From the NCBI RefSeq assembly GCF_014646815.1, contig NZ_BMNZ01000002.1, forward strand, positions 372,001 to 436,000: a stretch of DNA of 64,000 bases, read 5' to 3'. The notes under the pieces are model-generated. The model did no database searches. It was not told the origin of the DNA and saw only the letters and a program-made list of their open reading frames with translations. Below, in pieces: positions 1 to 64,000 of this stretch. This DNA comes from Terrabacter tumescens. Lineage in GTDB: Bacteria; Actinomycetota; Actinomycetes; Actinomycetales; Dermatophilaceae. The stretch's first letter is position 1. Each line of letters begins with the position of its first letter. The translations under genes and the position numbers were made by a program.

Positions 1-2
1 GG

Positions 3-404
3 GACGCGGTCGGCTCGATCCTCGTCGGCCTGCTGCTCGGCGTCGTCGCGATCTTCCTCATCGGGCGCAACCGCGACTACCTCGTCGGCCAGGCCGTGCG
101 GCCCGAGCTGTGGCGCCAGGCCTACGACGAGCTCAACGGCAGCGACGAGGTGGAGCGGGTGACGTTCCTGCACCTCGAGTTCGTCGGGCCGGGGCGCGTC
201 TTCCTCGTCGCCGCCGTCGACCTGACCGGCGACGACACCGAGTCGCGCGTGGCCGGCCGGCTGGCCGAGCTGGGCCGCCTGATCGAGGAACGCGAGCTCG
301 TCGAGCGCGCCATGATCACGCTGTCGCGCAGCGACGCCCCGACGCTCGACCCCGACGAGTCCGCGACGCCGGCGACCCGCCCGGCCGGCGGGCGCATGTC
401 CTGA
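3..404 (+). CDS. C-terminal part of a cation diffusion facilitator (CDF) family transporter
   Basis: The open frame enters from the left edge with no start, so the gene is cut by the window; an internal GTG at 96 is not the true start. The first 30 or so visible residues form a hydrophobic helix (VGLLLGVVAIFLI) followed by RNRDYLVGQ. A soluble alpha/beta domain with VERVTFLHLEFVGP and the strand RVFLVAAVDL comes next. This order, last membrane helix then a ferredoxin-like cytoplasmic dimerisation domain, is that of CDF metal/proton antiporters, which export divalent cations such as zinc. The family is assigned from the domain order and the D-x-x-x-S-I-x-V-G-L-L-L-G helix; the metal cannot be told. 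The last 25 residues are Pro/Ala/Thr-rich. Confidence 0.65.
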   Translation, partial: DAVGSILVGLLLGVVAIFLIGRNRDYLVGQAVRPELWRQAYDELNGSDEVERVTFLHLEFVGPGRVFLVAAVDLTGDDTESRVAGRLAELGRLIEERELVERAMITLSRSDAPTLDPDESATPATRPAGGRMS

Positions 405-482
405 GCTGACCCGCTGGCTCGCACCTGAGCAGCGCTCGGCCGGGGTCACTCGCAGGGACGCACGACACCGCTGACCCGGAAA

Positions 483-511
483 TGCGCATTGGGTGCGCAA
501 CAACGCGCATT
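483..511 (+). promoter_or_regulatory. Three phased GCGCA repeats upstream of the DeoR-type regulator
   Basis: GCGCA occurs at 484, 495 and 505, about one helical turn apart, ending 30 bases before the regulator start. DeoR/GlpR-type proteins commonly bind direct repeats, so autoregulation from this site is a reasonable inference. No other repeat of this kind was seen in the 136-base gap after the CDF gene. Confidence 0.4.
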
Positions 512-540
512 TTCGATCACTGATGTGTCACTGTGCTTGA

Positions 541-1305
541 GTGCGCTACGCGCGGCATCGGGCCATCACCGACGAGCTACGAGACGGGGCCGTCTCCGTG
601 CAGGACCTCGTCGCGCGCCTGGGCGTCTCGGCCGCGACCATCCGTCGCGACCTTGCCGAGCTCTCCGACGCCGGCCTCGTACGTCGCGTGCACGGGGGCG
701 CTGCGCCGCTGACCGTCGCCGACGTGCCCGCCGAGGTCGACCGCCCCTACGAGGAGGTCGCCGACGACGCCGCGGCGGACAAGCAGGCCATCGCGCGGCG
801 GGCAGCCGAGCTCGTGCGCGACGGCGACACGATCCTGCTCGACATCGGCACGACCACGGGAGCGCTGGCCCACGAGCTCAAGGGCCGCTCCATCACCGTC
901 ATCACGCCCAGCCTCGCCGTGCTCGACGCGTTGAGAGGCGACCCGGCCGTCGACATCGTGCTGCTCGGTGGTGCGCTGCGCCGCTCGTACCACTCGCTCG
1001 TCGGGCCACTCACCGAGGAGGCGCTGCGCCGGGTGCGCGCGTCGACCGTCTTCCTCGGCACGAGCGGGGTCGACGCGCAGGGCTGGGTGCTCGACACGAC
1101 CTCCGTCGAGGTGCCCACCAAGCGCCTCCTGCTCGAGGCCGGCGGACAGGTGGTCATGCTCGCCGACCGCACGAAGTTTCCCGGCCAGGGCTCCATCCGC
1201 GTCTGCGACTTCGGCGCGGTGTCGACCCTCATCACCAACGCCGACGCCCAGCACCCGACCCTCGTGCTCGCCAGAGCCCACGGTACGGACGTCCTCCTCG
1301 CCTGA
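541..1305 (+). CDS. DeoR/GlpR family transcriptional regulator
   Basis: The 254-residue protein has the family layout. An N-terminal helix-turn-helix spans about residues 15-45 (VQDLVARLGVSAATIRRDL, the DeoR signature), and an effector domain related to the sugar-phosphate isomerase fold follows (DGDTILLDIGTTT around residue 95 and FLGTSGVD around 175). Length is typical. The GTG at 541 directly follows an in-frame TGA at 538-540, so no upstream start is possible. No clear Shine-Dalgarno precedes it and the mRNA may be leaderless. Phased GCGCA repeats lie just upstream. The gene is followed by a sugar ABC importer in the same direction, so it probably controls that operon in response to a phosphorylated sugar; the effector is unknown. 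Confidence 0.85.
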   Translation: MRYARHRAITDELRDGAVSVQDLVARLGVSAATIRRDLAELSDAGLVRRVHGGAAPLTVADVPAEVDRPYEEVADDAAADKQAIARRAAELVRDGDTILLDIGTTTGALAHELKGRSITVITPSLAVLDALRGDPAVDIVLLGGALRRSYHSLVGPLTEEALRRVRASTVFLGTSGVDAQGWVLDTTSVEVPTKRLLLEAGGQVVMLADRTKFPGQGSIRVCDFGAVSTLITNADAQHPTLVLARAHGTDVLLA

Positions 1306-1358
1306 CCCGACCCACAGCTTCGACCACCTTCCACCACCCCAGAGAAGGAGCTCACCCG

Positions 1359-2798
1359 ATGAAACCCACCACGACCCACGGTGTTCGAACCGGTGTCCGC
1401 AAACGCGTGCTGGCCGTCGTCGCGACGTCGCTCGCCCTCGTCGGGGCCGCGGCCTGCGACCGCAGCTCCTCCACCGGGACCAGTCCCTCCCAGAATGCCG
1501 GCGCCAAGGACGTGACTCTGACGATCACCTCCAACTCCATCGCCGGCGGCAAGAACGCCGACGAGGCCGACTGGTACGCCAAGTACGTCATCCAGACCTT
1601 CACCAAGCAGCAGAAGGCCAAGGGCGTCAACGTCACGCTGACCTTTCAGCCCTCCGGTGTCGACGACGAGCAGTACAAGACCAAGGTCGCGCTCGACCTC
1701 AAGAGCAAGGCCGGCGCCGACGTCATGGCGCTCGACGGGATCTGGGTCGGCGAGTTCGCGCAGGCCGGCTACCTCAAGCCGCTCAGCGACGTCGCCGGCG
1801 CGGGCGTGACCTCGTGGGAGGGCTGGTCGCAGATCCCCAAGGCCGTGCAGGCCAACGTCTCCTTCGAGGACAAGACGTACGGCATCCCGGCCGGCACCGA
1901 CGGCCGCGTCCTCTACTTCAACAAGAAGCTCTTCGCCCAGGCGGGCCTGCCGGCCGACTGGCAGCCGAAGTCGTGGCAGGACATCATCGACGCCGGCACG
2001 AAGCTCAATTCGATCTCGGGCGTGGACCCCATCCAGATCAACGCCGGCACGGCCATGGGCGAGGCGACGACCATGCAGGGCGTGCTGCCGCTGCTCGTCG
2101 GCGCCGGCTCGGAGATCTACGCGGACGGCAAGTGGCAGGGCGACACCAAGGCCGTGCGCGACGTGCTGACCTTCTACAAGCAGCTGCTCGACCAGGGGCT
2201 GGAGAACAAGAACTTCCAGCAGGCGGCCAAGGGCCGCGACCAGTCCTTCGCCGCGTTCGCTGAAGGCAAGGTGGGCATCCTGCTCGAGGGTGACTACTTC
2301 TGGCGCTCGGTCATCAACCCCGACAACGGCGACGCCCCGATGGCCTCGCGCAACACCGACGTCGGCTGGGCGTTCATCCCCGCCCGCGAGCCGGGCAGCG
2401 GCGTCGGCGGCAGCAACGAGGTCTCGATGTCGGGCGGTGGCGGCTACTTCCTCAACCCGAACACGAAGTACCCGCAGCAGGCGTGGGAGCTGCTCCAGTT
2501 CATCGGCTCCCCGGACGCCATCAACGCCCTGCTCCACGGCTCGGCGAAGATCACCGCGCGCCAGGACGTCAACGCGCAGGTCCTCTCCAAGGACCCGTTC
2601 CTGTCGTTCGTGTCGCAGAAGGTGCTGCCGGTGACGCACTACCGCCCGGGCCTCGCCGTCTACCCGCAGGTCTCGCAGGCCCTGCAGCAGGCCACCGCCG
2701 ACATCGTGTCGGGCAAGAGCGTCGAGGAGGCAGCAAAGGCCTACGGGGCCGCGGTCGAGAAGGCCGTCGGCGGCGCCGACAAGGTGTCGTCATCGTGA
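1359..2798 (+). CDS. Extracellular sugar-binding lipoprotein of ABC importer
   Basis: The 479-residue protein begins with a basic N-region, a hydrophobic core and the lipobox VGAAAC at about residues 28-33, so it is predicted to be lipid-anchored outside the cell. The rest is a solute-binding fold of the cluster that takes oligosaccharides and glycerol phosphates: DVMALDGIWVGEFAQAGYL, a YGIPAGTDGRVLYFNKKLF strand and a C-terminal AWELLQFI helix. The ATG at 1359 was chosen because AAGGAG at 1343-1348 precedes it and the signal peptide starts there; the open frame runs on upstream in a frame that overlaps the DeoR gene and is not credible. It delivers substrate to the two permeases encoded next. 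The substrate is unknown; the GH38 enzyme downstream suggests a mannoside. Confidence 0.85.
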   Translation: MKPTTTHGVRTGVRKRVLAVVATSLALVGAAACDRSSSTGTSPSQNAGAKDVTLTITSNSIAGGKNADEADWYAKYVIQTFTKQQKAKGVNVTLTFQPSGVDDEQYKTKVALDLKSKAGADVMALDGIWVGEFAQAGYLKPLSDVAGAGVTSWEGWSQIPKAVQANVSFEDKTYGIPAGTDGRVLYFNKKLFAQAGLPADWQPKSWQDIIDAGTKLNSISGVDPIQINAGTAMGEATTMQGVLPLLVGAGSEIYADGKWQGDTKAVRDVLTFYKQLLDQGLENKNFQQAAKGRDQSFAAFAEGKVGILLEGDYFWRSVINPDNGDAPMASRNTDVGWAFIPAREPGSGVGGSNEVSMSGGGGYFLNPNTKYPQQAWELLQFIGSPDAINALLHGSAKITARQDVNAQVLSKDPFLSFVSQKVLPVTHYRPGLAVYPQVSQALQQATADIVSGKSVEEAAKAYGAAVEKAVGGADKVSSS

Positions 2799-2841
2799 AG
2801 ACGTCCGGGCACCTGCCCCTGCAGGGGGAGGCAGGTGCCCG

Positions 2842-3723
2842 GTGACCGTCACGTCCGTGGACGCGGCGGGACTGGGTCGCCGGCGCGCCGTGGGGCTCGT
2901 CGCGCCGGCGCTCATCCTCGTCACGGCCTTCCTCGTCGTGCCGGCGGTGTGGACGGTCTACCTCGGCATGACCGACTACCGGCTGACCGGCATCCAGGCG
3001 GCCAACCCGCAGTTCGTCGGGCTCGAGAACTTCCGGGCGGCCATCGTCGACCCGGACTTCCGCAACTCGCTGTGGCTGACGCTGCTCTTCGTGCTCGGCT
3101 CGGCGATCATCGGCCAGACGGTCGCCGGCTTCGCACTGGCCTGGACCCTGCGCAGCGTGCCCCGGCTCGTGCGCGGCGGGGTCGAGGCCCTCGTGCTGCT
3201 GGCGTGGATCCTGCCGAGCTCGATCGTCGCCTTCCTCTGGGTGGCCTACCTCTCCGGTGACGGCGGCACGCTCAACGCGGTGCTCCAGACCACCGGCACC
3301 GAGTGGCTGCTCGAGCACCCGATGGCCTCGATCATCGTCTTCAACACCTGGCGCGGCACGGCGTTCTCGATGCTGCTCTTCTCCGCAGCGCTGGGCGCCG
3401 TGCCACCGTCGCAGCTCGAGTCGGCTCGCCTCGCCGGGGCCGGCACGTTCGCCCAGCTGCGGGACGTCGTGCTGCCGCACATCCGGGGACACGTGCTGAC
3501 CAACACGCTGCTCATCAGCCTCTGGACCTTCAACGACTTCTCGCCCTACCTGCTGACCGCGGGCGGCCCGAACCACGCGAGCGAGACGCTGCCGGTCTTC
3601 ATCTACAACAAGGCGCTCTACGGCGGCCAGCTCGGCTACGGCTCGGCCATCTCGTTCATCATGCTGCTCATCAACCTGATCATCGCGCTCTTCTACGTCC
3701 GCCTGCTCCGGGAGCGCCGATGA
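2842..3723 (+). CDS. Sugar ABC transporter permease (MalF/UgpA-like)
   Basis: The 293-residue integral membrane protein has about six transmembrane helices. The EAA-type cytoplasmic loop that contacts the ATPase is visible near residue 193 (ESARLAGAGTF followed by LRDVVLPHI). The first helix is close to the N-terminus (LVAPALILVTAFLVVP), as in the shorter members of the family. The GTG start lies 43 bases after the binding-protein stop, and that gap contains a GGGGGAGG-rich stretch that may serve as ribosome site. The stop overlaps the ATG of the second permease by 4 bases, so the two are probably translated together and form the heterodimeric channel. Confidence 0.88.
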   Translation: MTVTSVDAAGLGRRRAVGLVAPALILVTAFLVVPAVWTVYLGMTDYRLTGIQAANPQFVGLENFRAAIVDPDFRNSLWLTLLFVLGSAIIGQTVAGFALAWTLRSVPRLVRGGVEALVLLAWILPSSIVAFLWVAYLSGDGGTLNAVLQTTGTEWLLEHPMASIIVFNTWRGTAFSMLLFSAALGAVPPSQLESARLAGAGTFAQLRDVVLPHIRGHVLTNTLLISLWTFNDFSPYLLTAGGPNHASETLPVFIYNKALYGGQLGYGSAISFIMLLINLIIALFYVRLLRERR

Positions 3724-4577
3724 GCGCGCGGATGAGGGCGAGCGTGAAGACGCCGATCCGGGCGCGATCGGTCGTCGGCCGCCTCGCGATCGTCGCGTTC
3801 GTCGCGGCGGCCGTCGCGTTCTGGGCGCTGCCGATGCTCTGGCTCGTGACGGCGCCCTTCGACGCCCACCCGGGCCTCGACGTCAGCTGGCCGGACTGGA
3901 CGCTCGACAACTTCCGCAAGCTCTCGGAGAACCCGTATGCGTTCTCCTCCCTCAAGAACTCCGTCTACCTCGCAGTCGGCACGATGGTCGGCGTGACCGC
4001 GATGGCGGCGCTCGCGGCATACTCCCTCTCCCGCGTGCGCATCCCGGGACGCAACACGATCCTCTACGGGCTGCTGCTGCTCAGCTCGATCGTCACGGGC
4101 ACGGCTGCGATGGTGCCGATCTTTCAGCTGATGTTCGCGCTCAACCTCATCGACGACCGCTCCGGCGTCATCCTCGTGCTGACGGGCGGCCTTCTGCCAG
4201 CAGCGATCTTCATTCTCAAGGACTTCATGGACGCCACGCCCAAGTCCTACGAGGAGAGCGCCCGCGTCTTCGGCGCGACGCCGCTGCAGGTGCTGCGCCA
4301 CGTCGTGCTGCCCATCGTCCGGCCGGGGCTGGCGACGATCGCCGTGTGGGCGCTCGTCAACGTGTGGAGCGACTTTCTCACCTCCTACATCCTGCTGCGC
4401 GACCCGACCAAGCTGCCGGCCGGCGTCGTCATGTACACCTTCTACTCCGAGGGTGGGCAGGCGAATCTGCCTCTCATCTCGGCGTTCTCGCTCGTCTATG
4501 CGCTGCCGGTCGTGGCGCTCTACCTGTTCGTCAACCGGCGGTACGGGTTCCGTTTCCATGGAGGCATCAAGAGCTGA
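3720..4577 (+). CDS. Sugar ABC transporter permease (MalG/UgpE-like)
   Basis: The 285-residue protein has about six membrane helices and the EAA loop ESARVFGATPLQVLRH near residue 180. A charged N-terminal tail precedes the first helix (VVGRLAIVAFVAAAVAF). The chosen ATG overlaps the stop of the previous permease in an ATGA; the frame extends further upstream but only over that gene. Its own stop overlaps the ATG of the ATPase in TGATG. It is the second channel subunit of the importer encoded at 1.4-5.7 kb. Confidence 0.88.
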   Translation: MSARMRASVKTPIRARSVVGRLAIVAFVAAAVAFWALPMLWLVTAPFDAHPGLDVSWPDWTLDNFRKLSENPYAFSSLKNSVYLAVGTMVGVTAMAALAAYSLSRVRIPGRNTILYGLLLLSSIVTGTAAMVPIFQLMFALNLIDDRSGVILVLTGGLLPAAIFILKDFMDATPKSYEESARVFGATPLQVLRHVVLPIVRPGLATIAVWALVNVWSDFLTSYILLRDPTKLPAGVVMYTFYSEGGQANLPLISAFSLVYALPVVALYLFVNRRYGFRFHGGIKS

Positions 4578-5656
4578 TGGCCAGCATCCACATCGACGGA
4601 CTGACCAAGGTCTACCCGGGTGACGTCACCGCCATCGACGGCCTCGACCTCACCATCGAGGACGGCTCGTTCTTCGCCCTGCTCGGGCCGTCGGGCTGCG
4701 GCAAGACGACGCTGCTGCGCACCATCGCGGGTCTCGAGGAGGCGACGGGCGGCTCGATCCGCATCGGCGACCGGGACGTCACGACGCTGTCGCCGGGGGA
4801 GCGCAACGTCGCCATGGTCTTCCAGGACTACGCGCTCTTCCCGCACATGAGCGTCACCGACAACATCGCCTACCCGTTGCGCATCAAGAAGGTCGGCCGC
4901 GCCGAGCGCGCCGCCAAGGCCGCCGAGACGGGTGAGGGGCTCGGGCTGTCGGCGCTCATGGACCGCCGGCCCGGCGAGCTCTCCGGCGGGCAGCAGCAGC
5001 GCGTGGCGCTCGCGCGAGCCATGGCGTGCCAGCCCGACGTCTTCCTCCTCGACGAGCCGCTCTCCAACCTCGACGCCCGGCTGCGGCTCGAGGCGCGCAC
5101 CTTCCTCAAGCGGCTGCAGCGCGACCTCGACGTGACGACGGTCTTCGTCACGCACGACCAGAGCGAGGCGCTCGCCATGGCCGACCACATCGCCGTCATG
5201 GAGGCCGGGCGCATCCGCCAGCTCGGCACGCCGTCGGAGATCTTCCGCCGCCCCGCCAACACGTTCGTCGCGAACTTCATCGGCTCCACGCCGATGAACA
5301 TGCTGCCGGGCGAGCTGCGCGGCGGGAAGCTGAGGGTCGGCGACCGGGAGCCGGTCGACGCCGTCGACGCGGGCTGGGCGGCCCGCGACGCTCGTGACGG
5401 CGCCGTGACCGTGGCCTTCCGGCCGGAGTATGCGCGGGTCGACGAGGCCGGGTCGCTCGCCTTCGAGGGCGAGGTCGAGACGAGCGAGAACCTCGGCGCG
5501 AGCGTGCTCGTCACCGCGCGCACTCACGACGACCACCGCGTGCAGGCTGTCGTGCCAGAGGGCTCCGAGCCCGAGCCGGGCACCGCGGTCCGCATCACCC
5601 CCGTGCCCGGCCGGGTGCTCGTCTACGACGAGGACGGCGAGCTGCTCGCGTCATGA
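4577..5656 (+). CDS. Sugar ABC importer ATPase (MalK/UgpC-like) with TOBE domain
   Basis: The 359-residue protein carries all ABC ATPase motifs: Walker A GPSGCGKTT near residue 39, Q-loop VFQDYALFPHM, signature LSGGQQQRVALARA near 135, Walker B VFLLDEPLSNLDA, and the switch histidine in VFVTHDQSEA. After about residue 240 comes the TOBE/OB regulatory extension typical of carbohydrate importers. One linker sequence is unusual: the helix after NIAYPLRIKK reads GRAERAAKAAETGEGLGLS. The gene is coupled to its neighbours by overlaps on both sides. The second sugar locus at 22-27 kb has no ATPase, so this or another ATPase encoded elsewhere may serve it; that is inference. Confidence 0.9.
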   Translation: MASIHIDGLTKVYPGDVTAIDGLDLTIEDGSFFALLGPSGCGKTTLLRTIAGLEEATGGSIRIGDRDVTTLSPGERNVAMVFQDYALFPHMSVTDNIAYPLRIKKVGRAERAAKAAETGEGLGLSALMDRRPGELSGGQQQRVALARAMACQPDVFLLDEPLSNLDARLRLEARTFLKRLQRDLDVTTVFVTHDQSEALAMADHIAVMEAGRIRQLGTPSEIFRRPANTFVANFIGSTPMNMLPGELRGGKLRVGDREPVDAVDAGWAARDARDGAVTVAFRPEYARVDEAGSLAFEGEVETSENLGASVLVTARTHDDHRVQAVVPEGSEPEPGTAVRITPVPGRVLVYDEDGELLAS

Positions 5657-6903
5657 CCTCGCCGACGCTCCTGCACCTGCGCCACGTCTGGCGGCCCGAC
5701 GACCGCGCCGAGCAGCAGATCCGCGAGGTCGCCTTCGACGTGCCGAGCGAGGTCGGCGCGGTGGAGATCGAGATGACGTATGCCGCGAGGCCGGGCGCCG
5801 TGCTCGACCTCGGTCTCGTGGGTCCTCGGGGCTACGTCGGGTGGTCGGGTGGGGCACGTAGCCGTGTCGTCGTCTCACAGGGGTGGGCGACGCCGGGCTA
5901 CGTGCCCCAGCCGGTGGAGGCGGGGACGTGGGCAGTTCTCGTCGGGCTGCACCGCGTGCCTGCGGACGGCGTGGAGATGGAGCTCACGGTGCGGGTGGTC
6001 GACGGCGTGGTGGTGAACGCGCACCGCGCGGCCGAGCCGGGCGATCCTCCCGCGGTCGAGGCTCCGAACCGTTCGGGACGCCCGAGCCGTCAGGGCCGGC
6101 TGCCGGACGTCGACGGGATGCGCTGGATCGCCGGCGACTTCCACTCGCACACCGTGCACTCCGACGGCGCCTTGTCGGTCGGTGGGCTGGCGGCTCTGGC
6201 GGCATCGCGGGGCCTGGACTTCCTCGCGGTCACCGACCACAACACGACGAGTCATCACGCCCATCTGCAGCACGCAGCACACGCGTACGGCATCGTGCTC
6301 GTGCCCGGGCAGGAGGTGACCCGGGACGTCGGGCACGCCAACGTGCTCGGCGACATCGGACTCGTCGACTTCCGTAGCCCGCCGGAGACGTGGGCGTCGC
6401 AGGCCGAGAGCCGTGGCGGCGTGCTGTCGGTCAATCACCCGCTCGCGGCCGACTGTGCGTGGCTGCTGCCGGTCGGCGGCTCGCCTGCCCGTCCGGCCGT
6501 CGCGGAGGTGTGGCACTCGTCGTGGGCGCAGGTGCCGACGTGGGGCGCGCCGCTCGCGTGGTGGCTCATGACTCCCGGCACGGTGCCCATCGCTGGCAGC
6601 GACTTCCACCAGCACGGCCACGACGGACTGCCGGGGTCGCCGACGACGTGGGTGCTCGCCGAGGACGATGACATCCTCGGTGCGGTGCGAGCCGGACGGA
6701 CGGCGGTCAGTGCGTCGGTCGACGGGCCGCTCGTGGTCCGCGACGGCGACGAGCTCGTCGCCGTCGACGCGGAGGGGCTGCTGCTGACCGGCTCCGGACG
6801 GGCGCGCCGTCGGGTGCTCGGCGACCGCTTCAGGCTGCCGGGCTGGGATGGTCCGTGCTGGCTCGAGGACGAGGACCGGGTGGTCCACGCCCTCTGCGGC
6901 TGA
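5653..6903 (+). CDS. CehA/McbA-like PHP-domain metallohydrolase
   Basis: The 416-residue protein starts in a 4-base ATGA overlap with the ATPase stop. The first 130 or so residues form a beta-rich domain. From about residue 158 a PHP metal-dependent phosphoesterase domain follows, with the metal-binding pattern DFHSHTVHSDG, then LAVTDHNT near 195, SVNHPLA near 260 and SDFHQHG near 317. This domain pair is that of the CehA/McbA family, which includes phosphoesterases and carbamate hydrolases. No signal peptide is visible, so it acts in the cytoplasm. Its position as last gene of the sugar-import operon suggests it works on an imported phosphorylated or esterified glycan; the actual substrate cannot be read from the sequence. 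Confidence 0.75.
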   Translation: MTSPTLLHLRHVWRPDDRAEQQIREVAFDVPSEVGAVEIEMTYAARPGAVLDLGLVGPRGYVGWSGGARSRVVVSQGWATPGYVPQPVEAGTWAVLVGLHRVPADGVEMELTVRVVDGVVVNAHRAAEPGDPPAVEAPNRSGRPSRQGRLPDVDGMRWIAGDFHSHTVHSDGALSVGGLAALAASRGLDFLAVTDHNTTSHHAHLQHAAHAYGIVLVPGQEVTRDVGHANVLGDIGLVDFRSPPETWASQAESRGGVLSVNHPLAADCAWLLPVGGSPARPAVAEVWHSSWAQVPTWGAPLAWWLMTPGTVPIAGSDFHQHGHDGLPGSPTTWVLAEDDDILGAVRAGRTAVSASVDGPLVVRDGDELVAVDAEGLLLTGSGRARRRVLGDRFRLPGWDGPCWLEDEDRVVHALCG

Positions 6904-7044
6904 CCGGCCGACGGCTGATCGGTCCGCGGTTGATCGACGCCCAGCACCGCACCCCTCACCGTCGAGTGCACAGTTCCCGACGCGTCTTCGAACGGATCAT
7001 GGCGTCGGGAAGTGGGCACTCGACGAGGTGGGGTGCGAGAAGTC

Positions 7045-9843
7045 TCAGGTCGAGACGGGTGCGCCGATCTCGACCTTCACGGTGGCGATCTGCCACGGGC
7101 GCAGCGGCAGCCGCGCGCGACCGTCCGCGACCTCGAGCTGGTCGCCCGCGTCGTCGGGCTCGATGGGCCGGCCGAAGCCGTCGACGGCGTGGCCTGCGGT
7201 CACCGGCACGGCGTCCGACCCGAACACGGCGACGGTCGGCTGGTCCGAGGTGTTGACGACCCGCACCTCGACAGCGGTTTCGGTGTCTGCGCGGCGCCGG
7301 AGCGACACGAGCTGGACGCCGGCGCCCAGCAGGGTCAGGCCCTCGACCGACGGCAGCGGCCCGCCCGCGGGACCGGCGCCGCCTGCCACGACGACGGGGT
7401 GGAGGTAGGCCTCGGTTGCCTCCGCCACCTCCGCCGCTGCCCACGAGCCCCGGTGCGGCATGACCGCGAGCGACAGGTGGCAGGGTCCGAGCGCCTGCGC
7501 CTCGGGGGTCGGCAGCTGGGGGCCGGCGGGCTCGCTGCGGTAGGGGTGCACGTTGCGGCTGAGATAGCCGATGGACCGCAGCACGGTCACGGCGATCTCG
7601 GTGCCGCCCTCGCCAGGGTCAGTGTCCACGACCTCGTACTCCACCGTGCGGCCGAGGAGGACCGCCACGCCTCCCGCGTCGACGAAGCGCTCGGCCGGGA
7701 AGGTCGGCAGCGGGTGCTCGCCCACCGGACCTGCCTCGGCGGTGCGGCCGCGCTCGACGACGGCGAGCTGGCCCTGGGCGTGCGACACCGTCGCCGGCTC
7801 GGCGGTCGGGACGTGTAGGCGCAGCCGGTGGTCGCGGGTGACGTTCTGCCAGTCGAGGCGGAGTCGGACGAAGGGCTCGCCGGCGCGCAGCTCGACGTGC
7901 ATCGCCACCGTGGTGGGTTCGGTCGAGTCAGACCGCCCGGCAAGGTCGCTCGTGACGGGCAGGTCGTAGCGGCGGTCGACGCGGAGGCTCCCGACCACTG
8001 GCCCCTCGCTGCCCAGGGGCGTCACCGCCACCTGGGTCGGCTCGCTGACGAGCACGTCGTGCGCCGGTGGTGCGGAGTTGTAGGAGTCGCCGGGGTCGCC
8101 TCCGTCGACGAGCCGGCCGACTCCGCACAGGGTGACGCCGTCCGCGGTGACCGTCAGGGTGCCGTCGGCGTCGACACGGACCTGGACGAGGCCGTTGTCG
8201 AGCATGCGCTCACCCTGTCGTATGTGGTGTTGCCCGATCGCGCCCTCCGGCCCAGTCGGCGTCAGCTCGGCCACGCGGATGGCCGTCCGGCCGAGGGCTG
8301 GGGTCGGGATGACCGCGGCCAGGCGGCGTCGCGGCTCGTCGGCGGTGACGACGTCCCAGACTGCGTCGGGCCCGGACTCGGCTGCAGCAGTGCGCAGCTG
8401 GGCCTCGGCGGCAATCGCGTCGAAGTCGGGATCGCCGTGGTCGGCCAGGTGGAACGTCAGGCGGTGCTCGCTGGGGTCGAGCTCGATGCGGCTGATCTGC
8501 AGGCCGAACAGCTCGCGGTCGTGCACGCGGTGCATGAGCCGCGGCAGGTCCGCTGAGGCGACCGTCTCTCGCGCCAGCTCGACCGGTGGACGCGACACCT
8601 CCTGCGCCGGTACCAGGCGGCCCCCGGGCAGCTCGAAGCCGACCGCATCCCACTGCTCCGGCACCGGGAGGGTCAGCTCGATGACGTCGTCCCGTTGCGC
8701 GGCAAGCGGATTCGCGACGACGACGGATCCAGCCGGGCTCAACGCCTGGGCCGAGGCCAGGGCGCTGTCGCGCACGGCCTGCGCCGCGTGCTCGCCCTCC
8801 TGGAGCCGGGCCAGCACCTGGACGGCGGTCTCGTCGACGCCGCAGCCGGTCACGGAGTCGTGGCACGAGGAGTCCACGACTCGCCGCCACGCCATCGCCA
8901 AATAGTGCGCCGGCAGCGACGGCAGGTGCAGCGCCGCGAAGGGCTCGGCGTAGCGGGTCAGCAGCCGCTCGGTGCGCGCCATGGCCTCCTTGAGCTGCCA
9001 CCTCACCGAGAGGACGCCGGGGAGGATGTTGGCGCGGGCGTGGCTGCGCAGCTCGCCGTCGACGACGCGCAAGGCCTCGCTCGGGTGTCGCGGCTCGGCG
9101 AGGTAGTCGGTCAGCGTCGCGACCCGGACGCGTGGGCCGTCCGGGTCGCTGTCGACCTCCGCGACCTCGGTCATCAGGGACGGGAGCGGGGCGGCGTGGT
9201 CGGTGCCGTACATCGCGAGGAAGTCCCCGGCATACCAGTGCGACTGGGTGGCGAGGCGGGCAGCGAGCCGTTCGGAGGCTGCTCCGCTGCCGAAGACGTC
9301 GGCGGCGTTGCCGTAGCTGTTGGCGAGGAACTCGGTGCGGATGCCGGTGCCGTCGGGGGAGCGCCACCAGAACTCGTGGCTGTCGACCTCGGCCGGGACG
9401 CCGCGGTAGACGACGGCCTGCTCGATGCCGACGTGCCGGAGCAGCTGCGGCATCTGCGCGCAGTGGCCGAACATGTCGGGGAGGTAGCCGATCGGCATGA
9501 CCGGCCCGAGACGCGAGGCGTCGGCCCAGCCGATCTCGAGGTTGCGGATCATCGTCTCGCCCGAGCACAGGAACTCGTCCATGAGGACGCGCCACGGCCC
9601 GATCGCGAGCTGGCCGCGGGCGACGAGGGCGCGCACGGCCTCGGTCTGCTCGGGCCGCACCTCGAGGTAGTCGTCGACCGCCGCCATCTGGCCGTCCATA
9701 GTGAAACGGAAGTCCGGCTCGCGCTCGGCCCGGGCCACGACATCGTCCATGAGGTCGACGAGCCGCAGACGGAAGCGTTGGAACGGCTCGTACCACTCAC
9801 GGTCCCAGTGCGTGTGAGGGACGAGCCACACCGTTGCGGTCAT
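7045..9843 (-). CDS. GH38 alpha-mannosidase
   Basis: The 932-residue protein opens with the GH38 zinc motif HTHWDREWY at residues 10-18. The nucleophile region YLPDMFGHCAQMPQLL follows near 118, and the helical bundle and large beta-sandwich C-terminal domain fill the rest. Length matches bacterial GH38 enzymes, which hydrolyse alpha-mannosidic bonds. There is no signal peptide, so it should act on glycans already imported. It lies tail to tail with the importer operon (141 bases between stops). The pairing of importer, PHP hydrolase and GH38 suggests a mannoside utilisation locus, possibly for host or fungal glycans; that link is inference from position. Confidence 0.88.
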   Translation of the reverse strand: MTATVWLVPHTHWDREWYEPFQRFRLRLVDLMDDVVARAEREPDFRFTMDGQMAAVDDYLEVRPEQTEAVRALVARGQLAIGPWRVLMDEFLCSGETMIRNLEIGWADASRLGPVMPIGYLPDMFGHCAQMPQLLRHVGIEQAVVYRGVPAEVDSHEFWWRSPDGTGIRTEFLANSYGNAADVFGSGAASERLAARLATQSHWYAGDFLAMYGTDHAAPLPSLMTEVAEVDSDPDGPRVRVATLTDYLAEPRHPSEALRVVDGELRSHARANILPGVLSVRWQLKEAMARTERLLTRYAEPFAALHLPSLPAHYLAMAWRRVVDSSCHDSVTGCGVDETAVQVLARLQEGEHAAQAVRDSALASAQALSPAGSVVVANPLAAQRDDVIELTLPVPEQWDAVGFELPGGRLVPAQEVSRPPVELARETVASADLPRLMHRVHDRELFGLQISRIELDPSEHRLTFHLADHGDPDFDAIAAEAQLRTAAAESGPDAVWDVVTADEPRRRLAAVIPTPALGRTAIRVAELTPTGPEGAIGQHHIRQGERMLDNGLVQVRVDADGTLTVTADGVTLCGVGRLVDGGDPGDSYNSAPPAHDVLVSEPTQVAVTPLGSEGPVVGSLRVDRRYDLPVTSDLAGRSDSTEPTTVAMHVELRAGEPFVRLRLDWQNVTRDHRLRLHVPTAEPATVSHAQGQLAVVERGRTAEAGPVGEHPLPTFPAERFVDAGGVAVLLGRTVEYEVVDTDPGEGGTEIAVTVLRSIGYLSRNVHPYRSEPAGPQLPTPEAQALGPCHLSLAVMPHRGSWAAAEVAEATEAYLHPVVVAGGAGPAGGPLPSVEGLTLLGAGVQLVSLRRRADTETAVEVRVVNTSDQPTVAVFGSDAVPVTAGHAVDGFGRPIEPDDAGDQLEVADGRARLPLRPWQIATVKVEIGAPVST

Positions 9844-9910
9844 GGCTCACGATCATGTCAGCCGCAGTGCCCGTCGTCGTGGCGAGCGAGGGCCCGATCC
9901 GGAGCGGGTT

Positions 9911-9956
9911 CCGGAGCTCAGGTCGGGCTCGGGTCAGCGCCCGTGCTGAGCTCCGG
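9911..9956 (-). terminator. Inverted repeat after the tautomerase gene
   Basis: An exact 11-base inverted repeat (CCGGAGCTCAG at 9911-9921 and its complement at 9946-9956) with a 24-base loop directly abuts the tautomerase stop. It is probably a transcription terminator for the minus strand. The loop is long and no U-tract follows, as is usual in high-GC actinobacteria. Confidence 0.5.
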
Positions 9957-10346
9957 TCAGAGGTCGCCCTCGAGGAACTGGGCGCGACCGAGCCCGAACG
10001 ACCAGTCGGCGGGGGTGTTCTCGACGACGGAGATGACGAGGTCGGTCGGCGCGAGGCCACAGCGTGCCGCGAGCTGCTCGGCCAGCGCGGCGTAGACGGC
10101 CTTCTTCTGCTGCTCGTCGCGTCCCTGCTGGGTGATCTGGATGACGACGACGTCGTCGGTGCGCTCGAAGCCGAGCCCGGTGTCGAGGGCGATGATGCGG
10201 CCGGGACGGTGCTCGTGGATGACCTGGTAGCGGTCGCGCTCCGGCGCCGCGAAGTGCTCGACGAGGACGTCCTGGACGGTGTCGGCGAGGCGGCGGAGGT
10301 CGTCGTCGGACCGTCCTTCGATGACGTCGATGCGAACGAGAGGCAT
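9957..10346 (-). CDS. Tautomerase superfamily protein, malonate-semialdehyde-decarboxylase-like
   Basis: The 129-residue protein starts MPLVRIDV, leaving the catalytic amino-terminal proline after Met removal. The length (about twice a 4-oxalocrotonate tautomerase subunit) and the features YQVIHEH, DTGLGFERTDDVV and ADWSFGLGRAQFL match the MSAD-like branch. The start at 10346 was chosen because AGGAG lies 8 bases upstream and because it exposes Pro2; the frame runs further upstream without coding character. It is a small cytoplasmic enzyme for tautomerisation or decarboxylation of keto acids. The physiological substrate is unknown and no catabolic partner lies next to it. Confidence 0.85.
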   Translation of the reverse strand: MPLVRIDVIEGRSDDDLRRLADTVQDVLVEHFAAPERDRYQVIHEHRPGRIIALDTGLGFERTDDVVVIQITQQGRDEQQKKAVYAALAEQLAARCGLAPTDLVISVVENTPADWSFGLGRAQFLEGDL

Positions 10347-10514
10347 GGCAGCTCCTGGGTTGGTGGCGCGCGTGGTGGGCACGTGGAGGTCGGAACACCT
10401 TCGTACCCGACGGTCCTGCGAGCGGCTCCCGGCGTCCAGTCCCAGCGCCGAAGGGAGTGGCCAGTCCTGGCGTCCCGTCCCAGAGCCTGACCCCGGCGCC
10501 CGAGGGGCAGCGCG

Positions 10515-10546
10515 AAGCCCCCGCCCGAGTGGGCGGGTGCGGGGCT
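10515..10546 (-). terminator. Hairpin downstream of the HNH gene
   Basis: AGCCCC and GGGGCT flank a second GC-rich arm pair (CGCCC/GGGCG) with a small bulge, 7 bases after the HNH stop. It is likely the terminator of that minus-strand gene. Confidence 0.45.
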
Positions 10547-10552
10547 CGCCGG

Positions 10553-12274
10553 TCAGGTGTGCCAGGTGACGCCGAGAGGCGTGACCGTGGCCGTGAGCTC
10601 GCGGTCGTGGACCTCGGTGTGGTGCTTGGGGCACAACAGCGCCGCGTTGAGCAGGGAGGTGCGACCGCCGTGTCGCCAGTGGACCACGTGGTGGGCGTCG
10701 CACCAGCCGGCGGGCACCGTGCAGCCGGTCCAGCTGCAGCCCTTGTCGCGCGCGCCGAGGGCGAGCCGCTGGCCCCGGGTGAAGAGGCGCCGACGGCGGC
10801 CGACGTCGAGCGGCTCACCGTCGCTCCCCAGCACCATCGGGATGATCTCGGCGTCGCAGGCCATCCGGCGCACGACCGCCGGCGACAGCACGTCGCCCGT
10901 CAGCGTGGTGCAGCTCCCGTTGCCAGAGCCCTTCCCGGCGGAACGCTTGCGCCGGAACGCTTCGGGGATGTCGCCGTTCACGTCCGCGAGGAGGTCATCG
11001 AGTTCGATGAGGACGACGATCTTGGCCTTGTCGGTCGTGGCCACGCCGGCGGCAGAGGCGACTCCGCGCTGGACCATCTCGAGCAGTGCGTCCATGCGGC
11101 GCCGGGCCGGCGTGCGCTCGTCCGGAGCGATGGTGCGGCCCCTGTCGTCCTTCTCGGGACGCGGGATCGACAGTGGGTCGATGGCTGACTTGAGGATGGC
11201 GGCGCCCTCGGGGTCGAGCACCCCTCGAAGCCCGACCATCCCGGTGGCGTTGGGCTGGGTGAACCACAGCCCGCGTGCGTCGCGCCGGCCTCGGTCGAGG
11301 GCGTCCTCGTCGCGGGGCGGTCGCACCTGCTCGGTGTGGTGGCGCACGAGCCGGCTCAGCTCCTCGGGCCGCAGCTGCCGGGCCTGGTCGGTGAGGTCGT
11401 CGATGGCGGTGCGCAGGTCGTCCACGTCGGCGACCGGCGAGGTGCGCGTGTCGAAGTCGACGATCTGCGCGGCGTTCGCGACGGCGACCTGCTGGGTCGT
11501 GACGAGCAGCCGCAGCCGGGACCAGCGCGGGTCGGCGAGCGCGGTGCCGACGGCCACGAGGGACTTGGCCTGACCGGCTGTCAGCGAGGCGTCGTGGCTG
11601 CGCAGCCAGTCGGCGCGTGAGAGCCCGTCAGGTGCCTCGACGCCCCGGGCGACGAGTTCGGAGACGACGGTGACGAGCATGACCTCGTGGTTGCGGCGCT
11701 GGCGCGCGATGAGCTCGGCGGCCGCGGTGAGGTCGGCGCTCGCGTGCCGGTCGAGGGCATAGCCGACCAGCGCGTCCAGGGCGACCGCGTCGACCCGGTC
11801 ACTCTGTCCGCACGCACCGCCGTGGACGTCACCGCAGGCGCCGACGCGTGAGCCGTCCACGTCGTCTGAACCGTGTGCGGCGTCGTGTGCGGCGTGGGCC
11901 TCCGCCTGCTCCTCGACGGCCTCGATCCAGGCGGGGTCGTCGATCATCTCGCGCCACTCCGCCTCGGTGAGCGGCCGCATGGTGTCGGGGTCGAGCGCCT
12001 CGAGCCTCTCGAGGCTCTCGACCGACCACCCCGCCCACGGACCGTGCGCCGCAGTGACCGGACGCGACTCGGGCGCGACGCGACGGGCACGCCCGCGACC
12101 CTTCCCCGCGCCTGCCCCGGCCGTGGCGCAGGACTCGTCCGCTGACGACGCCGAGGACCCGGTGAAGCGCTCCCAGAAGTCGCGCGCAGACGTGCCGCCG
12201 GTGGTGCGCTGTCGCGCCTCCAGGTCGGCGAGCCGGCTCCTCAGGAGCTCGAGCACGTCTGCGTCCTCTGCCAT
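10553..12274 (-). CDS. DUF222 domain protein with C-terminal HNH nuclease motif
   Basis: The 573-residue protein belongs to the abundant actinobacterial DUF222/HNH group (13E12-repeat family). A long helical DUF222 region covers about residues 130-420 (including HASADLTAAAELIARQRR and SRADWLRSHDASL). The HNH site at the end has CSWTGC, then CDAHHVVHWRHGG, then LCPKHHTEVHD, giving the paired cysteines and histidines of the beta-beta-alpha metal fold. The first 110 residues are acidic and low-complexity. These genes occur in many copies per genome in this phylum; the role is not established. It lies beside the Wadjet operon but points the same way as it, with an unrelated gene between. Confidence 0.85.
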   Translation of the reverse strand: MAEDADVLELLRSRLADLEARQRTTGGTSARDFWERFTGSSASSADESCATAGAGAGKGRGRARRVAPESRPVTAAHGPWAGWSVESLERLEALDPDTMRPLTEAEWREMIDDPAWIEAVEEQAEAHAAHDAAHGSDDVDGSRVGACGDVHGGACGQSDRVDAVALDALVGYALDRHASADLTAAAELIARQRRNHEVMLVTVVSELVARGVEAPDGLSRADWLRSHDASLTAGQAKSLVAVGTALADPRWSRLRLLVTTQQVAVANAAQIVDFDTRTSPVADVDDLRTAIDDLTDQARQLRPEELSRLVRHHTEQVRPPRDEDALDRGRRDARGLWFTQPNATGMVGLRGVLDPEGAAILKSAIDPLSIPRPEKDDRGRTIAPDERTPARRRMDALLEMVQRGVASAAGVATTDKAKIVVLIELDDLLADVNGDIPEAFRRKRSAGKGSGNGSCTTLTGDVLSPAVVRRMACDAEIIPMVLGSDGEPLDVGRRRRLFTRGQRLALGARDKGCSWTGCTVPAGWCDAHHVVHWRHGGRTSLLNAALLCPKHHTEVHDRELTATVTPLGVTWHT

Positions 12275-12425
12275 GCAACGACACTACGGGCGACCACCGA
12301 CAGTCCCTTGATGCAGCGTTCGTAGGGCACTCCGGTGCAGAGGAGGTGCCCTGTGGAGAACGGTCACGGCGCCAACCCGAGGTCCGCTTGTCTGGCACCA
12401 CCGACCGACGACGGGAGATGACGGC

Positions 12426-13025
12426 ATGGGATTCAGCACGAGGTTCTTGGGACGACTCGACATCGAGCCACCCCTCAACCCGTCCGAGGTCGCGTGGCTC
12501 ACGGCCTACGCCGAGCTCGACCGGCGACATTTCACGGACCCGTACGAGGTGCCGGTGAACCCGCGTGCCTTTCGCCTCGAGCAGGAGCGGCAGCGTGCCG
12601 AAGAGTTCCGGCAACCACCGGCCCGCTCCGGCACGTCGGGTCGCCGGGCAGTGACGAGAGATGCCTTCACGACCCTCACCCCGGGCGACGGCACGCCCTA
12701 TCCACACCTCGACTGGATCCCCTGCCGGTCCGGGTGCTGCCTGATCTGGGACAGCGCGACGGAGAAGTCCCGCATGGCCGAGGCCTGGTTGACGTTCCTC
12801 ATCGACCACTTCCTGCGTCCCGGCGCCATGGCCAGGCACAGCGCGAAGCCGGACTTCGCTGAGTTCACCTTCGACCACGTCCTCAACGGCGTCATCGCTG
12901 CGGAGCGCGACGACACGCGAGAGCTGTGGCTCATCCGCTGCCGAGACAACGAGATCTCGACGCAGCAGCTCGTCCCGCCGGACGTCATGCCGTGGGACGT
13001 CGTGCCGTGGGACCTTCAGCCGTGA
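12426..13025 (+). CDS. Protein of unknown function
   Basis: The 199-residue protein is not recognised. It begins at an ATG preceded by GGGAGATGACGGC. It has a basic, unstructured stretch around residues 45-75, then a compact domain: PHLDWIPCRSGCCLIWD near 95, AEAWLTFLIDHFLRP near 115, FTFDHVLNGVIAAERDD near 145, LWLIRCRDNEI near 165. The double cysteine pattern (C-x-x-x-C-C) is notable. The tail contains a short repeat (MPWDVVPWD), and the stop codon lies in the first unit of a CGTGAGC tandem array. It is transcribed towards the Wadjet jetD stop. No signal peptide or membrane segment is visible. Confidence 0.6.
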   Translation: MGFSTRFLGRLDIEPPLNPSEVAWLTAYAELDRRHFTDPYEVPVNPRAFRLEQERQRAEEFRQPPARSGTSGRRAVTRDAFTTLTPGDGTPYPHLDWIPCRSGCCLIWDSATEKSRMAEAWLTFLIDHFLRPGAMARHSAKPDFAEFTFDHVLNGVIAAERDDTRELWLIRCRDNEISTQQLVPPDVMPWDVVPWDLQP

Positions 13026-13069
13026 GCCGTGAGCCGTGAGCCGTGAGCCGTGAGCCGTGAGACGTGAGC
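13021..13069. repeat. Tandem heptamer CGTGAGC, seven units
   Basis: Seven consecutive copies of CGTGAGC, the sixth with one change (A for C at its end), then a partial degenerate unit. The first unit contains the TGA stop of the unknown protein gene at 12426-13025. The array fills the gap between two convergent genes and probably arose by slippage; copy number may vary between strains. Confidence 0.9.
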
Positions 13070-13117
13070 CGAGCCGTCGCCTCGAGTCGGGCGCTTGGTC
13101 GACACGCGGCAACGCTG

Positions 13118-14338
13118 TCAGGCCCACAGCCCGTCGACGGCGGCGACGACCCGGTCGAAGGCGACGCGCTCCTGCTCGAGCCGGACCGAGGTGCCGAGCT
13201 CGTGGTCGCGCAGCGTGCGGTAGGTCTCCGCCTCGCCCGGCGTGAGCCGCTCGAGCTCGGCGCGTGACGGGCTCGTGTCCGTCGTCCACTGGCTCTCGTG
13301 CGCGGTGAGGGTCTCGAGATCCATCAGGACGCTCCGCACGTGCGGCAGCAGGCTGCGAAGCCGATCGAGGATGACAAACCCGTGCGTGTCGAGGTCACCC
13401 CAGTAGACGATGTCGCAGTCCCGCAGCCAGGGGAGGCGCCCGAGCCGCAGCACGTCGAAGCCCGCCCCGAAGAAGGCGACGGCGTCAGTCGCCGGCGGCA
13501 GCGCCAAGTAGGTGATCTCGTTCTCAACGACGAGGACCCGTCGCGCCGCCGGCTCGAGCCGTGCCAGCTCGTCGACCCGCACGACGGCGTCGGTGAATCC
13601 GCCCACGATCGGAGCGCCGTCGAGCGACCGCACGCGCGTCATGGGCGGTTTGTCGCTGAAGCCGTATCGTCGTGCGAAGTCCTTTCCCGCAGAACGGGTC
13701 TCGTCGGCGACGCCGGGCGCCAGCGCGTCGAGCAGCTCTGCCAGCAGTGCCCGATGGCTCTCGATGAACTTCGTGTCGACGCGGGGCACGTCGATCTCGC
13801 GGAGGTATGCCGCGGTCCCCACCTTGTCGCGCAGCCACAGCGCCGTCGCTGTCACCTCGCGCCAGCGGTCTGCGTGCGCCAGGACGCGCAGGGGATGCTC
13901 AGCCACCCAGGTGGCGATGGACGGGTCGGCAACGCGCGACACGGCATACGCGCTCGTGAAGGCAGCGACGTCCGAGGTCACGTGGAGCAGGCGCCACGCC
14001 TGCTCCGGCTCGTCGACCCAGACGGCGACGGGCACGGCGTTGGCGCCAACGAGGCGCCCGCCGACGGTGCGCGTCTCGAGGCGGAAGGCCGCCCGTCGCT
14101 CCGGGCCGGCATCGCGGTGGAGCTGCGTGGCCCAGTCCTGCACGGCTCCGAAGTCGGTCGCCATCTCGCGCGAGGTCGGTGCCCTGAGCGGGACCCGGAT
14201 CGGCTCCCAGCCCTCACCACCGACGAGGACCGAGAGCAGCTCTCCGCGGTCCCATCGTCGGCGCAGCGCCACGCGGACGTCGGCGACGGTCGACCAGCGT
14301 CGTGCCGCTGGCCCACTGCGTGCGGAGGCTGCCGTCAT
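13118..14338 (-). CDS. jetD: Wadjet JetD, DUF3322/DUF2220 Toprim-like nuclease subunit
   Basis: The 406-residue protein has an N-terminal DUF3322 region (about 15-190) and a C-terminal DUF2220 region with Toprim-like acidic residues: VVENEITYLALP near 275 and IVYWGDLDTHGFVIL near 310. JetD is known as the topoisomerase-VI-like nuclease that cuts closed circular DNA after the JetABC motor has extruded it. The ATG at 14338 was chosen because it overlaps the jetC stop in ATGA; the frame continues upstream but only inside jetC. It is the last gene of the operon. All the acidic positions expected of the catalytic centre appear present, so the nuclease should be active. Confidence 0.92.
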   Translation of the reverse strand: MTAASARSGPAARRWSTVADVRVALRRRWDRGELLSVLVGGEGWEPIRVPLRAPTSREMATDFGAVQDWATQLHRDAGPERRAAFRLETRTVGGRLVGANAVPVAVWVDEPEQAWRLLHVTSDVAAFTSAYAVSRVADPSIATWVAEHPLRVLAHADRWREVTATALWLRDKVGTAAYLREIDVPRVDTKFIESHRALLAELLDALAPGVADETRSAGKDFARRYGFSDKPPMTRVRSLDGAPIVGGFTDAVVRVDELARLEPAARRVLVVENEITYLALPPATDAVAFFGAGFDVLRLGRLPWLRDCDIVYWGDLDTHGFVILDRLRSLLPHVRSVLMDLETLTAHESQWTTDTSPSRAELERLTPGEAETYRTLRDHELGTSVRLEQERVAFDRVVAAVDGLWA

Positions 14339-17300
14339 GGCGCATCGACCCCCCGGCGGAGCAGCGCCGCGCCCGCTCGCTGCTGCTGGTACTCCTCGAT
14401 CGTCAGGTTGTGCAGCCGCGACGAGCGTCCGCTCGGGTTGTCGACGAAGCCGACGCGTTGCACGAAAGGCTCGATCGTGTGGACCTTCTGCAGCGGCGTC
14501 ACGACGAGCAGCTGGAGCCCGAGCCGGGCGAAGAGCCTCAGCGCGAAGCGGGTCGACTCGTCGGACCCCCGCCCGAAGGCCTCGTCGATGACGGCGAACC
14601 GGAAGGTGCGCGCCGACCCGCCGGGCGAGTCGAGCCGGAACTGGTAGGCGAGCGAGGCAGCGAGGATGGTGTAGGCGAGCTTCTCCTTCTGCCCGCCCGA
14701 CTTGCCGTCGGAGTCGGCGTAGGTCTCGTGCTCCTGGTCGGTCTCGCGCCACCGCTCGGAGGCGTTGAAGACGAACCAGTTGCGCACGTCGGTGACGCGC
14801 AGGGTCCACTGCCGGTCGTGCTCGGTCATCCCCTCGCGGCCCTTGAACCGGGCGATGAGGGCTCGGACCTGCTCGAACTTGTCCTCGGAGTAGAGGTCGT
14901 CGTCGCCGCCGAGCAGCGCACCCTCGGTGCAGGTGCGCAGCTGGGTGCGGAACTCGCGGATCTCGGTCATCGGGGTCGGCACCGCGTCGAGGCGGATGAA
15001 ACGGCCCGGGTTGTAGTCGATGTCGCGGAGCGAGGTGTTGATCGTCGTGATGCGCTCGGTGATCTGCCCGGCCTGCTGCGTCAGGCGGGTCTGGAAGCCG
15101 GCGATCTCGCGGATGGTGTTCTGGTTGAGGAAGCGCTTGAAGTCGGCTTCGAAGCGAGGCAGGTCGTCACGGGCGACGCGGTCGCGGAACTCGCGGTACT
15201 CGGCTGCCGCCTCGATGCTCGCATCGAGGTCGGTGGTCTCGGCCGGGTGGTCGCGACGGAAGGCGTCCATGGCGCGCTCGGTGCGTGAGGTGGTCAGGCG
15301 TAGCCGGTTGGAGACCGCTTCGCTGCGGGTGATCAGCTCGCCGCGCAGGGACTCGACAACCTCGTGCACGGCGTCGAGTCGCTCGACCCTCCGGGCCCGC
15401 AGGGCAGAGGCCGCGCCCTCGACCGCCGGCAGCTCCTCGGCGCTGACCTGCTCGAGGACCTGCGTGCTGCGCCCGCGCTGGGCCTCGAGCTCGCGCCGGC
15501 GCCCCTCGAGGGCCCCGATGGCGCGGTCGTGCTCGCTGCGCCGGTGCTCGGCCGCGGCCAGCTCGGAGTCGATGAGCTGCAGCCTGCCGTCGATCTCTGC
15601 CAGCTCGCGCGAGGCCTCGATGAGCTGCGCCAGCTCGCGCTCGACCTGCTCGAGGGCGAGGGCCGAGGCCCACCAGTCGACGTCGCGGACGTCGTCGACG
15701 ACGAGCGCCCGGGTCAGGGCGTCCCGGCGGTAGGTCAGGTCTCGCAGGGCGGCGTCGGTGTGGCGGATCGCGTCGTCGACGGCGCGCAGCTGGTCCTGCA
15801 CCCGGGTGCCGCGCGCGAGGAGGGCGTCCTGCTTGGCCTTGTTGTCCCAGCCGAGGACGTAGCCGGACCGGTCGTCGACGGCTCGACGGTCGTCCTTCTC
15901 GTGGCGGTCGCCCGCCTTGACCTGGCCGCGCACCGTCACCGCGCGGCTCGCGCGTCGCAGGTCCTCGGTGCTCTCGACGCACTCGTGCGCGGCGCGTGCG
16001 CCGAGCTCGGCAGCGAGCCACGCCGCATACGGGCCCTGCTTGAGGTCGAGCTTCGCGGCGAGCGTGCCGCGGACCGGGTCGCTGGGCTGGTGGCGGTCGC
16101 CGAGGCGGACGCGGTGGTAGACGAGGCGGGTGCCGAGGTGGTGGCTGTCGACCCAGCCGGCGACCCGGGCGTAGTCGTCGTCGGCGACGATGAGGGACAG
16201 GGCGAAGCCGCGCAGCACGCGCTCGGCCGCGCCTCGCCAGCGCTCCTCCTCGGGCCGGATGTCGACGAGCTCGCCGACGAACGGGACGCGGCCCTCGTCG
16301 ACACCGGCCTCGCGGCAGAGGCGGTCGCGCAGCGCCAGCAGGTCCCGCGGGATGCTCGACCGGCGCTCGCGGAGGCTGACCAGCTCGTCGCGGATCTCGT
16401 CGGACTCGGCGCGCAACCGGTGCTGCTGCACGGCGTGCGCGGTGCGTTCGGCGTCGAGCCTCGCCCTCTCGTCGTCGACGGTCGCGTGGGCGGCCAATGC
16501 CTCGCCACGCACGCGGGCGAACTCCTCGGGCGCGGCCAGGGGCTCGAGCCCGGCTGCGCGGAGGTCGTCGTCCCACTCGCGGTGACGTCGGCGACGAGCG
16601 TCCCGGTCGGAGGTATGCCGTGTCCGGGCCTCCTCGAGGGCCCCGACCCTGCCGCCGGCGTGACCGGCTCGGGCGTCGCGCAGGCCCTGCTGCTCCTGCC
16701 GTAGCGACTCGATGGCCGTCAGGGCCCGCTCGTGGGCCTGCCGCTCGGTCGTGAGGTCGGCGTCGTTGCCGGCCAGCTCGGTCGCGAGCAGCTCGAGCGT
16801 GACGGTCGCCGCGGCATACCTCAGCGCCTGTTGGGCGCTCGTGGCCTCGTCGAGCTCGGCGCGCAGGCGGTCGACCTCGTCGAGGCCGGCGACGATCGGG
16901 GTGAGGGTCTCGAGCTGGGTGCGCGCCTTGGTCACGGCGTCGTGGGCGGCCGTGAGGTCCTCGAAGTGGTCGATGAGCTTGCGCACGTCGGCGGCGGCAT
17001 CGAACGGCTCGAGCATGTGGGCGCGCACGAAGTCGGTGAGGTTGCCGACGGACTTCATCGACACGGTCTGGTGGAAGAGCTCCATCGCCTGGCTGGACGG
17101 GATGCCGAGGGCTCGGCGGTAAGCACGCTCGTAGTCGGTGAACGTCGTGTGCGGCGTGATGCCCGACGAGCGGAGGCGCTTCTTCAGGGCCGTGATGTCG
17201 GAGCCGAAGTCGCTGAGGTCGGCGGCGACCCCGAGCTCGCGGTCGGCCACGACGTAGAAGCGGTGGGGCTGGCCCGCGTGGTCGTCGGGGCTCCAGAAGA

Positions 17301-17703
17301 CCTGGGCCAAGGTGACGGAGGACCCGAGCCGCTCGTTGCGGAAGACGGCGAGGATGGCCGAGTGGCTCGTGTGGTCGCGGAGCCCGACGGGACGCGAGGC
17401 CCCCGTGGTCTCGTTGCGCTCGGACTTCCAGTAGCCGAGGACGTAGGAGCGGAGGCTGCGCTCGCGGGTGTCGGCGCCGGCGGCCTTGTTGTAGGAGATG
17501 CGGTTGGCGGGGAGCAGGAGGGTCGTGATGGCGTCGACGAGAGTGGACTTGCCCGAACCGATGTCGCCGGTCAGCAGGGAGGTGTGGCCGTCGAGGTCGA
17601 AGCGCCAGACCGAGCGGTCGAAGGTGCCCCAGCCGAGGACCTCGACGTGGGCGAGGCGGTAGCCGGCGGCGCCGAGCAGGCCGTCGAGGGGCAGCTCATC
17701 CAT
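14335..17703 (-). CDS. jetC: Wadjet JetC, SMC/MukB-like ATPase
   Basis: The 1122-residue protein has the SMC half-and-half plan. Walker A LLTGDIGSGKSTLVDA lies near residue 40 and long coiled-coil segments rich in Glu, Arg, Leu and Ala cover about 230-430 and 640-850, with a hinge-like middle (EERWRGAAERVLRGFALSL near 485). At the C-terminal head are the signature GKSGGQKEKLAYTI near 1005 and Walker B FAVIDEAFGRGSDES near 1045. JetC is the loop-extruding motor that recognises small circular DNA such as plasmids. It starts 8 bases inside jetB and ends in a 4-base overlap with jetD, so the subunits are translationally coupled. Confidence 0.93.
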   Translation of the reverse strand: MDELPLDGLLGAAGYRLAHVEVLGWGTFDRSVWRFDLDGHTSLLTGDIGSGKSTLVDAITTLLLPANRISYNKAAGADTRERSLRSYVLGYWKSERNETTGASRPVGLRDHTSHSAILAVFRNERLGSSVTLAQVFWSPDDHAGQPHRFYVVADRELGVAADLSDFGSDITALKKRLRSSGITPHTTFTDYERAYRRALGIPSSQAMELFHQTVSMKSVGNLTDFVRAHMLEPFDAAADVRKLIDHFEDLTAAHDAVTKARTQLETLTPIVAGLDEVDRLRAELDEATSAQQALRYAAATVTLELLATELAGNDADLTTERQAHERALTAIESLRQEQQGLRDARAGHAGGRVGALEEARTRHTSDRDARRRRHREWDDDLRAAGLEPLAAPEEFARVRGEALAAHATVDDERARLDAERTAHAVQQHRLRAESDEIRDELVSLRERRSSIPRDLLALRDRLCREAGVDEGRVPFVGELVDIRPEEERWRGAAERVLRGFALSLIVADDDYARVAGWVDSHHLGTRLVYHRVRLGDRHQPSDPVRGTLAAKLDLKQGPYAAWLAAELGARAAHECVESTEDLRRASRAVTVRGQVKAGDRHEKDDRRAVDDRSGYVLGWDNKAKQDALLARGTRVQDQLRAVDDAIRHTDAALRDLTYRRDALTRALVVDDVRDVDWWASALALEQVERELAQLIEASRELAEIDGRLQLIDSELAAAEHRRSEHDRAIGALEGRRRELEAQRGRSTQVLEQVSAEELPAVEGAASALRARRVERLDAVHEVVESLRGELITRSEAVSNRLRLTTSRTERAMDAFRRDHPAETTDLDASIEAAAEYREFRDRVARDDLPRFEADFKRFLNQNTIREIAGFQTRLTQQAGQITERITTINTSLRDIDYNPGRFIRLDAVPTPMTEIREFRTQLRTCTEGALLGGDDDLYSEDKFEQVRALIARFKGREGMTEHDRQWTLRVTDVRNWFVFNASERWRETDQEHETYADSDGKSGGQKEKLAYTILAASLAYQFRLDSPGGSARTFRFAVIDEAFGRGSDESTRFALRLFARLGLQLLVVTPLQKVHTIEPFVQRVGFVDNPSGRSSRLHNLTIEEYQQQRAGAALLRRGVDAP

Positions 17704-18364
17704 CGGTGGGCTCCTCGTCGTCAGTGGGTGCGTCGGGGCGAGCGTCGACGGGCTGGTCGGCAGGTGCCACGGAGGCGAGGTACTCGCGGAGGCGAGCGTC
17801 GAACTCGGCGAGCCACTGCGCGTCGACGTAGGCCTTGAGGATGCGGCGCACCTCGTAGGTGCGCTCCTGCCCGCTGACCTGGCGCAGGAAGCCGAGGGCC
17901 ACGACCTTGGTGAGCAGGGCGTCGACGTCGCTGGTGAGCCGCACCTCGTTGGTGCTCTGGGGCAGGTGGACCCGGAGCAGCTCGGCGACCTGGTCGCGGG
18001 TGAGGATGAGCCGCGGGTCGCTGCTGCTGGCGTCGAACTCGGCGAGCCGCTTGCGCAGCAGGGCGAGCAGCAGGCTGACGGGGAAGGACAGGCGGTGGCG
18101 TGGCACGAGGCGCGGGATGTCGAGCTCGTCGTAGTCCATCTGCCGCAGGTGTGCGTAGCCCTCGGCCTCGTCGACGATGAGGTCGAGGCCCATCACCGCC
18201 ATGTGGTCGCGCACCCGGGCCTGCTGGCGCCGGAGCAGGGCCCAGAGGGCGGCGTTGTCGGCCTGGTAGACGACGCCGCGCAGGAGCGGCACGACCACGC
18301 GGGAGAGGTCGAGCACGTCGTCGGTGAGCGAGGGGGCGGACGCGGCGTCGGAGATCGGGGTCAT
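17696..18364 (-). CDS. jetB: Wadjet JetB, DUF4194 (MukE-like) subunit
   Basis: The 222-residue protein has the DUF4194 features: an N-terminal VVPLLRGVVYQADNAALW, LDLIVDEAEGYAHLRQ near 60, a winged-helix segment around 130-190 (TNEVRLTSDVDALLTKVV) and YEVRRILKAYVDAQW. It corresponds to MukE/ScpB-type kleisin-binding proteins and bridges JetA and JetC. The ATG at 18364 was chosen from the ATGA overlap with the jetA stop. The last 30 residues are acidic and Pro-rich. Confidence 0.9.
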   Translation of the reverse strand: MTPISDAASAPSLTDDVLDLSRVVVPLLRGVVYQADNAALWALLRRQQARVRDHMAVMGLDLIVDEAEGYAHLRQMDYDELDIPRLVPRHRLSFPVSLLLALLRKRLAEFDASSSDPRLILTRDQVAELLRVHLPQSTNEVRLTSDVDALLTKVVALGFLRQVSGQERTYEVRRILKAYVDAQWLAEFDARLREYLASVAPADQPVDARPDAPTDDEEPTDG

Positions 18365-19881
18365 GACGACCTTCCGGGGTGGGCATCGTCGGAGGCGGGG
18401 TCGTGCGCACCGGCCGCGCCGGTCACGCCAGCCGCGCCGCGCACGCCGTCGCCACCGTGGCGGACGTAGAGGACGGTGGGCAGGTCGGCCAGCCGCGTGG
18501 TGCCGTCGTCGGCGGTCCACGACACCTGCTGACGGGAGTCGTCGTCGAACACGATGTCGATGCCGTCGGCACCGATCGCGAGCCACGCCATCAGCTCGGC
18601 CAGTCCGTGCTCGGGAGGATGCTCCTCGACGAGCTCGCCGAGGCTGACCTGCGACCGGTCGCGCAGCATGGCCCGGACCTGGCTGATCAGGCGCTGCTGG
18701 TCCACGTGGTCAACCGTGAAGAGGGCTGTCGTCTCGGCCCGCTCCTCGGCGGCCTCGACAGTGCTGTCGATCCGGGCCTCGGCCGGGGGCGCATAGAGCG
18801 GCCGCTCGAAGGGGAGGGCGATCTCGGGACGGATCGCGTCGAGCTGCATCGTCAGCTCGGGGCGGGCGTCGCGCAGCGCCACCGACGTGCCCTCGATACC
18901 GCGGAGCAGCTCGACGACGCGGCGGTTCTCGAGCCAGACGGAGTCGTCGAGGAAGCGGCGCAGCTGGTCGGACAGCGTGCGCACCGTGGACTGGGTGCGG
19001 TCGGCCGCGAGCAGCCAGTCGCGGTCGATGCGGCGGACGCGGTCGTCGGCGACGATCGACTCGAGGTGGTGGACCTCGTCGAGCAGCTGTCCGAGCTCCT
19101 CCTGCCGCTCGGCGGACAGGAGGAAGTCGTAGAAGGCCTGGAAGCTGCGCCCCTGGTCGGAGTCGGCGATGGCGTTGCGGTCACCGAGCAGCTGGTCGAG
19201 CAGGGCTCCCTTGGACCCGTCCCAGCCGGCGATGGTCTCGCGCATCTGGCGGTCGAGGGCGCGGAACTTGACCTCGACCTCGCGGAAATCCGAGAGCAGC
19301 TCGCGCGCGGTGGCGGCGAACTGCTGGTAGCGGTCGCGCTGCGCCGTCGGGTCGAGCACGTCGATCTGGCCGGACTCGGCTCGCGCGATCTCGGCGTCGA
19401 GCCGGTCGCGCTCGGCGCGCAGGTGCTCGAGCCGGTGCTCGGGGTCGGTGTCGCTGCCGCGGGCGATCTGCCGGAGCAGCCCGACGAGGGTGTGCAGGCG
19501 CGACTCGGTGCCGACGAACGCACGGTCCTGCAGGCTCGCGACCCAAGCGACGGCCTTCTCGAGCGCGGGGGTCGCATCGACGTGCGGCTCGTCGCTGCCC
19601 TCGACGTAGTGCAGCCGCAGCCAGCCGGCGTCGGCGCCGGCCCAGTCAGTGACGTAGGCCGCGGCGCTCTTGGGGTAGGCGCCCTCGCCGAGCTGCTCGC
19701 GCAGGGCGTAGAGCTCGTCGTCGAGCTGGCTGACCAGATCGGCCCGGGAGATGACGCGGACGTTGTCGTCGACGAAGACACGACCGAGGAAGCCGATGAC
19801 GAGCGCGGCGTTGTCGGCGCGCAGCAGGCGCCAGGCCGGGTGCCGCTCACGCAGCAGGCTGAGCTCGTCGTGCGACACCAT
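18361..19881 (-). CDS. jetA: Wadjet JetA, DUF3375 (MukF-like kleisin) subunit
   Basis: The 506-residue protein matches DUF3375: HPAWRLLRADNAALVIGFL at the N-terminus, FVDDNVRVISRADLVSQLD near 33, and a central helical region with SRLHTLVGLLRQIA and DRYQQFAATARELLSDF. JetA is the kleisin that links the JetC heads. It is the first gene of the operon, with its promoter in the 186-base divergent gap shared with the glycosyltransferase gene. The C-terminal 30 residues are low-complexity (Gly/Ala/Val). With jetB, jetC and jetD in the same order and orientation this is a complete type I Wadjet plasmid-defence operon. Confidence 0.92.
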   Translation of the reverse strand: MVSHDELSLLRERHPAWRLLRADNAALVIGFLGRVFVDDNVRVISRADLVSQLDDELYALREQLGEGAYPKSAAAYVTDWAGADAGWLRLHYVEGSDEPHVDATPALEKAVAWVASLQDRAFVGTESRLHTLVGLLRQIARGSDTDPEHRLEHLRAERDRLDAEIARAESGQIDVLDPTAQRDRYQQFAATARELLSDFREVEVKFRALDRQMRETIAGWDGSKGALLDQLLGDRNAIADSDQGRSFQAFYDFLLSAERQEELGQLLDEVHHLESIVADDRVRRIDRDWLLAADRTQSTVRTLSDQLRRFLDDSVWLENRRVVELLRGIEGTSVALRDARPELTMQLDAIRPEIALPFERPLYAPPAEARIDSTVEAAEERAETTALFTVDHVDQQRLISQVRAMLRDRSQVSLGELVEEHPPEHGLAELMAWLAIGADGIDIVFDDDSRQQVSWTADDGTTRLADLPTVLYVRHGGDGVRGAAGVTGAAGAHDPASDDAHPGRSS

Positions 19882-20067
19882 GGCGGCCCCTTTCTGATGC
19901 GGGCGAGCATAGGCGCTGCCGGTGACGCCGTTGCTTGTTCCGCGGTGGCCGGTGGTCGATGGCCACCAGCCGTTCGGTCAAGGTCGTCGCGTCGCACTGA
20001 ACTCCCGTCCCTTGAGGGGTGCTGGCGTTTCGCCTCGGGGCCGCAGGGACGGTGGGATCGTGGATGG

Positions 20068-21270
20068 ATGAGGGTGCTCTTCGCGGCGCTGCCCGCTCAT
20101 GGACACACCTATCCGCTCGTGCCGCTCGCGATGGCGTTCCAGGGTCAGGGCGCGGACGTGCTCTTCGCGACGGGTTCGCAGTTCGAGGGGCGGCTGCCGG
20201 TGTCGACCGTGCTCGGTGCTGATCCCGGCTGGCGGTTCGCGGACGCGCATGCCGAGGCCTTCGCGAAGGTGCCTCCGGGTCGGCCGCCGACCGACGACTT
20301 CGCCCGGGTGCTCTTCGTCGACGTCGCGGCGCCGCACCTCGTCGAGCCGACGTGCGCGGTGGCCGAGCGGTGGCGCCCGGACCTCGTCGTCGTCGAGCAG
20401 ACCGACGTGGCCGGCGTCGTCGCCGCGCGGCGGATCGGGGCGCCGACGGCGGTCTTCAGCGTCGTCGGGTGGGGGCCGCGCTGGGACGGCGTGTATGCCG
20501 CGGCGCTGGAGCGGTGGGGCGCCGAGCTGCGCGGCACGGACGGCTCACCGGTCAGCTCGGTCGGCGAGGCGGCGGACGTCTATCTCGAAGCGCACCCGGA
20601 GTTCCTGCGCGTGGCTGGGGAGGGCTCGGACGACGCGGCGTTCGGCTCGCACCCGCCCTTCCCGACGCTCGAGCTCGCGCCGCACGCGTGGTCGGAGCCC
20701 GGTCCGCCGGTGCCGGACTGGCTGACGAGAGAGCGGCGCCCGGATGATGCGCCGCGCGTCCTGCTGACGCTCGGGACGATCTTCGGCAACAGCGAGAAGC
20801 TGCTCGCGATCGCGGACGAGGTGGTGGCCGCCGGCTGCGAGGTGCTCGTCGTCACCGGCCGGCCGGTGTCGGCTGACGAGGTCGGTCACGAGCACCCCTC
20901 GGTGCACGTCGAGTCGTTCATCGACCAGGTGTCAGTGCTGGCTCACGTCGACCTCGTCGTCCACCACGGTGGTTCCGGCACGGTGCTCGGCGCCGTCCAG
21001 CACGGTCTGCCTCAGGTTGTCGTGCCGCAGGGCGCCGACCAGTTCTGGAACGGCAACCGCCTCGTCGAGCAGGGCGCGGCGCGCGTCGTCCTGCCCGGCG
21101 CAGCTGCCGGCAGCGTCCGTGACGCGGTCACCGCTCTCCTCGATCCTGCCGCGCCGGAACGGGCTGCGGCACAACGACTTCGGTCGCAACTGGACCAACT
21201 GCCTCACCCCGACGAGGTGGCGGCCGACCTCATGCGTCGCTGGGCGCCCGCCGCCCGGGCAGGCGACTGA
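20068..21270 (+). CDS. GT1-family glycosyltransferase (MGT/UGT-like)
   Basis: The 400-residue protein has the GT-B plan. The N-terminal domain begins MRVLFAALPAHGHTYPLVPL, the classic acceptor-side start. The C-terminal nucleotide-sugar domain has VLLTLGTIFGN near 230 and the PSPG-like motif VHHGGSGTVLGAVQHGLP near 300, with DQFWNG after it. It should transfer a sugar from a nucleotide donor to a small lipophilic acceptor (macrolide, sterol or flavonoid-type family members are known). No biosynthetic cluster is next to it, so it may be a detoxifying or orphan enzyme. The ATG at 20068 is the first in-frame start at the homologous N-terminus; the frame is open upstream across jetA but that is an antisense shadow. 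Confidence 0.85.
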   Translation: MRVLFAALPAHGHTYPLVPLAMAFQGQGADVLFATGSQFEGRLPVSTVLGADPGWRFADAHAEAFAKVPPGRPPTDDFARVLFVDVAAPHLVEPTCAVAERWRPDLVVVEQTDVAGVVAARRIGAPTAVFSVVGWGPRWDGVYAAALERWGAELRGTDGSPVSSVGEAADVYLEAHPEFLRVAGEGSDDAAFGSHPPFPTLELAPHAWSEPGPPVPDWLTRERRPDDAPRVLLTLGTIFGNSEKLLAIADEVVAAGCEVLVVTGRPVSADEVGHEHPSVHVESFIDQVSVLAHVDLVVHHGGSGTVLGAVQHGLPQVVVPQGADQFWNGNRLVEQGAARVVLPGAAAGSVRDAVTALLDPAAPERAAAQRLRSQLDQLPHPDEVAADLMRRWAPAARAGD

Positions 21271-21276
21271 CGCCCG

Positions 21277-21305
21277 GCCCTCACCCGTCGGACGTGGGTG
21301 AGGGC
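21277..21305. terminator. Hairpin between convergent glycosyltransferase and lacI-type genes
   Basis: A perfect 10-base stem (GCCCTCACCC with its complement) with a 9-base loop sits 6 bases after the glycosyltransferase stop and 45 bases from the LacI-type stop. It can terminate transcription from both sides. Confidence 0.65.
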
Positions 21306-21349
21306 AGCCACGAAGGACGAACCGCAGGTGCCCGACGGGGCAGGTGTGA

Positions 21350-22372
21350 TCAGGCGAGCGGGCGGATGGAGCCGCGCACCTGGAGCGGCATCTCCACCAG
21401 GTGCTCGCCCGGGGACTCCTCGGGCCGCAGCAGCAGCTCGAGGGCCTGCCGCCCCATCTGCTCGTAGGGCAGCCGCGCGGTCGTCAGCGCGGGCCGCATG
21501 TAGGAGGCGATCTCGTCGTCGTCGAACGAGGCGATGGACACGTCGTCGGGCACCCGCAGGCCCCGCTCCGTCATCGCCTGCTGGGCGCCGAACGAGACAC
21601 GGTCGTTGAGGCAGAGGAGCGCCGTGACGGGAGCGTCGGACTCGAGGACCCGTTTCGTGGCGTCGTAGCCGTTCCACGGCTCCCAGAACTCGATGTCCTC
21701 GACAGCGACTGGGGTCACGCCGGATTCGTCGAGGGCACGTTGGATCCCCTTGAACCGGCGGTTGATCGTGACCGAGACCCGCGGATCCGACCGGGCGACA
21801 GGGGCATTGCCGATGACGGCTAGCCCCGCGGCATGGCCCGCGTCGAGGAGCTGGCGGGTGACGGCATACCCGGCCTGCTCCTCGTCGGGGAGGACCGCGA
21901 CGGGCACTTCGGGGTTGACGCAGTTGACGGTGACCGCGCGCATGCCGGCGGGCAGTGGCGGGAGGTCGACGAGCCGAGCCGAGAGGGCGCCGAAGATGAG
22001 GCCGTCGACCTGGCGGTCGACCATGGCCTCCATCGCCTTGCGCAGCTGCTTGGGGTGCTTGAAGGTCTCGGCGATGAGGACGCCCCGGTCCTGCTCGTCG
22101 GCGGCGTCGAGCAGCCCGCGGATCATGGGTGAGGCGAAGCGGGTGACTGTGACGTCGTCGGAGATGAAGCCGACGGTCCCGGTGGTGCCGAGTCGAAGCG
22201 ACCGGGCCTGCGCGTTGGGCCGGTAGTCCAGCTCGCGCGCGGCCTCGTGGATGCGGGCGACGGCGTCGTCGGACAGCCGGGAGCCGGGGCGGTTGTTGAG
22301 CACGAGGCTCACCGCGGTCTTGGACATGCCCGCTCGCGCGGCGACGTCGGCGAGCGTCGGTCGCTTGTTCAC
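21350..22372 (-). CDS. LacI family transcriptional regulator
   Basis: The 340-residue protein has the LacI helix-turn-helix and hinge at residues 5-60 (TLADVAARAGMSKTAVSLVL, then ELDYRPNAQARSL). A periplasmic-binding-protein-like effector domain follows, with VTALLCLNDRVSFGAQ near 255 and VSIASFDDDEIASYMRP near 285. GTG at 22372 is the start because the HTH begins directly after it. It is divergent from a sugar importer and GH32-like hydrolase, so it is probably their local repressor. Two related operator-like sites in the intergenic gap support this. The inducer is unknown; a fructoside fits the hydrolase. Confidence 0.92.
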   Translation of the reverse strand: MNKRPTLADVAARAGMSKTAVSLVLNNRPGSRLSDDAVARIHEAARELDYRPNAQARSLRLGTTGTVGFISDDVTVTRFASPMIRGLLDAADEQDRGVLIAETFKHPKQLRKAMEAMVDRQVDGLIFGALSARLVDLPPLPAGMRAVTVNCVNPEVPVAVLPDEEQAGYAVTRQLLDAGHAAGLAVIGNAPVARSDPRVSVTINRRFKGIQRALDESGVTPVAVEDIEFWEPWNGYDATKRVLESDAPVTALLCLNDRVSFGAQQAMTERGLRVPDDVSIASFDDDEIASYMRPALTTARLPYEQMGRQALELLLRPEESPGEHLVEMPLQVRGSIRPLA

Positions 22373-22488
22373 TGTGATCGGTCCCTTCGCGTCGCGTCGT
22401 CGCGACAGTGCGTATGCCGTGTGGCCCCTGCCCGCGGCACCCGGCGTCAGCCTACCCCACGGTAGCCAGGCTGATTCCGCATCACCGC

Positions 22489-22508
22489 TGGTGAAAAGGA
22501 TTTAGCAA
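22489..22508. promoter_or_regulatory. Upstream LacI-type operator candidate
   Basis: This half-conserved copy shares AAAGG and TTTAGCA with the site at 22546-22565. It lies 117 bases upstream of the divergent regulator start and 89 before the binding-protein gene. A second copy could allow looping or control of the regulator itself. Confidence 0.45.
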
Positions 22509-22512
22509 CCCC

Positions 22513-22542
22513 TTGCGCGACCGGCTGCCGAGGCCCTACCGT
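22513..22542 (+). promoter_or_regulatory. Candidate promoter for the GH32-linked importer
   Basis: TTGCGC at 22513 and TACCGT at 22537 are spaced 18 bases apart and lie between the two operator copies, 55 bases before the ATG. The match to the housekeeping sigma consensus is only partial. Confidence 0.3.
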
Positions 22543-22545
22543 CTC

Positions 22546-22565
22546 GTGCTGAAAGGTTTTAGCAC
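22546..22565. promoter_or_regulatory. LacI-type operator
   Basis: GTGCTGAAAGG followed by TTTTAGCAC forms a near-perfect 20-base palindrome (outer arms GTGCT/AGCAC, inner AAA/TTT). It sits 31 bases before the binding-protein ATG and just after the candidate -10 box, where a bound repressor would block initiation. Confidence 0.7.
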
Positions 22566-22596
22566 TGGCGCTGACCTTCCCACCACGGAGGACCCG

Positions 22597-23889
22597 ATGA
22601 AGCTCACCACCACCAAGCGCGTCGCCGTCGGCCTGCTCGCCGCGGCGCTGCCCCTCTCGATGGCCGCCTGCACCAAGGGCGGCAGCTCCAGCTCCGGCGG
22701 CGCCGGTGGCGAGCTGACGATGTGGACGCACAACGCCGGCAACAAGGCCGAGCTCGCGGCGATCACGAACATCGTGAACGACTACAACAAGAGCCAGACC
22801 AAGTACAAGGTCAAGATCCAGGCCTTCCCGCAGGACTCCTACAACCAGTCCGTCGTCGCGGCAGCGGCGTCCAAGAAGCTCCCCTGCATCCTCGACATCG
22901 ACGGCCCCAACGTGCCGAACTGGGCCTGGGCCGGCTACCTCGCGCCGCTCGACGGGCTCGACGCCGCCCTCTCGAAGTACCTGCCGACGGTCCTCGGCAA
23001 GTGGGACAACAAGACGTACTCCTACGGCTACTACGACGTCGCGCTCGTCATGGTCACGCGCAAGACGATCCTCGACAAGTACGGCATCCGCGTCCCGACC
23101 GTCGACCAGCCGTGGACCAAGGACGAGTTCACCGCGGCCCTGAAGAAGATCAAGGCCTCCGGCGACTTCGCGAACCCGCTCGACATCGCGACGAGCTTCA
23201 CCGGCGAGTGGTGGCCCTACGCGTACTCCCCGATGCTCCAGAGCTTCGGCGGCGACCTCATCAACCGCGACGGCTACAAGACCGCGGAGGGCTCGCTCAA
23301 CGGGCCCAAGGCCGTCGAGTGGGCGACATGGTTCCGCAGCCTCGTCACCGACGGGCTCGTCCCGCTCAAGTCCGGCGCCGACCCGGCCAAGGACTTCATC
23401 AACGGCAAGTCCGCGATCCTCTACAACGGCACGTGGACGGCCGTCGACACCCGCAAGGCCTTCGGCAAGGACACGCTCTTCCTCCCGCCGCCGGACCTGG
23501 GCAACGGCCCGAAGATCGGTGGCGGCTCGTGGCAGTGGGGCATCTCGCAGAACTGCTCCGACCAGGCCGGTGCCCTCGACTACATGAAGTTCGCCGCGCA
23601 GGACAAGTACGTCGCGAGCGTCGCCCGCGACACGAACAACATCCCGGCCACCGACGCCGCCGCGGCCCAGGTCAAGGGCTACGAGAAGGGCGGGGAGAAC
23701 CAGGTCTTCCTCGACTACGCGAAGAAGTTCGCGGTGCTGCGCCCCGTGACGCCCGGCTACCCCTTCATCGCGACGGAGTTCACGAAGACGGCGCAGGACA
23801 TCCTCAACGGCGCGGACCCCAAGACGGCGCTCGACCAGGCCGTCAAGGACATCGACGCCAACCAGAAGTCCAACGGCTACTTCCAGTGA
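22597..23889 (+). CDS. Extracellular sugar-binding lipoprotein of ABC importer
   Basis: The 430-residue protein has a lipoprotein signal with lipobox LSMAAC near residue 22 and then a Gly/Ser linker. The mature domain is a carbohydrate-binding solute protein (LTMWTHNAGNKAELAAI, CILDIDGPNVPNWAWAGYL, SAILYNGTWTAVDTRKA). The ATG at 22597 is preceded by GGAGG at a normal distance; the longer open frame upstream runs through the operator region and is rejected. It is the first gene of an operon with two permeases and a GH32-like hydrolase. Aromatic residues are plentiful, as expected of a sugar binder. Confidence 0.88.
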   Translation: MKLTTTKRVAVGLLAAALPLSMAACTKGGSSSSGGAGGELTMWTHNAGNKAELAAITNIVNDYNKSQTKYKVKIQAFPQDSYNQSVVAAAASKKLPCILDIDGPNVPNWAWAGYLAPLDGLDAALSKYLPTVLGKWDNKTYSYGYYDVALVMVTRKTILDKYGIRVPTVDQPWTKDEFTAALKKIKASGDFANPLDIATSFTGEWWPYAYSPMLQSFGGDLINRDGYKTAEGSLNGPKAVEWATWFRSLVTDGLVPLKSGADPAKDFINGKSAILYNGTWTAVDTRKAFGKDTLFLPPPDLGNGPKIGGGSWQWGISQNCSDQAGALDYMKFAAQDKYVASVARDTNNIPATDAAAAQVKGYEKGGENQVFLDYAKKFAVLRPVTPGYPFIATEFTKTAQDILNGADPKTALDQAVKDIDANQKSNGYFQ

Positions 23890-24834
23890 GTGACTGACAT
23901 GACGACCATCACTGCGGCCGAGAACGCCTCGGCGGTCACCGGGCGCAAGCGGGAGCCCGTCAAGGGCTCCCGCTCGTCGACCACGACGGCGCTGCTCATG
24001 CTCCTGCCGGCGGGGATCCTGCTCATCACGTTCCTGCTCATCCCGATCGGGCTGACGTTCGGGCTCGCGTTCACCAACGCGCGCCTCATCAGCCCGCGGC
24101 CGGCGGAGTTCATCGGCGTCGACAACTTCGTGCGCCTCTTCGCGGACGACACGTTCTGGGCGTCGCTGCGCAACACGATCATCTTCGCGGCGGTCATCGT
24201 GCCGGTGCAGTCGGCGTGCGCGCTCGGCCTGGCCCTGCTCGTCAACGTCAAGATGCGCGGGACGAACTTCTTCCGCACCGTCTACTTCCTGCCGGTCGTC
24301 ACCTCGATGGTCGTCGTGTCGATGCTGTGGCTGTTCATGTACCAGAAGAACGGGCTCATCAACCAGGTGCTGCTGAAGTTCGGCATCGACGGGCCGGACT
24401 GGCTCGGCGACCCGCACACGGCGCTGCTCGCGATTATCCTCATGTCGGCGTGGCAGGCGATGGGCTTCCACATGGTCATCTGGCTCTCGGGGCTGCAGAC
24501 GATCCCGGGCGAGCTCTACGAGGCGGCCGAGCTCGACGGCGCCGGCAACTGGGAGAAGTTCCGCTACGTCACGTGGCCGGGGCTGCGGGCGACGCGGACG
24601 TTCATCCTCATCACCATCACGATCTCGGCGTTCGCCCTCTTCACCCAGGTCAACATCATGACCCAGGGCGGTCCGCTCGACTCGACGTCGACGGTCGTGC
24701 TCATGGCGGTGCGCACGGGCTTCCAGCAGCAGCAGACCGGCTACGCCTCGGCGATCAGCCTCGTCTTCTTCGTGCTCGTGCTCGCCGTCACCCTCGTCAA
24801 CCGCTACGTCACCCGAGACAAGGACGCCCGATGA
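23890..24834 (+). CDS. Sugar ABC transporter permease (MalF-like)
   Basis: The 314-residue protein has about six membrane helices after a 35-residue charged N-terminal tail. The EAA loop EAAELDGAGNWEKFRYV is near residue 213, followed by a membrane segment. The GTG at 23890 directly follows the binding-protein stop; an ATG at 23899 is an equally possible start. The stop overlaps the ATG of the next permease by 4 bases. Confidence 0.88.
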   Translation: MTDMTTITAAENASAVTGRKREPVKGSRSSTTTALLMLLPAGILLITFLLIPIGLTFGLAFTNARLISPRPAEFIGVDNFVRLFADDTFWASLRNTIIFAAVIVPVQSACALGLALLVNVKMRGTNFFRTVYFLPVVTSMVVVSMLWLFMYQKNGLINQVLLKFGIDGPDWLGDPHTALLAIILMSAWQAMGFHMVIWLSGLQTIPGELYEAAELDGAGNWEKFRYVTWPGLRATRTFILITITISAFALFTQVNIMTQGGPLDSTSTVVLMAVRTGFQQQQTGYASAISLVFFVLVLAVTLVNRYVTRDKDAR

Positions 24835-25790
24835 GCACCGCGACCGCACCCGTCGGACCCGGCGTCGGCTCCGACCACCTCGCCCACGTCGCCGACCCGA
24901 CCACGGCGGCACCGCGCCGCGGCGAGTCCGGGCGACACGGCATACGCAAGCCTCTCGGCGTGCTCGCCCGCATCGTGCTGTGCCTCGTCTTCGGGCTGCC
25001 GCTGCTGTTCATGTTCGTCAGCAGCTTCAAGCCCGACCTGCAGATCTTCGGCGACCTCGGCAGCTGGAAGGCGTTCCTGCCCGTCGGTGACATCTCGACC
25101 GACAACTACACGGGCGTCTTCGGGCGAGTTCCCTTCGCGCAGTTCATGACCAACTCGGTCATCATCACCGTGGTCACCGTGGTGCTGGGGATCGTCGTCA
25201 ACTCGATGGCGGCGTTTGCCCTGTCGCGCATCGGGTTCCGGGGTGCAGGGGCGGTGCTCGGCATCATCCTCGCGACGCTCATCGTGCCGTTCGAGACGCT
25301 CGCACTGCCGCTGCTGTGGTGGTCCAACAAGCTGCCGTTCCTCGGGCCGGACGGCTTCACCGAGGGCTGGCTCGACACCTACCAGGTGCAGATCGTGCCG
25401 TTCATCGCGAACGCCTTCTCGATCTTCCTCTTCTACCAGTACTTCGACTCCATCCCGAAGGAGCTCGACGAGGCGGCGAAGGTCGACGGCGCGGGCTGGT
25501 GGCGGATCTACCGCAACATCGTCATGCCGCTCTCGGGGCCGGCGGTCGCGACGGTCGCGATCCTGACCTTCCTGCCGATGTGGAACCAGTACCTCTGGCC
25601 GCTCATGGCGGTGCAGACCGAGGAGCTGCGGCCGGTCATGGTCGGCATCGACTACTTCAAGCAGCTCAACACCTCGTGGGGGCAGATCATGGCGTACGCG
25701 TCGATGATCACCGCGCCCGTGCTCATCCTGTTCGTCGCCTTCCAGCGATCGTTCATCAACTCCATCGCCTCCTCCGGCGTGAAAGGCTGA
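24831..25790 (+). CDS. Sugar ABC transporter permease (MalG-like)
   Basis: The 319-residue protein has a long polar N-terminal tail (about 45 residues), then about six helices. The EAA loop EAAKVDGAGWWRIYRNI lies near residue 218. The ATG at 24831 overlaps the previous stop in ATGA. No ATPase gene follows; the next gene, 3 bases downstream, is a glycoside hydrolase. Importers of this class in actinobacteria often share one ATPase encoded elsewhere, so this pair may use such a shared subunit. Confidence 0.88.
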   Translation: MSTATAPVGPGVGSDHLAHVADPTTAAPRRGESGRHGIRKPLGVLARIVLCLVFGLPLLFMFVSSFKPDLQIFGDLGSWKAFLPVGDISTDNYTGVFGRVPFAQFMTNSVIITVVTVVLGIVVNSMAAFALSRIGFRGAGAVLGIILATLIVPFETLALPLLWWSNKLPFLGPDGFTEGWLDTYQVQIVPFIANAFSIFLFYQYFDSIPKELDEAAKVDGAGWWRIYRNIVMPLSGPAVATVAILTFLPMWNQYLWPLMAVQTEELRPVMVGIDYFKQLNTSWGQIMAYASMITAPVLILFVAFQRSFINSIASSGVKG

Positions 25791-25793
25791 CCC

Positions 25794-26747
25794 GTGTTCA
25801 AGCTCCCCGAGGCGTGGGTGTGGGACTTCTGGACCGTCGACGACGGCGAGCAGTACCACCTGTTCTTCCTCTACGCGTCGCGCGCGCTGCGCGACCCCCA
25901 TGCCCGTCACTACCGGGCCTCGGTCGGGCACGCGGTCTCGCGTGACCTGGTCAAGTGGGAACGGGTCGTCGACGCGCTCGTGCGCTCGGACGCGCCGGCC
26001 TTCGACGACTGCGCGACGTGGACCGGGTCGGTCGTGCGGCACCCGGACGGGCGGTGGTTCATGTTCTACACGGGGGCCTCGCTCAACGACGCGGGCGCGA
26101 ACGTGCAGTCCATCGGGTATGCCGTGTCCTCTGACCTCTACGTGTGGGACAAGGCGCCGGGGCCGGTGCTGTCAGCCGACCCGCGGTGGTACGAGACGTT
26201 CGCCGACGGGAACTGGCACGACGAGGCGTTCCGCGACCCGTGGGTGCTGGAGGACCCGGACGGGGACGGCTGGCACATGCTCATCACGGCGCGCGCCAAC
26301 CACGGCGACGTCGTCGACCGTGGCGTCGTCGGGCACGCGTGGTCTGCCGACCTGGAGACGTGGGAGCTGCGCGAGCCGCTGTCGTCACCGGGCCAGGGCT
26401 TCGGGCAGCTCGAGGTGCTCCAGCCGTTCGTCGTCGAGGGGCGTCAGGTGCTGCTCTTCAACTGCCTCGTCGGGGACATGCCGGAGGCTGCTCGGGCCAA
26501 GGGGGTGACAGGTGGGGTGTGGATCGCGGACGCGAAGTCGCCGCTCGGGCCCTACGACATCGCCGGCGCCCAGGTGATCGACGACCCGTCGCTCTACGTG
26601 GGCAAGTTCGTCACCGAGCGCGACACGGGCGACACGAAGCTGCTCGCGTTCGTGCACGACCGTGACGGCGCCTTCATCGGCGAGATCACCGACCCGTACG
26701 CCGTCACCTGGGACGGCGACCGCCTAGTCCTCGCGCCTGCTCCTTGA
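25794..26747 (+). CDS. GH32-like beta-fructosidase family protein
   Basis: The 317-residue protein shows the five-bladed propeller motifs of clan GH-J. These are WDFWTVDDGEQYHLFFLY at the N-terminus with the position of the nucleophile Asp, WTGSVVRHPDGRWFMFYTG near 78, the RDP box in FRDPWVLEDPDGDG near 146, and an acid/base-like Glu in LEVLQPF near 205. It lacks the C-terminal beta-sandwich of full GH32 enzymes, and it has no signal peptide, so it should act in the cytoplasm on an imported oligosaccharide. The start codon is GTG, 3 bases after the permease stop. The sequence diverges from canonical invertases (no NDPNG box), so the exact bond cleaved is uncertain. Confidence 0.7.
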   Translation: MFKLPEAWVWDFWTVDDGEQYHLFFLYASRALRDPHARHYRASVGHAVSRDLVKWERVVDALVRSDAPAFDDCATWTGSVVRHPDGRWFMFYTGASLNDAGANVQSIGYAVSSDLYVWDKAPGPVLSADPRWYETFADGNWHDEAFRDPWVLEDPDGDGWHMLITARANHGDVVDRGVVGHAWSADLETWELREPLSSPGQGFGQLEVLQPFVVEGRQVLLFNCLVGDMPEAARAKGVTGGVWIADAKSPLGPYDIAGAQVIDDPSLYVGKFVTERDTGDTKLLAFVHDRDGAFIGEITDPYAVTWDGDRLVLAPAP

Positions 26748-27706
26748 CGGACACAGTACGCGCCAACCACGTCGCTAGACTCACGGCTAGTCTTCGCAAG
26801 CGACACCACTGCGGTCGAGGCCGTGTCGGTAACCGGGGTCACCTCGCCCACGAGACGGGCCTCTACCAGGTGTCGGGTGGCCCGTCCGACGAACTGCGCG
26901 AGCTCGAGTGCCCGTCGCTGTATGCGTGCGTCGTGGCCGGATAGGTCAAGGTCGCGATATCGCACTGGCAAAGGCGCTGGCCGACGGAACTTCAGAGGTG
27001 CGGGGCGGACCGGCCTGTGTGTCCGGGCTGAGGCGCCGTGTGCCTGGGCCGTGGGTCTGGGGCTCCTGGACCGCCGACGACGGCGCCAGTACCACCTGCT
27101 CTTCCTCTACGCATCGCGCGTTCTCGAGGACACGCAGGCTCCTCACTACCGCGGGGCGGTCGGTCACGCGGCGTCGAAGGACCTGGTGTCACGGGACAGC
27201 ATGGTGGGAACACGACTTTGGTGACCTGGCACGTTCTTCACTGACGGTGCCACGACTCTGGCCCGACAGCAGATGTTTCGTGCAACGGCCATAGGAGCCG
27301 AGCAGTTGTCTGTTGCGACTCGGGCGGCACCGCTTTGAGTTCGTCGGTCTCCGTGCCGCGCCTGAGCTTTGGCGACGGGCGACCGAACTGAGGCGGAGCC
27401 GAGGTCATCACCCTCTGATCAGTTCGACCTTCTGACGCGGAAGAATTGTCTACCGCGGCAGCCGCCGAAGAGTGCACCTGGTGTTGGCCGCTGCGGCCCC
27501 AAGGGGATTCATACGTAAGTGACACTCGTATCGCGGCGAAGAATGCGCCGTGTTGAGACCCATGACGGGGTTGTCACCTATAGCATCCAGGTGCCCGGCT
27601 AGAGCCGCCTAGCGACGCAGGTTTCTCCGGAGCTTCAACGCTGTTGAGATTCGTGCCACACCATGGTGCAGTCTTGGGCTGGTCCTGAACTTAAGGAGAA
27701 TGCGAA
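26748..27706. other. 959-base junction region without an intact gene
   Basis: The region separates the GH32 operon from the island. It contains the GH32-like fragment described separately and otherwise no convincing gene. A minus-strand stretch reading from 26971 (MPVRYRDLDLSGHDARIQ...) looks protein-like for about 55 codons and then runs into the antisense of the GH32 gene; it could be the remnant of another gene but is not recognised. The pair GGCAC/GTGCC at about 27227-27250 is a weak inverted repeat. From about 27290 base composition drops towards that of the island. The stretch 27525-27690 probably holds the island promoter. Confidence 0.6.
27049..27212 (+). pseudogene. Frameshifted N-terminal fragment of a GH32-like gene
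   Basis: The stretch is a degenerate relative of the first 50 or so codons of the hydrolase gene at 25794. It reads WVWGSWTADDG, then after a 1-base loss QYHLLFLYASRVLEDTQ and AVGHAASKDLVSRDS in the next frame. The intact gene reads WVWDFWTVDDGE and QYHLFFLYASRALRDPH. The fragment has lost the catalytic Asp position, carries a frameshift at about 27091 and ends without the rest of the domain. About 70 percent of residues match, so it is a relic of a diverged paralogue rather than a fresh duplication. It lies right beside the left end of the low-GC island. Confidence 0.8.
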
Positions 27707-30700
27707 GTGACATCCAACCCTGGCCACTGGGAGCCCGACTCCTCGCTCACCCGGGAGTTGGAAGACCAGTTCAGGCGAACAATTGAGTCCTATCGGGCCC
27801 AGCCCGCATTGATCACCGAACATGCGAACCACGAGGAGTCGATTCGCACGGGCGGCTACGCCAATCGGACGCTATTGGAGCTCATCCAGAACGCTGCCGA
27901 TGCCCTGGCCGGTGTGGCTGACGACGGGGGTGAGCGCCCAGGCAGGGTCGAGATAGTGCTCGACCCTGATCGACGCGTTCTCTACTGTGCGAACGCTGGC
28001 AGGCCCTTCTCTGCCAGCGGCCTGCAAGCGGTGACCATGGCGTACCTCAGCGGCAAGCGGGGCGACGAGATCGGCCGATTCGGTCTAGGCTTCAAGTCGG
28101 TCCTGGCGGTGTCCGAGTCCCCCCACGTTTTCAGTCGCTCAGTGTCCTTCCGATTCAACGCGGACCAGGCGAATGAAGAGCTTAGGAGCGTGAAAAGCGT
28201 TCCCAGGTACCCCATCCTTCGAACCGCGACAGCCCTGGGGGCGGCGGAAGAGTTCGAGAAGGATCGGGTTCTCGCTGGCCTTGCTCATTGGGCGACGACG
28301 ATCGTCAAACTTCCCGATGCGACCAACCTGGAGCGACTGAGACACGAGATCACGTCGTTCAAGTCTGAGTTCCTCTTGTTCGTGGGTGCTGTTCGCGAGG
28401 TGAGGATGCGGATTCTGGGGTCAGAACCTTACGAGACGAGCCACGTCTCGCGAGACCTGGGCGACGGCCGCTTCGCGATTGCGCGACCAGATGGTCAGGA
28501 CGACGAGTGGCTCGTGGCCAGCCGGATGCACGCACCGTCGCCGGAAGCGCGCCACGAGGTCGGGGAAGCAGTCTCGCGCGACAAGATCAAGGTCACGGTG
28601 GCGGTTCCTGTGCAACGGAGCCGAATAACCTCTGGAGAGTTCTGGTCGTACTTCCCGCTTCAGGACAAGAGCTCGGTGGGAGCACTGCTCAACGCACCCT
28701 GGAGCGTGAACGACGACCGGACCAACCTGCTGGACAATCGCTATAACCAGGAAATCATCCGTACGCTTGCGGACCTCTTTGTTTCGCTGCTCACGCGAGT
28801 GCGTTCGGACGACGAGCCGGCGGCCCATCTGGATTACCTGCCGGCCCGAGAGAGGGACCAGGAAAGTCGTGGCTTCGCGAGCGATATCCTGCGCGCCCAC
28901 ATCCTGCGATCTGCTGGCACAGGCCAGTACATCCCTGACGCAGCGGGCGATCTGCGGAACGGCTCTGAGCTGCGTCCACTCGATACGTCGATCCGCTTGG
29001 ACGCTACGGTGCACCAAGCATGGATCAGATCGCCGAATACGACTAATGACGTGCCACATTGGCACTGCTACAAGACCCCGCAGCGGGCCACGCGTCTTAG
29101 AGACCTCTTCGTCGCAGCGCAGGAGATCGAGCTCGACCCCAGCGCTCGCGACGTCCGGGCAGCGCTCGAGCGGATGCCCAAACGCGGCTTGTTGACCTGG
29201 CTGCGCGAGTGGGCGGACGGAGACGATCCGCAGTCGGCTGCCAATGCCTTCAGGACCGTGGTGAACAATGCCTCTCTTGAGGACATCTCCTCGGCCAAGG
29301 TGATCCCGACTTCGGACGGCATGAGGTCACTCGACGATCGCAGTGTGGTCTTTCTCCACCAGGAAGAGGGCCTGGTCGTCGACGGCGCCGTCTTCGTGAA
29401 CCCCGACTTTCTGGCAGAGGACCGGGTCGAAGCCTTACTTCGCGACCGTGGCTTCCGGGACCTTGATCCTGAGGCAATCCTCAACGCACGCTTGGCCATG
29501 TTGCCGGTGGATCCGACCGATGAGGACCTCGAGACGCTTTGGGACGCAGTGCTCTCTGTCAGCATTCCCGTTGCAGTCAAGACCATGACGAAGTCGACGG
29601 CGTCGATCAAAGTACCCACGCGTGACGGTGCCTGGGCGTGGCCCCAGCAAGTCGTCGATCTGGATGTATCGCTACCCGAATTCTTTGGGCGGCTTCTCGA
29701 CCGCAGCCGTTGCCTGCCGGATGTCGCACACCGGCTGGGGGTCGTCCGAAGTCCGGTGAAGGACTTCTCGGTCGAGGACGAGTGGCACTACACAGACTAC
29801 GTGCACGCCGTCTTAGGAGACCTGAATGGCCGACGGGGGTCCGGGGAACGTCCGACGGAACGTTTCGAGTTCAACCCAGGAGCAGGTCCTGGGCCGTTCT
29901 CTGCCCTGATGATGTTGCGCGACGCAGATGCATCGAAGGAGTTGCGTGCGTCATGGACGACGGCGCTGCTGTCTCTGCCCGACAGCGACTGGGCCGTAGA
30001 CGATCTCGACACCGGACGGCAATTCGACGTTCAGTCGCCCACCCGGTGGGCCGTGGCGAACGCAGGACTGCTGCCGACCTCGCGCGGGTATCGAGCGCCT
30101 GACGCGGTAGTTGCGTCGTCGCTGCTCAAGTTCGGGTCGCTGCTTCCCTTGTACAAGGGGCCGCTTCAGGTCCAACACGCACTTGACCTGCCGGACGAGC
30201 TCGACGCCGTGCCACGATGCGTGCTTCGCGAGATGCTCGAGGCGGACATTTTCCCGTCGGTGGAAAACGCCGTGTTGGCGGAGTTCGTTCTCACGGCGAC
30301 CAGAGTCGGGTTCGACGGCGAAAAGCCGGCGACTATTCCTGCAAGAGTCAAACGAGCGGTTGAGGCGCATCCTCCGTCGGCCGTGTTCCTGGCGTCGACG
30401 GAGGACGAGGAGGAGTTACTCCGCAATCGTCAGCGCCCGTATCTCAGAGTGGAACCGTCCCAGGTGGAGGAACTGGTCGAGATCGTCGGCTGCCGTCGCT
30501 TCGCCGACAGCTTCTCGTTCGCCATGGTTGTTGAGGGGCAACAAGAGTCCCAGCGGATTCTCGATGTCTACACGGGCCTTCGGACGTTCTACGGTGCTGC
30601 GCTCGGTTCGGCGAAGATCACGCGGGCGCTGCTCATAGCGAAGCGCGTTGTGACGGAGGATGGTGTCGAGGACCAGCCGCTCGATTGGCATCTAGACGGC

Positions 30701-32425
30701 CAGGACCTAATCGTCGGAAGTGACGCCGATGAGCGCCGTGCATTGGAGTTCGTCAACGAAGCGTTCGGCCTCGGGTTGGACAACGCACGTCTGTCGTCGG
30801 TGCTCAGGGCGGGCCTTGATCACAAGCTCGAGTTGCTTCGTCAGCAAGCACAGTCCATCGAAAGCGATGCGGACCGTTTGGACCTCTACATCGGTCCGGA
30901 CGATCTCAAGGAGGCGCTGCCTACCGGCCTTTGGAGCGCGCTCGAAGGCCAGGGGTTGGTTGACCACCACACCTCGGTGGCTGAGTTGTTCTTGGTTGTC
31001 TACGGCTCCGACTCATTGCGCATGCTCGAGAGCCTCTTTCGTGAGGCCGGGTTCACAGACGTGCCGGAGCGGTGGGCGGGCCTTCCCGCGGCCATCTCCT
31101 GGGTTCGAAAAATGGGCTTCGGCACCGAGTATGCCGGCCAGCGCAATCAGCCTCGCCCGGAGGAATTCGTCGTCGCGGGGGCGGTTCGGCTCAACAAGCT
31201 GCACAGCTACCAGAAGAGAATCAGCGAAGACCTGCGGACGGTTCTCACGCAGCCGTCGGCCAACGGTCCTGCGCAGAAGGGCATGGTTGAGCTCCCGACG
31301 GGCGCGGGCAAGACGCGAGTCGCGACCGAGACCGTTCTGAGGCTGTTCATGGACGAGGTCCTCTCCGGCGTTGTCCTCTGGATCGCGCAGTCGGCTGAGC
31401 TGTGCGAGCAGGCCGTGCAGACCTTCCAGACAGTTTGGCGGTATCTCGGCGACGAACGTCCGCTGACCATCGGTCGTCTGTGGGACACCAACACCGTGCA
31501 CGAGCCCGACACCGAACTTGCAGTCGTCGTCGCGACCGACGCGAAGATCCGTTCGATAAAGGATCGACCCGAGTACGGCTGGCTCAGCACTCCTCAAGCC
31601 GTGTTCATCGATGAGGCGCACCGAGCGGGCGGCTCAGCCCAATACACGTCCATCTTGCGCTGGCTGGGTGTCGACGGCCGTAGTTGGGAACGCCCGCTCG
31701 TGGGCCTGTCGGCGACTCCCTTCAAGGGTCGGGCGGGGGAGCACAGCGGAACGGAGGAGTTGGCGAGGCGATTCGGCAAGAACCGGCTGGCACTGCCGGG
31801 CGAAGATCCCTACAAGCAACTGGTCGAGCTCGGGGTGCTCGCGAGGGTGAAGCACGAGGTGCTGCCCTCGGGAGTCGAGATCGACCTCACGGGGCGGGAG
31901 CGCACAGCGCTGCAGTCGAACAAGCTGATCGACCGCAACGTGTACGAGCGCATCGGACGGAACGAGCAGCGCATGCGTGTCCTCATCGGCCACATTCTGC
32001 AGACCCTCGAGAAGCACCCCGACTGGCCCATCCTGGTCTTCACACCGAGTGTGCTTTCAGCGCAGGTGCTCGCCGCGTCACTGCGGTACCGGAAGGTCGC
32101 AGCGGAATCGGTGAGCGGACAAACGGGCCGGCAGCAGCGTCGCAAGGTGATACACGAATTCCAGGAAGGCAAGGTTCAGGTTCTCGCCAATTGCGACCTC
32201 CTCGTTCAAGGATTCGATGCCCCGGGTGTCAGGGCTCTTTACATCGCTCGTCCGACATTCAGCCCCGGCGCCTACATTCAGATGGCAGGCCGCGGACTAC
32301 GTGGCAGCGAGAACGGAGGAAAGGATGAGTGCCTCATCGTTGACATGGCCGACAACTGGGGCGCTCTGAACGGCTCGCTGGGCTACCGTGAGTACGAGGA
32401 GCTATGGACGGAGCAGGGCGAATGA
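27707..32425 (+). CDS. GHKL (sacsin-like) ATPase fused to SF2 helicase
   Basis: The 1572-residue protein has two ATPase modules. The N-terminal GHKL/HSP90-type fold shows the N-box LLELIQNAADAL near residue 57, a variant second box CANAGRPFSASGL near 100 and the glycine box GRFGLGFKSVL near 124, as in sacsin-like proteins. A long middle region (about 350-1150) has no recognisable motif. The C-terminal helicase has Walker A ELPTGAGKTRVATE near 1195, DEAH in VFIDEAHRAGG near 1302, GLSATPFKG near 1331 and motif VI QMAGRGLRG near 1525. The GTG start is preceded by AAGGAGA. Its stop overlaps the next gene by 4 bases. It probably senses or remodels foreign DNA for the DISARM-like array; that role is inference. 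Confidence 0.8.
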   Translation: MTSNPGHWEPDSSLTRELEDQFRRTIESYRAQPALITEHANHEESIRTGGYANRTLLELIQNAADALAGVADDGGERPGRVEIVLDPDRRVLYCANAGRPFSASGLQAVTMAYLSGKRGDEIGRFGLGFKSVLAVSESPHVFSRSVSFRFNADQANEELRSVKSVPRYPILRTATALGAAEEFEKDRVLAGLAHWATTIVKLPDATNLERLRHEITSFKSEFLLFVGAVREVRMRILGSEPYETSHVSRDLGDGRFAIARPDGQDDEWLVASRMHAPSPEARHEVGEAVSRDKIKVTVAVPVQRSRITSGEFWSYFPLQDKSSVGALLNAPWSVNDDRTNLLDNRYNQEIIRTLADLFVSLLTRVRSDDEPAAHLDYLPARERDQESRGFASDILRAHILRSAGTGQYIPDAAGDLRNGSELRPLDTSIRLDATVHQAWIRSPNTTNDVPHWHCYKTPQRATRLRDLFVAAQEIELDPSARDVRAALERMPKRGLLTWLREWADGDDPQSAANAFRTVVNNASLEDISSAKVIPTSDGMRSLDDRSVVFLHQEEGLVVDGAVFVNPDFLAEDRVEALLRDRGFRDLDPEAILNARLAMLPVDPTDEDLETLWDAVLSVSIPVAVKTMTKSTASIKVPTRDGAWAWPQQVVDLDVSLPEFFGRLLDRSRCLPDVAHRLGVVRSPVKDFSVEDEWHYTDYVHAVLGDLNGRRGSGERPTERFEFNPGAGPGPFSALMMLRDADASKELRASWTTALLSLPDSDWAVDDLDTGRQFDVQSPTRWAVANAGLLPTSRGYRAPDAVVASSLLKFGSLLPLYKGPLQVQHALDLPDELDAVPRCVLREMLEADIFPSVENAVLAEFVLTATRVGFDGEKPATIPARVKRAVEAHPPSAVFLASTEDEEELLRNRQRPYLRVEPSQVEELVEIVGCRRFADSFSFAMVVEGQQESQRILDVYTGLRTFYGAALGSAKITRALLIAKRVVTEDGVEDQPLDWHLDGQDLIVGSDADERRALEFVNEAFGLGLDNARLSSVLRAGLDHKLELLRQQAQSIESDADRLDLYIGPDDLKEALPTGLWSALEGQGLVDHHTSVAELFLVVYGSDSLRMLESLFREAGFTDVPERWAGLPAAISWVRKMGFGTEYAGQRNQPRPEEFVVAGAVRLNKLHSYQKRISEDLRTVLTQPSANGPAQKGMVELPTGAGKTRVATETVLRLFMDEVLSGVVLWIAQSAELCEQAVQTFQTVWRYLGDERPLTIGRLWDTNTVHEPDTELAVVVATDAKIRSIKDRPEYGWLSTPQAVFIDEAHRAGGSAQYTSILRWLGVDGRSWERPLVGLSATPFKGRAGEHSGTEELARRFGKNRLALPGEDPYKQLVELGVLARVKHEVLPSGVEIDLTGRERTALQSNKLIDRNVYERIGRNEQRMRVLIGHILQTLEKHPDWPILVFTPSVLSAQVLAASLRYRKVAAESVSGQTGRQQRRKVIHEFQEGKVQVLANCDLLVQGFDAPGVRALYIARPTFSPGAYIQMAGRGLRGSENGGKDECLIVDMADNWGALNGSLGYREYEELWTEQGE

Positions 32426-33939
32426 TGCTTGTCCCGTCCCTGGCGGACATCGAGGCGACAGCGCGCAGCGGGGCCGAGCGACGGGTAGCGAGGCTGCTCC
32501 GAGACGTGGAAGGCGATCCCGATGCCGTCGCCTTCTACTCGGTCGGACTCCGCTCGCACGGGTACAAGCAACAGGCCGAGGCCGATTTCGTCATTCTCTG
32601 GCGCGGCAAGGTGATCGTCGTCGAGGTCAAGGGTGGCGGCGTGCGCAAGCACGACGGAATTTGGTACACCATCGACCGCCGGTCGGACTGGCACAAGCTG
32701 CAGTCCTCGCCGATGGAGCAGGCACGATCTGCAGCGTTCGCGCTGAGAGACATTCTCAGACAGCAGGGGGTCGGCTGGTACTGGCACGAGGCGGTGGTCG
32801 TTACCCCTGACATCGACGCGCCACCCGGCGCCGTCGACTGGAAGCCGTCACATTGGCTGGCGCGTGATGCGATGACGGCTGGCGCACTCCCAGCGTGCCT
32901 GGACGCAGTGGTCTCCGATGCGCGCCCAGCACCGGCTTCGGAGAAGATCGCGGGCCTCCGCGACCTGCGTACCCGCCTCTTCGGGGAGTTCACCCGGATG
33001 CCGGTCATCGACGCACAACGGGGCGCGGTGATTGAGGAACAGAACCGGGCAACGGCCGGTCAGGCACGTGTGCTGGCCGCGCTCGCTCGCAACGAGCGGG
33101 TGCTCGTCGTCGGTGGGGCCGGGACCGGAAAGTCGTTGGTACTCGTCGAGGCGGCCAAGCAGGAGGCGGAGCGCGGACGGTCGGTCCTGGTCACCTTCCG
33201 CTCACCCTCTCTGTCACAGTACTTCACTCCACACCTCGACAACCACGCCGTGGACGTGGTCCCTTTCGACGACTTGGACGCGTCACAGGCGTATGACGTC
33301 GTCCTCGTCGACGAGGCTCAGGACATGATGTCGGCCGACGCCATGGACAGACTCGACACCGTCATCGCGCGGGGCAGAGCGGCCGGCCGCTGGCGGATGT
33401 TCCTGGACCCGAACAACCAGGCGCACGTCGACGGCCGGTTCGACAGTGACGTGGCGGAACTCGTCGCGCAGGAGGCGATCACCGTCGACCTGTCCCTGAA
33501 CGTGAGGAACACGCGGGCGATCGTGCACGTCGTCCAGGAGTATCTGGGCGCCGACGTCGGTGATCCCGGGGTCGTCAGTGGCGAGCGCGTGCAATGGCAC
33601 ACGACCGAGAGCGCCGTCGACCTGAATGACGGTCTGAAGGTCGCGGCGGATCTTGTCGCGGAGGGGGCGCGGGGAGCTGACGTCTGGGTGATCGATCCTC
33701 GATCCGTTGCCCCGAGAACCACGGTCAACGACGTCGTCGTCATCAGCCCTCGCTTCGCGAAGGGGCTTGAAGCCGAGCACGTCGTCGTCTGTGGCCTACC
33801 CGACGAGCTCGACTCTTCAGGGCTGGCGGCCTTCTACGTAGCGGTGACGCGCGCACGCGTGTCCCTGCACATCGTGCTCTCCCGGGACGACAGGCGCCGG
33901 CTGCAGCGCGTCGTCCGACGACGAACGGCTGAAGGATGA
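32422..33939 (+). CDS. NERD-domain protein with SF1 (UvrD-like) helicase
   Basis: The 505-residue protein starts with a NERD (nuclease-related) domain of about 130 residues, whose catalytic-type residues appear in QAEADFVILWRGKVIVVEVK (Asp and the E-x-K). The helicase follows: Walker A VVGGAGTGKSLVLVEA near 231, LVDEAQDMMS near 297, the SF1 motif LSLNVRNT near 357 and VAVTRARVSLHIVLS near 472. The helicase is short for UvrD. The first of two adjacent ATGs overlaps the previous stop (ATGATG), and its own stop overlaps the drmA-like start by 4 bases, so it is part of the same translational unit. It is likely a DNA-processing nuclease-helicase of the island. Confidence 0.8.
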   Translation: MMLVPSLADIEATARSGAERRVARLLRDVEGDPDAVAFYSVGLRSHGYKQQAEADFVILWRGKVIVVEVKGGGVRKHDGIWYTIDRRSDWHKLQSSPMEQARSAAFALRDILRQQGVGWYWHEAVVVTPDIDAPPGAVDWKPSHWLARDAMTAGALPACLDAVVSDARPAPASEKIAGLRDLRTRLFGEFTRMPVIDAQRGAVIEEQNRATAGQARVLAALARNERVLVVGGAGTGKSLVLVEAAKQEAERGRSVLVTFRSPSLSQYFTPHLDNHAVDVVPFDDLDASQAYDVVLVDEAQDMMSADAMDRLDTVIARGRAAGRWRMFLDPNNQAHVDGRFDSDVAELVAQEAITVDLSLNVRNTRAIVHVVQEYLGADVGDPGVVSGERVQWHTTESAVDLNDGLKVAADLVAEGARGADVWVIDPRSVAPRTTVNDVVVISPRFAKGLEAEHVVVCGLPDELDSSGLAAFYVAVTRARVSLHIVLSRDDRRRLQRVVRRRTAEG

Positions 33940-36900
33940 CGCTCACACCCGCCCAGAAGCTGGTTCTCCAGCACCTGCAATCCGCCTACATCGGACCGGA
34001 GAGCGGCGAGACGGAGGTGATTCACAACCCGCCGAACAGGCAGTACGCAGTGGGGATGCTGTTCCCGCGGGACGCTGCGCCCGGTCTCGACGACGGCCGA
34101 GCCGATCCCGAGGGTGGTGAGGCGGACGTCGACGGGATGACGGGGTTCGACGGTGACGTCGAGGAGAACGGAGCAGTCGTTCCCATCGCCGAGGACTGGC
34201 GACCGTCGTCCGTTGCGATCTCCTTCATCACCGACGCCGAGGCAGTCTTCTCTGACGTCGCCGGCGCGACGTACACCGCTGTCGAGGGTGACGGCCCGCC
34301 GAGCTGGCGTCGCGTACCGTTCGCCATCAGTGCGCTTCGACTGAGTCAGGATCAGCGGATCCAGGAACACACCGTGGGCGAGGTGCCGATCGAGATCGGT
34401 TCCCGCTGGCGCACCCTGGGTGACGCCTATCTTGTGACCGTTCACCTGCGCGTGCTGCGTGCTTCCAGCGGCGACGACCGCCTTGACGCGACGAACATGC
34501 TCTATCAGGTGTCCCTCGCAGTGTCTCCTGACTCGGCTGGGACCATCCGTGAGTACGACACCCGTCGTCAGTTCGCTGTCGACGACGAATCCGCAGAACT
34601 ACGCCTGCGGTTCAGGAACAAGAAGGTGTATGCCGTCGGCCACGGGATGGCTGCCGACTGGACGGTTGTCGGTGGTGCCTGCACACAGGTGCGCCTTGAG
34701 TCGGTCCCCTACTTCGTCGTTCCGGACGTGGAGACCAAAGGGTTCCCCCACTCGACGATGGAAGCTGATGCGCTGCGCCTGGAACATCTTGCTTCACTCG
34801 ACTCGAATACCCACCCGGTGCTCACATCGCTCAACGCGTTCGTTAAGGCGTTCGGCACGTGGGTCGGTGAGCAGAAGGAGCGGATCGCCGAATTCGGGTC
34901 GGACGCTGCCGTGGCGGCGCGGATTGTCGAGCGCTCCGACGTCGCCCTGTCACGTATGACGCGCTCGGTGGAACTACTCGCCGACGAGCGGAACAGCGAG
35001 CTCCGGCTCGCGTTCTCGCTCGCGATGTCCGCGATGCGCTTGCAGATGCGCCAGGCATCGATCAACCGTGACGGCTCGGACCCCGAGCCGCGCTGGCGTC
35101 CCTTCCAGCTCGGTTTCCTTCTGGTCGCGCTCTCATCGACCGTTGACGAAACGCATGATGATCGAGGGCTTGTCGACCTCATCTGGTTCCCGACGGGAGG
35201 CGGCAAGACCGAGGCGTATCTGGGCCTCGCAGCGATCGAGATCTTCCGGAGACGACTGCACGACGGGCCGGCCGGTGGGGGAACCGCGGTGCTCACGCGG
35301 TACACGCTCCGCCTTCTCACGTCCCAGCAGTTCCAGCGTGCCGCCTCCCTCGTCTGCGCAATGGAGTTGCTACGGCGTGCAGACCGGATCGCGGACTCAC
35401 GGGCCGAAGGCATGGCACCTTTCTCGATCGGCCTGTGGGTCGGCAACGAGGTGACCCCGGGCACACGACGCGATGCCAAGGTGGCCCTGGAACGACTGCA
35501 CAGGGCGGCTCGTCCTGACGAGGCGAACCAGTTCCAAGTCGAGAGCTGCCCGTGGTGCGCTACGTCGCTCCTGCCAGGCATCCGCTCGTCGAGCACGGAC
35601 GAGTACGGCATCCGTATGGTCGGACACGACATCGTCATTCACTGCGTGAATCCGTCGTGCGAGTTCTTCGATGAGATTCCTGTCCGCGTCGTGGACGAGA
35701 TGTTGTACGAAAGCCCGCCCACAATCCTCCTCGCGACCGTCGACAAGTTCGCGCGTCTGCAATTCCGGCCGGATGCGGGTCGCCTGCTCGGTCTCAACAC
35801 GCCGTTCAGGCAGCCGTCGATGATCATTCAGGACGAGCTCCATCTGCTCTCGGGGCCTCTCGGGACGACGGTCGCGGCTTTCGACGCCGTCGTACAGATG
35901 CTGCTGTCCGCGGGAGGCTCGGCACCCAAGATCGTCGCCTCCACCGCGACCATCCGGGCGTCGGACGAGCAGGTCAAGGGGCTGTACGGCAGGCCGGTCG
36001 CCCTCTATCCGCCCTCGGGTCTGGACGACGACGAGACGTTCTTCTCCCGTCCTGTCCCCAGTGGTGAAGGACGCCTCTATCTGGGGCTGATGCCTCAAGC
36101 CCTGTCCCAGATGTCAGCAACGGTGTCCGCGTCAGCGCCCCTGATCGAGATACCGCAGGTCCTCGCGGGCCGTCTGGGCCCAAGCGCAGGTCTCGATGCG
36201 TACTGGACAGCAGTCATGTACCACAACAGCCTGCGCGAACTCGGGAGGACGGGCACGCTCGTCGTCGACGACGTCAACGGGCGCCTCGAGCCTCGAGCCG
36301 AACGTTCGGGTTTGGAGCTCCGTACCGTACGCGCGGGACGTGTGCTCGAGCTCACGAGCAGGCGCGGGCCGGAGGAATTACCGAACGACCTGCGCGAACT
36401 TCGCCGAAGCGCGGACGAGTCGGATCAAGCCGTCGACGTCGTCCTTTCGTCGAACATGCTCTCGGTCGGGATCGACATCCCGCGGCTGGCGCTGATGCTG
36501 ATGGTGGGACAGCCCAAGACGACATCGGAATACATCCAGGCGACGAGCCGGGTCGGACGAGGCGCAGTTCGAGGTGTCGTTGTCACCCTGTTCCGCTCCA
36601 ATCGAGCGCGCGATCGCTCCCACTTCGAGACGTTCCGCTCCTACCATGAGGCGCTGTACCGAAGTGTGGAGCCGACCAGCGTGACTCCATGGTCGCTCGC
36701 GTCACGAGACCGGTCTCTCGCGGGCGCTCTGGTCGCGCTGGTGCGTCATCTGGGGCCCGGTTTGGCCGCGAACGACCGTGCCAAGGATCTGGATCTCGAC
36801 TCGCCGGCGCAGTTCGCATCCATCCAGGGCCTGGTGGAGGGGTTCCTCGACCTGGTGGCAAAGGCCGACCCGGCCGAGGCGTCGGACACTCGGGAACGGG

Positions 36901-37130
36901 TCAACGCCCTGCTGAGCCAGTGGGACCGCCGGGCCCAGGACGCCCGAACCTCAGGGCAGGGCCTGCTTTACGACAGAACACGAACTGAGGACGACGCGTT
37001 GTTGAAGAGGTTCGGGCAACCGGGCGTTGGTTGGCTCGTTGCCGACTCCATGCGTTCGGTCGAGCCGAACGTGGCCGTGGATGTCCGCGAACCATTCGAG
37101 GAGGGGTCCCGTGCAGCGGATCAGACATGA
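33936..37130 (+). CDS. drmA: DrmA-like helicase of a DISARM-type system
   Basis: The 1064-residue protein shows the DrmA pattern: Walker A WFPTGGGKTEAYLGL near 418, a long insertion with two zinc pairs (CPWC near 538 and CVNPSC near 570), Walker B in IIQDELHLLSGPLG near 632, STATIRAS near 668 and motif VI ATSRVGRGAVRGVV near 870. The GGGKTEAY and QDELHLL forms are typical of this helicase group and differ from ordinary DEAD helicases. The N-terminal 400 residues are family-specific. In DISARM, DrmA and DrmB form a DNA-binding complex that loads on foreign 5-prime overhangs; that is known for the family. It is coupled to the upstream gene by ATGA and overlaps the next gene by 20 bases. Confidence 0.85.
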   Translation: MTLTPAQKLVLQHLQSAYIGPESGETEVIHNPPNRQYAVGMLFPRDAAPGLDDGRADPEGGEADVDGMTGFDGDVEENGAVVPIAEDWRPSSVAISFITDAEAVFSDVAGATYTAVEGDGPPSWRRVPFAISALRLSQDQRIQEHTVGEVPIEIGSRWRTLGDAYLVTVHLRVLRASSGDDRLDATNMLYQVSLAVSPDSAGTIREYDTRRQFAVDDESAELRLRFRNKKVYAVGHGMAADWTVVGGACTQVRLESVPYFVVPDVETKGFPHSTMEADALRLEHLASLDSNTHPVLTSLNAFVKAFGTWVGEQKERIAEFGSDAAVAARIVERSDVALSRMTRSVELLADERNSELRLAFSLAMSAMRLQMRQASINRDGSDPEPRWRPFQLGFLLVALSSTVDETHDDRGLVDLIWFPTGGGKTEAYLGLAAIEIFRRRLHDGPAGGGTAVLTRYTLRLLTSQQFQRAASLVCAMELLRRADRIADSRAEGMAPFSIGLWVGNEVTPGTRRDAKVALERLHRAARPDEANQFQVESCPWCATSLLPGIRSSSTDEYGIRMVGHDIVIHCVNPSCEFFDEIPVRVVDEMLYESPPTILLATVDKFARLQFRPDAGRLLGLNTPFRQPSMIIQDELHLLSGPLGTTVAAFDAVVQMLLSAGGSAPKIVASTATIRASDEQVKGLYGRPVALYPPSGLDDDETFFSRPVPSGEGRLYLGLMPQALSQMSATVSASAPLIEIPQVLAGRLGPSAGLDAYWTAVMYHNSLRELGRTGTLVVDDVNGRLEPRAERSGLELRTVRAGRVLELTSRRGPEELPNDLRELRRSADESDQAVDVVLSSNMLSVGIDIPRLALMLMVGQPKTTSEYIQATSRVGRGAVRGVVVTLFRSNRARDRSHFETFRSYHEALYRSVEPTSVTPWSLASRDRSLAGALVALVRHLGPGLAANDRAKDLDLDSPAQFASIQGLVEGFLDLVAKADPAEASDTRERVNALLSQWDRRAQDARTSGQGLLYDRTRTEDDALLKRFGQPGVGWLVADSMRSVEPNVAVDVREPFEEGSRAADQT

Positions 37131-38925
37131 CTTGCGACTCTCGGAGACCGTCACACCCTTCGGCGTGGGTGCCGTGGTGGACATCCGTGGCGAGTCGCTG
37201 ATCGCCCCCGACACCTCCTGGTGGGACAAAAGGTTTGCGCCGGAGGTTCACTGCGAGAGGCTGGTCGAGCGGCTCGGTCCGTGCGTGTTACGCGAAGCGC
37301 CGACTCACTCAGGTCGCGCCGGCAAGGACACCGCGGGCCTCCTCTATTGGCGCTTTCCCACCTGGCGGTTCTGCGAGCGTTGTTCCGCGCTGTCCCAGCG
37401 CTCCGGCAAGGACAGGGGGAAGTGGACCAACAAGTGTGAGTGCGGGGGAATGCTCATCCCCATGCGGTACGTGGCAGTCTGCGAGAAAGGTAGCCACCTC
37501 CAGGACGTCCCGTGGTTCATGTGGGCACACCGTGGACACGACGCCGGCGTCACCGAAGCAGTGCGTTTCTGCCGGGCGTACAAGGAACTTCGCTTCGTCC
37601 GCGCATCGAAAGCCGGGGAAGGCCTGCGGTCGCTTCGTGTGGAGTGCGGTGGGTGCAGGCGATCCCGTCCGTTGTCCGAACTGGTCATGAAGGAAGCGCT
37701 GACCCGCGACGGCATCAAGTGTCGGGGAGTTCAACCCTGGCAAGAGCCGCTCCCGGGCAACATCTGCGAGCACCACCTCGTCGGCGTGCAGCGCGGCGCA
37801 ACCGGGAACTACATCGCGGAGAGGATCTCTGCGCTCGACATACCTGAGGAAAAGCCGATGGCTGTGGCGCTCGCTGACGCGGTGCGGGCACACAGCGACT
37901 TCAGTCGAGTGGTCGCCGACAACGGGGGTCCGAAGGCCGAGATGATCGCCGGGTGGATTGCGGACGAGCTCGGAGCGTCCGTCGACTACGTCCTGAGTCT
38001 GGCGGCTTCCGTGGACGAGCAGTCGCACGACGACGTGCTGGCCGATCTCAAGGACGGTGAGTGGGCGGCTTTCCAGAGCAAGCTCAAGGAGCCCGGTCGA
38101 GACCTGAGCGAGGGCGACTTCGTCGTGGATGCGTGGTCGACGGCCGAGCAGCCTCATGTGCCGGCGACCTTGGCGGCACGGCTGACCGCGGTGGGACAGG
38201 TGAGAAGGGTTCGGGAAGTGCGAGCGCTGAAGGGTTTTCGCCGGTACTCCGCCGACGCGGACCTGATCCCCGCCGACCTCTCGATCGAAGGCAGACGCAA
38301 GCCGACGTTTCCGGCGATCGAAATGTTCGGGGAGGGGATCTTCCTCCAGTTCGACGAACAGTTCCTCGAGAGTTGGGAGCAACACGTCGAAGTCCGCAGG
38401 CGTGCCGGGATCCTGGTACAACGTCGGACGGAGACGCCGTGGGGAGATCGACTCGATGTACCGGAGGCGCGCTACGTGGCGTTGCACACCATTGCTCACC
38501 TGCTGATTCGGCGTCTGGCGTACGCCTCGGGCTACTCGTCGGCATCGCTTCAGGAGCGAATCTATGCGCGCACCGACCGTTCCGATCCCACAGCGGGGAT
38601 CCTGGTGTACACCGCCGCAGGAGACGCGCAAGGCACCTTGGGAGGGCTGGTCCGGCTGGGAGATCCGGAGCGGCTCGTCCCGCTAGTGCTGGCCGCGCTC
38701 GACGACGCCGACGTCTGCTCCAACGATCCGGTCTGCATCGAGAGTGACCGGCAAGGCGCCTCGAGCCTGAACCTGTCGGCGTGCCACGGCTGTTCTCTCG
38801 TGAGTGAGACGTCGTGCGAGACGGCCAACCGGCTACTGGACCGTCAGCTGGTTCTCGGCGGGCGAGACGTGCCGGGGCTGCTCGAAGGGGTCCTCACCGA
38901 GATCAGAGGCGGCACGTCTTGCTGA
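37111..38925 (+). CDS. drmB: DrmB-like protein with DUF1998 domain
   Basis: The 604-residue protein begins inside the drmA-like gene (20-base overlap) at a GTG preceded by GAGGAGGGG. It opens with a strand-rich PFGVGAVVDIRGESL that matches DrmB. Zinc-type cysteines follow: CERCSAL near 90, CECGG near 110 and CGGCRRS near 175. The C-terminal DUF1998 region has ALHTIAHLLIRRLAYASGY near 458 and a cysteine cluster (CSNDPVC near 535, CHGCSLVSETSC near 555). DrmB partners DrmA in DISARM. Being the last gene of the plus-strand operon, it closes the core of the island, and no drmC (phospholipase-D type) gene follows. Confidence 0.85.
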   Translation: MQRIRHDLRLSETVTPFGVGAVVDIRGESLIAPDTSWWDKRFAPEVHCERLVERLGPCVLREAPTHSGRAGKDTAGLLYWRFPTWRFCERCSALSQRSGKDRGKWTNKCECGGMLIPMRYVAVCEKGSHLQDVPWFMWAHRGHDAGVTEAVRFCRAYKELRFVRASKAGEGLRSLRVECGGCRRSRPLSELVMKEALTRDGIKCRGVQPWQEPLPGNICEHHLVGVQRGATGNYIAERISALDIPEEKPMAVALADAVRAHSDFSRVVADNGGPKAEMIAGWIADELGASVDYVLSLAASVDEQSHDDVLADLKDGEWAAFQSKLKEPGRDLSEGDFVVDAWSTAEQPHVPATLAARLTAVGQVRRVREVRALKGFRRYSADADLIPADLSIEGRRKPTFPAIEMFGEGIFLQFDEQFLESWEQHVEVRRRAGILVQRRTETPWGDRLDVPEARYVALHTIAHLLIRRLAYASGYSSASLQERIYARTDRSDPTAGILVYTAAGDAQGTLGGLVRLGDPERLVPLVLAALDDADVCSNDPVCIESDRQGASSLNLSACHGCSLVSETSCETANRLLDRQLVLGGRDVPGLLEGVLTEIRGGTSC

Positions 38926-39012
38926 ACCGTTCGCCCGCCACGCCACTTACGAGAGATGGGCCAGGCGAGCGGCGGCGTCAGGCGAAGGCCACGTTCTCGG
39001 GCCGCCGTTCCG

Positions 39013-40347
39013 TCACGAGGTGCGGTCCTCCCGTGCGGTTGACTGCAGCAGTTCATCGAGGACGCCGCCGTGATCGGCTTCCGCGATCCGGCGCACCGTC
39101 GAGGCGAGCGTTCTCCCTGAGATGAGCACCATCGGGTACTGGCCGTCGATCATCTCTGCGTGCGCTTGCCGGGAGAAGGTCCCGGCCGTCACAAAGACGC
39201 CGATCCAGCCCGGTCGCAGTCGCGCCGCCACGCGCGCGAGTTGATCGGGTGAAATGGACGAGCCCGGGTGAACGCCTCCGGCGCGTCCCAAGACAATAAG
39301 AGGCGTGCTGGCGCCCTCGGGGCCGATGTCCAGGCGACCGGTGAAGCTGACGCCACTGTCTCCCGGGAATTGACAGAGCCAGCCTTCCGTGTACCGCGCT
39401 CCCGACTGGCGAAGCGCTTCAGAAGCAACCTGGGAGGCCAGGGACGCGAACGCTTCCTCGCGGGAGTCGTAGAACGACGATATGCGGCCAAGAATGTCGG
39501 CCTCGGGTGAGCACGGGTGTGGCTGCTGATCCTGTGTCTCTCGGACCGTGGTCGCCAGTGCCTCACGGCGTACGGCCGGAACGGCGCGATGACCCTCGCG
39601 CGTCCATCGGGCCCAGGACGGAGGTGCGAACCGGAGAGACTCGAGAGCGGACAACCGAGGATTCCTCCGGTCGTCGATCCAGCGCAGGTCGATGCCGTCG
39701 GTTTCAGCGTCCGTGACAACGGCGAGATCGAAGCGCACATTGGGAAAGCTCAGCCCCGTCAGGGGGTCGCGCTGTACGACGTACTCGGTCTTCTCGATGA
39801 TGGCGGCGCCACAGAACTCGACGTGACCCTTGTGGACGGCCTGGCCGTCGCGATGGACGGTGATCCCCCTGAAGACGAGCAGCGGCGGCGCCAGCAGTCG
39901 CTCGTCGACCGTGGTCCCTGAGTGCAAACGGGCGGCTTCCAACAGGATGCGGTTACCTTTGGTCGCACCCGGGAGCCCCGGTGCCCCGGGCTTGTGGTCC
40001 CCGAAATACCTGATGTGGCCGTGCACCAGATCGAACTCGTCATGCCACGGAGTGCCCTCCTGGCCCGCTTTCCAGGGGCTGGACCTGATCGCGATGACAG
40101 GGCGGCGGACCGCATCCGGGCCCTCCACTTCCGCAGTGGCGTTGATGCCGGCCTCCAACATGACACGTGGGAGGCCGAGCGGGGCCGGGCTGAGCATCCA
40201 GTGGCAGTTGACGAAGCCGTCTACCCTCGGGTCGCTCTGATTAGCGCGTTTGGAGTAGCGCAGGGTGTCTCGCATGACAAGATGCCGCGGCGTCTCGACG
40301 ACGATCTCGACGCGAGGGTGGACAAAGTCCGCCTTGGGCTCGTCCAC
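39013..40347 (-). CDS. AspBHI/MspJI-type restriction endonuclease with altered catalytic motif
   Basis: The 444-residue protein has an N-terminal AspBHI-type recognition domain (about 20-215) with SSPWKAGQEGTPWHDEFDL and HGHIRYFGDHKPGAPG, and a C-terminal Mrr-like nuclease domain (about 285-430) with GWIGVFVTAGTFS and YPMVLISGRTL. In this family an Asp is followed about 15 residues later by Q-x-K. Here the Asp is present in TGRLDIG near 340, but the later site reads VLGRAGG, so both Gln and Lys are replaced. The enzyme may be inactive, or may use other residues. The start is GTG at 40347. Family members cut DNA near 5-methylcytosine. It is transcribed in the same direction as the methyltransferase, 118 bases downstream. 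Confidence 0.8.
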   Translation of the reverse strand: MDEPKADFVHPRVEIVVETPRHLVMRDTLRYSKRANQSDPRVDGFVNCHWMLSPAPLGLPRVMLEAGINATAEVEGPDAVRRPVIAIRSSPWKAGQEGTPWHDEFDLVHGHIRYFGDHKPGAPGLPGATKGNRILLEAARLHSGTTVDERLLAPPLLVFRGITVHRDGQAVHKGHVEFCGAAIIEKTEYVVQRDPLTGLSFPNVRFDLAVVTDAETDGIDLRWIDDRRNPRLSALESLRFAPPSWARWTREGHRAVPAVRREALATTVRETQDQQPHPCSPEADILGRISSFYDSREEAFASLASQVASEALRQSGARYTEGWLCQFPGDSGVSFTGRLDIGPEGASTPLIVLGRAGGVHPGSSISPDQLARVAARLRPGWIGVFVTAGTFSRQAHAEMIDGQYPMVLISGRTLASTVRRIAEADHGGVLDELLQSTAREDRTS

Positions 40348-40465
40348 GTGCGCTCCTGTCGACCGTTTTCAAAGCCTCCTCACCCAGATTGCTGGCCCTG
40401 GCTCAGGAGTCGTCCGAAAGCGACTGTAGCCGCGGCTGCGGCGTGCCTTGCCGGGAGAGCTGCGA

Positions 40466-41593
40466 TTAGTTCAGCTTTTGGGCGAGATGGGCGCCTAGTG
40501 CGGCCCCGAGGGGAATCGGCACGGCGTTACCGATCTGTCGGGCGATGGAGGTCTTGGACCCCACGAATCGGAAATCATCGGGGAAACCTTGCAGTCGTGC
40601 CGCTTCGAAATGGGTGATAGCTCGGTGCTGTGTCGGGTGCAGGTAGCGGCCCTTCTCAGGCTTGAAGAACTCGGTGCGAATCGTCACCGACGGCTTCTCC
40701 CACACCAGGCGCCCCATGACGTCACCGGAGCCGGTGGTGTGTTTCTTCCAGCACGGCGTCTTGAGGCCTTCTGGGAGGTCGAAGCGGCCACCGCCGTACG
40801 GAATGGATCGGAATCGCTCAAGTGAGGTGTCGGCGTAGTGTCGGCCGATGTGCAGCTCGGAACTCTTGAAAGACCCCTTCAGTAAGCGGCTTCGGAATTC
40901 CAGCTGCCGTGGAGGCAGCTCTCGCTGACCGGTGAACGGCGTGATTCCCTCGAACGCATCGCGAACGGTCCGATAGCCTTCTGCAACGCTGGACTGAGGG
41001 AAATCGGGAGCGTCGAGATCCTTGTGCGCACCCATGACCACGACGCGCTTGCGCACTTGGGCCGCGCCGAATTCGGCCGAGTTCAGCACCTGCGGGAGGA
41101 AGCGGTAGTCGCTGAGCGGGCCCGACTCATCGAAGGACGCCGCGAAGATGTCGAACTGTGGCGACTTGAGGAAGGCCGGGACGTTTTCCATGAGGAACAT
41201 CTGCGGCTTCGCCCGCCTGATCGTCTCCACGTAGTGGCGCCAGAGAGTGTTGCGCTCGTCGTTCGCGTCCTGTTTGCCAAGGGGAGAAAAACCTTGGCAC
41301 GGCGGGCCGCCGACCACGATGTCGACGTCCGGAACGTCCTCCTCGTGCAGCCACTGCTCGATGCCTCCGGCGTACACCACGTCGGTGAAATTCTCGGCGT
41401 AGCTGGCGGCGGCCTCCACATCCATTTCCACGGCGCGTACGGTGCGGAAGCGGCTGCTGCCTTCGTGGAGTCCCGCCGTCAGGCCGCCGGCTCCTGCGAA
41501 CAGGTCCAGCACGGTCAATTCTCGGTACGGCCGGGCGTCGGAGGCTTCCGACGATGGCGACGAGCCGTGGCGGGGCGAGGTCGTCGGGAGCAT
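40466..41593 (-). CDS. DNA cytosine-C5 methyltransferase
   Basis: The protein (375 residues from 41593, or 395 from an ATG at 41653) has the C5-methyltransferase motifs in order: motif I LDLFAGAGGLTAGL, the catalytic cysteine in GGPPCQGFSPLGK, FLMENVP, QVRKRVVVMG, and RQIGNAVP at the end. The target recognition region lies between about 225 and 310 and includes HYADTSLERFRSIPYGGG. No strong ribosome site precedes either ATG; the second was chosen because conserved sequence begins soon after it. Class 2 DISARM carries a C5 methyltransferase that protects self DNA, so this is the likely self-marking enzyme of the island. The target sequence cannot be read from the protein. Confidence 0.88.
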   Translation of the reverse strand: MLPTTSPRHGSSPSSEASDARPYRELTVLDLFAGAGGLTAGLHEGSSRFRTVRAVEMDVEAAASYAENFTDVVYAGGIEQWLHEEDVPDVDIVVGGPPCQGFSPLGKQDANDERNTLWRHYVETIRRAKPQMFLMENVPAFLKSPQFDIFAASFDESGPLSDYRFLPQVLNSAEFGAAQVRKRVVVMGAHKDLDAPDFPQSSVAEGYRTVRDAFEGITPFTGQRELPPRQLEFRSRLLKGSFKSSELHIGRHYADTSLERFRSIPYGGGRFDLPEGLKTPCWKKHTTGSGDVMGRLVWEKPSVTIRTEFFKPEKGRYLHPTQHRAITHFEAARLQGFPDDFRFVGSKTSIARQIGNAVPIPLGAALGAHLAQKLN

Positions 41594-41764
41594 GAAAGGG
41601 ACTGTAGCGGCATCCCCGGACAGGCCGTGGGACGTGACACCGAGCGCCGGCATGGGGTCCGTGGTTCGGGCACGGCCGACTCCGAGTTCATGATCGGGGT
41701 GCAGATCGGATGCCCGGTGCGCGGTCGCGCGCAGTCACCTGCGGACGGGTGCCACTATTGGGTC

Positions 41765-42199
41765 GTGGGTCTCATCGGACTGTCGACAACGCCGCAGGTC
41801 AGTGCCCGCATGAGTCGTCAGCGTCGACGCGACACGGCGCCGGAGCTCGCCCTGCGCAAGGTGCTCCATGCCCGTGGCCGGCGTTTCAGGGTCGACTGCC
41901 TCGTACCGGGACTGCCGAGACGTCGAGTGGACGTGCTTTTCACCCGAGCAAAGGTGGCGGTGTTCGTGGACGGCTGCTTCTGGCACATGTGCCCGGAGCA
42001 CTCGTCCCTGCCCGCGAGCAACAGCGAGTGGTGGGCCTCCAAACTGCGGATGAACCAAGAACGCGACGTGCAGACGACCAGTCGTCTCGAGCAGCTCGGT
42101 TGGACGGTGGTGCGCGTCTGGGAGCACGTTTCTGCCGAGGAGGCCGCGGATTGTGTGGACGTCGCACTGGGCTTTCTCAGGGCCCAGTCGTCGGGATGA
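41765..42199 (+). CDS. vsr: Very short patch repair endonuclease (Vsr)
   Basis: The 144-residue protein matches Vsr: RDTAPELALRKVLHARGRRF, VDVLFTRAKVAVFVDGCFWH with the catalytic Asp and His, CPEH, and QLGWTVVRVWEH. Vsr nicks at T:G mismatches made by deamination of 5-methylcytosine, so its place 172 bases from a divergent C5 methyltransferase is the expected pairing. GTG at 41765 gives the family length; GTG/ATG alternatives are 41690 (longer, low-GC-free tail) and 41810. It is the rightmost gene of the island. Confidence 0.85.
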   Translation: MGLIGLSTTPQVSARMSRQRRRDTAPELALRKVLHARGRRFRVDCLVPGLPRRRVDVLFTRAKVAVFVDGCFWHMCPEHSSLPASNSEWWASKLRMNQERDVQTTSRLEQLGWTVVRVWEHVSAEEAADCVDVALGFLRAQSSG

Positions 42200-42624
42200 G
42201 CGAGCACTGGCACAGGTCTCATTCCGCGAATTGCATCAACCGTCGATTTGGCCAGCTTGTAGGCGTCCACGAGGGGGCGGCAGATCACGACCGATATGAG
42301 ACCGATGAGGGCCGCCGTCGGGCCGATCTGGACGAGGGCGGCGGCACACCCGATGAGCGTCAGCACCACCGGCCACCGCTGCCGCCAGGCCACGGCGACC
42401 ATGAGCGCCATCCCCAGCAGCGCGATGAACGTGCCGACACCGCTCGCAGTGTCGGACATCGCCACCGGCAGCCCCCAGGCAGCCCGGCGACGACCGTCGA
42501 AGCCGCCCGACGCATAGACCGCGTCCACGAGAAGAAGTGAGCCGAGTCCGACCGTGCGCAGCCGGCGCAGCCAGAGGTCGCGGCGCGAGAGGTCACGCAC
42601 CCACGGGGGCAGGCTGGACGGCAT
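42200..42624 (-). pseudogene. Truncated membrane protein, resembling a sensor kinase N-terminus
   Basis: The frame starts at ATG 42624 (MPSSLPPWVRDLSRRD) and encodes three or four hydrophobic segments (LGSLLLVDAVYA, TFIALLGMALMVAVAW, WPVVLTLIGCAAALVQIG, ALIGLISVVICRP). It then continues into antisense of vsr and has no kinase core. The arrangement resembles the membrane part of actinobacterial sensor histidine kinases. Sense sequence appears to stop at about 42200-42240, so insertion of the island probably cut the gene. The missing half is not seen on the left side of the island. An intact small membrane protein is less likely but possible. Confidence 0.5.
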
Positions 42625-42797
42625 CCCCCGAAAGGTAGGGCACGGCGCCGACCACGGCCTCCACCGACCGGGCAGTTCGCCCGTCACGATCTCATCCTTT
42701 CGGGCAGCCCGCTCGGTCCACTCGGCCGAGGCGGCAGCCGGCGTGCACGCGAGACGGTCTCCCCGGCATACAGCACACCGATCCAGGGAGACCCGCC

Positions 42798-43442
42798 ATG
42801 AGCACCAACCAGCCGCACGACCCGACCACCTGGCAGCCGCCGATGGTGCCCGCGCCGCCCGTCCCGGCACCGCCGCGCAAGAGCTGGTTCGCCCGGCACA
42901 AGATCATCACGGGGCTGCTCGCCCTCGTCCTCCTCGGCATCGTCGTCAGTGTCGTCAACGGGGGAGGCGCGGGCTCGCCCACGACCACCTCGTCCGGAGC
43001 CGCCGGGGGACAGGGCGGCGACGCGCCCGCCGAGGACGCACCCGCCAGTGCGAAGGTCGGCCAGAAGGTCCGCGACGGCCAGTTCGAGTTCACCGTCACC
43101 AAGGTGCAGAAGGGCGTGAAGTCGGTCGGTGACCAGTACCTCAACGAGAAGGCGCAGGGCCAGTTCGTCCTTGTCAGCGTCACGGTCAGCAACATCGGCG
43201 ACTCCGCGCAGACGCTCTCGGACTCCTCGCAGAAGGTGCGCGACGCGAAGGGGCGCGAGTTCTCCAGCGACACGGCGGCCGCGATCTACGTCAAGGACAA
43301 CAAGGTCTTCCTCGAGGGGATCAACCCCGGCAACACGGTCAAGGGCACCCTCGTCTTCGACATGCCCAAGGGCACCGAGCCGGCCAGCATCGAGCTGCAC
43401 GACTCGCCCTTCTCCGACGGCGTCACCGTCCAGCTGCGCTGA
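42798..43442 (+). CDS. DUF4352 domain membrane-anchored protein
   Basis: The 214-residue protein has a Pro-rich cytoplasmic N-terminus (residues 1-35), one membrane helix (IITGLLALVLLGIVVSVV), a Gly/Ser/Ala linker and an extracellular immunoglobulin-like DUF4352 domain (about 85-214). The domain holds FEFTVTKVQKGVK, FVLVSVTVSNIGDSAQTL and a typical end TVKGTLVFDMPKGTEPASIEL. DUF4352 proteins are common extracellular lipoprotein-like proteins of Gram-positives with unknown function. The ATG follows a purine-rich AGGGAGACCCGCC. It stands alone in the gap after the island. Confidence 0.85.
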   Translation: MSTNQPHDPTTWQPPMVPAPPVPAPPRKSWFARHKIITGLLALVLLGIVVSVVNGGGAGSPTTTSSGAAGGQGGDAPAEDAPASAKVGQKVRDGQFEFTVTKVQKGVKSVGDQYLNEKAQGQFVLVSVTVSNIGDSAQTLSDSSQKVRDAKGREFSSDTAAAIYVKDNKVFLEGINPGNTVKGTLVFDMPKGTEPASIELHDSPFSDGVTVQLR

Positions 43443-43566
43443 GCTGGCGTATGCCGTGTGGTGGGCGCCGCGTGGTGAGGGGGCGCGGCGCCCGCCATGG
43501 CACGGCAGTTTCGCCAAAACAGGTCCAGCGGTCCCCCTTGACGTCCAAGATGAGCCTTTTGCGACA

Positions 43567-44175
43567 ATGAGAAAGCGATTCCACGTGAACGACCAAGGCC
43601 AACCCACACCCGCCCCGACCGAGCCGACCATCCAGCTGCCGCCGCCGGCACTCGGTCAGCCCCACGCGTGGGCCGCTCGGGCACAGCAGCCCCAGCCGCA
43701 GAAGCGCAGCAGGAAGCACCTGATCGGCTACCCCGTGACGGCCCTCCTGGCTCTGGGCATCGGAGCAGCAGGAGGCGGCAACGCAGACGCCACCGCCCCG
43801 GCTGCGGCGTCGCCGACCGTGGTGGTCACGCAGACGGCTCCCGCGCCGGCACCGGCGACCGTGACGCAGACAGTTCGGGCCACGGTGACCGTGGCTGCTC
43901 CCGTGGCCGCAGCAGACGCTGGCGCCAAGGCTGTCGCGAAGCCGGCAAGCAAGATCACCGTGCCGGACGGGGTCGGCCTGAACTACCAGGACGCGCAGGA
44001 CCTCTGGAGGGCGGCGGGACTGGTCGTCGCGCCGGCCGAGGACGCAACGGGCGCCAACCGGCTGCCTGTCCTCGACTCGAACTGGGTCGTGCTGGCCCAG
44101 GATCTGAAGGCCGGAAGCAAGGTGCCGGCGGATTCCATGATCACCGCCACCGTCAAGAAGTACACGGACGGCTGA
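43567..44175 (+). CDS. Membrane protein with PASTA domain
   Basis: The 202-residue protein has a Pro/Gln-rich N-terminus (1-50), a membrane segment (YPVTALLALGIGAAGG), a Thr/Val/Ala-rich linker and one PASTA-type domain at the end: ITVPDGVGLNYQDAQDLWRAAGL and LKAGSKVPADSMITATV. PASTA domains bind cell-wall muropeptides in penicillin-binding proteins and serine/threonine kinases. Here there is no enzyme domain, so it is probably a wall-sensing or wall-binding protein. The ATG follows TTTGCGACA with no strong ribosome site. Confidence 0.7.
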   Translation: MRKRFHVNDQGQPTPAPTEPTIQLPPPALGQPHAWAARAQQPQPQKRSRKHLIGYPVTALLALGIGAAGGGNADATAPAAASPTVVVTQTAPAPAPATVTQTVRATVTVAAPVAAADAGAKAVAKPASKITVPDGVGLNYQDAQDLWRAAGLVVAPAEDATGANRLPVLDSNWVVLAQDLKAGSKVPADSMITATVKKYTDG

Positions 44176-44321
44176 CGTCGGGCCCGGGGTCTTTCGTCTG
44201 AGACCGCGACCCGCGCGATCGAGTCGCGGTGTTGCATGGTCCGGCCCGGTGCGCAACACCCGCATCCTCCAGGTGTCGTCGGCTGCATCATGACCTGACG
44301 TGGTCTTGGGACGGAGGCACC

Positions 44322-45587
44322 ATGCGAGCACGCCATCTGGTGGTGGCAGGAGTCGTTGCCCTCTGTGGCTCAACGGCGGCCTGCTCAGCGAAACTGCCTG
44401 AGGCCCCGGCGGGGACGCCGCGAGATGGGGGTGCCTCGAGCCAGGCCCAGCCCGCGACCGTCACCGTGACGGCATCCGCCCCGCCCACGTCGACGGCCGA
44501 GTCGCCCAGCCCGACGCCGACCTCGACGGCGAGCCCAGCCAGCTGGGCAGAGGTGGCCAAGCAGGCCAAGCCGGCCGTCGTCCGCATCGACGTCGTCACG
44601 TGCGACGCGAGATGGATGGGCTCCGGCTTCGTCGTCGGCGACCACCTCGTCATGACGGCCAATCACGTTGCCGCGGGCGCATCGGCCATCACCCTGCAGT
44701 TCGCCGACGGAGTCACGCGAGCGCGCATCGTGGGTCTCGACCCGACGACCGACTCGGCCCTGCTGCGGACGGACGACGCGATCACCGACAAGGCACTGCC
44801 GCTCGCCCGCGCACTTCCCGACCTCGGCGAGTCCGTCGGCGTGCTGGGGTTCCCTCTGCAGACCTACGAGCTTCGTTTCACCGAGGGCTCGGTCAGCGGA
44901 CTCCACGAGCCGGTCAGCTACGACGGCGGCCCGGAGATCGACGCCATGGTCACCGACTCGGCCATCAACGGCGGCAACTCCGGCGGACCCGTGCTGGACT
45001 CGAGCGGAAAGGTCATCGGTCTCGTCTCGGGTCACCGGCTCTGGGTGACCGGAGACCGCTCTCCCGAGCCTGCGCAGGGTCAGGGGTATCTCATCCCGGG
45101 CACCGATCTCGCGACCAACCTCGACCGGTGGCGTTCGTTGCCGGAACAGCCGCTGGCGGACTGCGGCGACCCCTACGACGCAGCCGGGGCGGAGCGCACC
45201 ATCGAGGTCAACGTCGCTTCCGACGACGCGGTGGCATCGGACATCGCTCGTTCCCTGCTGGTGCACGGAGAGGCGATCAACACCGGCAACTACGACGCGG
45301 CCTGGCAGGTGTTCACGCGCCGTATGCAGCGCAAGCTCCAGAGCGTGGACTCGTGGTCCGCAGGGCTCGGCACGTCGTACTGGAAGGGAATCTCGATCCA
45401 GCGAGTCACGGGATCCGCCGCTGCCAAGGTCGTCAGGACGATCCTGCGGACCGAGCAGTCTGCCGAGAACGGGCACGACGGCCAGACGTGCAGCGTCTGG
45501 GTCATCGACTACGGCATGATCCGCGTGGCAGGCGCCTGGCTGATCAACAGCGCCAAGAGCCCGAGCGGTCCACCGACCGCCTGCTGA
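44322..45587 (+). CDS. Secreted trypsin-like serine protease (S1C type) lipoprotein
   Basis: The 421-residue protein has a lipoprotein signal (VVALCGSTAAC, lipobox STAAC) and a Thr/Ser/Pro-rich linker to about residue 75. The protease domain follows with all three catalytic residues: His in VMTANHVAAG, Asp in LDPTTDSALLRT and Ser in INGGNSGGPVL. The last 150 residues hold a second domain without recognised motif (ARSLLVHGEAINTGNYDAAW), of the kind seen in NTF2-like tails. No PDZ domain is present. The protein should act at the outer face of the membrane in protein quality control or processing. The ATG at 44322 follows GGAGG. Confidence 0.85.
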   Translation: MRARHLVVAGVVALCGSTAACSAKLPEAPAGTPRDGGASSQAQPATVTVTASAPPTSTAESPSPTPTSTASPASWAEVAKQAKPAVVRIDVVTCDARWMGSGFVVGDHLVMTANHVAAGASAITLQFADGVTRARIVGLDPTTDSALLRTDDAITDKALPLARALPDLGESVGVLGFPLQTYELRFTEGSVSGLHEPVSYDGGPEIDAMVTDSAINGGNSGGPVLDSSGKVIGLVSGHRLWVTGDRSPEPAQGQGYLIPGTDLATNLDRWRSLPEQPLADCGDPYDAAGAERTIEVNVASDDAVASDIARSLLVHGEAINTGNYDAAWQVFTRRMQRKLQSVDSWSAGLGTSYWKGISIQRVTGSAAAKVVRTILRTEQSAENGHDGQTCSVWVIDYGMIRVAGAWLINSAKSPSGPPTAC

Positions 45588-45848
45588 CACAGCTCGCGTT
45601 CTGGCCCGTGTCGATCATCCCCAGCGACCAAATCGGTGATTCGACTGACCGATATCAATGCATTTGCCATCATGAGGGCGCCGCGACGTCGACCGCTCTC
45701 GGCTTCTTCCACCCGCACTCTCACGGGCAGTACTTGCGCTGTCCGCGCCTTAATAGAAGAGACGAGTCATGTCAGACGAGCTCCAGTCCCCCTACCCACC
45801 GGCTTGGCCCGCGCCGACGCCTCGGTGTCCCGGGCAGTCGGTCAGCCG

Positions 45849-46178
45849 GTGGTGGTGAACGTTTCGAGTCGACCGGAAGGCGGTTTCCAGTTCGATGGAG
45901 GGGCCGGTTCGTACCTCCTTGTCGGAATTGGCGCGACCCTGCTCACGATGGTCACCCTTGGCCTGGCGCTGCCGTGGGCCATCTGCATGCAGTACCGCTG
46001 GCGCACCCAGCACACCATCATCAACGGGCGACGCCTGCGCTTCACGGGCTCGGGCGGCGGCCTCTTCGGCAACTGGATCAAGTGGTGGGCGCTGACGATC
46101 GTCACGGTGGGGATCTACAGCTTCTGGGTCGTGCCACGACTCACGCGCTGGACGGTGGAGCACCAAGACTTCTCATGA
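45849..46178 (+). CDS. DUF898-like membrane protein, N-terminus possibly frameshifted
   Basis: From GTG 45849 the protein has 109 residues with two hydrophobic stretches (YLLVGIGATLLTMVTLGLAL and WALTIVTVGIYSFWVV) and the DUF898 pattern, WRTQHTIINGRRL and GNWIKWW. A more natural start, ATG 45769 (MSDELQSPYPPAWPAPTP), lies in another frame, where it stops at 45857 after 29 codons, just past the point where the DUF898 frame should begin. A single-base change between about 45800 and 45850 would join them, so the gene is either frameshifted or begins at an internal GTG. The frame itself is open upstream to 45636. Function is unknown. Confidence 0.55.
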   Translation: MVVNVSSRPEGGFQFDGGAGSYLLVGIGATLLTMVTLGLALPWAICMQYRWRTQHTIINGRRLRFTGSGGGLFGNWIKWWALTIVTVGIYSFWVVPRLTRWTVEHQDFS

Positions 46179-46244
46179 CGCAGTGGTTCGGCGCAGTCGG
46201 TGCCGGGGCCCAATGTCCAGATCCGACAACAGGGGAGGCCGGTG

Positions 46245-46931
46245 ATGGCTGAGAACGACTGGGCGCAGCCTGCGCCCGAGATGCTGGCGACCGCGAGGAA
46301 GCGCGCCCTCGGCGCGCTTCAGTCGCAAGATGCGGCGCGGAAGCTGGCTCGCTTCTACGACACGAAGACGGACTATGCCGGGGCGACCATCGCGACCATC
46401 GGCCACAACGCGCCGGACTCGATCGGTGCTGACGACCTTTTCGCCACGACGCTACTGAGCGTCGATGTACCCGCAAAGGCCGCACGGCTCCTGACTGGAA
46501 ACGGCGACACGAAGGCTGCGGTCTCATCGGCGTTGCGTGCACTGCCCCTGGGACCGCTCGAGGCGGTCGACGCGGATGGCTTCGCCGCCATGGAGGTCCT
46601 CTACCTTCACGTGAAGCGGAGCCTGGCGAAGGCCAGCGCGAAGAGTTCGAACCCTTGGGTGGTCGCCAGCAAGCTCTGCGCTCGCAAGCGACCCGATCTC
46701 TTCCCGGTGCGCGACAACGTCGTGTGCCGTTTGCTCGACGTCCAGCGGGCGCGCAACTTCCGCATCGACTGGCTCGTCTTTCAGGCTCTGATGAACGACG
46801 CTGAGGTCAGCAAGGCGCTCTCGTCGGTCCGGTCGGCGGTCGAGGCACAAGCTGATGACTCCGTCGTCCTCGACACCCAGCCGTTGCGCGTACTCGACGC
46901 CGCTCTATGGACCAGTGTGCACATGTCATGA
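46245..46931 (+). CDS. DUF6308 family protein
   Basis: The 228-residue protein matches DUF6308: KLARFYDTKTDYAGATIATI, a G-ADDLFATTLLSVDVP segment and LPLGPLEAVD, with KLCARKRPDLFPVRDNVVCR near 145. No signal peptide or membrane helix is present. The function of the family is unknown; a possible toxin-like or DNA-binding role is not supported here. The ATG at 46245 follows GGGGAGGCC at a usual distance; a start at 46200 is also open but less likely. It is in the same direction as the DUF898-like gene. Confidence 0.7.
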   Translation: MAENDWAQPAPEMLATARKRALGALQSQDAARKLARFYDTKTDYAGATIATIGHNAPDSIGADDLFATTLLSVDVPAKAARLLTGNGDTKAAVSSALRALPLGPLEAVDADGFAAMEVLYLHVKRSLAKASAKSSNPWVVASKLCARKRPDLFPVRDNVVCRLLDVQRARNFRIDWLVFQALMNDAEVSKALSSVRSAVEAQADDSVVLDTQPLRVLDAALWTSVHMS

Positions 46932-47085
46932 GTAGTCCGCCGGGACCTGAGCGCGCAGCTTCGCGCGCCTGCGACCCGACTGCCTTGAAGCCTGATATCA
47001 ATTCGGGGCTCAAGCGGCATCAACTCTTGCTTGTCATCGCTGAACCACCGGCCGTGACGGCTGCCATCGACAGGGGAACCGGCGC

Positions 47086-47718
47086 ATGCCCAGAACGTTC
47101 ACGCGGATCATCGTGCCTTCGCTGGTCGGCCTCTTGCTCACAGGGCTCGCCGCTGTCGGCGTGGCCGGACTGCTCGACATCAAGCTTCCGTTCCAGACGC
47201 GGACGGTCGATCGAAGCCAGCCCGTCCTGCTCAAGTCCATCGAGGAACTCAGCGAGTACCACGCGGCTGTTGGCAACTTCGAAGTCGTGATCGACGATGC
47301 GAAAGACGTGGACTTCCTGCCTGACTTCGTCGCCGGCGAGCGGTCGCTCTTCGTCGCGGCGGGCACAGTCGATGCTTACGTGGACTTCTCGGGCCTCGCC
47401 CACGGCGACCTGACCGTCTCAGAGGACGGCAAGTCGGCGACGATCCGACTGCCCAAGGCGAAGCTCGCGAAGCCGAACCTGGACCAGAAGCGCACCTATC
47501 TCTTCTCCAAAGAGCGTGGCGTCATCAACCGTTTGGGCGACGCGATGTCCACCGACAGTCAGCAGGCCCTCTACGTCAAGGCCGAGGACAAGCTGTCCGC
47601 GGCAGCCAAGGAATCGGGACTGACCGAGCAGGCCGACAAGAACACCCGAGCGATTCTCGCCAGGATGTTCCAAGCCATGGGAATGACCCTGACGTTCATC
47701 GAGGGAGACCCCGAGTAA
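47086..47718 (+). CDS. DUF4230 domain membrane protein
   Basis: The 210-residue protein has one N-terminal membrane segment (VPSLVGLLLTGLAAVGVAGLL) and an extracytoplasmic DUF4230 domain (about 45-205) with LKSIEELSEYHAAVGNFEVV, GTVDAYVDFSGLAHGDL and ATIRLPKAKLAKPNLD. The family is widespread and of unknown function; it is thought to be surface exposed. The ATG lies 155 bases after the DUF6308 stop. No operon partner is evident. Confidence 0.85.
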   Translation: MPRTFTRIIVPSLVGLLLTGLAAVGVAGLLDIKLPFQTRTVDRSQPVLLKSIEELSEYHAAVGNFEVVIDDAKDVDFLPDFVAGERSLFVAAGTVDAYVDFSGLAHGDLTVSEDGKSATIRLPKAKLAKPNLDQKRTYLFSKERGVINRLGDAMSTDSQQALYVKAEDKLSAAAKESGLTEQADKNTRAILARMFQAMGMTLTFIEGDPE

Positions 47719-47774
47719 CTTCGCTGGCTATCGCGGCGGACCCTGCGGCGTGCTCGGCTCGCGTCGGAAGCTCG

Positions 47775-48341
47775 TCAGTCGCAGTTGGCGCAGACGCCTG
47801 AGACCGGCATCTCCATGAAGCAGGTCGGGCAGACGGCGCCTCGTCGGGGCTCGACGGCAGCGACGCGGGGGCGGCGCTCGCGCACCTCGCGCGCCCGCGT
47901 GCTCAGCGTCGGCTTCGCGTCGGCGGGCACGTCGGCGCCCCAGTGCCGGTAGCACTCGAGTCGCGAGACTGCGGCGTGGGTCTCGCGCTCGATCGGGTCC
48001 TGGATGGGGGACTCCCCGTAGACGCGCAGCACCTCGTCGTAGCCGGTGCCGACCTGGCCGTCGTCCTTGTGCACGACGAGCGAGGTCAGCGGCGGCTCGC
48101 TGCGCACGTGGTTGACCTTGACGAGGTCCGCGAGCAGGCCGCCGATCCAGTTGCGCATCGCGGACTTCGTGTGGAGCGACGAGCGGCGCTGCACCTCCTC
48201 CGCCAGCTCGGAGTAGGTGATGACCGCGTTGTAGCGACCCGCCGTCTCGACCAGCACCTCGTAGGCGTGCTTGGCCCAGTAGGGCTGCGCCACCTTCGGC
48301 GTCACGTAGGTCTCGTGGTCACTCACGGCAGATCGATCCAT
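47775..48341 (-). CDS. Protein of unknown function with C-terminal zinc ribbon
   Basis: The 188-residue protein is not recognised by name. The first 110 residues form a helical domain with PYWAKHAYEVLVETAGRY and VITYSELAEEVQRR. The last 20 hold a small zinc ribbon (CPTC near 170 and CANC at the end), which is usually a nucleic-acid or protein contact. GTG at 48326 is a possible alternative start. It lies 61 bases downstream of the NYN gene in the same direction, so the two may share a transcript. Confidence 0.65.
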   Translation of the reverse strand: MDRSAVSDHETYVTPKVAQPYWAKHAYEVLVETAGRYNAVITYSELAEEVQRRSSLHTKSAMRNWIGGLLADLVKVNHVRSEPPLTSLVVHKDDGQVGTGYDEVLRVYGESPIQDPIERETHAAVSRLECYRHWGADVPADAKPTLSTRAREVRERRPRVAAVEPRRGAVCPTCFMEMPVSGVCANCD

Positions 48342-48402
48342 TCCTCGGGTTCACGCGGACACCCACCAGTCTCCACCCGCCCCCGTCGCGGTCTCCAGCC
48401 GG

Positions 48403-49494
48403 TCAGCGGTCGAGGTGCCTGACCTGCTCCCAGAAGTGGTCGCGCAGCAGGAAGCGCAGGTGGTCCTCCACGTCGTAGCGGTCGAGTCGCGCCGAGAGGT
48501 CGAGCAGCAGGGCGCGGTCGAGGTCGCCCGGGATGAAAGGCTTCTGGCTGACCAGGCGGGTGCGGTCGGTGGCGCTCGCGGTGATGGACCACGTCGCGAG
48601 CACGCCACGGCATACGTCATCGATGAGGTCGAGCTCGCGCTGCCCGACCACGGGGGTGGCCGCGCGCTCGCCCCCGCTGATCCCGTCGCTCGCGCTCGAC
48701 CACACGACCCGGCCGGGCGCAGCACTGGCCGACGCGGCAACGGGTGGCACCTTGTTGCCCGCAAGCACCGCCGGCGTGGGGCGGGGCGCCGCGGCCGCCG
48801 GCTTCGACACAGCCGCCGCGGCCTCTGCGCCCACGACCTCCGACGGAGCCGCGCGACCCGCGACGCGCGGACCCGGCAGCGGCACGTCCACCGCCGCGGC
48901 AGCCGCCGCGGCCGACAAAGGCGCCTCGGTCTCGGGCTGGAGCTGGCGCACGTGCACCGTGTCGTCGACGACGGCGCCGTCGAGCACGATGAGGTCGTCG
49001 GCCTCACGGATCAGGTGGCGCGACACGGCATGCGGCTTGCCCGACCGGTCCGGCACCGCCATGAGCACCACCTGCATGCCGTGGCTCTGCGCCTCCTCGA
49101 CCGCCTCGCTCAGGTCGTCGTCGCCGGACAGGAGGTAGATGACGTCGACCGACCGGTTGCGCCCGTGCGCCGCGAGGTCGAGGCCGATGCGCAGGTCGAC
49201 GCCCTTCTGCTCACCCTGCGGCGACGTGCGCCCGAGCCGCAGCTTGACCCGCGGCAGCATGCCGATGGCCTCCTGCGTCGAGTCGGGGTTGCCGCCGGGA
49301 CGGTTGCCCGAGTCGTACCAGTGCAGCCGCAGCAGCGGCAGCCCGCTCGCGGCCTCGGCGTCCTTGATGAGCCGCGCGACGAGGTCGGGATAGCTGACGA
49401 CGATCCCCTTGCGCAGCGACGTGCCCGTCACCCGCGTCGCCGCAGCCGCGAGCAGGTAGCCGACGTCGACGTAGAGCGCGCAGTAGGACCGCAT
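48403..49494 (-). CDS. NYN domain (LabA/PIN-like) ribonuclease-type protein
   Basis: The 363-residue protein starts with a NYN domain of about 170 residues with the acidic residues of the PIN-like fold: ALYVDVGYLLAAA, KGVDLRIGLDLAAHG and VIYLLSGDDDLSEAVEEA. An Ala/Pro-rich linker spans about 185-265. A C-terminal helical domain follows (QRELDLIDDVCRGVL and LDLSARLDRYDVEDHLRFLL). NYN domains cut RNA; the C-terminal domain probably selects the substrate. ATG 49494 was chosen because the NYN fold begins there; the frame is open 44 codons upstream, without a ribosome site. Confidence 0.8.
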   Translation of the reverse strand: MRSYCALYVDVGYLLAAAATRVTGTSLRKGIVVSYPDLVARLIKDAEAASGLPLLRLHWYDSGNRPGGNPDSTQEAIGMLPRVKLRLGRTSPQGEQKGVDLRIGLDLAAHGRNRSVDVIYLLSGDDDLSEAVEEAQSHGMQVVLMAVPDRSGKPHAVSRHLIREADDLIVLDGAVVDDTVHVRQLQPETEAPLSAAAAAAAVDVPLPGPRVAGRAAPSEVVGAEAAAAVSKPAAAAPRPTPAVLAGNKVPPVAASASAAPGRVVWSSASDGISGGERAATPVVGQRELDLIDDVCRGVLATWSITASATDRTRLVSQKPFIPGDLDRALLLDLSARLDRYDVEDHLRFLLRDHFWEQVRHLDR

Positions 49495-49570
49495 GAGGCA
49501 GGCTCCCACACCAAGCGGCGACTCACCCGGCGGCGGGAGGACCCGAGCCGCGAAGCCGGCCGGACTGCGG

Positions 49571-50572
49571 TCAGTGCGCGGCGCGGTACGCGTCCCAGAT
49601 CTCCGGGCGCAGCCGTCCGCGGTCACTGACCGCCAGCCCCTCGGCCAGCGCCCAGGCGCGCACGACCGCCGTGCTCGGCGCGGGCTCGGACACCGGACCC
49701 GCCGGCGCGAGGCCGGCCATCCGCGACTCGGCGTGGGCCTCGGCGGCCGTCTCCCGCAACGCCGCCGCGAGGAAGCGGTAGGTCCACTCCTGCGCCAGCG
49801 CCCGCGTCTCGGCGAAGACGATCGGCACCGCGGGGTAGCGCGCCTGGCACTCCGCGATCGCGTCGGCGACGACCGCCGGCCGCACGTGCGTCAGGGCGAA
49901 GACGCGCGAGTAGCGCTCCTCCACCACGACGGCCGCCCGGGGTAGGCCGCTGAGCTCGGCGAGCGCATACCTCAGCTTCCCGTTGAGCAGGGAGGAGGTG
50001 AGGTCCTCGAGGCTCTTGCGCTCGACCGCGGCGACGACCTGCCCGTCGGCCTCGACGGCGTAGTCGCCCGCGTCGAGGCGCTGCTTGCGCGTGCTCACCT
50101 GTTGCTGGCTGAAGCGCCAGGCGTAGCGCTCATGTGCGTCGACGACGATCTCGAGGGGGCCTGCTGCGTCGGCCTCGCCGGGTGCGCCGGCCGCGCCGGC
50201 CGCGCCTGCCGCTCGAGCCGTCGGGATCCGCACCGCGGGCCTGGCCTGCTTCGCCGTTCGGGCGCTCTGCCAGAAGATCGCCTCGCGCCCCTTGACGTGC
50301 GTCAGCACGAACTGCGACCGGCTCTCCCTGCCGCGGTCGAGGACGAGCTCGATGGCCGCGCCACGGCGCACGCACACCCGCGTGGGGACCCGCACGACGA
50401 CGTCCGCGTCATCGGGCCAGCCATCAGCCCGATGGCAGTAGACCTTGCTCGTGCGCGGCCAGGTGTCCTTGCTCTTGAGCACGATCCCATGCTCGCCCAG
50501 CGGGATTCGCACGAGGTAGGGCAGGGTGCTCGCCTCGTCCGGGTTGCGGGCGATGAGGAAGTCGTCAGGCAC
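49571..50572 (-). CDS. ERCC4-type nuclease domain protein
   Basis: The 333-residue protein begins at GTG 50572 (MPDDFLIARNPDE). The first 100 residues form an unrecognised domain. A Gly/Ala/Pro linker leads to the ERCC4/XPF nuclease fold from about residue 135: VVDAHERYAW, DAGDYAVE, and the catalytic ERK-x-x-x-D in AVERKSLEDL, followed by LPRAAVVVEERYSRVF. The last 60 residues are helical with AVVRAWALAEGLAV, similar to a Lsr2/HhH-like end. It is likely a structure-specific DNA nuclease. It lies 76 bases downstream of the NYN gene region on the same strand. Confidence 0.82.
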   Translation of the reverse strand: MPDDFLIARNPDEASTLPYLVRIPLGEHGIVLKSKDTWPRTSKVYCHRADGWPDDADVVVRVPTRVCVRRGAAIELVLDRGRESRSQFVLTHVKGREAIFWQSARTAKQARPAVRIPTARAAGAAGAAGAPGEADAAGPLEIVVDAHERYAWRFSQQQVSTRKQRLDAGDYAVEADGQVVAAVERKSLEDLTSSLLNGKLRYALAELSGLPRAAVVVEERYSRVFALTHVRPAVVADAIAECQARYPAVPIVFAETRALAQEWTYRFLAAALRETAAEAHAESRMAGLAPAGPVSEPAPSTAVVRAWALAEGLAVSDRGRLRPEIWDAYRAAH

Positions 50573-50673
50573 GCCACCATCGTGGCGCACACCTCGGCCC
50601 ACGGCAGGGGAGGCGAAGCTGCTCCGTCTTCGGGAGCGGCTTCCGAGCGAGCGGCCACGGCTCCGGGGAGAGG

Positions 50674-51276
50674 TCAGTCCAGTGGGTCGCGGGTCGCCGC
50701 CCACAGGCCGGCGATGCTGGCGGTGGCCACGAGCGCCCAGAGCGCCAGCGAGCCCGCCCAGCGTTGACCGGCCTCGGACGGGAAGACGTCGACCCACCGG
50801 TCCAGCGGGTGTGCCAGCGCGATGACGAGCACAGCGGCGAGGACACCTCCGGCGACCACCTCACCGGGCTCGGCCACACGACGACGCATCGCGGCAGCTA
50901 CCGCGACCGCAACCGAGCAGAGACCTGCCAGCTGCACGACGGCGCCGGCCCTCGCCCCACTCCCACTGCGCAGCGCCACCACGGCCAGTGCCAGCGAGCC
51001 GACCACCAGGACCGCGGCCGCGACGACCAGGCGCGCCTGGGTGCGCGCCCGCAGGGACGTCGGAACGGCTCCCACCGCCTCGCTCGCCGCCTCGTCGAGC
51101 ACGTATGCCGTGGCGCCGGCCAGCAGCGGGACGCCCACTGTCACAGACGCGCCCGACACGGAGGTCCCGGACCAGACCGCAGCAGCGACGAGCAGGGTGA
51201 CACCGCCGGTCGTCAGCAGGGCGACGGGCCGCCACGGGACTCCCGTGGCGGGCCCGAGGACCCGGGTCGGGTTCAC
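50674..51276 (-). CDS. Multi-spanning membrane protein of the ABC exporter operon
   Basis: The 200-residue protein has about five membrane helices (ALLTTGGVTLLVAAAVW, LVVAAAVLVVGSLALAVVAL, VVAGGVLAAVLVIAL, SLALWALVATASIAGLW). No known motif is visible. It starts at a GTG that overlaps the previous gene stop by 4 bases (GTGA), so it is translated together with the permease. It is the last gene of the sigma-factor operon. Its function as an accessory exporter subunit is inferred from position only. Confidence 0.65.
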   Translation of the reverse strand: MNPTRVLGPATGVPWRPVALLTTGGVTLLVAAAVWSGTSVSGASVTVGVPLLAGATAYVLDEAASEAVGAVPTSLRARTQARLVVAAAVLVVGSLALAVVALRSGSGARAGAVVQLAGLCSVAVAVAAAMRRRVAEPGEVVAGGVLAAVLVIALAHPLDRWVDVFPSEAGQRWAGSLALWALVATASIAGLWAATRDPLD

Positions 51277-52229
51277 TTGACCATCATCACGATGCTGTGA
51301 CCGTCCGGGAAGGTGCGGATCTGGTGGTTCAGACCGCCACTCGCCGCCAGGGCGTAGGTCACCGCCGAGAGGACGAGGGCGAGCACGCCGGCGCGCACGA
51401 CCCGGCGACGGGTGTCTCCCTCGGCGCGCCAGACGAGTGCGCCGACGACGGCGAGGGCGCACAGCGTCATCAGCCAGGCGAGATACCACCAGGGCGACCC
51501 CGTCAGGGTCATGACGAAGGTGCTGTGCGCCGAGGGTGAGCTGAAGTAGCCCACCGGCGCGAACAGGCGCACCCACCGCGTCCATTCGGCCGGCGCCTCG
51601 TCACCGCTGCTGAAGGTTCCCAACATGACCATGGTCCACAGCCCCACGCCCAGGACCAGCACGGCGGAGGCGCCGCGGAAGCGCCACCACCGGCCCGCGC
51701 ACACGCCCAGCAGGGCGCCTCCGACGGCGGCGACGACCGAGTTGCCGACGAGCACCGCGGCAAGATCCGCGTGCGACATCGTGCCGTACATCCACTCGGG
51801 CACGTGCAGCGTCGCCGGCGCGAAACCGTAGTAGAACACCAGCCACAGTGCCGCGATCAGCGCGGGCATGGCCGCGGTCAGACAGAGCGCTGCCGTCCGC
51901 GCCGACCTCGGGGTCGGTGAGGCCTCGAGCAGCTCGTCCGCCCGGTGGAACGACCGCGTCAGGTGGAAGGCGGACAACATCGCAGTCAGCCCGACCGTGA
52001 GCGCCACGACGGGCATGCCCAGGGCATTAGCGGCCACCTCGTCCGGGGCCTCGGTGAGGGCGGAGGCGGTCGAGGCGATCCCGACAGCGGTGCCGACCAG
52101 GAGGGCCGGGTGCCGGACCAGGCGCTTGGACTCCAGCCGGGCGAGTGCAGCGAAAGAGCTGCGGTAGCCGCCACGCGGCGCGAACGTAGTCGTCAGGACC
52201 AAGGCGTCCTGCGGGGTGCTGGTCATCAC
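51273..52229 (-). CDS. ABC-2-type exporter permease
   Basis: The 318-residue membrane protein has about six helices. The N-terminal cytoplasmic stretch (SSFAALARLESKRLVRHPAL) is typical of ABC-2 permeases. Later segments include LCLTAAMPALIAALWLVFYYG and AVLVGNSVVAAVGGALLGVC. Start is GTG ATG at 52229/52226, and the GTG overlaps the ATPase stop. It forms the channel for the ATPase encoded just upstream; the exported compound is unknown. Confidence 0.75.
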   Translation of the reverse strand: MMTSTPQDALVLTTTFAPRGGYRSSFAALARLESKRLVRHPALLVGTAVGIASTASALTEAPDEVAANALGMPVVALTVGLTAMLSAFHLTRSFHRADELLEASPTPRSARTAALCLTAAMPALIAALWLVFYYGFAPATLHVPEWMYGTMSHADLAAVLVGNSVVAAVGGALLGVCAGRWWRFRGASAVLVLGVGLWTMVMLGTFSSGDEAPAEWTRWVRLFAPVGYFSSPSAHSTFVMTLTGSPWWYLAWLMTLCALAVVGALVWRAEGDTRRRVVRAGVLALVLSAVTYALAASGGLNHQIRTFPDGHSIVMMVK

Positions 52230-53134
52230 GCCACCTCCGCCGAGCGCGCACTGACGGTGGACCCGGCAGGCGCCAGGCCCGCGGCGCCGCGAAGCAGCAG
52301 GTAGGCGTCCTCGAGGCTGGGCTCGACGAGAGCCGCGCCCGGGGGGACGCGCTCACCGACGTTACGGTAGCCGCCGGAGGCCGTGCGCCACGACGCCTGC
52401 GCGCCCGCGTCGGGCCCCGCCGCCATCCACACCCTGCCCGTCGCGAACGAGACGAGCTCCGGCACGGTCCCGTCGAAGTGGACGTGCCCCGCATCGAGCA
52501 CGATGACGCGGTTGCACAGTGCCGCGACGTCCTCGGTCTGGTGCGTCGAGATCACCATGGTCGAGGTCGCCGCGATGTCGGCGAGGACGCCGCGCAGCGA
52601 GGCCCGCTGCTCGGGATCGAGGCCGGTCGTCGGTTCGTCGAGCACGAGCAGCTCCGGCTTCCCGAGCAGGGCCTGGGCCAGGGCGACCCGTCGGCGCTGA
52701 CCGCCGGAGAGACGGCTGATGCGCTGGGTCGCGACGTCGCCGAGCCCGACGAGGTCGAGCACCCGCCTCACCTCTACCGTGCGGACCCGGCGATCGGCCC
52801 ACTCCTTGAGCACGGCCATGTAGTTGACGAACGCCATCGAGGAGAAGCCACGGGGGAAGCCGAGCTCCTGGGGTTGGTAGCCCAGTCGTCGCCTGATCTC
52901 GGTGCGTGCGTTCGGCTCGCCCGGGTCGCGCCCCAGGAGGCGGACCTGCCCCTCCTCCGGCCGCAGCACCGTCGCGATGACGCGCAGCATCGTCGTCTTC
53001 CCGGCGCCGTTGGGCCCGAGCAGGCCGGTGATGCCGGGGGCGAGATCGAGGTCGATCCCGTCGAGGGCGGAGACGGAGCGGTAGCGCTTCGTCACGCCGC
53101 GCAGGGAGACCGTGGTGGAGCTGGGTGCGGTCAT
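52226..53134 (-). CDS. ABC exporter ATPase (ABC-2 type)
   Basis: The 302-residue protein has Walker A LLGPNGAGKTTMLRV near 38, Q-loop LGYQPQELGFP, signature ISRLSGGQRRRVALAQALL near 138, Walker B LLVLDEPTTGLDPEQ and the switch histidine in VISTHQTEDV. After about residue 225 a short C-terminal extension follows. The sequence is that of drug or antibiotic exporters rather than sugar importers. It is coupled by 4-base overlaps to the membrane protein on both sides (upstream 53131, downstream 52229). Confidence 0.88.
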   Translation of the reverse strand: MTAPSSTTVSLRGVTKRYRSVSALDGIDLDLAPGITGLLGPNGAGKTTMLRVIATVLRPEEGQVRLLGRDPGEPNARTEIRRRLGYQPQELGFPRGFSSMAFVNYMAVLKEWADRRVRTVEVRRVLDLVGLGDVATQRISRLSGGQRRRVALAQALLGKPELLVLDEPTTGLDPEQRASLRGVLADIAATSTMVISTHQTEDVAALCNRVIVLDAGHVHFDGTVPELVSFATGRVWMAAGPDAGAQASWRTASGGYRNVGERVPPGAALVEPSLEDAYLLLRGAAGLAPAGSTVSARSAEVA

Positions 53135-54021
53135 GACGCGATCCTTCCGATGGTGCCGAGCCGCCGCGCCCGCAGCACGAGGACGGGCGGCCCGACGAGG
53201 AGCATGACGAGGTAGAGCACGACACAGCGCGGGTCGAAGACGGCCCAGATGGTGTCGAGCCGATTGGCCGCGGCGGTACCGACGACCCACAGGGCGGTGA
53301 TGGTCGTGGTCGGCCACCACGGGCCGAACCACGTCGACAGCGCGAGCACCGCGGCGGTGAAGCCGAGGGCTGGGAGCAGCCACACCCAGGCGGCCGCCTC
53401 CGGGAAGAGCAGCTGCCCGACGAGCACGACTGGCAGGGCGGTGAGCAGCACGGCGCCCGTCCGGAGCAGGACGAGACGCACGAGCGGGTAGGGCGCGGCG
53501 CTCTCCTGCTCCAGGGCCGCGCCCACCTCGGGACCGAAGGCCGTCGCCACACCGAGCACCGGCACGATCGGCGCGACGGTGAGGAACACCGTGGCGTTGC
53601 CCGTTCGAGCCGCCATCGCGCCCCCGACGGCGAACGCGACGGCGAGCGCGACCGCGCACAGCCACGACCCACGCAGGGCCGGCGCCGCAGCCACGACCAT
53701 CGCCTCTCCCGGTGGCAGCCCGAGCCTGACGAGGACCCGCTCGAGGAGCGAGGCACGAGGCAGCTCGATCTCGTCGCGCACCGAGTCCCAGATCGTGTCG
53801 AGGTCCGGCAACGCGGCGCCCTGCGAAACGTCAGCGGCGCCGTCGCCCGGCGAGACGGCATACGCAGTCGGTGCGGGCACGCGACCGACCAGGTCGGCCA
53901 CAGCGGCCTGGCAGCGCGGGCAGGCGACGACGTGCTGCTCGACGGACAGCGACACCAACCCGTCGGCCTCCCCCAGCACCCACGCCTCGAGGTCCACGGG
54001 TCGCACGTGACGAGGGCTCAT
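53131..54021 (-). CDS. Zinc-finger anti-sigma-like membrane protein
   Basis: The 296-residue protein begins with a short cytoplasmic domain holding the anti-sigma zinc finger (EQHVVACPRCQAAVADL, the H-x-x-x-C-x-x-C pattern). Six or so membrane helices follow. It overlaps the sigma factor by 4 bases, the normal arrangement for an anti-sigma factor and its sigma. Unlike usual anti-sigma factors, which have one membrane helix, it has a large membrane domain resembling an ABC-2-type channel component, so it may both hold the sigma and belong to the exporter. This double role is inference. Confidence 0.7.
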   Translation of the reverse strand: MSPRHVRPVDLEAWVLGEADGLVSLSVEQHVVACPRCQAAVADLVGRVPAPTAYAVSPGDGAADVSQGAALPDLDTIWDSVRDEIELPRASLLERVLVRLGLPPGEAMVVAAAPALRGSWLCAVALAVAFAVGGAMAARTGNATVFLTVAPIVPVLGVATAFGPEVGAALEQESAAPYPLVRLVLLRTGAVLLTALPVVLVGQLLFPEAAAWVWLLPALGFTAAVLALSTWFGPWWPTTTITALWVVGTAAANRLDTIWAVFDPRCVVLYLVMLLVGPPVLVLRARRLGTIGRIAS

Positions 54022-54572
54022 GATCGGTGTCCTTCCATGAGGCTGGCTCTCAGGTGCGCCCTGGCGCGGTGGGCCCGCGTCTTGACGGTGCCCTGCGGGA
54101 TGTCGAGCAGCTGGGCGGTCTCCCGGGTGGTGAGACCGTCGAGCACAGTGGCCTGGATGACCGCGCGCATCTCCGGCGACAGGGCCGCCATGGCCCGCCC
54201 CAGGTCGCCGTACTCCACTCCCTGGAGGAGCTCGTCCTCGACGGCCACGGAGGTTCCGCCCCGAGCCGTCGGGTCGGACATGAGCACGACACTGCGGCGG
54301 GTGCGGAGGCGACTGACGAGCCGCCGGACCGCGATGCCCCACATCCAGGCGCCGACCTCGCCCGTGCCCTGGTAGCGCCGGGCGCTCTGCCACACGGCGA
54401 CGAAGGTGTCCTGCAGGACGTCCGCGACGACCTCCCGGTCGTTGCACCGGCGCATCAGCCGCACGGACAGCCAAGGGGCGTGCCGGTCGTAGAGCGGCCT
54501 CAGGGCTCCGAGGTCGCCGTCGGCCAGAGCCTCGAGGAGGTTCCGGTCGTCGGGGACGACGGGTGGTGCCAT
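54018..54572 (-). CDS. RNA polymerase sigma-70 factor, ECF-type
   Basis: The 184-residue protein has sigma region 2 near 50 (VVADVLQDTFVAVWQ) and region 4 near 135-170 (TTRETAQLLDIPQGTVKTR), with a DELL linker between. Length is that of ECF sigma factors. The ATG at 54572 precedes APPVVPDDRN and fits the family; an upstream extension through the divergent gap is not coding. It is the first gene of the operon with the anti-sigma and exporter genes, so it probably transcribes its own operon when the membrane protein releases it. Confidence 0.88.
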   Translation of the reverse strand: MAPPVVPDDRNLLEALADGDLGALRPLYDRHAPWLSVRLMRRCNDREVVADVLQDTFVAVWQSARRYQGTGEVGAWMWGIAVRRLVSRLRTRRSVVLMSDPTARGGTSVAVEDELLQGVEYGDLGRAMAALSPEMRAVIQATVLDGLTTRETAQLLDIPQGTVKTRAHRARAHLRASLMEGHRS

Positions 54573-54689
54573 ACCTCCACTGTCGACCTGCCGGGGCCAA
54601 ACGGTTCCCGGATCGATGCCGATCCGCTGACGCCAAGGAGTTGGCGCGTGACGATGGGGTCTCGGGACGCCGACCGTCGAGGAGCGCTG

Positions 54690-55205
54690 ATGGAGCCCAT
54701 CACTGAACCGAGCAGGGTCAACTACTTCTACGGCCGTCTGCTCACGGCCGAGGACTTCGAGCAGGAGCAGCAGGCCATCCGCGAGCGGCACTGGCTGCAC
54801 AACCGCCTGCTGCACGGCTTCGGCGTCGTCACGGGTCTCGACGTCACCGTCGACGGCGACCGCGTCGAGGTGTCGGCGGGTGTCGCCATCGACGCGCTTG
54901 GTCGGGAGGTCCTCCTCCTCGAGCCGCGCTGTCTCCGTGCCGATTCCGAGGTCCTCGGGAACGACGGGGCGGCGGTCGATGTGGTCGTGGCGTGGGGAGA
55001 GCAGCCCGACGGCGAGGTGCCGGGGCCTGACGGCCCGGTGCCTGCCCGCTTCGTCGAGCGTCCCGTCGTGGCGCTCGCGAGCGACGCGGCGGCCGGGGTG
55101 CCGGAGCATGCGCTGCCGCTCGCCCGGCTGGTGCGGCGCGGCGACGAGGTGGTCGCGGACCGCTCCCCGCGCCAGCCCTTCGTCCCTGTCTTGGCGTACA
55201 GCTGA
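54690..55205 (+). CDS. Small protein with a contractile-injection/phage-tail-type N-terminal motif, function unknown
   Basis: The 171-residue protein begins NYFYGRLLTAEDFEQEQQ near residue 10 and continues HWLHNRLLHGFGVVTGLDV. This pattern is found in proteins linked to contractile injection or tail-like loci. The remainder is beta-rich with many charged residues (VEVSAGVAIDALGREV, VDVVVAWGEQPDG). The ATG at 54690 follows GAGGAGCGCTG; GTG at 54648 is possible. No other tail-like genes are nearby, so it stands alone and divergent from the sigma factor. It shares an intergenic gap of about 120 bases with that gene. Confidence 0.55.
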   Translation: MEPITEPSRVNYFYGRLLTAEDFEQEQQAIRERHWLHNRLLHGFGVVTGLDVTVDGDRVEVSAGVAIDALGREVLLLEPRCLRADSEVLGNDGAAVDVVVAWGEQPDGEVPGPDGPVPARFVERPVVALASDAAAGVPEHALPLARLVRRGDEVVADRSPRQPFVPVLAYS

Positions 55206-55289
55206 CGAGCAGCCGACCACGTACTTCACGGGGTGGGTGTCGATCTCCTCGGCGGTCGCGGAGCTCGAAAAGGTGCGTCACAGCACATC

Positions 55290-55319
55290 GGGCCCCGTCT
55301 CCAGGTGGAGGCGGGGCCC
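55290..55319. terminator. Strong hairpin between convergent genes
   Basis: A 13-base stem (GGGCCCCGTCTCC with GGAGGCGGGGCCC, one mismatch) with a 4-base loop sits between the stops at 55205 and 55332, with a 12-base gap to the latter. It is a bidirectional terminator. Confidence 0.75.
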
Positions 55320-55331
55320 GAGGCGGTCAGA

Positions 55332-56225
55332 TCAGGAGTACCAGTCCTTCGAGTACGCCCGGTAGTTCTGGAAGATCACATAGACATAGCCGCCGCTCGT
55401 GTTCGCCCAGCGGTACGACGTGTAGACGGTCCCATTGGAGTCAGAGAAGTAGGTGCGAGTTCCGTTGGACCCGAAGATGGAGCGGACTCGCGTGAGCGAG
55501 TCTCCACCGGCCCAGGGGGCGCTGATCGTCTTGTACTCGTTCCACGTCACCGACGCGTAGTTGATCACCTTGACGACCTTGGCCGTCCTCAGCCGGTAGC
55601 GGGTCGCGTAGGTGTACTTGTACGCCGTGTATGACACCGTCTTCGAGAACGTGCTCGGGAGGCTGACTTCATAGTTGTAGATGTCGGTGGTCTGCTGACC
55701 GACGTACGGGTCGTCGAGGCCGTAGTAGTCGCCAGTCACCGGCAGCGTCTTGGTGGCGCTGTTGCCGTTGTAGTCCGACAACGTGACGCTGCAGCTCGCC
55801 GTGACGGGCCCACTGCCATACGTGACACCCGAAACGTCCGTGAGTGTGCAGGAGTTGAGGTTGCTGTAGTTGACGCCGTAGGTCACTGTCTTCGTGGCGG
55901 TGTACGGCCATGCCTTGCGGTACTTGAAGGTCGAGTACACGGTGTACGTGCCCGGTGACGTCCACCGCGAGGTGACGTTGCTCGCGAGCGTCGTCCCGGA
56001 CGAGTTCTTCACACTGATGCGCTTGTCGTACACCGCGTAGCCACTCACCGCTGGCGCTGCCGACGGTCCCACCTTGGCCTTGTAGCCGTTCCACGAGTAC
56101 GCGTTCTGACTCGTCGCAGTGGTCCGCGTCCACGTCACGGCCTGGGCCTCGCTCGAGGCAGTGGACACCAGCCCCAGAGAGCCGACAGCGAGCGCGACGA
56201 GACCTCGCGCCAAGAACTTGTGCAT
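55332..56225 (-). CDS. Secreted protein of unknown function
   Basis: The 297-residue protein has a Sec signal peptide (KFLARGLVALAVGSLGLVSTASSEAQA, cut near residue 31). The mature part is rich in Tyr, Thr and Ser, with repeated strands such as YTVYSTFKYRKAW, TKTVTYGVNYSNL and VSYTAYKYTYATRYRL. Two Cys pairs suggest disulphides. It resembles the Tyr/Thr-rich secreted proteins of actinobacteria but no family name is certain. ATG 56225 was chosen for the signal peptide start; it follows GGGAATGC. Transcription comes from the 334-base gap on its right. Confidence 0.65.
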   Translation of the reverse strand: MHKFLARGLVALAVGSLGLVSTASSEAQAVTWTRTTATSQNAYSWNGYKAKVGPSAAPAVSGYAVYDKRISVKNSSGTTLASNVTSRWTSPGTYTVYSTFKYRKAWPYTATKTVTYGVNYSNLNSCTLTDVSGVTYGSGPVTASCSVTLSDYNGNSATKTLPVTGDYYGLDDPYVGQQTTDIYNYEVSLPSTFSKTVSYTAYKYTYATRYRLRTAKVVKVINYASVTWNEYKTISAPWAGGDSLTRVRSIFGSNGTRTYFSDSNGTVYTSYRWANTSGGYVYVIFQNYRAYSKDWYS

Positions 56226-56559
56226 GCATTCCCAATCGCTTGCACCGAGCCCCGGCTCGGTGATGGTTGTGTGGCGGGCGCGATCGTCGGCCGATGACAC
56301 CTGCAAAAGCCACCAAGCCGACGCGGCGTGGTGACGTGCGACCTTCCCGACCGAGACCACGCGAGAATCGCGACTGTTGCAGAGGTTATCGACGCATAAC
56401 GCACCGCGTGAGGCATTTGTCAGATTCAGTAAAGAAGCGGTCAAGGCGGGTCAACTGCCGTACGGCAGTCCTCCGGCCTCGCGACGTCAACACCGTCACG
56501 TAGCCGCCAGCGCCCCGAGCCGGTGGCGGTCGGTCTCCCCGGAGGCGCGTCCCGGACGG
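56226..56559. promoter_or_regulatory. Intergenic region upstream of the secreted-protein gene
   Basis: The 334 bases hold the minus-strand promoter of the secreted protein. An inverted repeat GTTAT/ATAAC with a 6-base spacer is at 56385-56400 and could be a binding site. The stretch around 56290-56440 is AT-richer than its surroundings. No gene was found. Confidence 0.4.
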
Positions 56560-58449
56560 TCACATGTCCTGGTCGGGGGGCTCCTCGGTCGCGATGACGT
56601 GCAGGACGGCGTTGATGAGGGCCAGGTGGGTGAAGGCCTGCGGGAAGTTGCCGAGGTGTCGGCCGTTGTGGGTGTCGATCTCCTCGGCGTAGAGCTCGAG
56701 CGGCCCCGCGAACGACAGCAGCTTGGCGCACAGCTCGTGCGCTCGCTTCGTCTCGCCGATCTCCGACAGGGCCGACACGAGCCAGAACGAGCAGATCGTG
56801 AAGGTGCCCTCCTCGCCGGTGAAGCCGTCGTCGGTCTCCTCGACGCGGTAGCGCAGCACGAGCCCGTCGACGGTCAGCTCGTCGGCGATCGCGAGCACCG
56901 TCGCCCGGATGACCGGGTGGTCCGGCGGCAGGAAGCGCAGGAGGGGAGCCAGCAGCAGCGAGGCGTCCAGCGCGTCCGTGCCGTAGTACTGCGTCAGCAC
57001 GCCACGCTCGTCGACGCCGTGCTCGAGGATGTCGGCCTTGATGTCCTCGGCGGCCAGCTGCCACTCCGCGGCCTGCGAGTCCTGCCCGATCATCGAGGCC
57101 AGTCGGGCGCCGCGGTCGACGGCGACCCAGCACATGATCTTCGAGGAGGTGAAGTGCTGCAGCTCGCCGCGGACCTCCCAGATGCCGGCGTCGGGCTCCC
57201 GCCAGTGCTTGAGGGCCGCCTCGACCTGCTTGCCGAGGATCGGCCAGATCCGTCCGTCGAGGTGGTCGGCCACCTTCGAGTGGAGGTAGACGGAGTCGAG
57301 CAGCGCGCCCCACACATCGTGCTGGACCTGGCTGTGCGCGGCGTTGCCGATGCGCACGGGGCGCGACGCGGCATACCCCTGCAGGTGGTCGAGCGTCGAC
57401 TCCGGGAGGTCCCGCTCCCCGCCGATGCCGTACATGATCTGCAGGTCGTCGTCCCGCTCGGCCACGTCGGCGATGAACGAGAAGAAGTCGACTGCCTCCC
57501 AGTCGAACCCGAGGGAGTACATGCCCCACAGCGCGAACGTCGCGTCGCGGATCCACGTGTAGCGGTAGTCGTAGTTGCGCTGGCCGCCGATGCTCTCCGG
57601 CAGCGACGTCGTCGCCGCCGCCGCGATCGCACCGGTCGGCGCATACGTCAAACCCTTGAGCGTCAAGGCACTTCGCTGGAGGTAGCTGCGCCACGGGTGG
57701 TCCGGGAAGCGTCCGCGCGCGAGCCAGTGCTGCCAGTGGTGGGCCGTCCACTCGAGCCGGTCGTGCGCCTCGGCGCTCGTCGTCGGCGGCGGCACCGCAC
57801 CCCACGACAACGCGATGAACCGCTCATCGCCCTCCTTGAGCAGCGTTCTGGCAGAGGCCTGACCGCCCTCGAAGCCGAGCCTCAGGTCCGTCGTCAGCGT
57901 CAGCGACACGTCGAAACCCTCGGCGGTCGCCGTCCCCTGGTGGTAGCCGTGGTCGGCATACGTCCAGGTCGCCGCCCGGCGGCCGTAGTCGAGCACCGGC
58001 TCGCACTCCATGACCGTCTGCACCTCGCCCGACACGCACCGGATCGTCCGCAGCAGCGTGTGCTCCGCGTCGTAGTCCGCCGGTGTGCGGCGGTGCTTGC
58101 GGGACACCCCGTCGTCGTGGTGCCACGGCCCGATGAGCAGCACGTCACGCACGATGATCCACCCCGTCGGCGTGCCCCAGCTCGTCTCGAGCACCATGGT
58201 GCCCGGCAGGTAGCGCCGCGCCGTCGGCACGCTGACGTCCGACGGGCCCAGCCGGAAGCGCCCCGCGTGCCGACCGAGCAGCGCGCCGAAGACGCTGGGG
58301 GAGTCCATCCGCGGCAGGCACATCCAGTCGACATCGCCGCCCGGCGCGACGAGGGCCGTCACCTCCCCGTCGGCGAGGAAGCCGTAGTCCGCGATCGGGA
58401 CGGCCTTGGTGTGGGTCATCGGGGTCGTGACGTCGCCGGTTCCCTGCAT
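56560..58449 (-). CDS. Glycoside hydrolase family 15 (glucoamylase/trehalase-like) protein
   Basis: The 629-residue protein has an N-terminal beta-sandwich domain (VPIADYGFLADG, DWMCLPRMDSPSVFGALL) and a C-terminal alpha/alpha-barrel with GH15 motifs: NYDYRYTWIRDATFALWGMY near 295, GERDLPESTLDHLQGY near 340, WRTPDAGIWEVRG-like WREPDAGIWEVRGEL near 420 and EEGTFTICSFWLVSAL near 545. It lacks a signal peptide, so it is cytoplasmic; this group includes trehalases and glucan hydrolases. ATG 58449 was chosen; an internal ATG at 58419 is equally close to conserved sequence. Substrate is uncertain. Confidence 0.88.
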   Translation of the reverse strand: MQGTGDVTTPMTHTKAVPIADYGFLADGEVTALVAPGGDVDWMCLPRMDSPSVFGALLGRHAGRFRLGPSDVSVPTARRYLPGTMVLETSWGTPTGWIIVRDVLLIGPWHHDDGVSRKHRRTPADYDAEHTLLRTIRCVSGEVQTVMECEPVLDYGRRAATWTYADHGYHQGTATAEGFDVSLTLTTDLRLGFEGGQASARTLLKEGDERFIALSWGAVPPPTTSAEAHDRLEWTAHHWQHWLARGRFPDHPWRSYLQRSALTLKGLTYAPTGAIAAAATTSLPESIGGQRNYDYRYTWIRDATFALWGMYSLGFDWEAVDFFSFIADVAERDDDLQIMYGIGGERDLPESTLDHLQGYAASRPVRIGNAAHSQVQHDVWGALLDSVYLHSKVADHLDGRIWPILGKQVEAALKHWREPDAGIWEVRGELQHFTSSKIMCWVAVDRGARLASMIGQDSQAAEWQLAAEDIKADILEHGVDERGVLTQYYGTDALDASLLLAPLLRFLPPDHPVIRATVLAIADELTVDGLVLRYRVEETDDGFTGEEGTFTICSFWLVSALSEIGETKRAHELCAKLLSFAGPLELYAEEIDTHNGRHLGNFPQAFTHLALINAVLHVIATEEPPDQDM

Positions 58450-58975
58450 GACCACAGCGTGCGCGTGGCTCGCGGCCCCCGCAAGATTTCGCGCAAGGCG
58501 AGTGTCGGCCGGGACGTCGCAGAGGTGCGAGCCGCGGACACGAAGCCGCCGCGGCCCCGGCGCACGGCTGCGTCCAGCCAGGGAGGGTGCGGCCGGCGCC
58601 GCGACGACGATGTGTGCCCGAGTGGAGGGCGGTTCTGTGGTCACGACACCCGTGGGTTCGTGTGCGCCCCTGTCCATACATTCTCCCCCGGGCGGCCGGC
58701 CGCCGCCGCTGTTTGACGTTTCCCGCCGCGCCTCGCGCCTCGGTGCGCTCCACCGTCCGGGACCGCAAGGACTCTGCAAGGTTTGCGCAAGCAATGCCGA
58801 ATCGGGACGTATCACCTCGTCGCGTGGGCTCCACTGATAGGAGTCGTCACACCGACGACGAAGACTTTGACGGTTGGCCCGTTGTGGTACGTGAACCGTC
58901 TCGGGGTCCGAGCTCGCATCGCGAGGCGGGCCCCATTGTCGTTCTCGGGCCGCCGTCGCCGCCGGGGCGCCGCCG
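58450..58975. promoter_or_regulatory. Intergenic region upstream of the GH15 gene
   Basis: The 526 bases carry no credible gene. TTGCGCAA at about 58779 is a perfect 8-base palindrome, and a related CGCGCAAG is near 58491; either could be part of a regulator site for GH15. A GC-rich stretch near 58920-58975 lies after the ACT-protein stop and may end its transcript. Confidence 0.35.
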
Positions 58976-59497
58976 TCAGGCGACAGCGATGTCGACGAGC
59001 AGCTCGGTCGCGAGGCGCTCGAGGTCGGCGCGCAGCGCGGCCGTGTCGGAGCCGCCCGGCACCCGCACGACGACGTGCGCCTCGAAGAGCAGGCCGCCGG
59101 CCATCGGGGCCTCGCGCGTCTCCGTCGTCATCGTCTCGATCGACAGCTCGTGACGGCTCAGCACCGACGACACCTCGCGCACGATGCCGGGGGAGTCGTT
59201 GCCGAGCAGGTCGACCCGGAGGCGCTGGGCGTCGGCGTCGTCCGCCACCCCACCGGCGCCCTCGACGCCGGGGTGCGAGGTCACCTCGAGCAGCCCGTCG
59301 AGCTCGCGCAGCGCGCCCGTCAGCTCCTCGACGCGCTCGGCCGCCACGCCGACGACGACGATGCCGGCGAACTTGCCGGCCAGCTCGGCGAGCTGGCTGT
59401 CCTCCCAGTTGCCGTCGTGCGCGGTGACGACGTCCGCGAGGGCACTGACGAGGCCGGCGCGGTCGTCGCCGATGACGGTGAGCACGAGTCTGGGCAC
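58976..59497 (-). CDS. Two-ACT-domain protein (GcvR-like)
   Basis: The 173-residue protein has two ACT domains: RLVLTVIGDDRAGLVSALAD at residues 3-80 and LRVDLLGNDSPGIVREVSSV at about 95-170. This is the layout of GcvR/glycine-cleavage-repressor-like proteins, which bind amino acids. Here no DNA-binding partner is adjacent, so it may sense an amino acid for an unknown partner. GTG at 59497 is the start. It stands alone on its strand. Confidence 0.85.
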   Translation of the reverse strand: MPRLVLTVIGDDRAGLVSALADVVTAHDGNWEDSQLAELAGKFAGIVVVGVAAERVEELTGALRELDGLLEVTSHPGVEGAGGVADDADAQRLRVDLLGNDSPGIVREVSSVLSRHELSIETMTTETREAPMAGGLLFEAHVVVRVPGGSDTAALRADLERLATELLVDIAVA

Positions 59498-59691
59498 GTG
59501 GTCAGCCTACTGACCCGACGCGTCCCGGGGTCGAGAGCGGGGCCGATGGGACATGAGAGCGACGGGCGGCGCCCGGCATCCTCTCGTTCTTCGTCACACG
59601 CGGGATCGCGGCGCTGTCGAAGTAAGGTGGCAACCGGGACCATGCGCGCACGGTCGACTGCCGTGGCGGCGGGCCCTGATCGGAGGTCGCG

Positions 59692-62169
59692 ATGTCGCGC
59701 GCCAGCGCCAGGTCGAGTGGTGTCGCCTGGCTGCGCCCGTTGCACCCGCTGACCCTCGGGCGCCCGCTCCACCGTGTCGCCGCGGCGTGCACGCTGCTCC
59801 TCGTCGCCGCGGTCCTCGGGCCTGCAGGCTCGGCCGCTGCCGGCCCCTCCGTCCCATCCAGTGCCTCCGCGCCCTCCGCTCCCTCCGCTCCCTCCGTCCC
59901 GACGAGCGGGGAGCTGACCTCGGCGTGCGCCGCCAAGAGCAGCGGCCTGCTGCGCGCTGTCACCTCCCCGAGCGAGTGCCGGAGCGACGAGGCCACGGTG
60001 ACGGTCAAGCCGGCGCGGGCGACCGTCTGCGTCCAGCCGTCCGGTTGGATGCGGCTGGCCGCGAGGCCCGCCGACTGTGCGGCGCCCGCGGTCACGCTGG
60101 CCCTGCCGCCGCGGAGCGGCACCGTCTACTTCTGTGCCGCGCTGCCGGCAGGCACGCTCCGCACCACCACGATCCCCGGCAGCTGCCTCGACGGCGAGGC
60201 CCAGCTCGAGGTGACCCCCGACGACGCTGCACCGGTCGTCGACGCGACCTCCCCGACCAACGGCGCCACCCGGGTCGGCACGGGTGTGAGCCCCACCGTC
60301 ACCTTCAGCGAGCCCGTGACCGCCACGAGCTCCGCCTTCGACCTCGCCTGCGACAACACGCCGATCCCCTTCACGCCCAGAGGACTTGGCGGGACCACCG
60401 TGACCCTCGACCCCAGCGGCGTCCTGCCCGGCGGGGCCGCCTGCACGGTGACCGTCTTCGCCGCGGGCATCAGTGACGTCGACACCCTCGACCCGCCGGA
60501 CAACCCCGCCGCGGACCGCACGTTCACCTTCAGGACCGACGCAGCCCCCTCCCTCGTCTCGTCCATGCCGGACGCCGACAGCGCCGGCTTCGTCACGGGA
60601 AGCGACCTCGTGCTCGCCTTCAGCGAGTCCGTCGACGTGGCCGCCGGCGCCTTCACGCTGAGCTGTGGTGGCACGAAGGTGCCGTATGCCGTCACCGGCT
60701 CGCGCAGTGCCGTGGTCCAACTCGACCCGGACGTCGACCTCCCGCAGACCGCGACGTGCACCTTGTCGGCGCCCGCCACCGCGATCACCGATGTCGACAC
60801 GCGCGCCGCGATCACCGCCCCCGTCAGCATCACCTTCACGACCTTCGACGCCGCCCCTTCCGTCATCGCGACGACGCCGCGCGACGGTGCGACCGACGCC
60901 GCGACGTCCGCCGACGTCACCGTGACCTTCTCCGAGCCCGTCACCCTCGACGCGGGAGCCCTCGGCCTCGTGTGCGGAGGTGCCCCGGTGGCGACGGCGC
61001 CACCACGGACGACAGACGACACCACCTTCACCTTCTCGCCGACCTCGGCCTTGGTCGCCGGTGACGCCTGCACGGGCACGATCGACCGGACGAAGGTCGA
61101 CGACGACGACGCCGTCGACCCCCCCGACCACCCCTACCTCGACCACACGTTCTCCTTCACCGTCGACGGTCCGCCGGCTGTCCTCTCCACAGACCCGAGC
61201 GACCAGGCGACCGGCGTGCAGCCGGGACGGCCGCTCACCGTCACCTTCTCCGAGCCCGTCAGCGTCACCCCCGACTCGTTCGCGCTCACCTGCGACGGCG
61301 CCGCGGTCCCCGTCACGCCGGGTGGCGGCGACACGGTCGTGACCCTGACCCCCACGGGCGACGTGCCCGGGACCGCCACCTGCCGCCTCCGGGTCGTCGC
61401 GAGCGCGGTGCACGACAAGGACCTCGGCGACCCGCCTGACGCGATGACGGCCGACGTCAACGTCGGCTTCACCACGGCGGCCGCCGCCAACGGAGCCCCC
61501 ACCGACCTCGCGCTCCGCACCCCGAGCGTCGCCGAGAACCTGCCCGTCGGCTCCCTCGTCGGCACCTTCTCGAGCACCGACCCCGACCCGGGCGACACCT
61601 TCACCTACGCCCTCGTGACCGGCGCCGGCGACACCGACAACGGGTCGTTCACCCTCGTCGGCGACGAGCTGCGCACCGCCGCCGTCTTCGACCAGGAGAC
61701 GAAGTCCTCCTACGCGATCCGCGTCCGCTCGACCGACTCGGCGGGCAGCGTCCTCGACAAGGCCCTCACGGTCTCGGTGCTCGACGTCAACGAGCCCCCC
61801 ACCGGCATCACCCTCTCCGCGTCGTCGGTCCCCGAGAACCAGCCGTCGGGGACGACCGTGGGCACGCTCGGGGCGCTCGACCCGGACGCCGGCCAGACGC
61901 ATACCTTCGCTGTGGTGTCGGACGGCTGCGGCGGCACCTACGCCGACGGCTCCGCCGCCTTCACGGTCAGCGGCGATGCGCTCGTCACAAGGGCGCCGCT
62001 GGACTTCGAGACGAGGTCGTCCTACAGCGTGTGCGTGCGGGTCACCGACAGCGGCGCACCGGCCCAGTCGTTCGACGCGCTCCTCACCGTCACGGTGGGC
62101 GACGTCAAGGAGGCTGCCCCGGGCGGCGGCAGCCCGACGCCACCGGCGACACGCTCGCCCGTGAGGTGA
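59692..62169 (+). CDS. Large secreted protein with four SbsA-type Ig-like and two cadherin-like repeats
   Basis: The 825-residue protein has a long N-terminal signal (AAACTLLLVAAVLGPAGSAAA, cut near residue 45) and then a Pro/Ser-rich linker. A beta domain with paired cysteines follows. Four SbsA/Big-type repeats begin near residues 180, 285, 385 and 485, each with the phrase TFSEPV or AFSESV. Two cadherin-type repeats (about 610-700 and 705-800) have DPDPGDTFTYAL, VLDVNEPPTGITL and DPDAGQTHTFAVV. Such proteins are adhesins or wall-associated. No LPXTG sorting signal or membrane anchor is seen; the end is Pro/Thr-rich. ATG 59692 follows CGGAGG. Confidence 0.82.
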   Translation: MSRASARSSGVAWLRPLHPLTLGRPLHRVAAACTLLLVAAVLGPAGSAAAGPSVPSSASAPSAPSAPSVPTSGELTSACAAKSSGLLRAVTSPSECRSDEATVTVKPARATVCVQPSGWMRLAARPADCAAPAVTLALPPRSGTVYFCAALPAGTLRTTTIPGSCLDGEAQLEVTPDDAAPVVDATSPTNGATRVGTGVSPTVTFSEPVTATSSAFDLACDNTPIPFTPRGLGGTTVTLDPSGVLPGGAACTVTVFAAGISDVDTLDPPDNPAADRTFTFRTDAAPSLVSSMPDADSAGFVTGSDLVLAFSESVDVAAGAFTLSCGGTKVPYAVTGSRSAVVQLDPDVDLPQTATCTLSAPATAITDVDTRAAITAPVSITFTTFDAAPSVIATTPRDGATDAATSADVTVTFSEPVTLDAGALGLVCGGAPVATAPPRTTDDTTFTFSPTSALVAGDACTGTIDRTKVDDDDAVDPPDHPYLDHTFSFTVDGPPAVLSTDPSDQATGVQPGRPLTVTFSEPVSVTPDSFALTCDGAAVPVTPGGGDTVVTLTPTGDVPGTATCRLRVVASAVHDKDLGDPPDAMTADVNVGFTTAAAANGAPTDLALRTPSVAENLPVGSLVGTFSSTDPDPGDTFTYALVTGAGDTDNGSFTLVGDELRTAAVFDQETKSSYAIRVRSTDSAGSVLDKALTVSVLDVNEPPTGITLSASSVPENQPSGTTVGTLGALDPDAGQTHTFAVVSDGCGGTYADGSAAFTVSGDALVTRAPLDFETRSSYSVCVRVTDSGAPAQSFDALLTVTVGDVKEAAPGGGSPTPPATRSPVR

Positions 62170-62220
62170 CGACCGGCGCCGCCGACAGGACGCCGGCAGC
62201 GCGTATCAAGGACCGACCAT

Positions 62221-62256
62221 GAGGCGGCACACGGAGGGAGGTCCGTGTGCCGCCTC
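62221..62256. terminator. Perfect 15-base-pair hairpin between convergent genes
   Basis: GAGGCGGCACACGGA at 62221-62235 pairs perfectly with 62242-62256 across a 6-base loop. It lies between the stops at 62169 and 62269 and can end transcription from both directions. Confidence 0.8.
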
Positions 62257-62268
62257 GTGGCGGAGCCT

Positions 62269-62721
62269 CTAGCTGTCCAGGGTCGCGTCGACGACGGTGA
62301 GGGCCCAGGCCTGTCCCGAGGCGGCCTGGACGGTGAGGGAGTCCGCGTGCCCGTCGGTGAGGTAGCGCAGCCGGGAGGCGTAGCCCGTGCACGGCACCGG
62401 AGTGTCGGACTTCGAGGCGGTGGAGACGACGACGACCTCCTCACCGCCGCGGCACACGAGGTAGGCGGTGTAGCTGCCGTCGGTCGTGATGTCGCGGGCG
62501 CTCCGCGAGCTCCCCTGTCCCGTGAGGCTGGCGATGACCGACTCACCGGCCGGTGCCGCGGGCGGCGTGACCGAGATGCCCGCCGAGATGCCCGCCTGGA
62601 TGCCCGCCTGGGTGGCAGGTGTGGAGGGCGCGGTCGCCGAGGTCGGTGACGAGCCCCCGGCGCAGCCGGTCAGGAGGGCGGCGCACGTGGCCACGAGGAC
62701 GGAGGAGATCACGGGGCGCAT
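62269..62721 (-). CDS. Small lipoprotein of unknown function
   Basis: The 150-residue protein has a lipoprotein signal with lipobox LLTGC near residue 20 and a Ser/Thr/Ala-rich linker (a short GIQAGISAGIS repeat near 40). The rest is a beta-rich domain with two cysteines (AYLVCRGGEEVVVVS and VPCTGYASRLRYL), likely a disulphide. No family is recognised. It lies 10 bases downstream of the secreted gene on the same strand, so the two form a probable transcription unit. Confidence 0.7.
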   Translation of the reverse strand: MRPVISSVLVATCAALLTGCAGGSSPTSATAPSTPATQAGIQAGISAGISVTPPAAPAGESVIASLTGQGSSRSARDITTDGSYTAYLVCRGGEEVVVVSTASKSDTPVPCTGYASRLRYLTDGHADSLTVQAASGQAWALTVVDATLDS

Positions 62722-62731
62722 CGGGCTGACC

Positions 62732-63259
62732 TCAGCGCAGACGCCAGGCGAGGACCGCCGGGGCGGTGACGTAGAAGGTGTAGTTGGGGAGCTGGTTCAT
62801 GCCGCTCGCACCGGTCCGCAGCACCGTGCCCTTGTAGAGGTAGCTGCCGCGGTCGCAGTAGCGGGTCGTGTTGGGCGGCACCGCGACGGTCGTCGACGAG
62901 CCGATGGACGTCGTCACGGAGTTGGTCACGGTCGCCGAGACCGAGGCGTCGACCGAGGCGACGAGGAAGGCCTTGACGGAGGCGCTGACGGAGGCCGTGG
63001 CGCTCGACGTGTAGGTGCTCGAGCTGTCGACCCTGCAGGTCAGGCTCGCGGTGCTGCTCGTCGTGTTGATGACCATGTCAGTGAACAGGGTCTTGAAGCC
63101 GGAGCCGGCGGTGCTCGTGACCTGGTAGCAGTAGGTCGTCGTGCCGCTGGACTCGCACTTGGCGGTGGCGGCGCTCGCGGGGGCTGCGGCTCCGGCGCCG
63201 ATGGCGGCGACGGTGACGGCGACAGCGGCGCCCTTGGTGAGCAGCTTCGAGAACGACAT
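62732..63259 (-). CDS. Small secreted protein of unknown function
   Basis: The 175-residue protein has a Sec signal peptide (LLTKGAAVAVTVAAIGAGAAAPASA, cut near residue 30). The mature part is rich in Ser, Thr and Val, with the repeat-like stretch SATASVSASVKAFLVASV and cysteines near 35, 43 and 75. It is not recognised. It is probably coexpressed with the lipoprotein downstream. The ATG follows AGAAGGAGATCC. Confidence 0.7.
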   Translation of the reverse strand: MSFSKLLTKGAAVAVTVAAIGAGAAAPASAATAKCESSGTTTYCYQVTSTAGSGFKTLFTDMVINTTSSTASLTCRVDSSSTYTSSATASVSASVKAFLVASVDASVSATVTNSVTTSIGSSTTVAVPPNTTRYCDRGSYLYKGTVLRTGASGMNQLPNYTFYVTAPAVLAWRLR

Positions 63260-63352
63260 GGTGGATCTCCTTCTGTGAGGGGGTGGCCGAGATGGCCGAG
63301 TGAGGTGGTGCAGGAAACTCGGGTGGTGCGGATCAGGTGGATCGAGCGCGTC

Positions 63353-63631
63353 TCAGGGTCGGCCGGCCGGGTCGGGGACCCACCACGGAGGGTCGCCACC
63401 CAGGGCGTCCACCGCTGAGTGCAGCGCGACCAGCCGGGCGAGGGCGTGGGCCGGGTCCTTGGCCGTGACGAAGACACCGATGTCGATGCGGTCGGCGCGG
63501 GCCTGGGCCCTCGCGTGCTCGACGAACGGCATCCTTGTGATGGCTGCGGTCAGCAGCTCGCCGGCCTCCGCCGCGGACGTCTCCGGCGAGGCGAGCGGCC
63601 CCGGTCGGAGCGTCAGGGGCAGGAGGTACAT
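63353..63631 (-). CDS. Small protein of unknown function
   Basis: The 92-residue protein has no signal peptide. Its middle is helical (AEAGELLTAAITRMPFVEHA, then KDPAHALARLVALHSAVDAL) and it ends Trp/Pro-rich (DPPWWVPDPAGRP). It starts 1 base after the stop of the gene upstream and lies 93 bases upstream of the small secreted gene. The position within a tight minus-strand series supports it as real. No family is recognised. Confidence 0.55.
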   Translation of the reverse strand: MYLLPLTLRPGPLASPETSAAEAGELLTAAITRMPFVEHARAQARADRIDIGVFVTAKDPAHALARLVALHSAVDALGGDPPWWVPDPAGRP

Positions 63632-63632
63632 C

Positions 63633-63872
63633 TCATCGGCTCCGGTTCGAGCCCCACTCGAAGCCGCCGGCGACGACGACCCCCGAGCCCTGGTCGGCGG
63701 AGGCGGTGAGGGCCGCGTGGGTGGACGAGACGTGGGCCGGGCCCGCGATGGGAGCAGTGGCGCCGAGGGCCGCGGCGAGGCAGAGGCCGGCGGCGACGGC
63801 CAGGCCGGTGAAGGCGGTGGAGACAGTGGCGGAGAGGGAGGTGGTGGTGGTCGGAGCGGGCGACTTCTTCAT
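63633..63872 (-). CDS. Small exported protein with N-terminal signal
   Basis: From ATG 63872 the protein has 79 residues, starting MKKSPAPTTTTS and continuing with a hydrophobic segment (FTGLAVAAGLCLAAALGAT), then an Ala/Gly/Ser-rich end with VVVAGGFEWG. The double-lysine start and hydrophobic core are those of a Sec signal or anchor. An alternative ATG at 63887 is possible but has no spacing for a ribosome site. It is the first gene of the series of four minus-strand small genes. The 128 bases to the window edge hold no other gene. Confidence 0.6.
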   Translation of the reverse strand: MKKSPAPTTTTSLSATVSTAFTGLAVAAGLCLAAALGATAPIAGPAHVSSTHAALTASADQGSGVVVAGGFEWGSNRSR

Positions 63873-64000
63873 GGTCTGCGTTCCCATCCTCGGGGGGTCT
63901 TCTGCTGAGGTGAACGTTGCTCCTGAGCGGGAACGCCGGGAAGGGATATGCTCTGGCCGCAACGGGCCTGTCCGCTTGCGGACACGACCGGGCGGGGCGG

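What the first reader, a model, noticed from the sequence alone, without database searches (positions are those of the whole stretch)
27707..42199. DISARM-like island with a GHKL-helicase, NERD-helicase and AspBHI-type nuclease, lacking DrmC
Seen: a plus-strand series of four overlapping genes (GHKL ATPase-SF2 helicase, NERD-SF1 helicase, DrmA-like, DrmB-like), then a minus-strand endonuclease and C5 methyltransferase, then a divergent vsr. Established: DISARM uses drmA, drmB and drmC plus a methyltransferase, with drmD or drmE in the described classes. Inference: this locus is a variant with the GHKL-helicase as accessory sensor or motor and the AspBHI-type nuclease replacing the missing phospholipase-D type DrmC. 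The lower GC and flanking broken genes show it is mobile. I am not aware of this exact gene set as a named class, but cannot search.
Basis: partly seen in the sequence, partly recalled or inferred. Interest (0 to 1): 0.9.

Follow-up and report, generated by a model that had tools for sequence, protein, structure and literature searches.

The report
DISARM-related four-gene helicase defence operon
A bacterial operon of four helicase-related genes, recurring in many actinobacteria and related to the DISARM anti-phage system, appears to be a distinct and so far unnamed variant in which a different helicase-nuclease may take the place of DISARM's usual nuclease and the DNA-methylating gene beside it is swapped between loci.

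Summary
The genes are as reported: sacsin/GHKL-SF2 helicase, NERD-SF1 helicase, DrmA and DrmB in one overlapping plus-strand operon, then an MspJI-family gene, a C5 methyltransferase and a divergent vsr. DrmB exceeds its curated cut-off; DrmA is a strong match below its equivalog cut-off. No DrmC, DrmD or DrmE was detected.

The unit recurs. Of 74 loci found with the GHKL-helicase as bait, 73 have DrmA and DrmB downstream in order on the same strand; 67 have an SF1 helicase between, 56 of them the NERD form. The four proteins co-vary (rho 0.89-0.95); methyltransferase and Vsr do not (rho about 0). A DrmC profile finds 0 of 74 loci, against 7 of 8 class I DISARM loci outside its seed. The DrmA lies outside the class I clade (AU p = 2e-6).

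The NERD nuclease, with an invariant active site, is the better candidate effector. Mobility was not shown.

The open-licence papers searched name no such class. Verdict: new variant of DISARM; defence function untested.

The parts
27707..32425 (+). GHKL/sacsin-type ATPase domain (N-terminal ~400 aa), long central region with no family match, and C-terminal RadD-like SF2 helicase; core gene 1
   Evidence: NF047352 sacsin-type domain 70.7 bits (cut-off 50), though Pfam SACS is below its cut-off (23.7 vs 32.8); ResIII 56.5, Helicase_C 52.9; PADLOC TmtA 183.8 bits over residues 13-416 only. Predicted model of residues 1-1165, pLDDT 86.6, best PDB matches Hsp90 family at low TM-score. Present in 74 of 74 loci by construction, as the bait
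32404..33939 (+). NERD (PD-(D/E)xK-type) nuclease domain plus SF1 helicase; core gene 2
   Evidence: PF08378 42 bits, residues 23-133. E59, D61, E74, K76, Walker A and DEAQD invariant in 36 of 36 aligned, of 54 available. Between GHKL-helicase and DrmA in 56 of 74 loci. Model pLDDT 83.5; best PDB matches Schlafen 11/14 and Dna2 at TMq 0.40-0.46
33936..37130 (+). DrmA-family SF2 helicase; core gene 3
   Evidence: NF038325 DrmAS 800.7 bits (below its equivalog cut-off of 950); PADLOC DrmA 638 bits; 466.8 bits to the solved DrmA 7s9v
34068..34202 (+). acidic, length-variable N-terminal segment of DrmA (residues 45-89), lying roughly where class I DrmA has its trigger loop
   Evidence: net negative in 45 of 45 rows in which the flanking motif was found; 30 of 75 rows had no motif match. 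Position relative to 7s9v, where the aligned part begins only at residue 121, so the equivalence to the trigger loop is inference
37111..38925 (+). DrmB (DUF1998/MZB); core gene 4
   Evidence: NF038324 408.2 bits (cut-off 240), PF09369 31.8; start chosen from the GAGGAGG stretch and from overlaps in relatives
39013..40347 (-). MspJI-family protein with an SRA-like 5mC-binding domain and a degenerate nuclease domain (S334, R355, G357 in place of D, Q, K)
   Evidence: 611 bits to 4f0p; 7 of 7 homologues that cover the site keep D...QAK; catalytic domain less conserved than the SRA part, the reverse of its active relatives
40466..41653 (-). DNA C5-cytosine methyltransferase, motifs intact (DLFAGAGG, GPPCQ, ENV, GNAVP); the only PF00145 match in this genome
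   Evidence: PF00145 202.9 bits; motifs; one match at E <= 0.001 in the whole genome
41765..42199 (+). Vsr-type very short patch repair endonuclease (start codon approximate), divergent from the methyltransferase
   Evidence: TIGR00632 108.4 bits (cut-off 97.85), PF03852 55.5; start candidates

Best explanation
The locus is a DISARM-related defence system whose functional unit is four co-inherited subunits: GHKL-SF2 helicase, NERD-SF1 helicase-nuclease, DrmA and DrmB. Most likely mechanism: DrmAB (gated by an acidic N-terminal segment, as class I DrmA is by its trigger loop) loads on exposed single-stranded or 5'-overhang phage DNA. The Hsp90-like GHKL module acts as an ATP-driven clamp or licensing switch coupled to a RadD-like translocase. 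The NERD-SF1 protein unwinds and cuts the captured DNA in Dna2 style, filling the role for which DISARM has DrmC. The C5 methyltransferase with Vsr is a self-marking cassette that is regularly exchanged, and the MspJI relative in this copy is a dead nuclease, either a fossil of a modification-dependent enzyme or at most a 5mC reader. Shown here: gene content, conserved order, co-variation of the four, no detectable DrmC, loss of the MspJI active-site residues, integrity of the NERD active-site residues. Inferred: antiphage function, complex formation, order of events, the GHKL role, the acidic gate.
For: Family matches. DrmA and DrmB beside gene 1 in 7 of 7 relatives first examined; the SF1 gene is the NERD form in 4 and the UvrD form in 3 of these. 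In 74 loci: order gene 1-SF1-DrmA-DrmB on one strand in 67 (56 NERD, 11 UvrD), gene 1-DrmA-DrmB without SF1 in 5, mostly with overlapping frames. Pairwise distances of the four proteins co-vary at rho 0.89-0.95 over 43 NERD-type loci (0 of 300 permutations as high for each pair), while methyltransferase and Vsr against them give -0.13 to -0.01. DrmC profile 0 of 74 loci. DrmA tree and AU tests. NERD active-site and helicase motifs invariant in 36 of 36. Methyltransferase within the fetched stretch in 59 of 74, whereas the window's genome has no other PF00145 match. Mechanism of DrmAB, and DrmC being non-essential and often missing, from passages of PMC9142583.
Against: I did no experiment and found no report of one on this gene set. 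The NERD gene is not universal: 11 of 74 loci have a UvrD-type SF1 helicase in its place, 6 have no SF1 hit and 1 has it upstream of gene 1, so the NERD nuclease cannot be the sole effector in every relative. In L090 DrmAB lie on the other strand about 6.7 kb away. 15 of 74 lack a methyltransferase in the fetched stretch (some stretches are cut by contig ends). Methyltransferase and Vsr do not co-vary even with each other (rho 0.00), so saturation or a wrong choice of gene may add to the lack of signal. DrmA scores below its NCBIfam equivalog cut-off. Whole-chain TM-scores are low (about 0.2 for the GHKL model, 0.45 for the NERD model). Four loci carry DrmD and DrmMI instead of an SF1 gene, so the boundaries of the class are blurred. 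DrmC being dispensable in DISARM means that no replacement nuclease need exist.
Confidence: 0.6

Rival explanations
1. It is ordinary DISARM that has lost DrmC and gained unrelated neighbours: DrmAB plus the C5 methyltransferase do the work, and the GHKL- and NERD-helicases form a separate defence system that happens to sit upstream.
For: DrmA and DrmB are genuine family members. NERD- or UvrD-type helicases also stand beside DrmAB without the GHKL gene. DrmC is described as non-essential and often missing (PMC9142583 passages). One bait locus, L090, has DrmAB apart from gene 1.
Against: GHKL-helicase as bait brings DrmA and DrmB in order on the same strand in 73 of 74 loci; distances of all four proteins co-vary at rho 0.89-0.95; reading frames overlap in most loci; the window's DrmA is kept out of the class I clade (AU p 1.8e-6).
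Confidence: 0.2
2. One reading: the AspBHI/MspJI-type nuclease is the effector that replaces DrmC.
For: It lies beside DrmB and belongs to a nuclease family (PF18062 75.4 bits, PADLOC mREase_II 540 bits). A homologue with the catalytic residues also lies near DrmAB in L178.
Against: Catalytic D, Q and K are S, R and G in the window, whereas 7 of 7 homologues covering the site keep them. An MspJI profile matches 2 of 74 loci, the window and L048, where it is split over two frames. An active 5mC-dependent nuclease beside a C5 methyltransferase would also risk cutting its own genome (inference).
Confidence: 0.03
3. The four genes are a DNA-repair or anti-plasmid (anti-conjugation) machine rather than a phage defence system.
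For: RadD-, YprA- and Dna2/RecD2-like proteins are among the matches and work in repair; patchy occurrence also fits plasmid exclusion.
Against: Patchy distribution, restriction enzymes or their relatives nearby in many loci (NaeI in 12 of 74, type IIG, Z1) and DISARM kinship point to defence.
Confidence: 0.12

Closest known systems
DISARM class I (DrmD, DrmMI, DrmA, DrmB, DrmC)
   Same: DrmA and DrmB homologous and adjacent in the same order; a methyltransferase nearby; split YprA-type helicase and DUF1998 genes
   Different: No DrmC, DrmD or DrmMI in the window; two other helicase genes instead; DrmA in a different clade. A few relatives (L079, L080, L081, L083) combine the GHKL-DrmA-DrmB core with divergent DrmD and DrmMI
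DISARM class II (DrmE, DrmA, DrmB, DrmC, DrmMII)
   Same: DrmAB plus a C5 cytosine methyltransferase (matches DrmMII profiles, best 156.7 bits, but DruM2 and MTase_II profiles score higher)
   Different: No DrmE or DrmC match at E <= 0.01 (no positive control for DrmE was run); class II DrmA was not in my tree, so the phylogenetic relation to it is untested
ARMADA, BRIGADE, TALON and Druantia (YprA-family systems, PMC12458937)
   Same: YprA-family helicase at the centre; TALON also has a NERD nuclease (read in PMC12458937)
   Different: Here helicase and DUF1998 module are separate genes (the DISARM arrangement) and there is no BrxHII/PglX pair or TOTE-like gene. That preprint says its DISARM-like clade holds many uncharacterised classes; the terms GHKL, sacsin and HATPase do not occur in its main text
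Tiamat (TmtA, sacsin/GHKL-type protein)
   Same: N-terminal 400 residues of gene 1 match TmtA profiles (E 1e-54)
   Different: The best TmtA profile is matched only at positions 8-406 of 1538; gene 1 has its own C-terminal SF2 helicase and three partners
MspJI and NaeI cassettes with C5 methyltransferase and Vsr
   Same: The minus-strand nuclease gene, methyltransferase and vsr resemble restriction cassettes; [quoted passage not shown]
   Different: The MspJI copy lacks its catalytic residues in the window; NaeI is in 12 of 74 loci and MspJI in 2

Membership tests
DISARM (either class) | DrmA helicase and DrmB (DUF1998) present and adjacent | tested here: met
   DrmB over its curated cut-off, DrmA below the NF038325 equivalog cut-off (800.7 vs 950)
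DISARM (either class) | DrmC (PLD nuclease) | tested here: not met
   no PADLOC match in P0001-P0007; own DrmC profile 0 of 74 loci; the same profile finds 10 of 11 class I regions, of which L120, L121 and L125 are in its seed, so 7 of 8 outside the seed, L123 being the miss. PMC9142583 says DrmC is often missing
DISARM class I | DrmD and DrmMI | tested here: not met
   absent in the window; found in only 5 (DrmD) and 4 (DrmMI) of 74 loci
DISARM class I | DrmA falls in the class I clade | tested here: not met
   tree of 76 DrmA; AU p 1.8e-6 against grouping the window with class I (quick LG+G4 tree, and two unlabelled rows were added to the class I group after seeing the first tree)
DISARM class II | DrmE | tested here: not met
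   no DrmE among PADLOC matches of the core genes at E <= 0.01; no positive control for DrmE was run
DISARM class II | C5 methyltransferase DrmMII | tested here: inconclusive
   matches DrmMII profiles (156.7 bits) but DruM2 (301.8) and MTase_II (265.1) better
DISARM class II | DrmA groups with class II DrmA | not tested
   no verified class II DrmA was available for the tree
[quoted passage not shown]
   DrmA and DrmB are separate genes; no BrxHII/PglX gene in the operon; definition read in PMC12458937
Tiamat | full-length TmtA match | tested here: not met
   best profile matched over residues 13-416 only
MspJI-type modification-dependent nuclease (P0005) | SRA-like 5mC-binding domain | tested here: met
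   611 bits over residues 3-440; SRA part 67-71% identical to three close homologues; binding itself not tested
MspJI-type modification-dependent nuclease (P0005) | catalytic (D/E)..(D/E/Q)xK | tested here: not met
   S334, R355, G357; motif as given in PMC3874153; that D334, Q355 and K357 are the catalytic residues of MspJI is recalled, and fits the numbering
Functional antiphage system | protection against phage | not testable with these tools
   needs phage challenge

The most novel reading that the evidence does not exclude
A four-helicase defence machine whose core is indifferent to the sequence specificity of its methyltransferase: the core stays constant while any C5 methyltransferase (with or without Vsr, NaeI or MspJI relatives) is plugged in, so self is told from non-self by DNA-end structure or by 5-methylcytosine in general, and a dead MspJI protein has been retained in this copy as a 5mC reader that restrains DrmAB on host DNA.
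Probability: 0.12. Interest if true: 0.82.

Novelty: new variant of a known kind. Interest (0 to 1): 0.56.

Why it matters
If it defends, it offers a natural experiment on open points of DISARM: which protein cuts the DNA, and whether the methyltransferase's sequence matters. The tight co-variation of four subunits beside an unlinked methyltransferase makes both questions directly testable by swapping methyltransferases and mutating the NERD site.

Tried and rejected
Nuclease replacing DrmC = AspBHI: rejected. DrmE hidden in the upstream genes: no PADLOC DrmE match in P0001 or P0002 (E <= 0.01), and no PADLOC match at all at E <= 1e-4 in seven upstream genes of other DrmAB loci, L133, L136, L141, L143, L153, L154, L156. 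Single origin of the GHKL pairing: the data reject one clade for all GHKL-linked DrmA (AU p 0.0003). Mobile island with an empty site: left-flank synteny to two same-genus genomes is ragged, the right flank had no match in the stretches fetched, and no tRNA lies in the window; left open. Phage or plasmid carriage of gene 1: plasmids 16 records, none with 80% coverage; phages 453 records, none with 80% coverage, the 20 listed being partial helicase-region matches; one viral contig with a distant relative (35%, residues 14-1560; L184), not followed. Second structural look (VIA-align) was unavailable. Literature: searches listed no paper that I recognised as naming this gene set (open-licence papers only; most listed papers were seen as listing and start of abstract). 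The original DISARM paper is not held and is recalled. Read beyond the listing: PMC12458937 parts 1-3 of 8, figure legends and found passages; PMC9142583, PMC9252829, PMC3874153, PMC4259335, PMC10482375, PMC9523054, PMC3710099 and PMC10952713 as found passages only.

Some stretches are cut by contig ends. One search used 43 of 74 loci (NERD-type with gene 1, NERD, DrmA, DrmB and C5M; L084 dropped), Vsr in 32 of them, taking the C5M and Vsr nearest to the core. The DrmA tree used 76 rows: most NERD-type rows were thinned to every fourth, and pieces under 700 aa plus L090 and L093 were dropped. The AU tests used 67 rows after dropping nine long or near-identical ones. Regions L120-L130 were called class I because they carry DrmD and/or DrmMI beside DrmAB, except L128, whose stretch is cut and shows DrmA, DrmB and DrmC only, so DrmC is part of its label.
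Full report
Observation. The plus strand carries four genes in one operon with overlapping frames: 27707-32425 (1572 aa), 32404-33939 (511 aa), 33936-37130 (1064 aa) and DrmB, listed from 37027 but more likely starting at GTG 37111 behind GAGGAGG and ending at 38925. Then come a minus-strand 444-aa gene (39013-40347), a minus-strand C5 methyltransferase (40466-41653) and a divergent vsr whose true gene is about 41765-42199. The GC content is 0.62-0.67 here, as part of a wider dip from about 22 to 48 kb.

Identities. Gene 1 has a sacsin/GHKL-type N-terminal domain (NF047352 70.7 bits, cut-off 50; Pfam SACS is below its cut-off) and a C-terminal SF2 helicase; its nearest solved helicase by sequence is RadD. 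Its N-terminal 400 residues match Tiamat's TmtA profiles, the rest does not. AlphaFold2 of residues 1-1165 with 47 rows has pLDDT 86.6, and its best PDB matches are Hsp90 proteins with low whole-chain TM-scores. Gene 2 is a NERD nuclease domain plus SF1 helicase; its best PDB matches are Schlafen 11/14 and Dna2, at TMq 0.40-0.46. E59, D61, E74, K76 and the Walker motifs are invariant in 36 of 36 aligned homologues, of 54 available. Gene 3 is DrmA (800.7 bits to NF038325, under its equivalog cut-off of 950; 466.8 bits to the solved DrmA 7s9v) and gene 4 is DrmB (408.2 bits, cut-off 240).

The 'AspBHI nuclease'. P0005 matches the structure entries 4f0p/4f0q/4r28 at 611 bits and AspBHI 4oc8 at 40 bits (PMC3874153 names 4F0P and 4F0Q as MspJI). 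At the three catalytic positions the window has S334, R355 and G357, where MspJI has D, Q and K. All 7 homologues that cover the site keep D...QAK. Among three close relatives the catalytic part is more conserved than the SRA part in each pair (85-89% against 78-87%), while P0005 shows the reverse (60-62% against 67-71%), as expected after loss of the nuclease. An MspJI profile matches 2 of 74 loci, the window and a split gene in L048. It cannot be the general replacement for DrmC. MspJI homologues elsewhere have a C5 methyltransferase in the stretch in 4 of 6 loci and vsr in 2 of 6; one of the six (L178) also lies near DrmA and DrmB.

Recurrence of the unit. In 197 related genomes, full-length gene-1 homologues were found in G000, G087, G145, G031 (with an internal stop), G113, G095, G141 and G033, and each of the seven relatives has DrmA and DrmB beside it. 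A scan of GTDB genomes with the seven-row alignment A1 gave 66 further loci; the record titles name actinobacteria, except one labelled Planococcus. Across the 74 loci (window included), gene 1, SF1 helicase, DrmA and DrmB follow each other in that order on one strand in 67 (56 NERD type, 11 UvrD type); 5 have gene 1, DrmA, DrmB without a detected SF1 gene; L084 has that order with its SF1 gene upstream of gene 1; and in L090 DrmAB lie on the other strand about 6.7 kb away at the edge of the stretch. C5 methyltransferase is in 59, vsr in 45, NaeI in 12, DrmD in 5, DrmMI in 4 and DrmC in 0. The methyltransferase stands on either side and on either strand. The window's genome has no second PF00145 match.

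One unit plus a swapped cassette. Over 43 NERD-type loci the pairwise distances of gene 1, gene 2, DrmA and DrmB correlate at rho 0.89 to 0.95, with 0 of 300 permutations as high for each pair. Methyltransferase or Vsr against any core protein gives -0.13 to -0.01, and against each other 0.00. The four genes thus share one history, and the methyltransferase cassette does not follow it. Saturation of methyltransferase distances or a wrong choice among several methyltransferases may add to the lack of signal; that methyltransferase and Vsr do not co-vary with each other either is a warning of this.

Place among DrmAB systems. In 396 sampled genomes of the phylum, 24 have DrmB over the cut-off. 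Of 24 regions fetched, eleven (L120-L130) were called class I DISARM from DrmD and/or DrmMI beside DrmAB, L128 from DrmA, DrmB and DrmC alone in a cut stretch. A DrmC profile finds 10 of these 11; L120, L121 and L125 are in its seed, so 7 of 8 outside the seed, L123 being the miss; it finds 0 of 74 gene-1 loci. Of the 13 other regions, 8 have an SF1 helicase of the NERD or UvrD type near DrmAB (L137 is cut by its contig end), against 0 of 11 in class I, and two (L131, L132) also have a full-length gene 1. On plasmids of Rhizobium, Azospirillum, Deinococcus and Rhodococcus, DrmAB also has UvrD- or NERD-type neighbours without gene 1. In a 76-row DrmA tree the window sits in a 17-row clade, within 28 rows all linked to gene 1; class I forms a separate 16-row group with two unlabelled rows; the UvrD-type gene-1 loci lie in another 14-row clade that also holds two loci without gene 1. 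AU tests reject the window with class I (p 1.8e-6) and reject one clade for all gene-1-linked DrmA (p 0.0003). Gene 1 therefore pairs with at least two DrmAB lineages. These are quick trees with a simple model, and the class I test group was completed after the first tree was seen. Class II DrmA was not included.

Mechanism. DrmAB of Serratia is autoinhibited by a trigger loop and binds ssDNA and 5' overhangs; DrmC is non-essential and often missing (passages of PMC9142583). The window's DrmA has an acidic segment (residues 45-89) roughly at that place, net negative in all 45 rows where the flanking motif could be found, of 75 rows; that it gates DNA is inference. The most economical scheme is DrmAB as the DNA-end sensor and motor, the NERD-SF1 protein as helicase-nuclease effector, gene 1 as ATP-driven licensing clamp plus translocase, and the methyltransferase with Vsr as an interchangeable self-mark and its repair partner. 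Against a universal NERD effector: 18 of 74 loci lack it at that position.

Known or new. PADLOC's type I DISARM requires DrmA, B, C, D and MI, and type II requires A, B, C, E and MII (PMC9252829 passage), so the window is neither. ARMADA, BRIGADE and TALON differ in architecture; the preprint that defines them states that its DISARM-like clade holds many uncharacterised classes. Searches of open-licence papers turned up no description of this gene set that I could recognise; subscription papers were not searchable. I rate it a new variant of a known kind, with defence function unproven.

Noticed in passing
L079, L080, L081, L083: The GHKL-DrmA-DrmB core without an SF1 gene stands back to back with a divergent DrmD, DrmMI/type IIG and a further ~700-aa protein (a DEAD-box helicase in L080): a possible bridge between this variant and class I DISARM.
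   Followed up: partly
L178 1449-13999: An MspJI homologue with the catalytic residues (same gene as in L160), a C5 methyltransferase, vsr, a partial GHKL-helicase match and DrmA/DrmB lie together; DrmB is in two frames.
   Followed up: no
L131 7485-16300; L147 6998-15534; L157 5436-14955: Order UvrD-type helicase, DrmA, DrmB, NERD helicase: two SF1 helicases flank DrmAB in an actinobacterium and on Rhizobium and Azospirillum plasmids.
   Followed up: no
L042, L044, L052, L088, L089, L091-L093 and others: A ~708-aa HTH protein (cluster c6, 13 loci; partial match to PDC-M33A) often next to an unknown ~390-aa protein (c13, 7 loci) beside the core; no known function.
   Followed up: partly
L133 9050-11746, L136 5661-7733, L141 6046-7584, L143 11295-12905: Genes upstream of DrmAB (three of them upstream of a NERD helicase) in loci without gene 1 match no PADLOC or Pfam family: candidate unknown partners.
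   Followed up: partly
L023 10920-15642: Gene 1 of this relative is interrupted by a stop (two open pieces), while the following genes are open.
   Followed up: no
L080: Record titled Planococcus sp. although its DrmA groups with a Microbacterium locus (L079); possibly a mislabelled assembly.
   Followed up: no
G000:C6:144769-146283: A ~1061-aa open frame joining a PLD domain and an SF2 helicase elsewhere in the window's genome.
   Followed up: no
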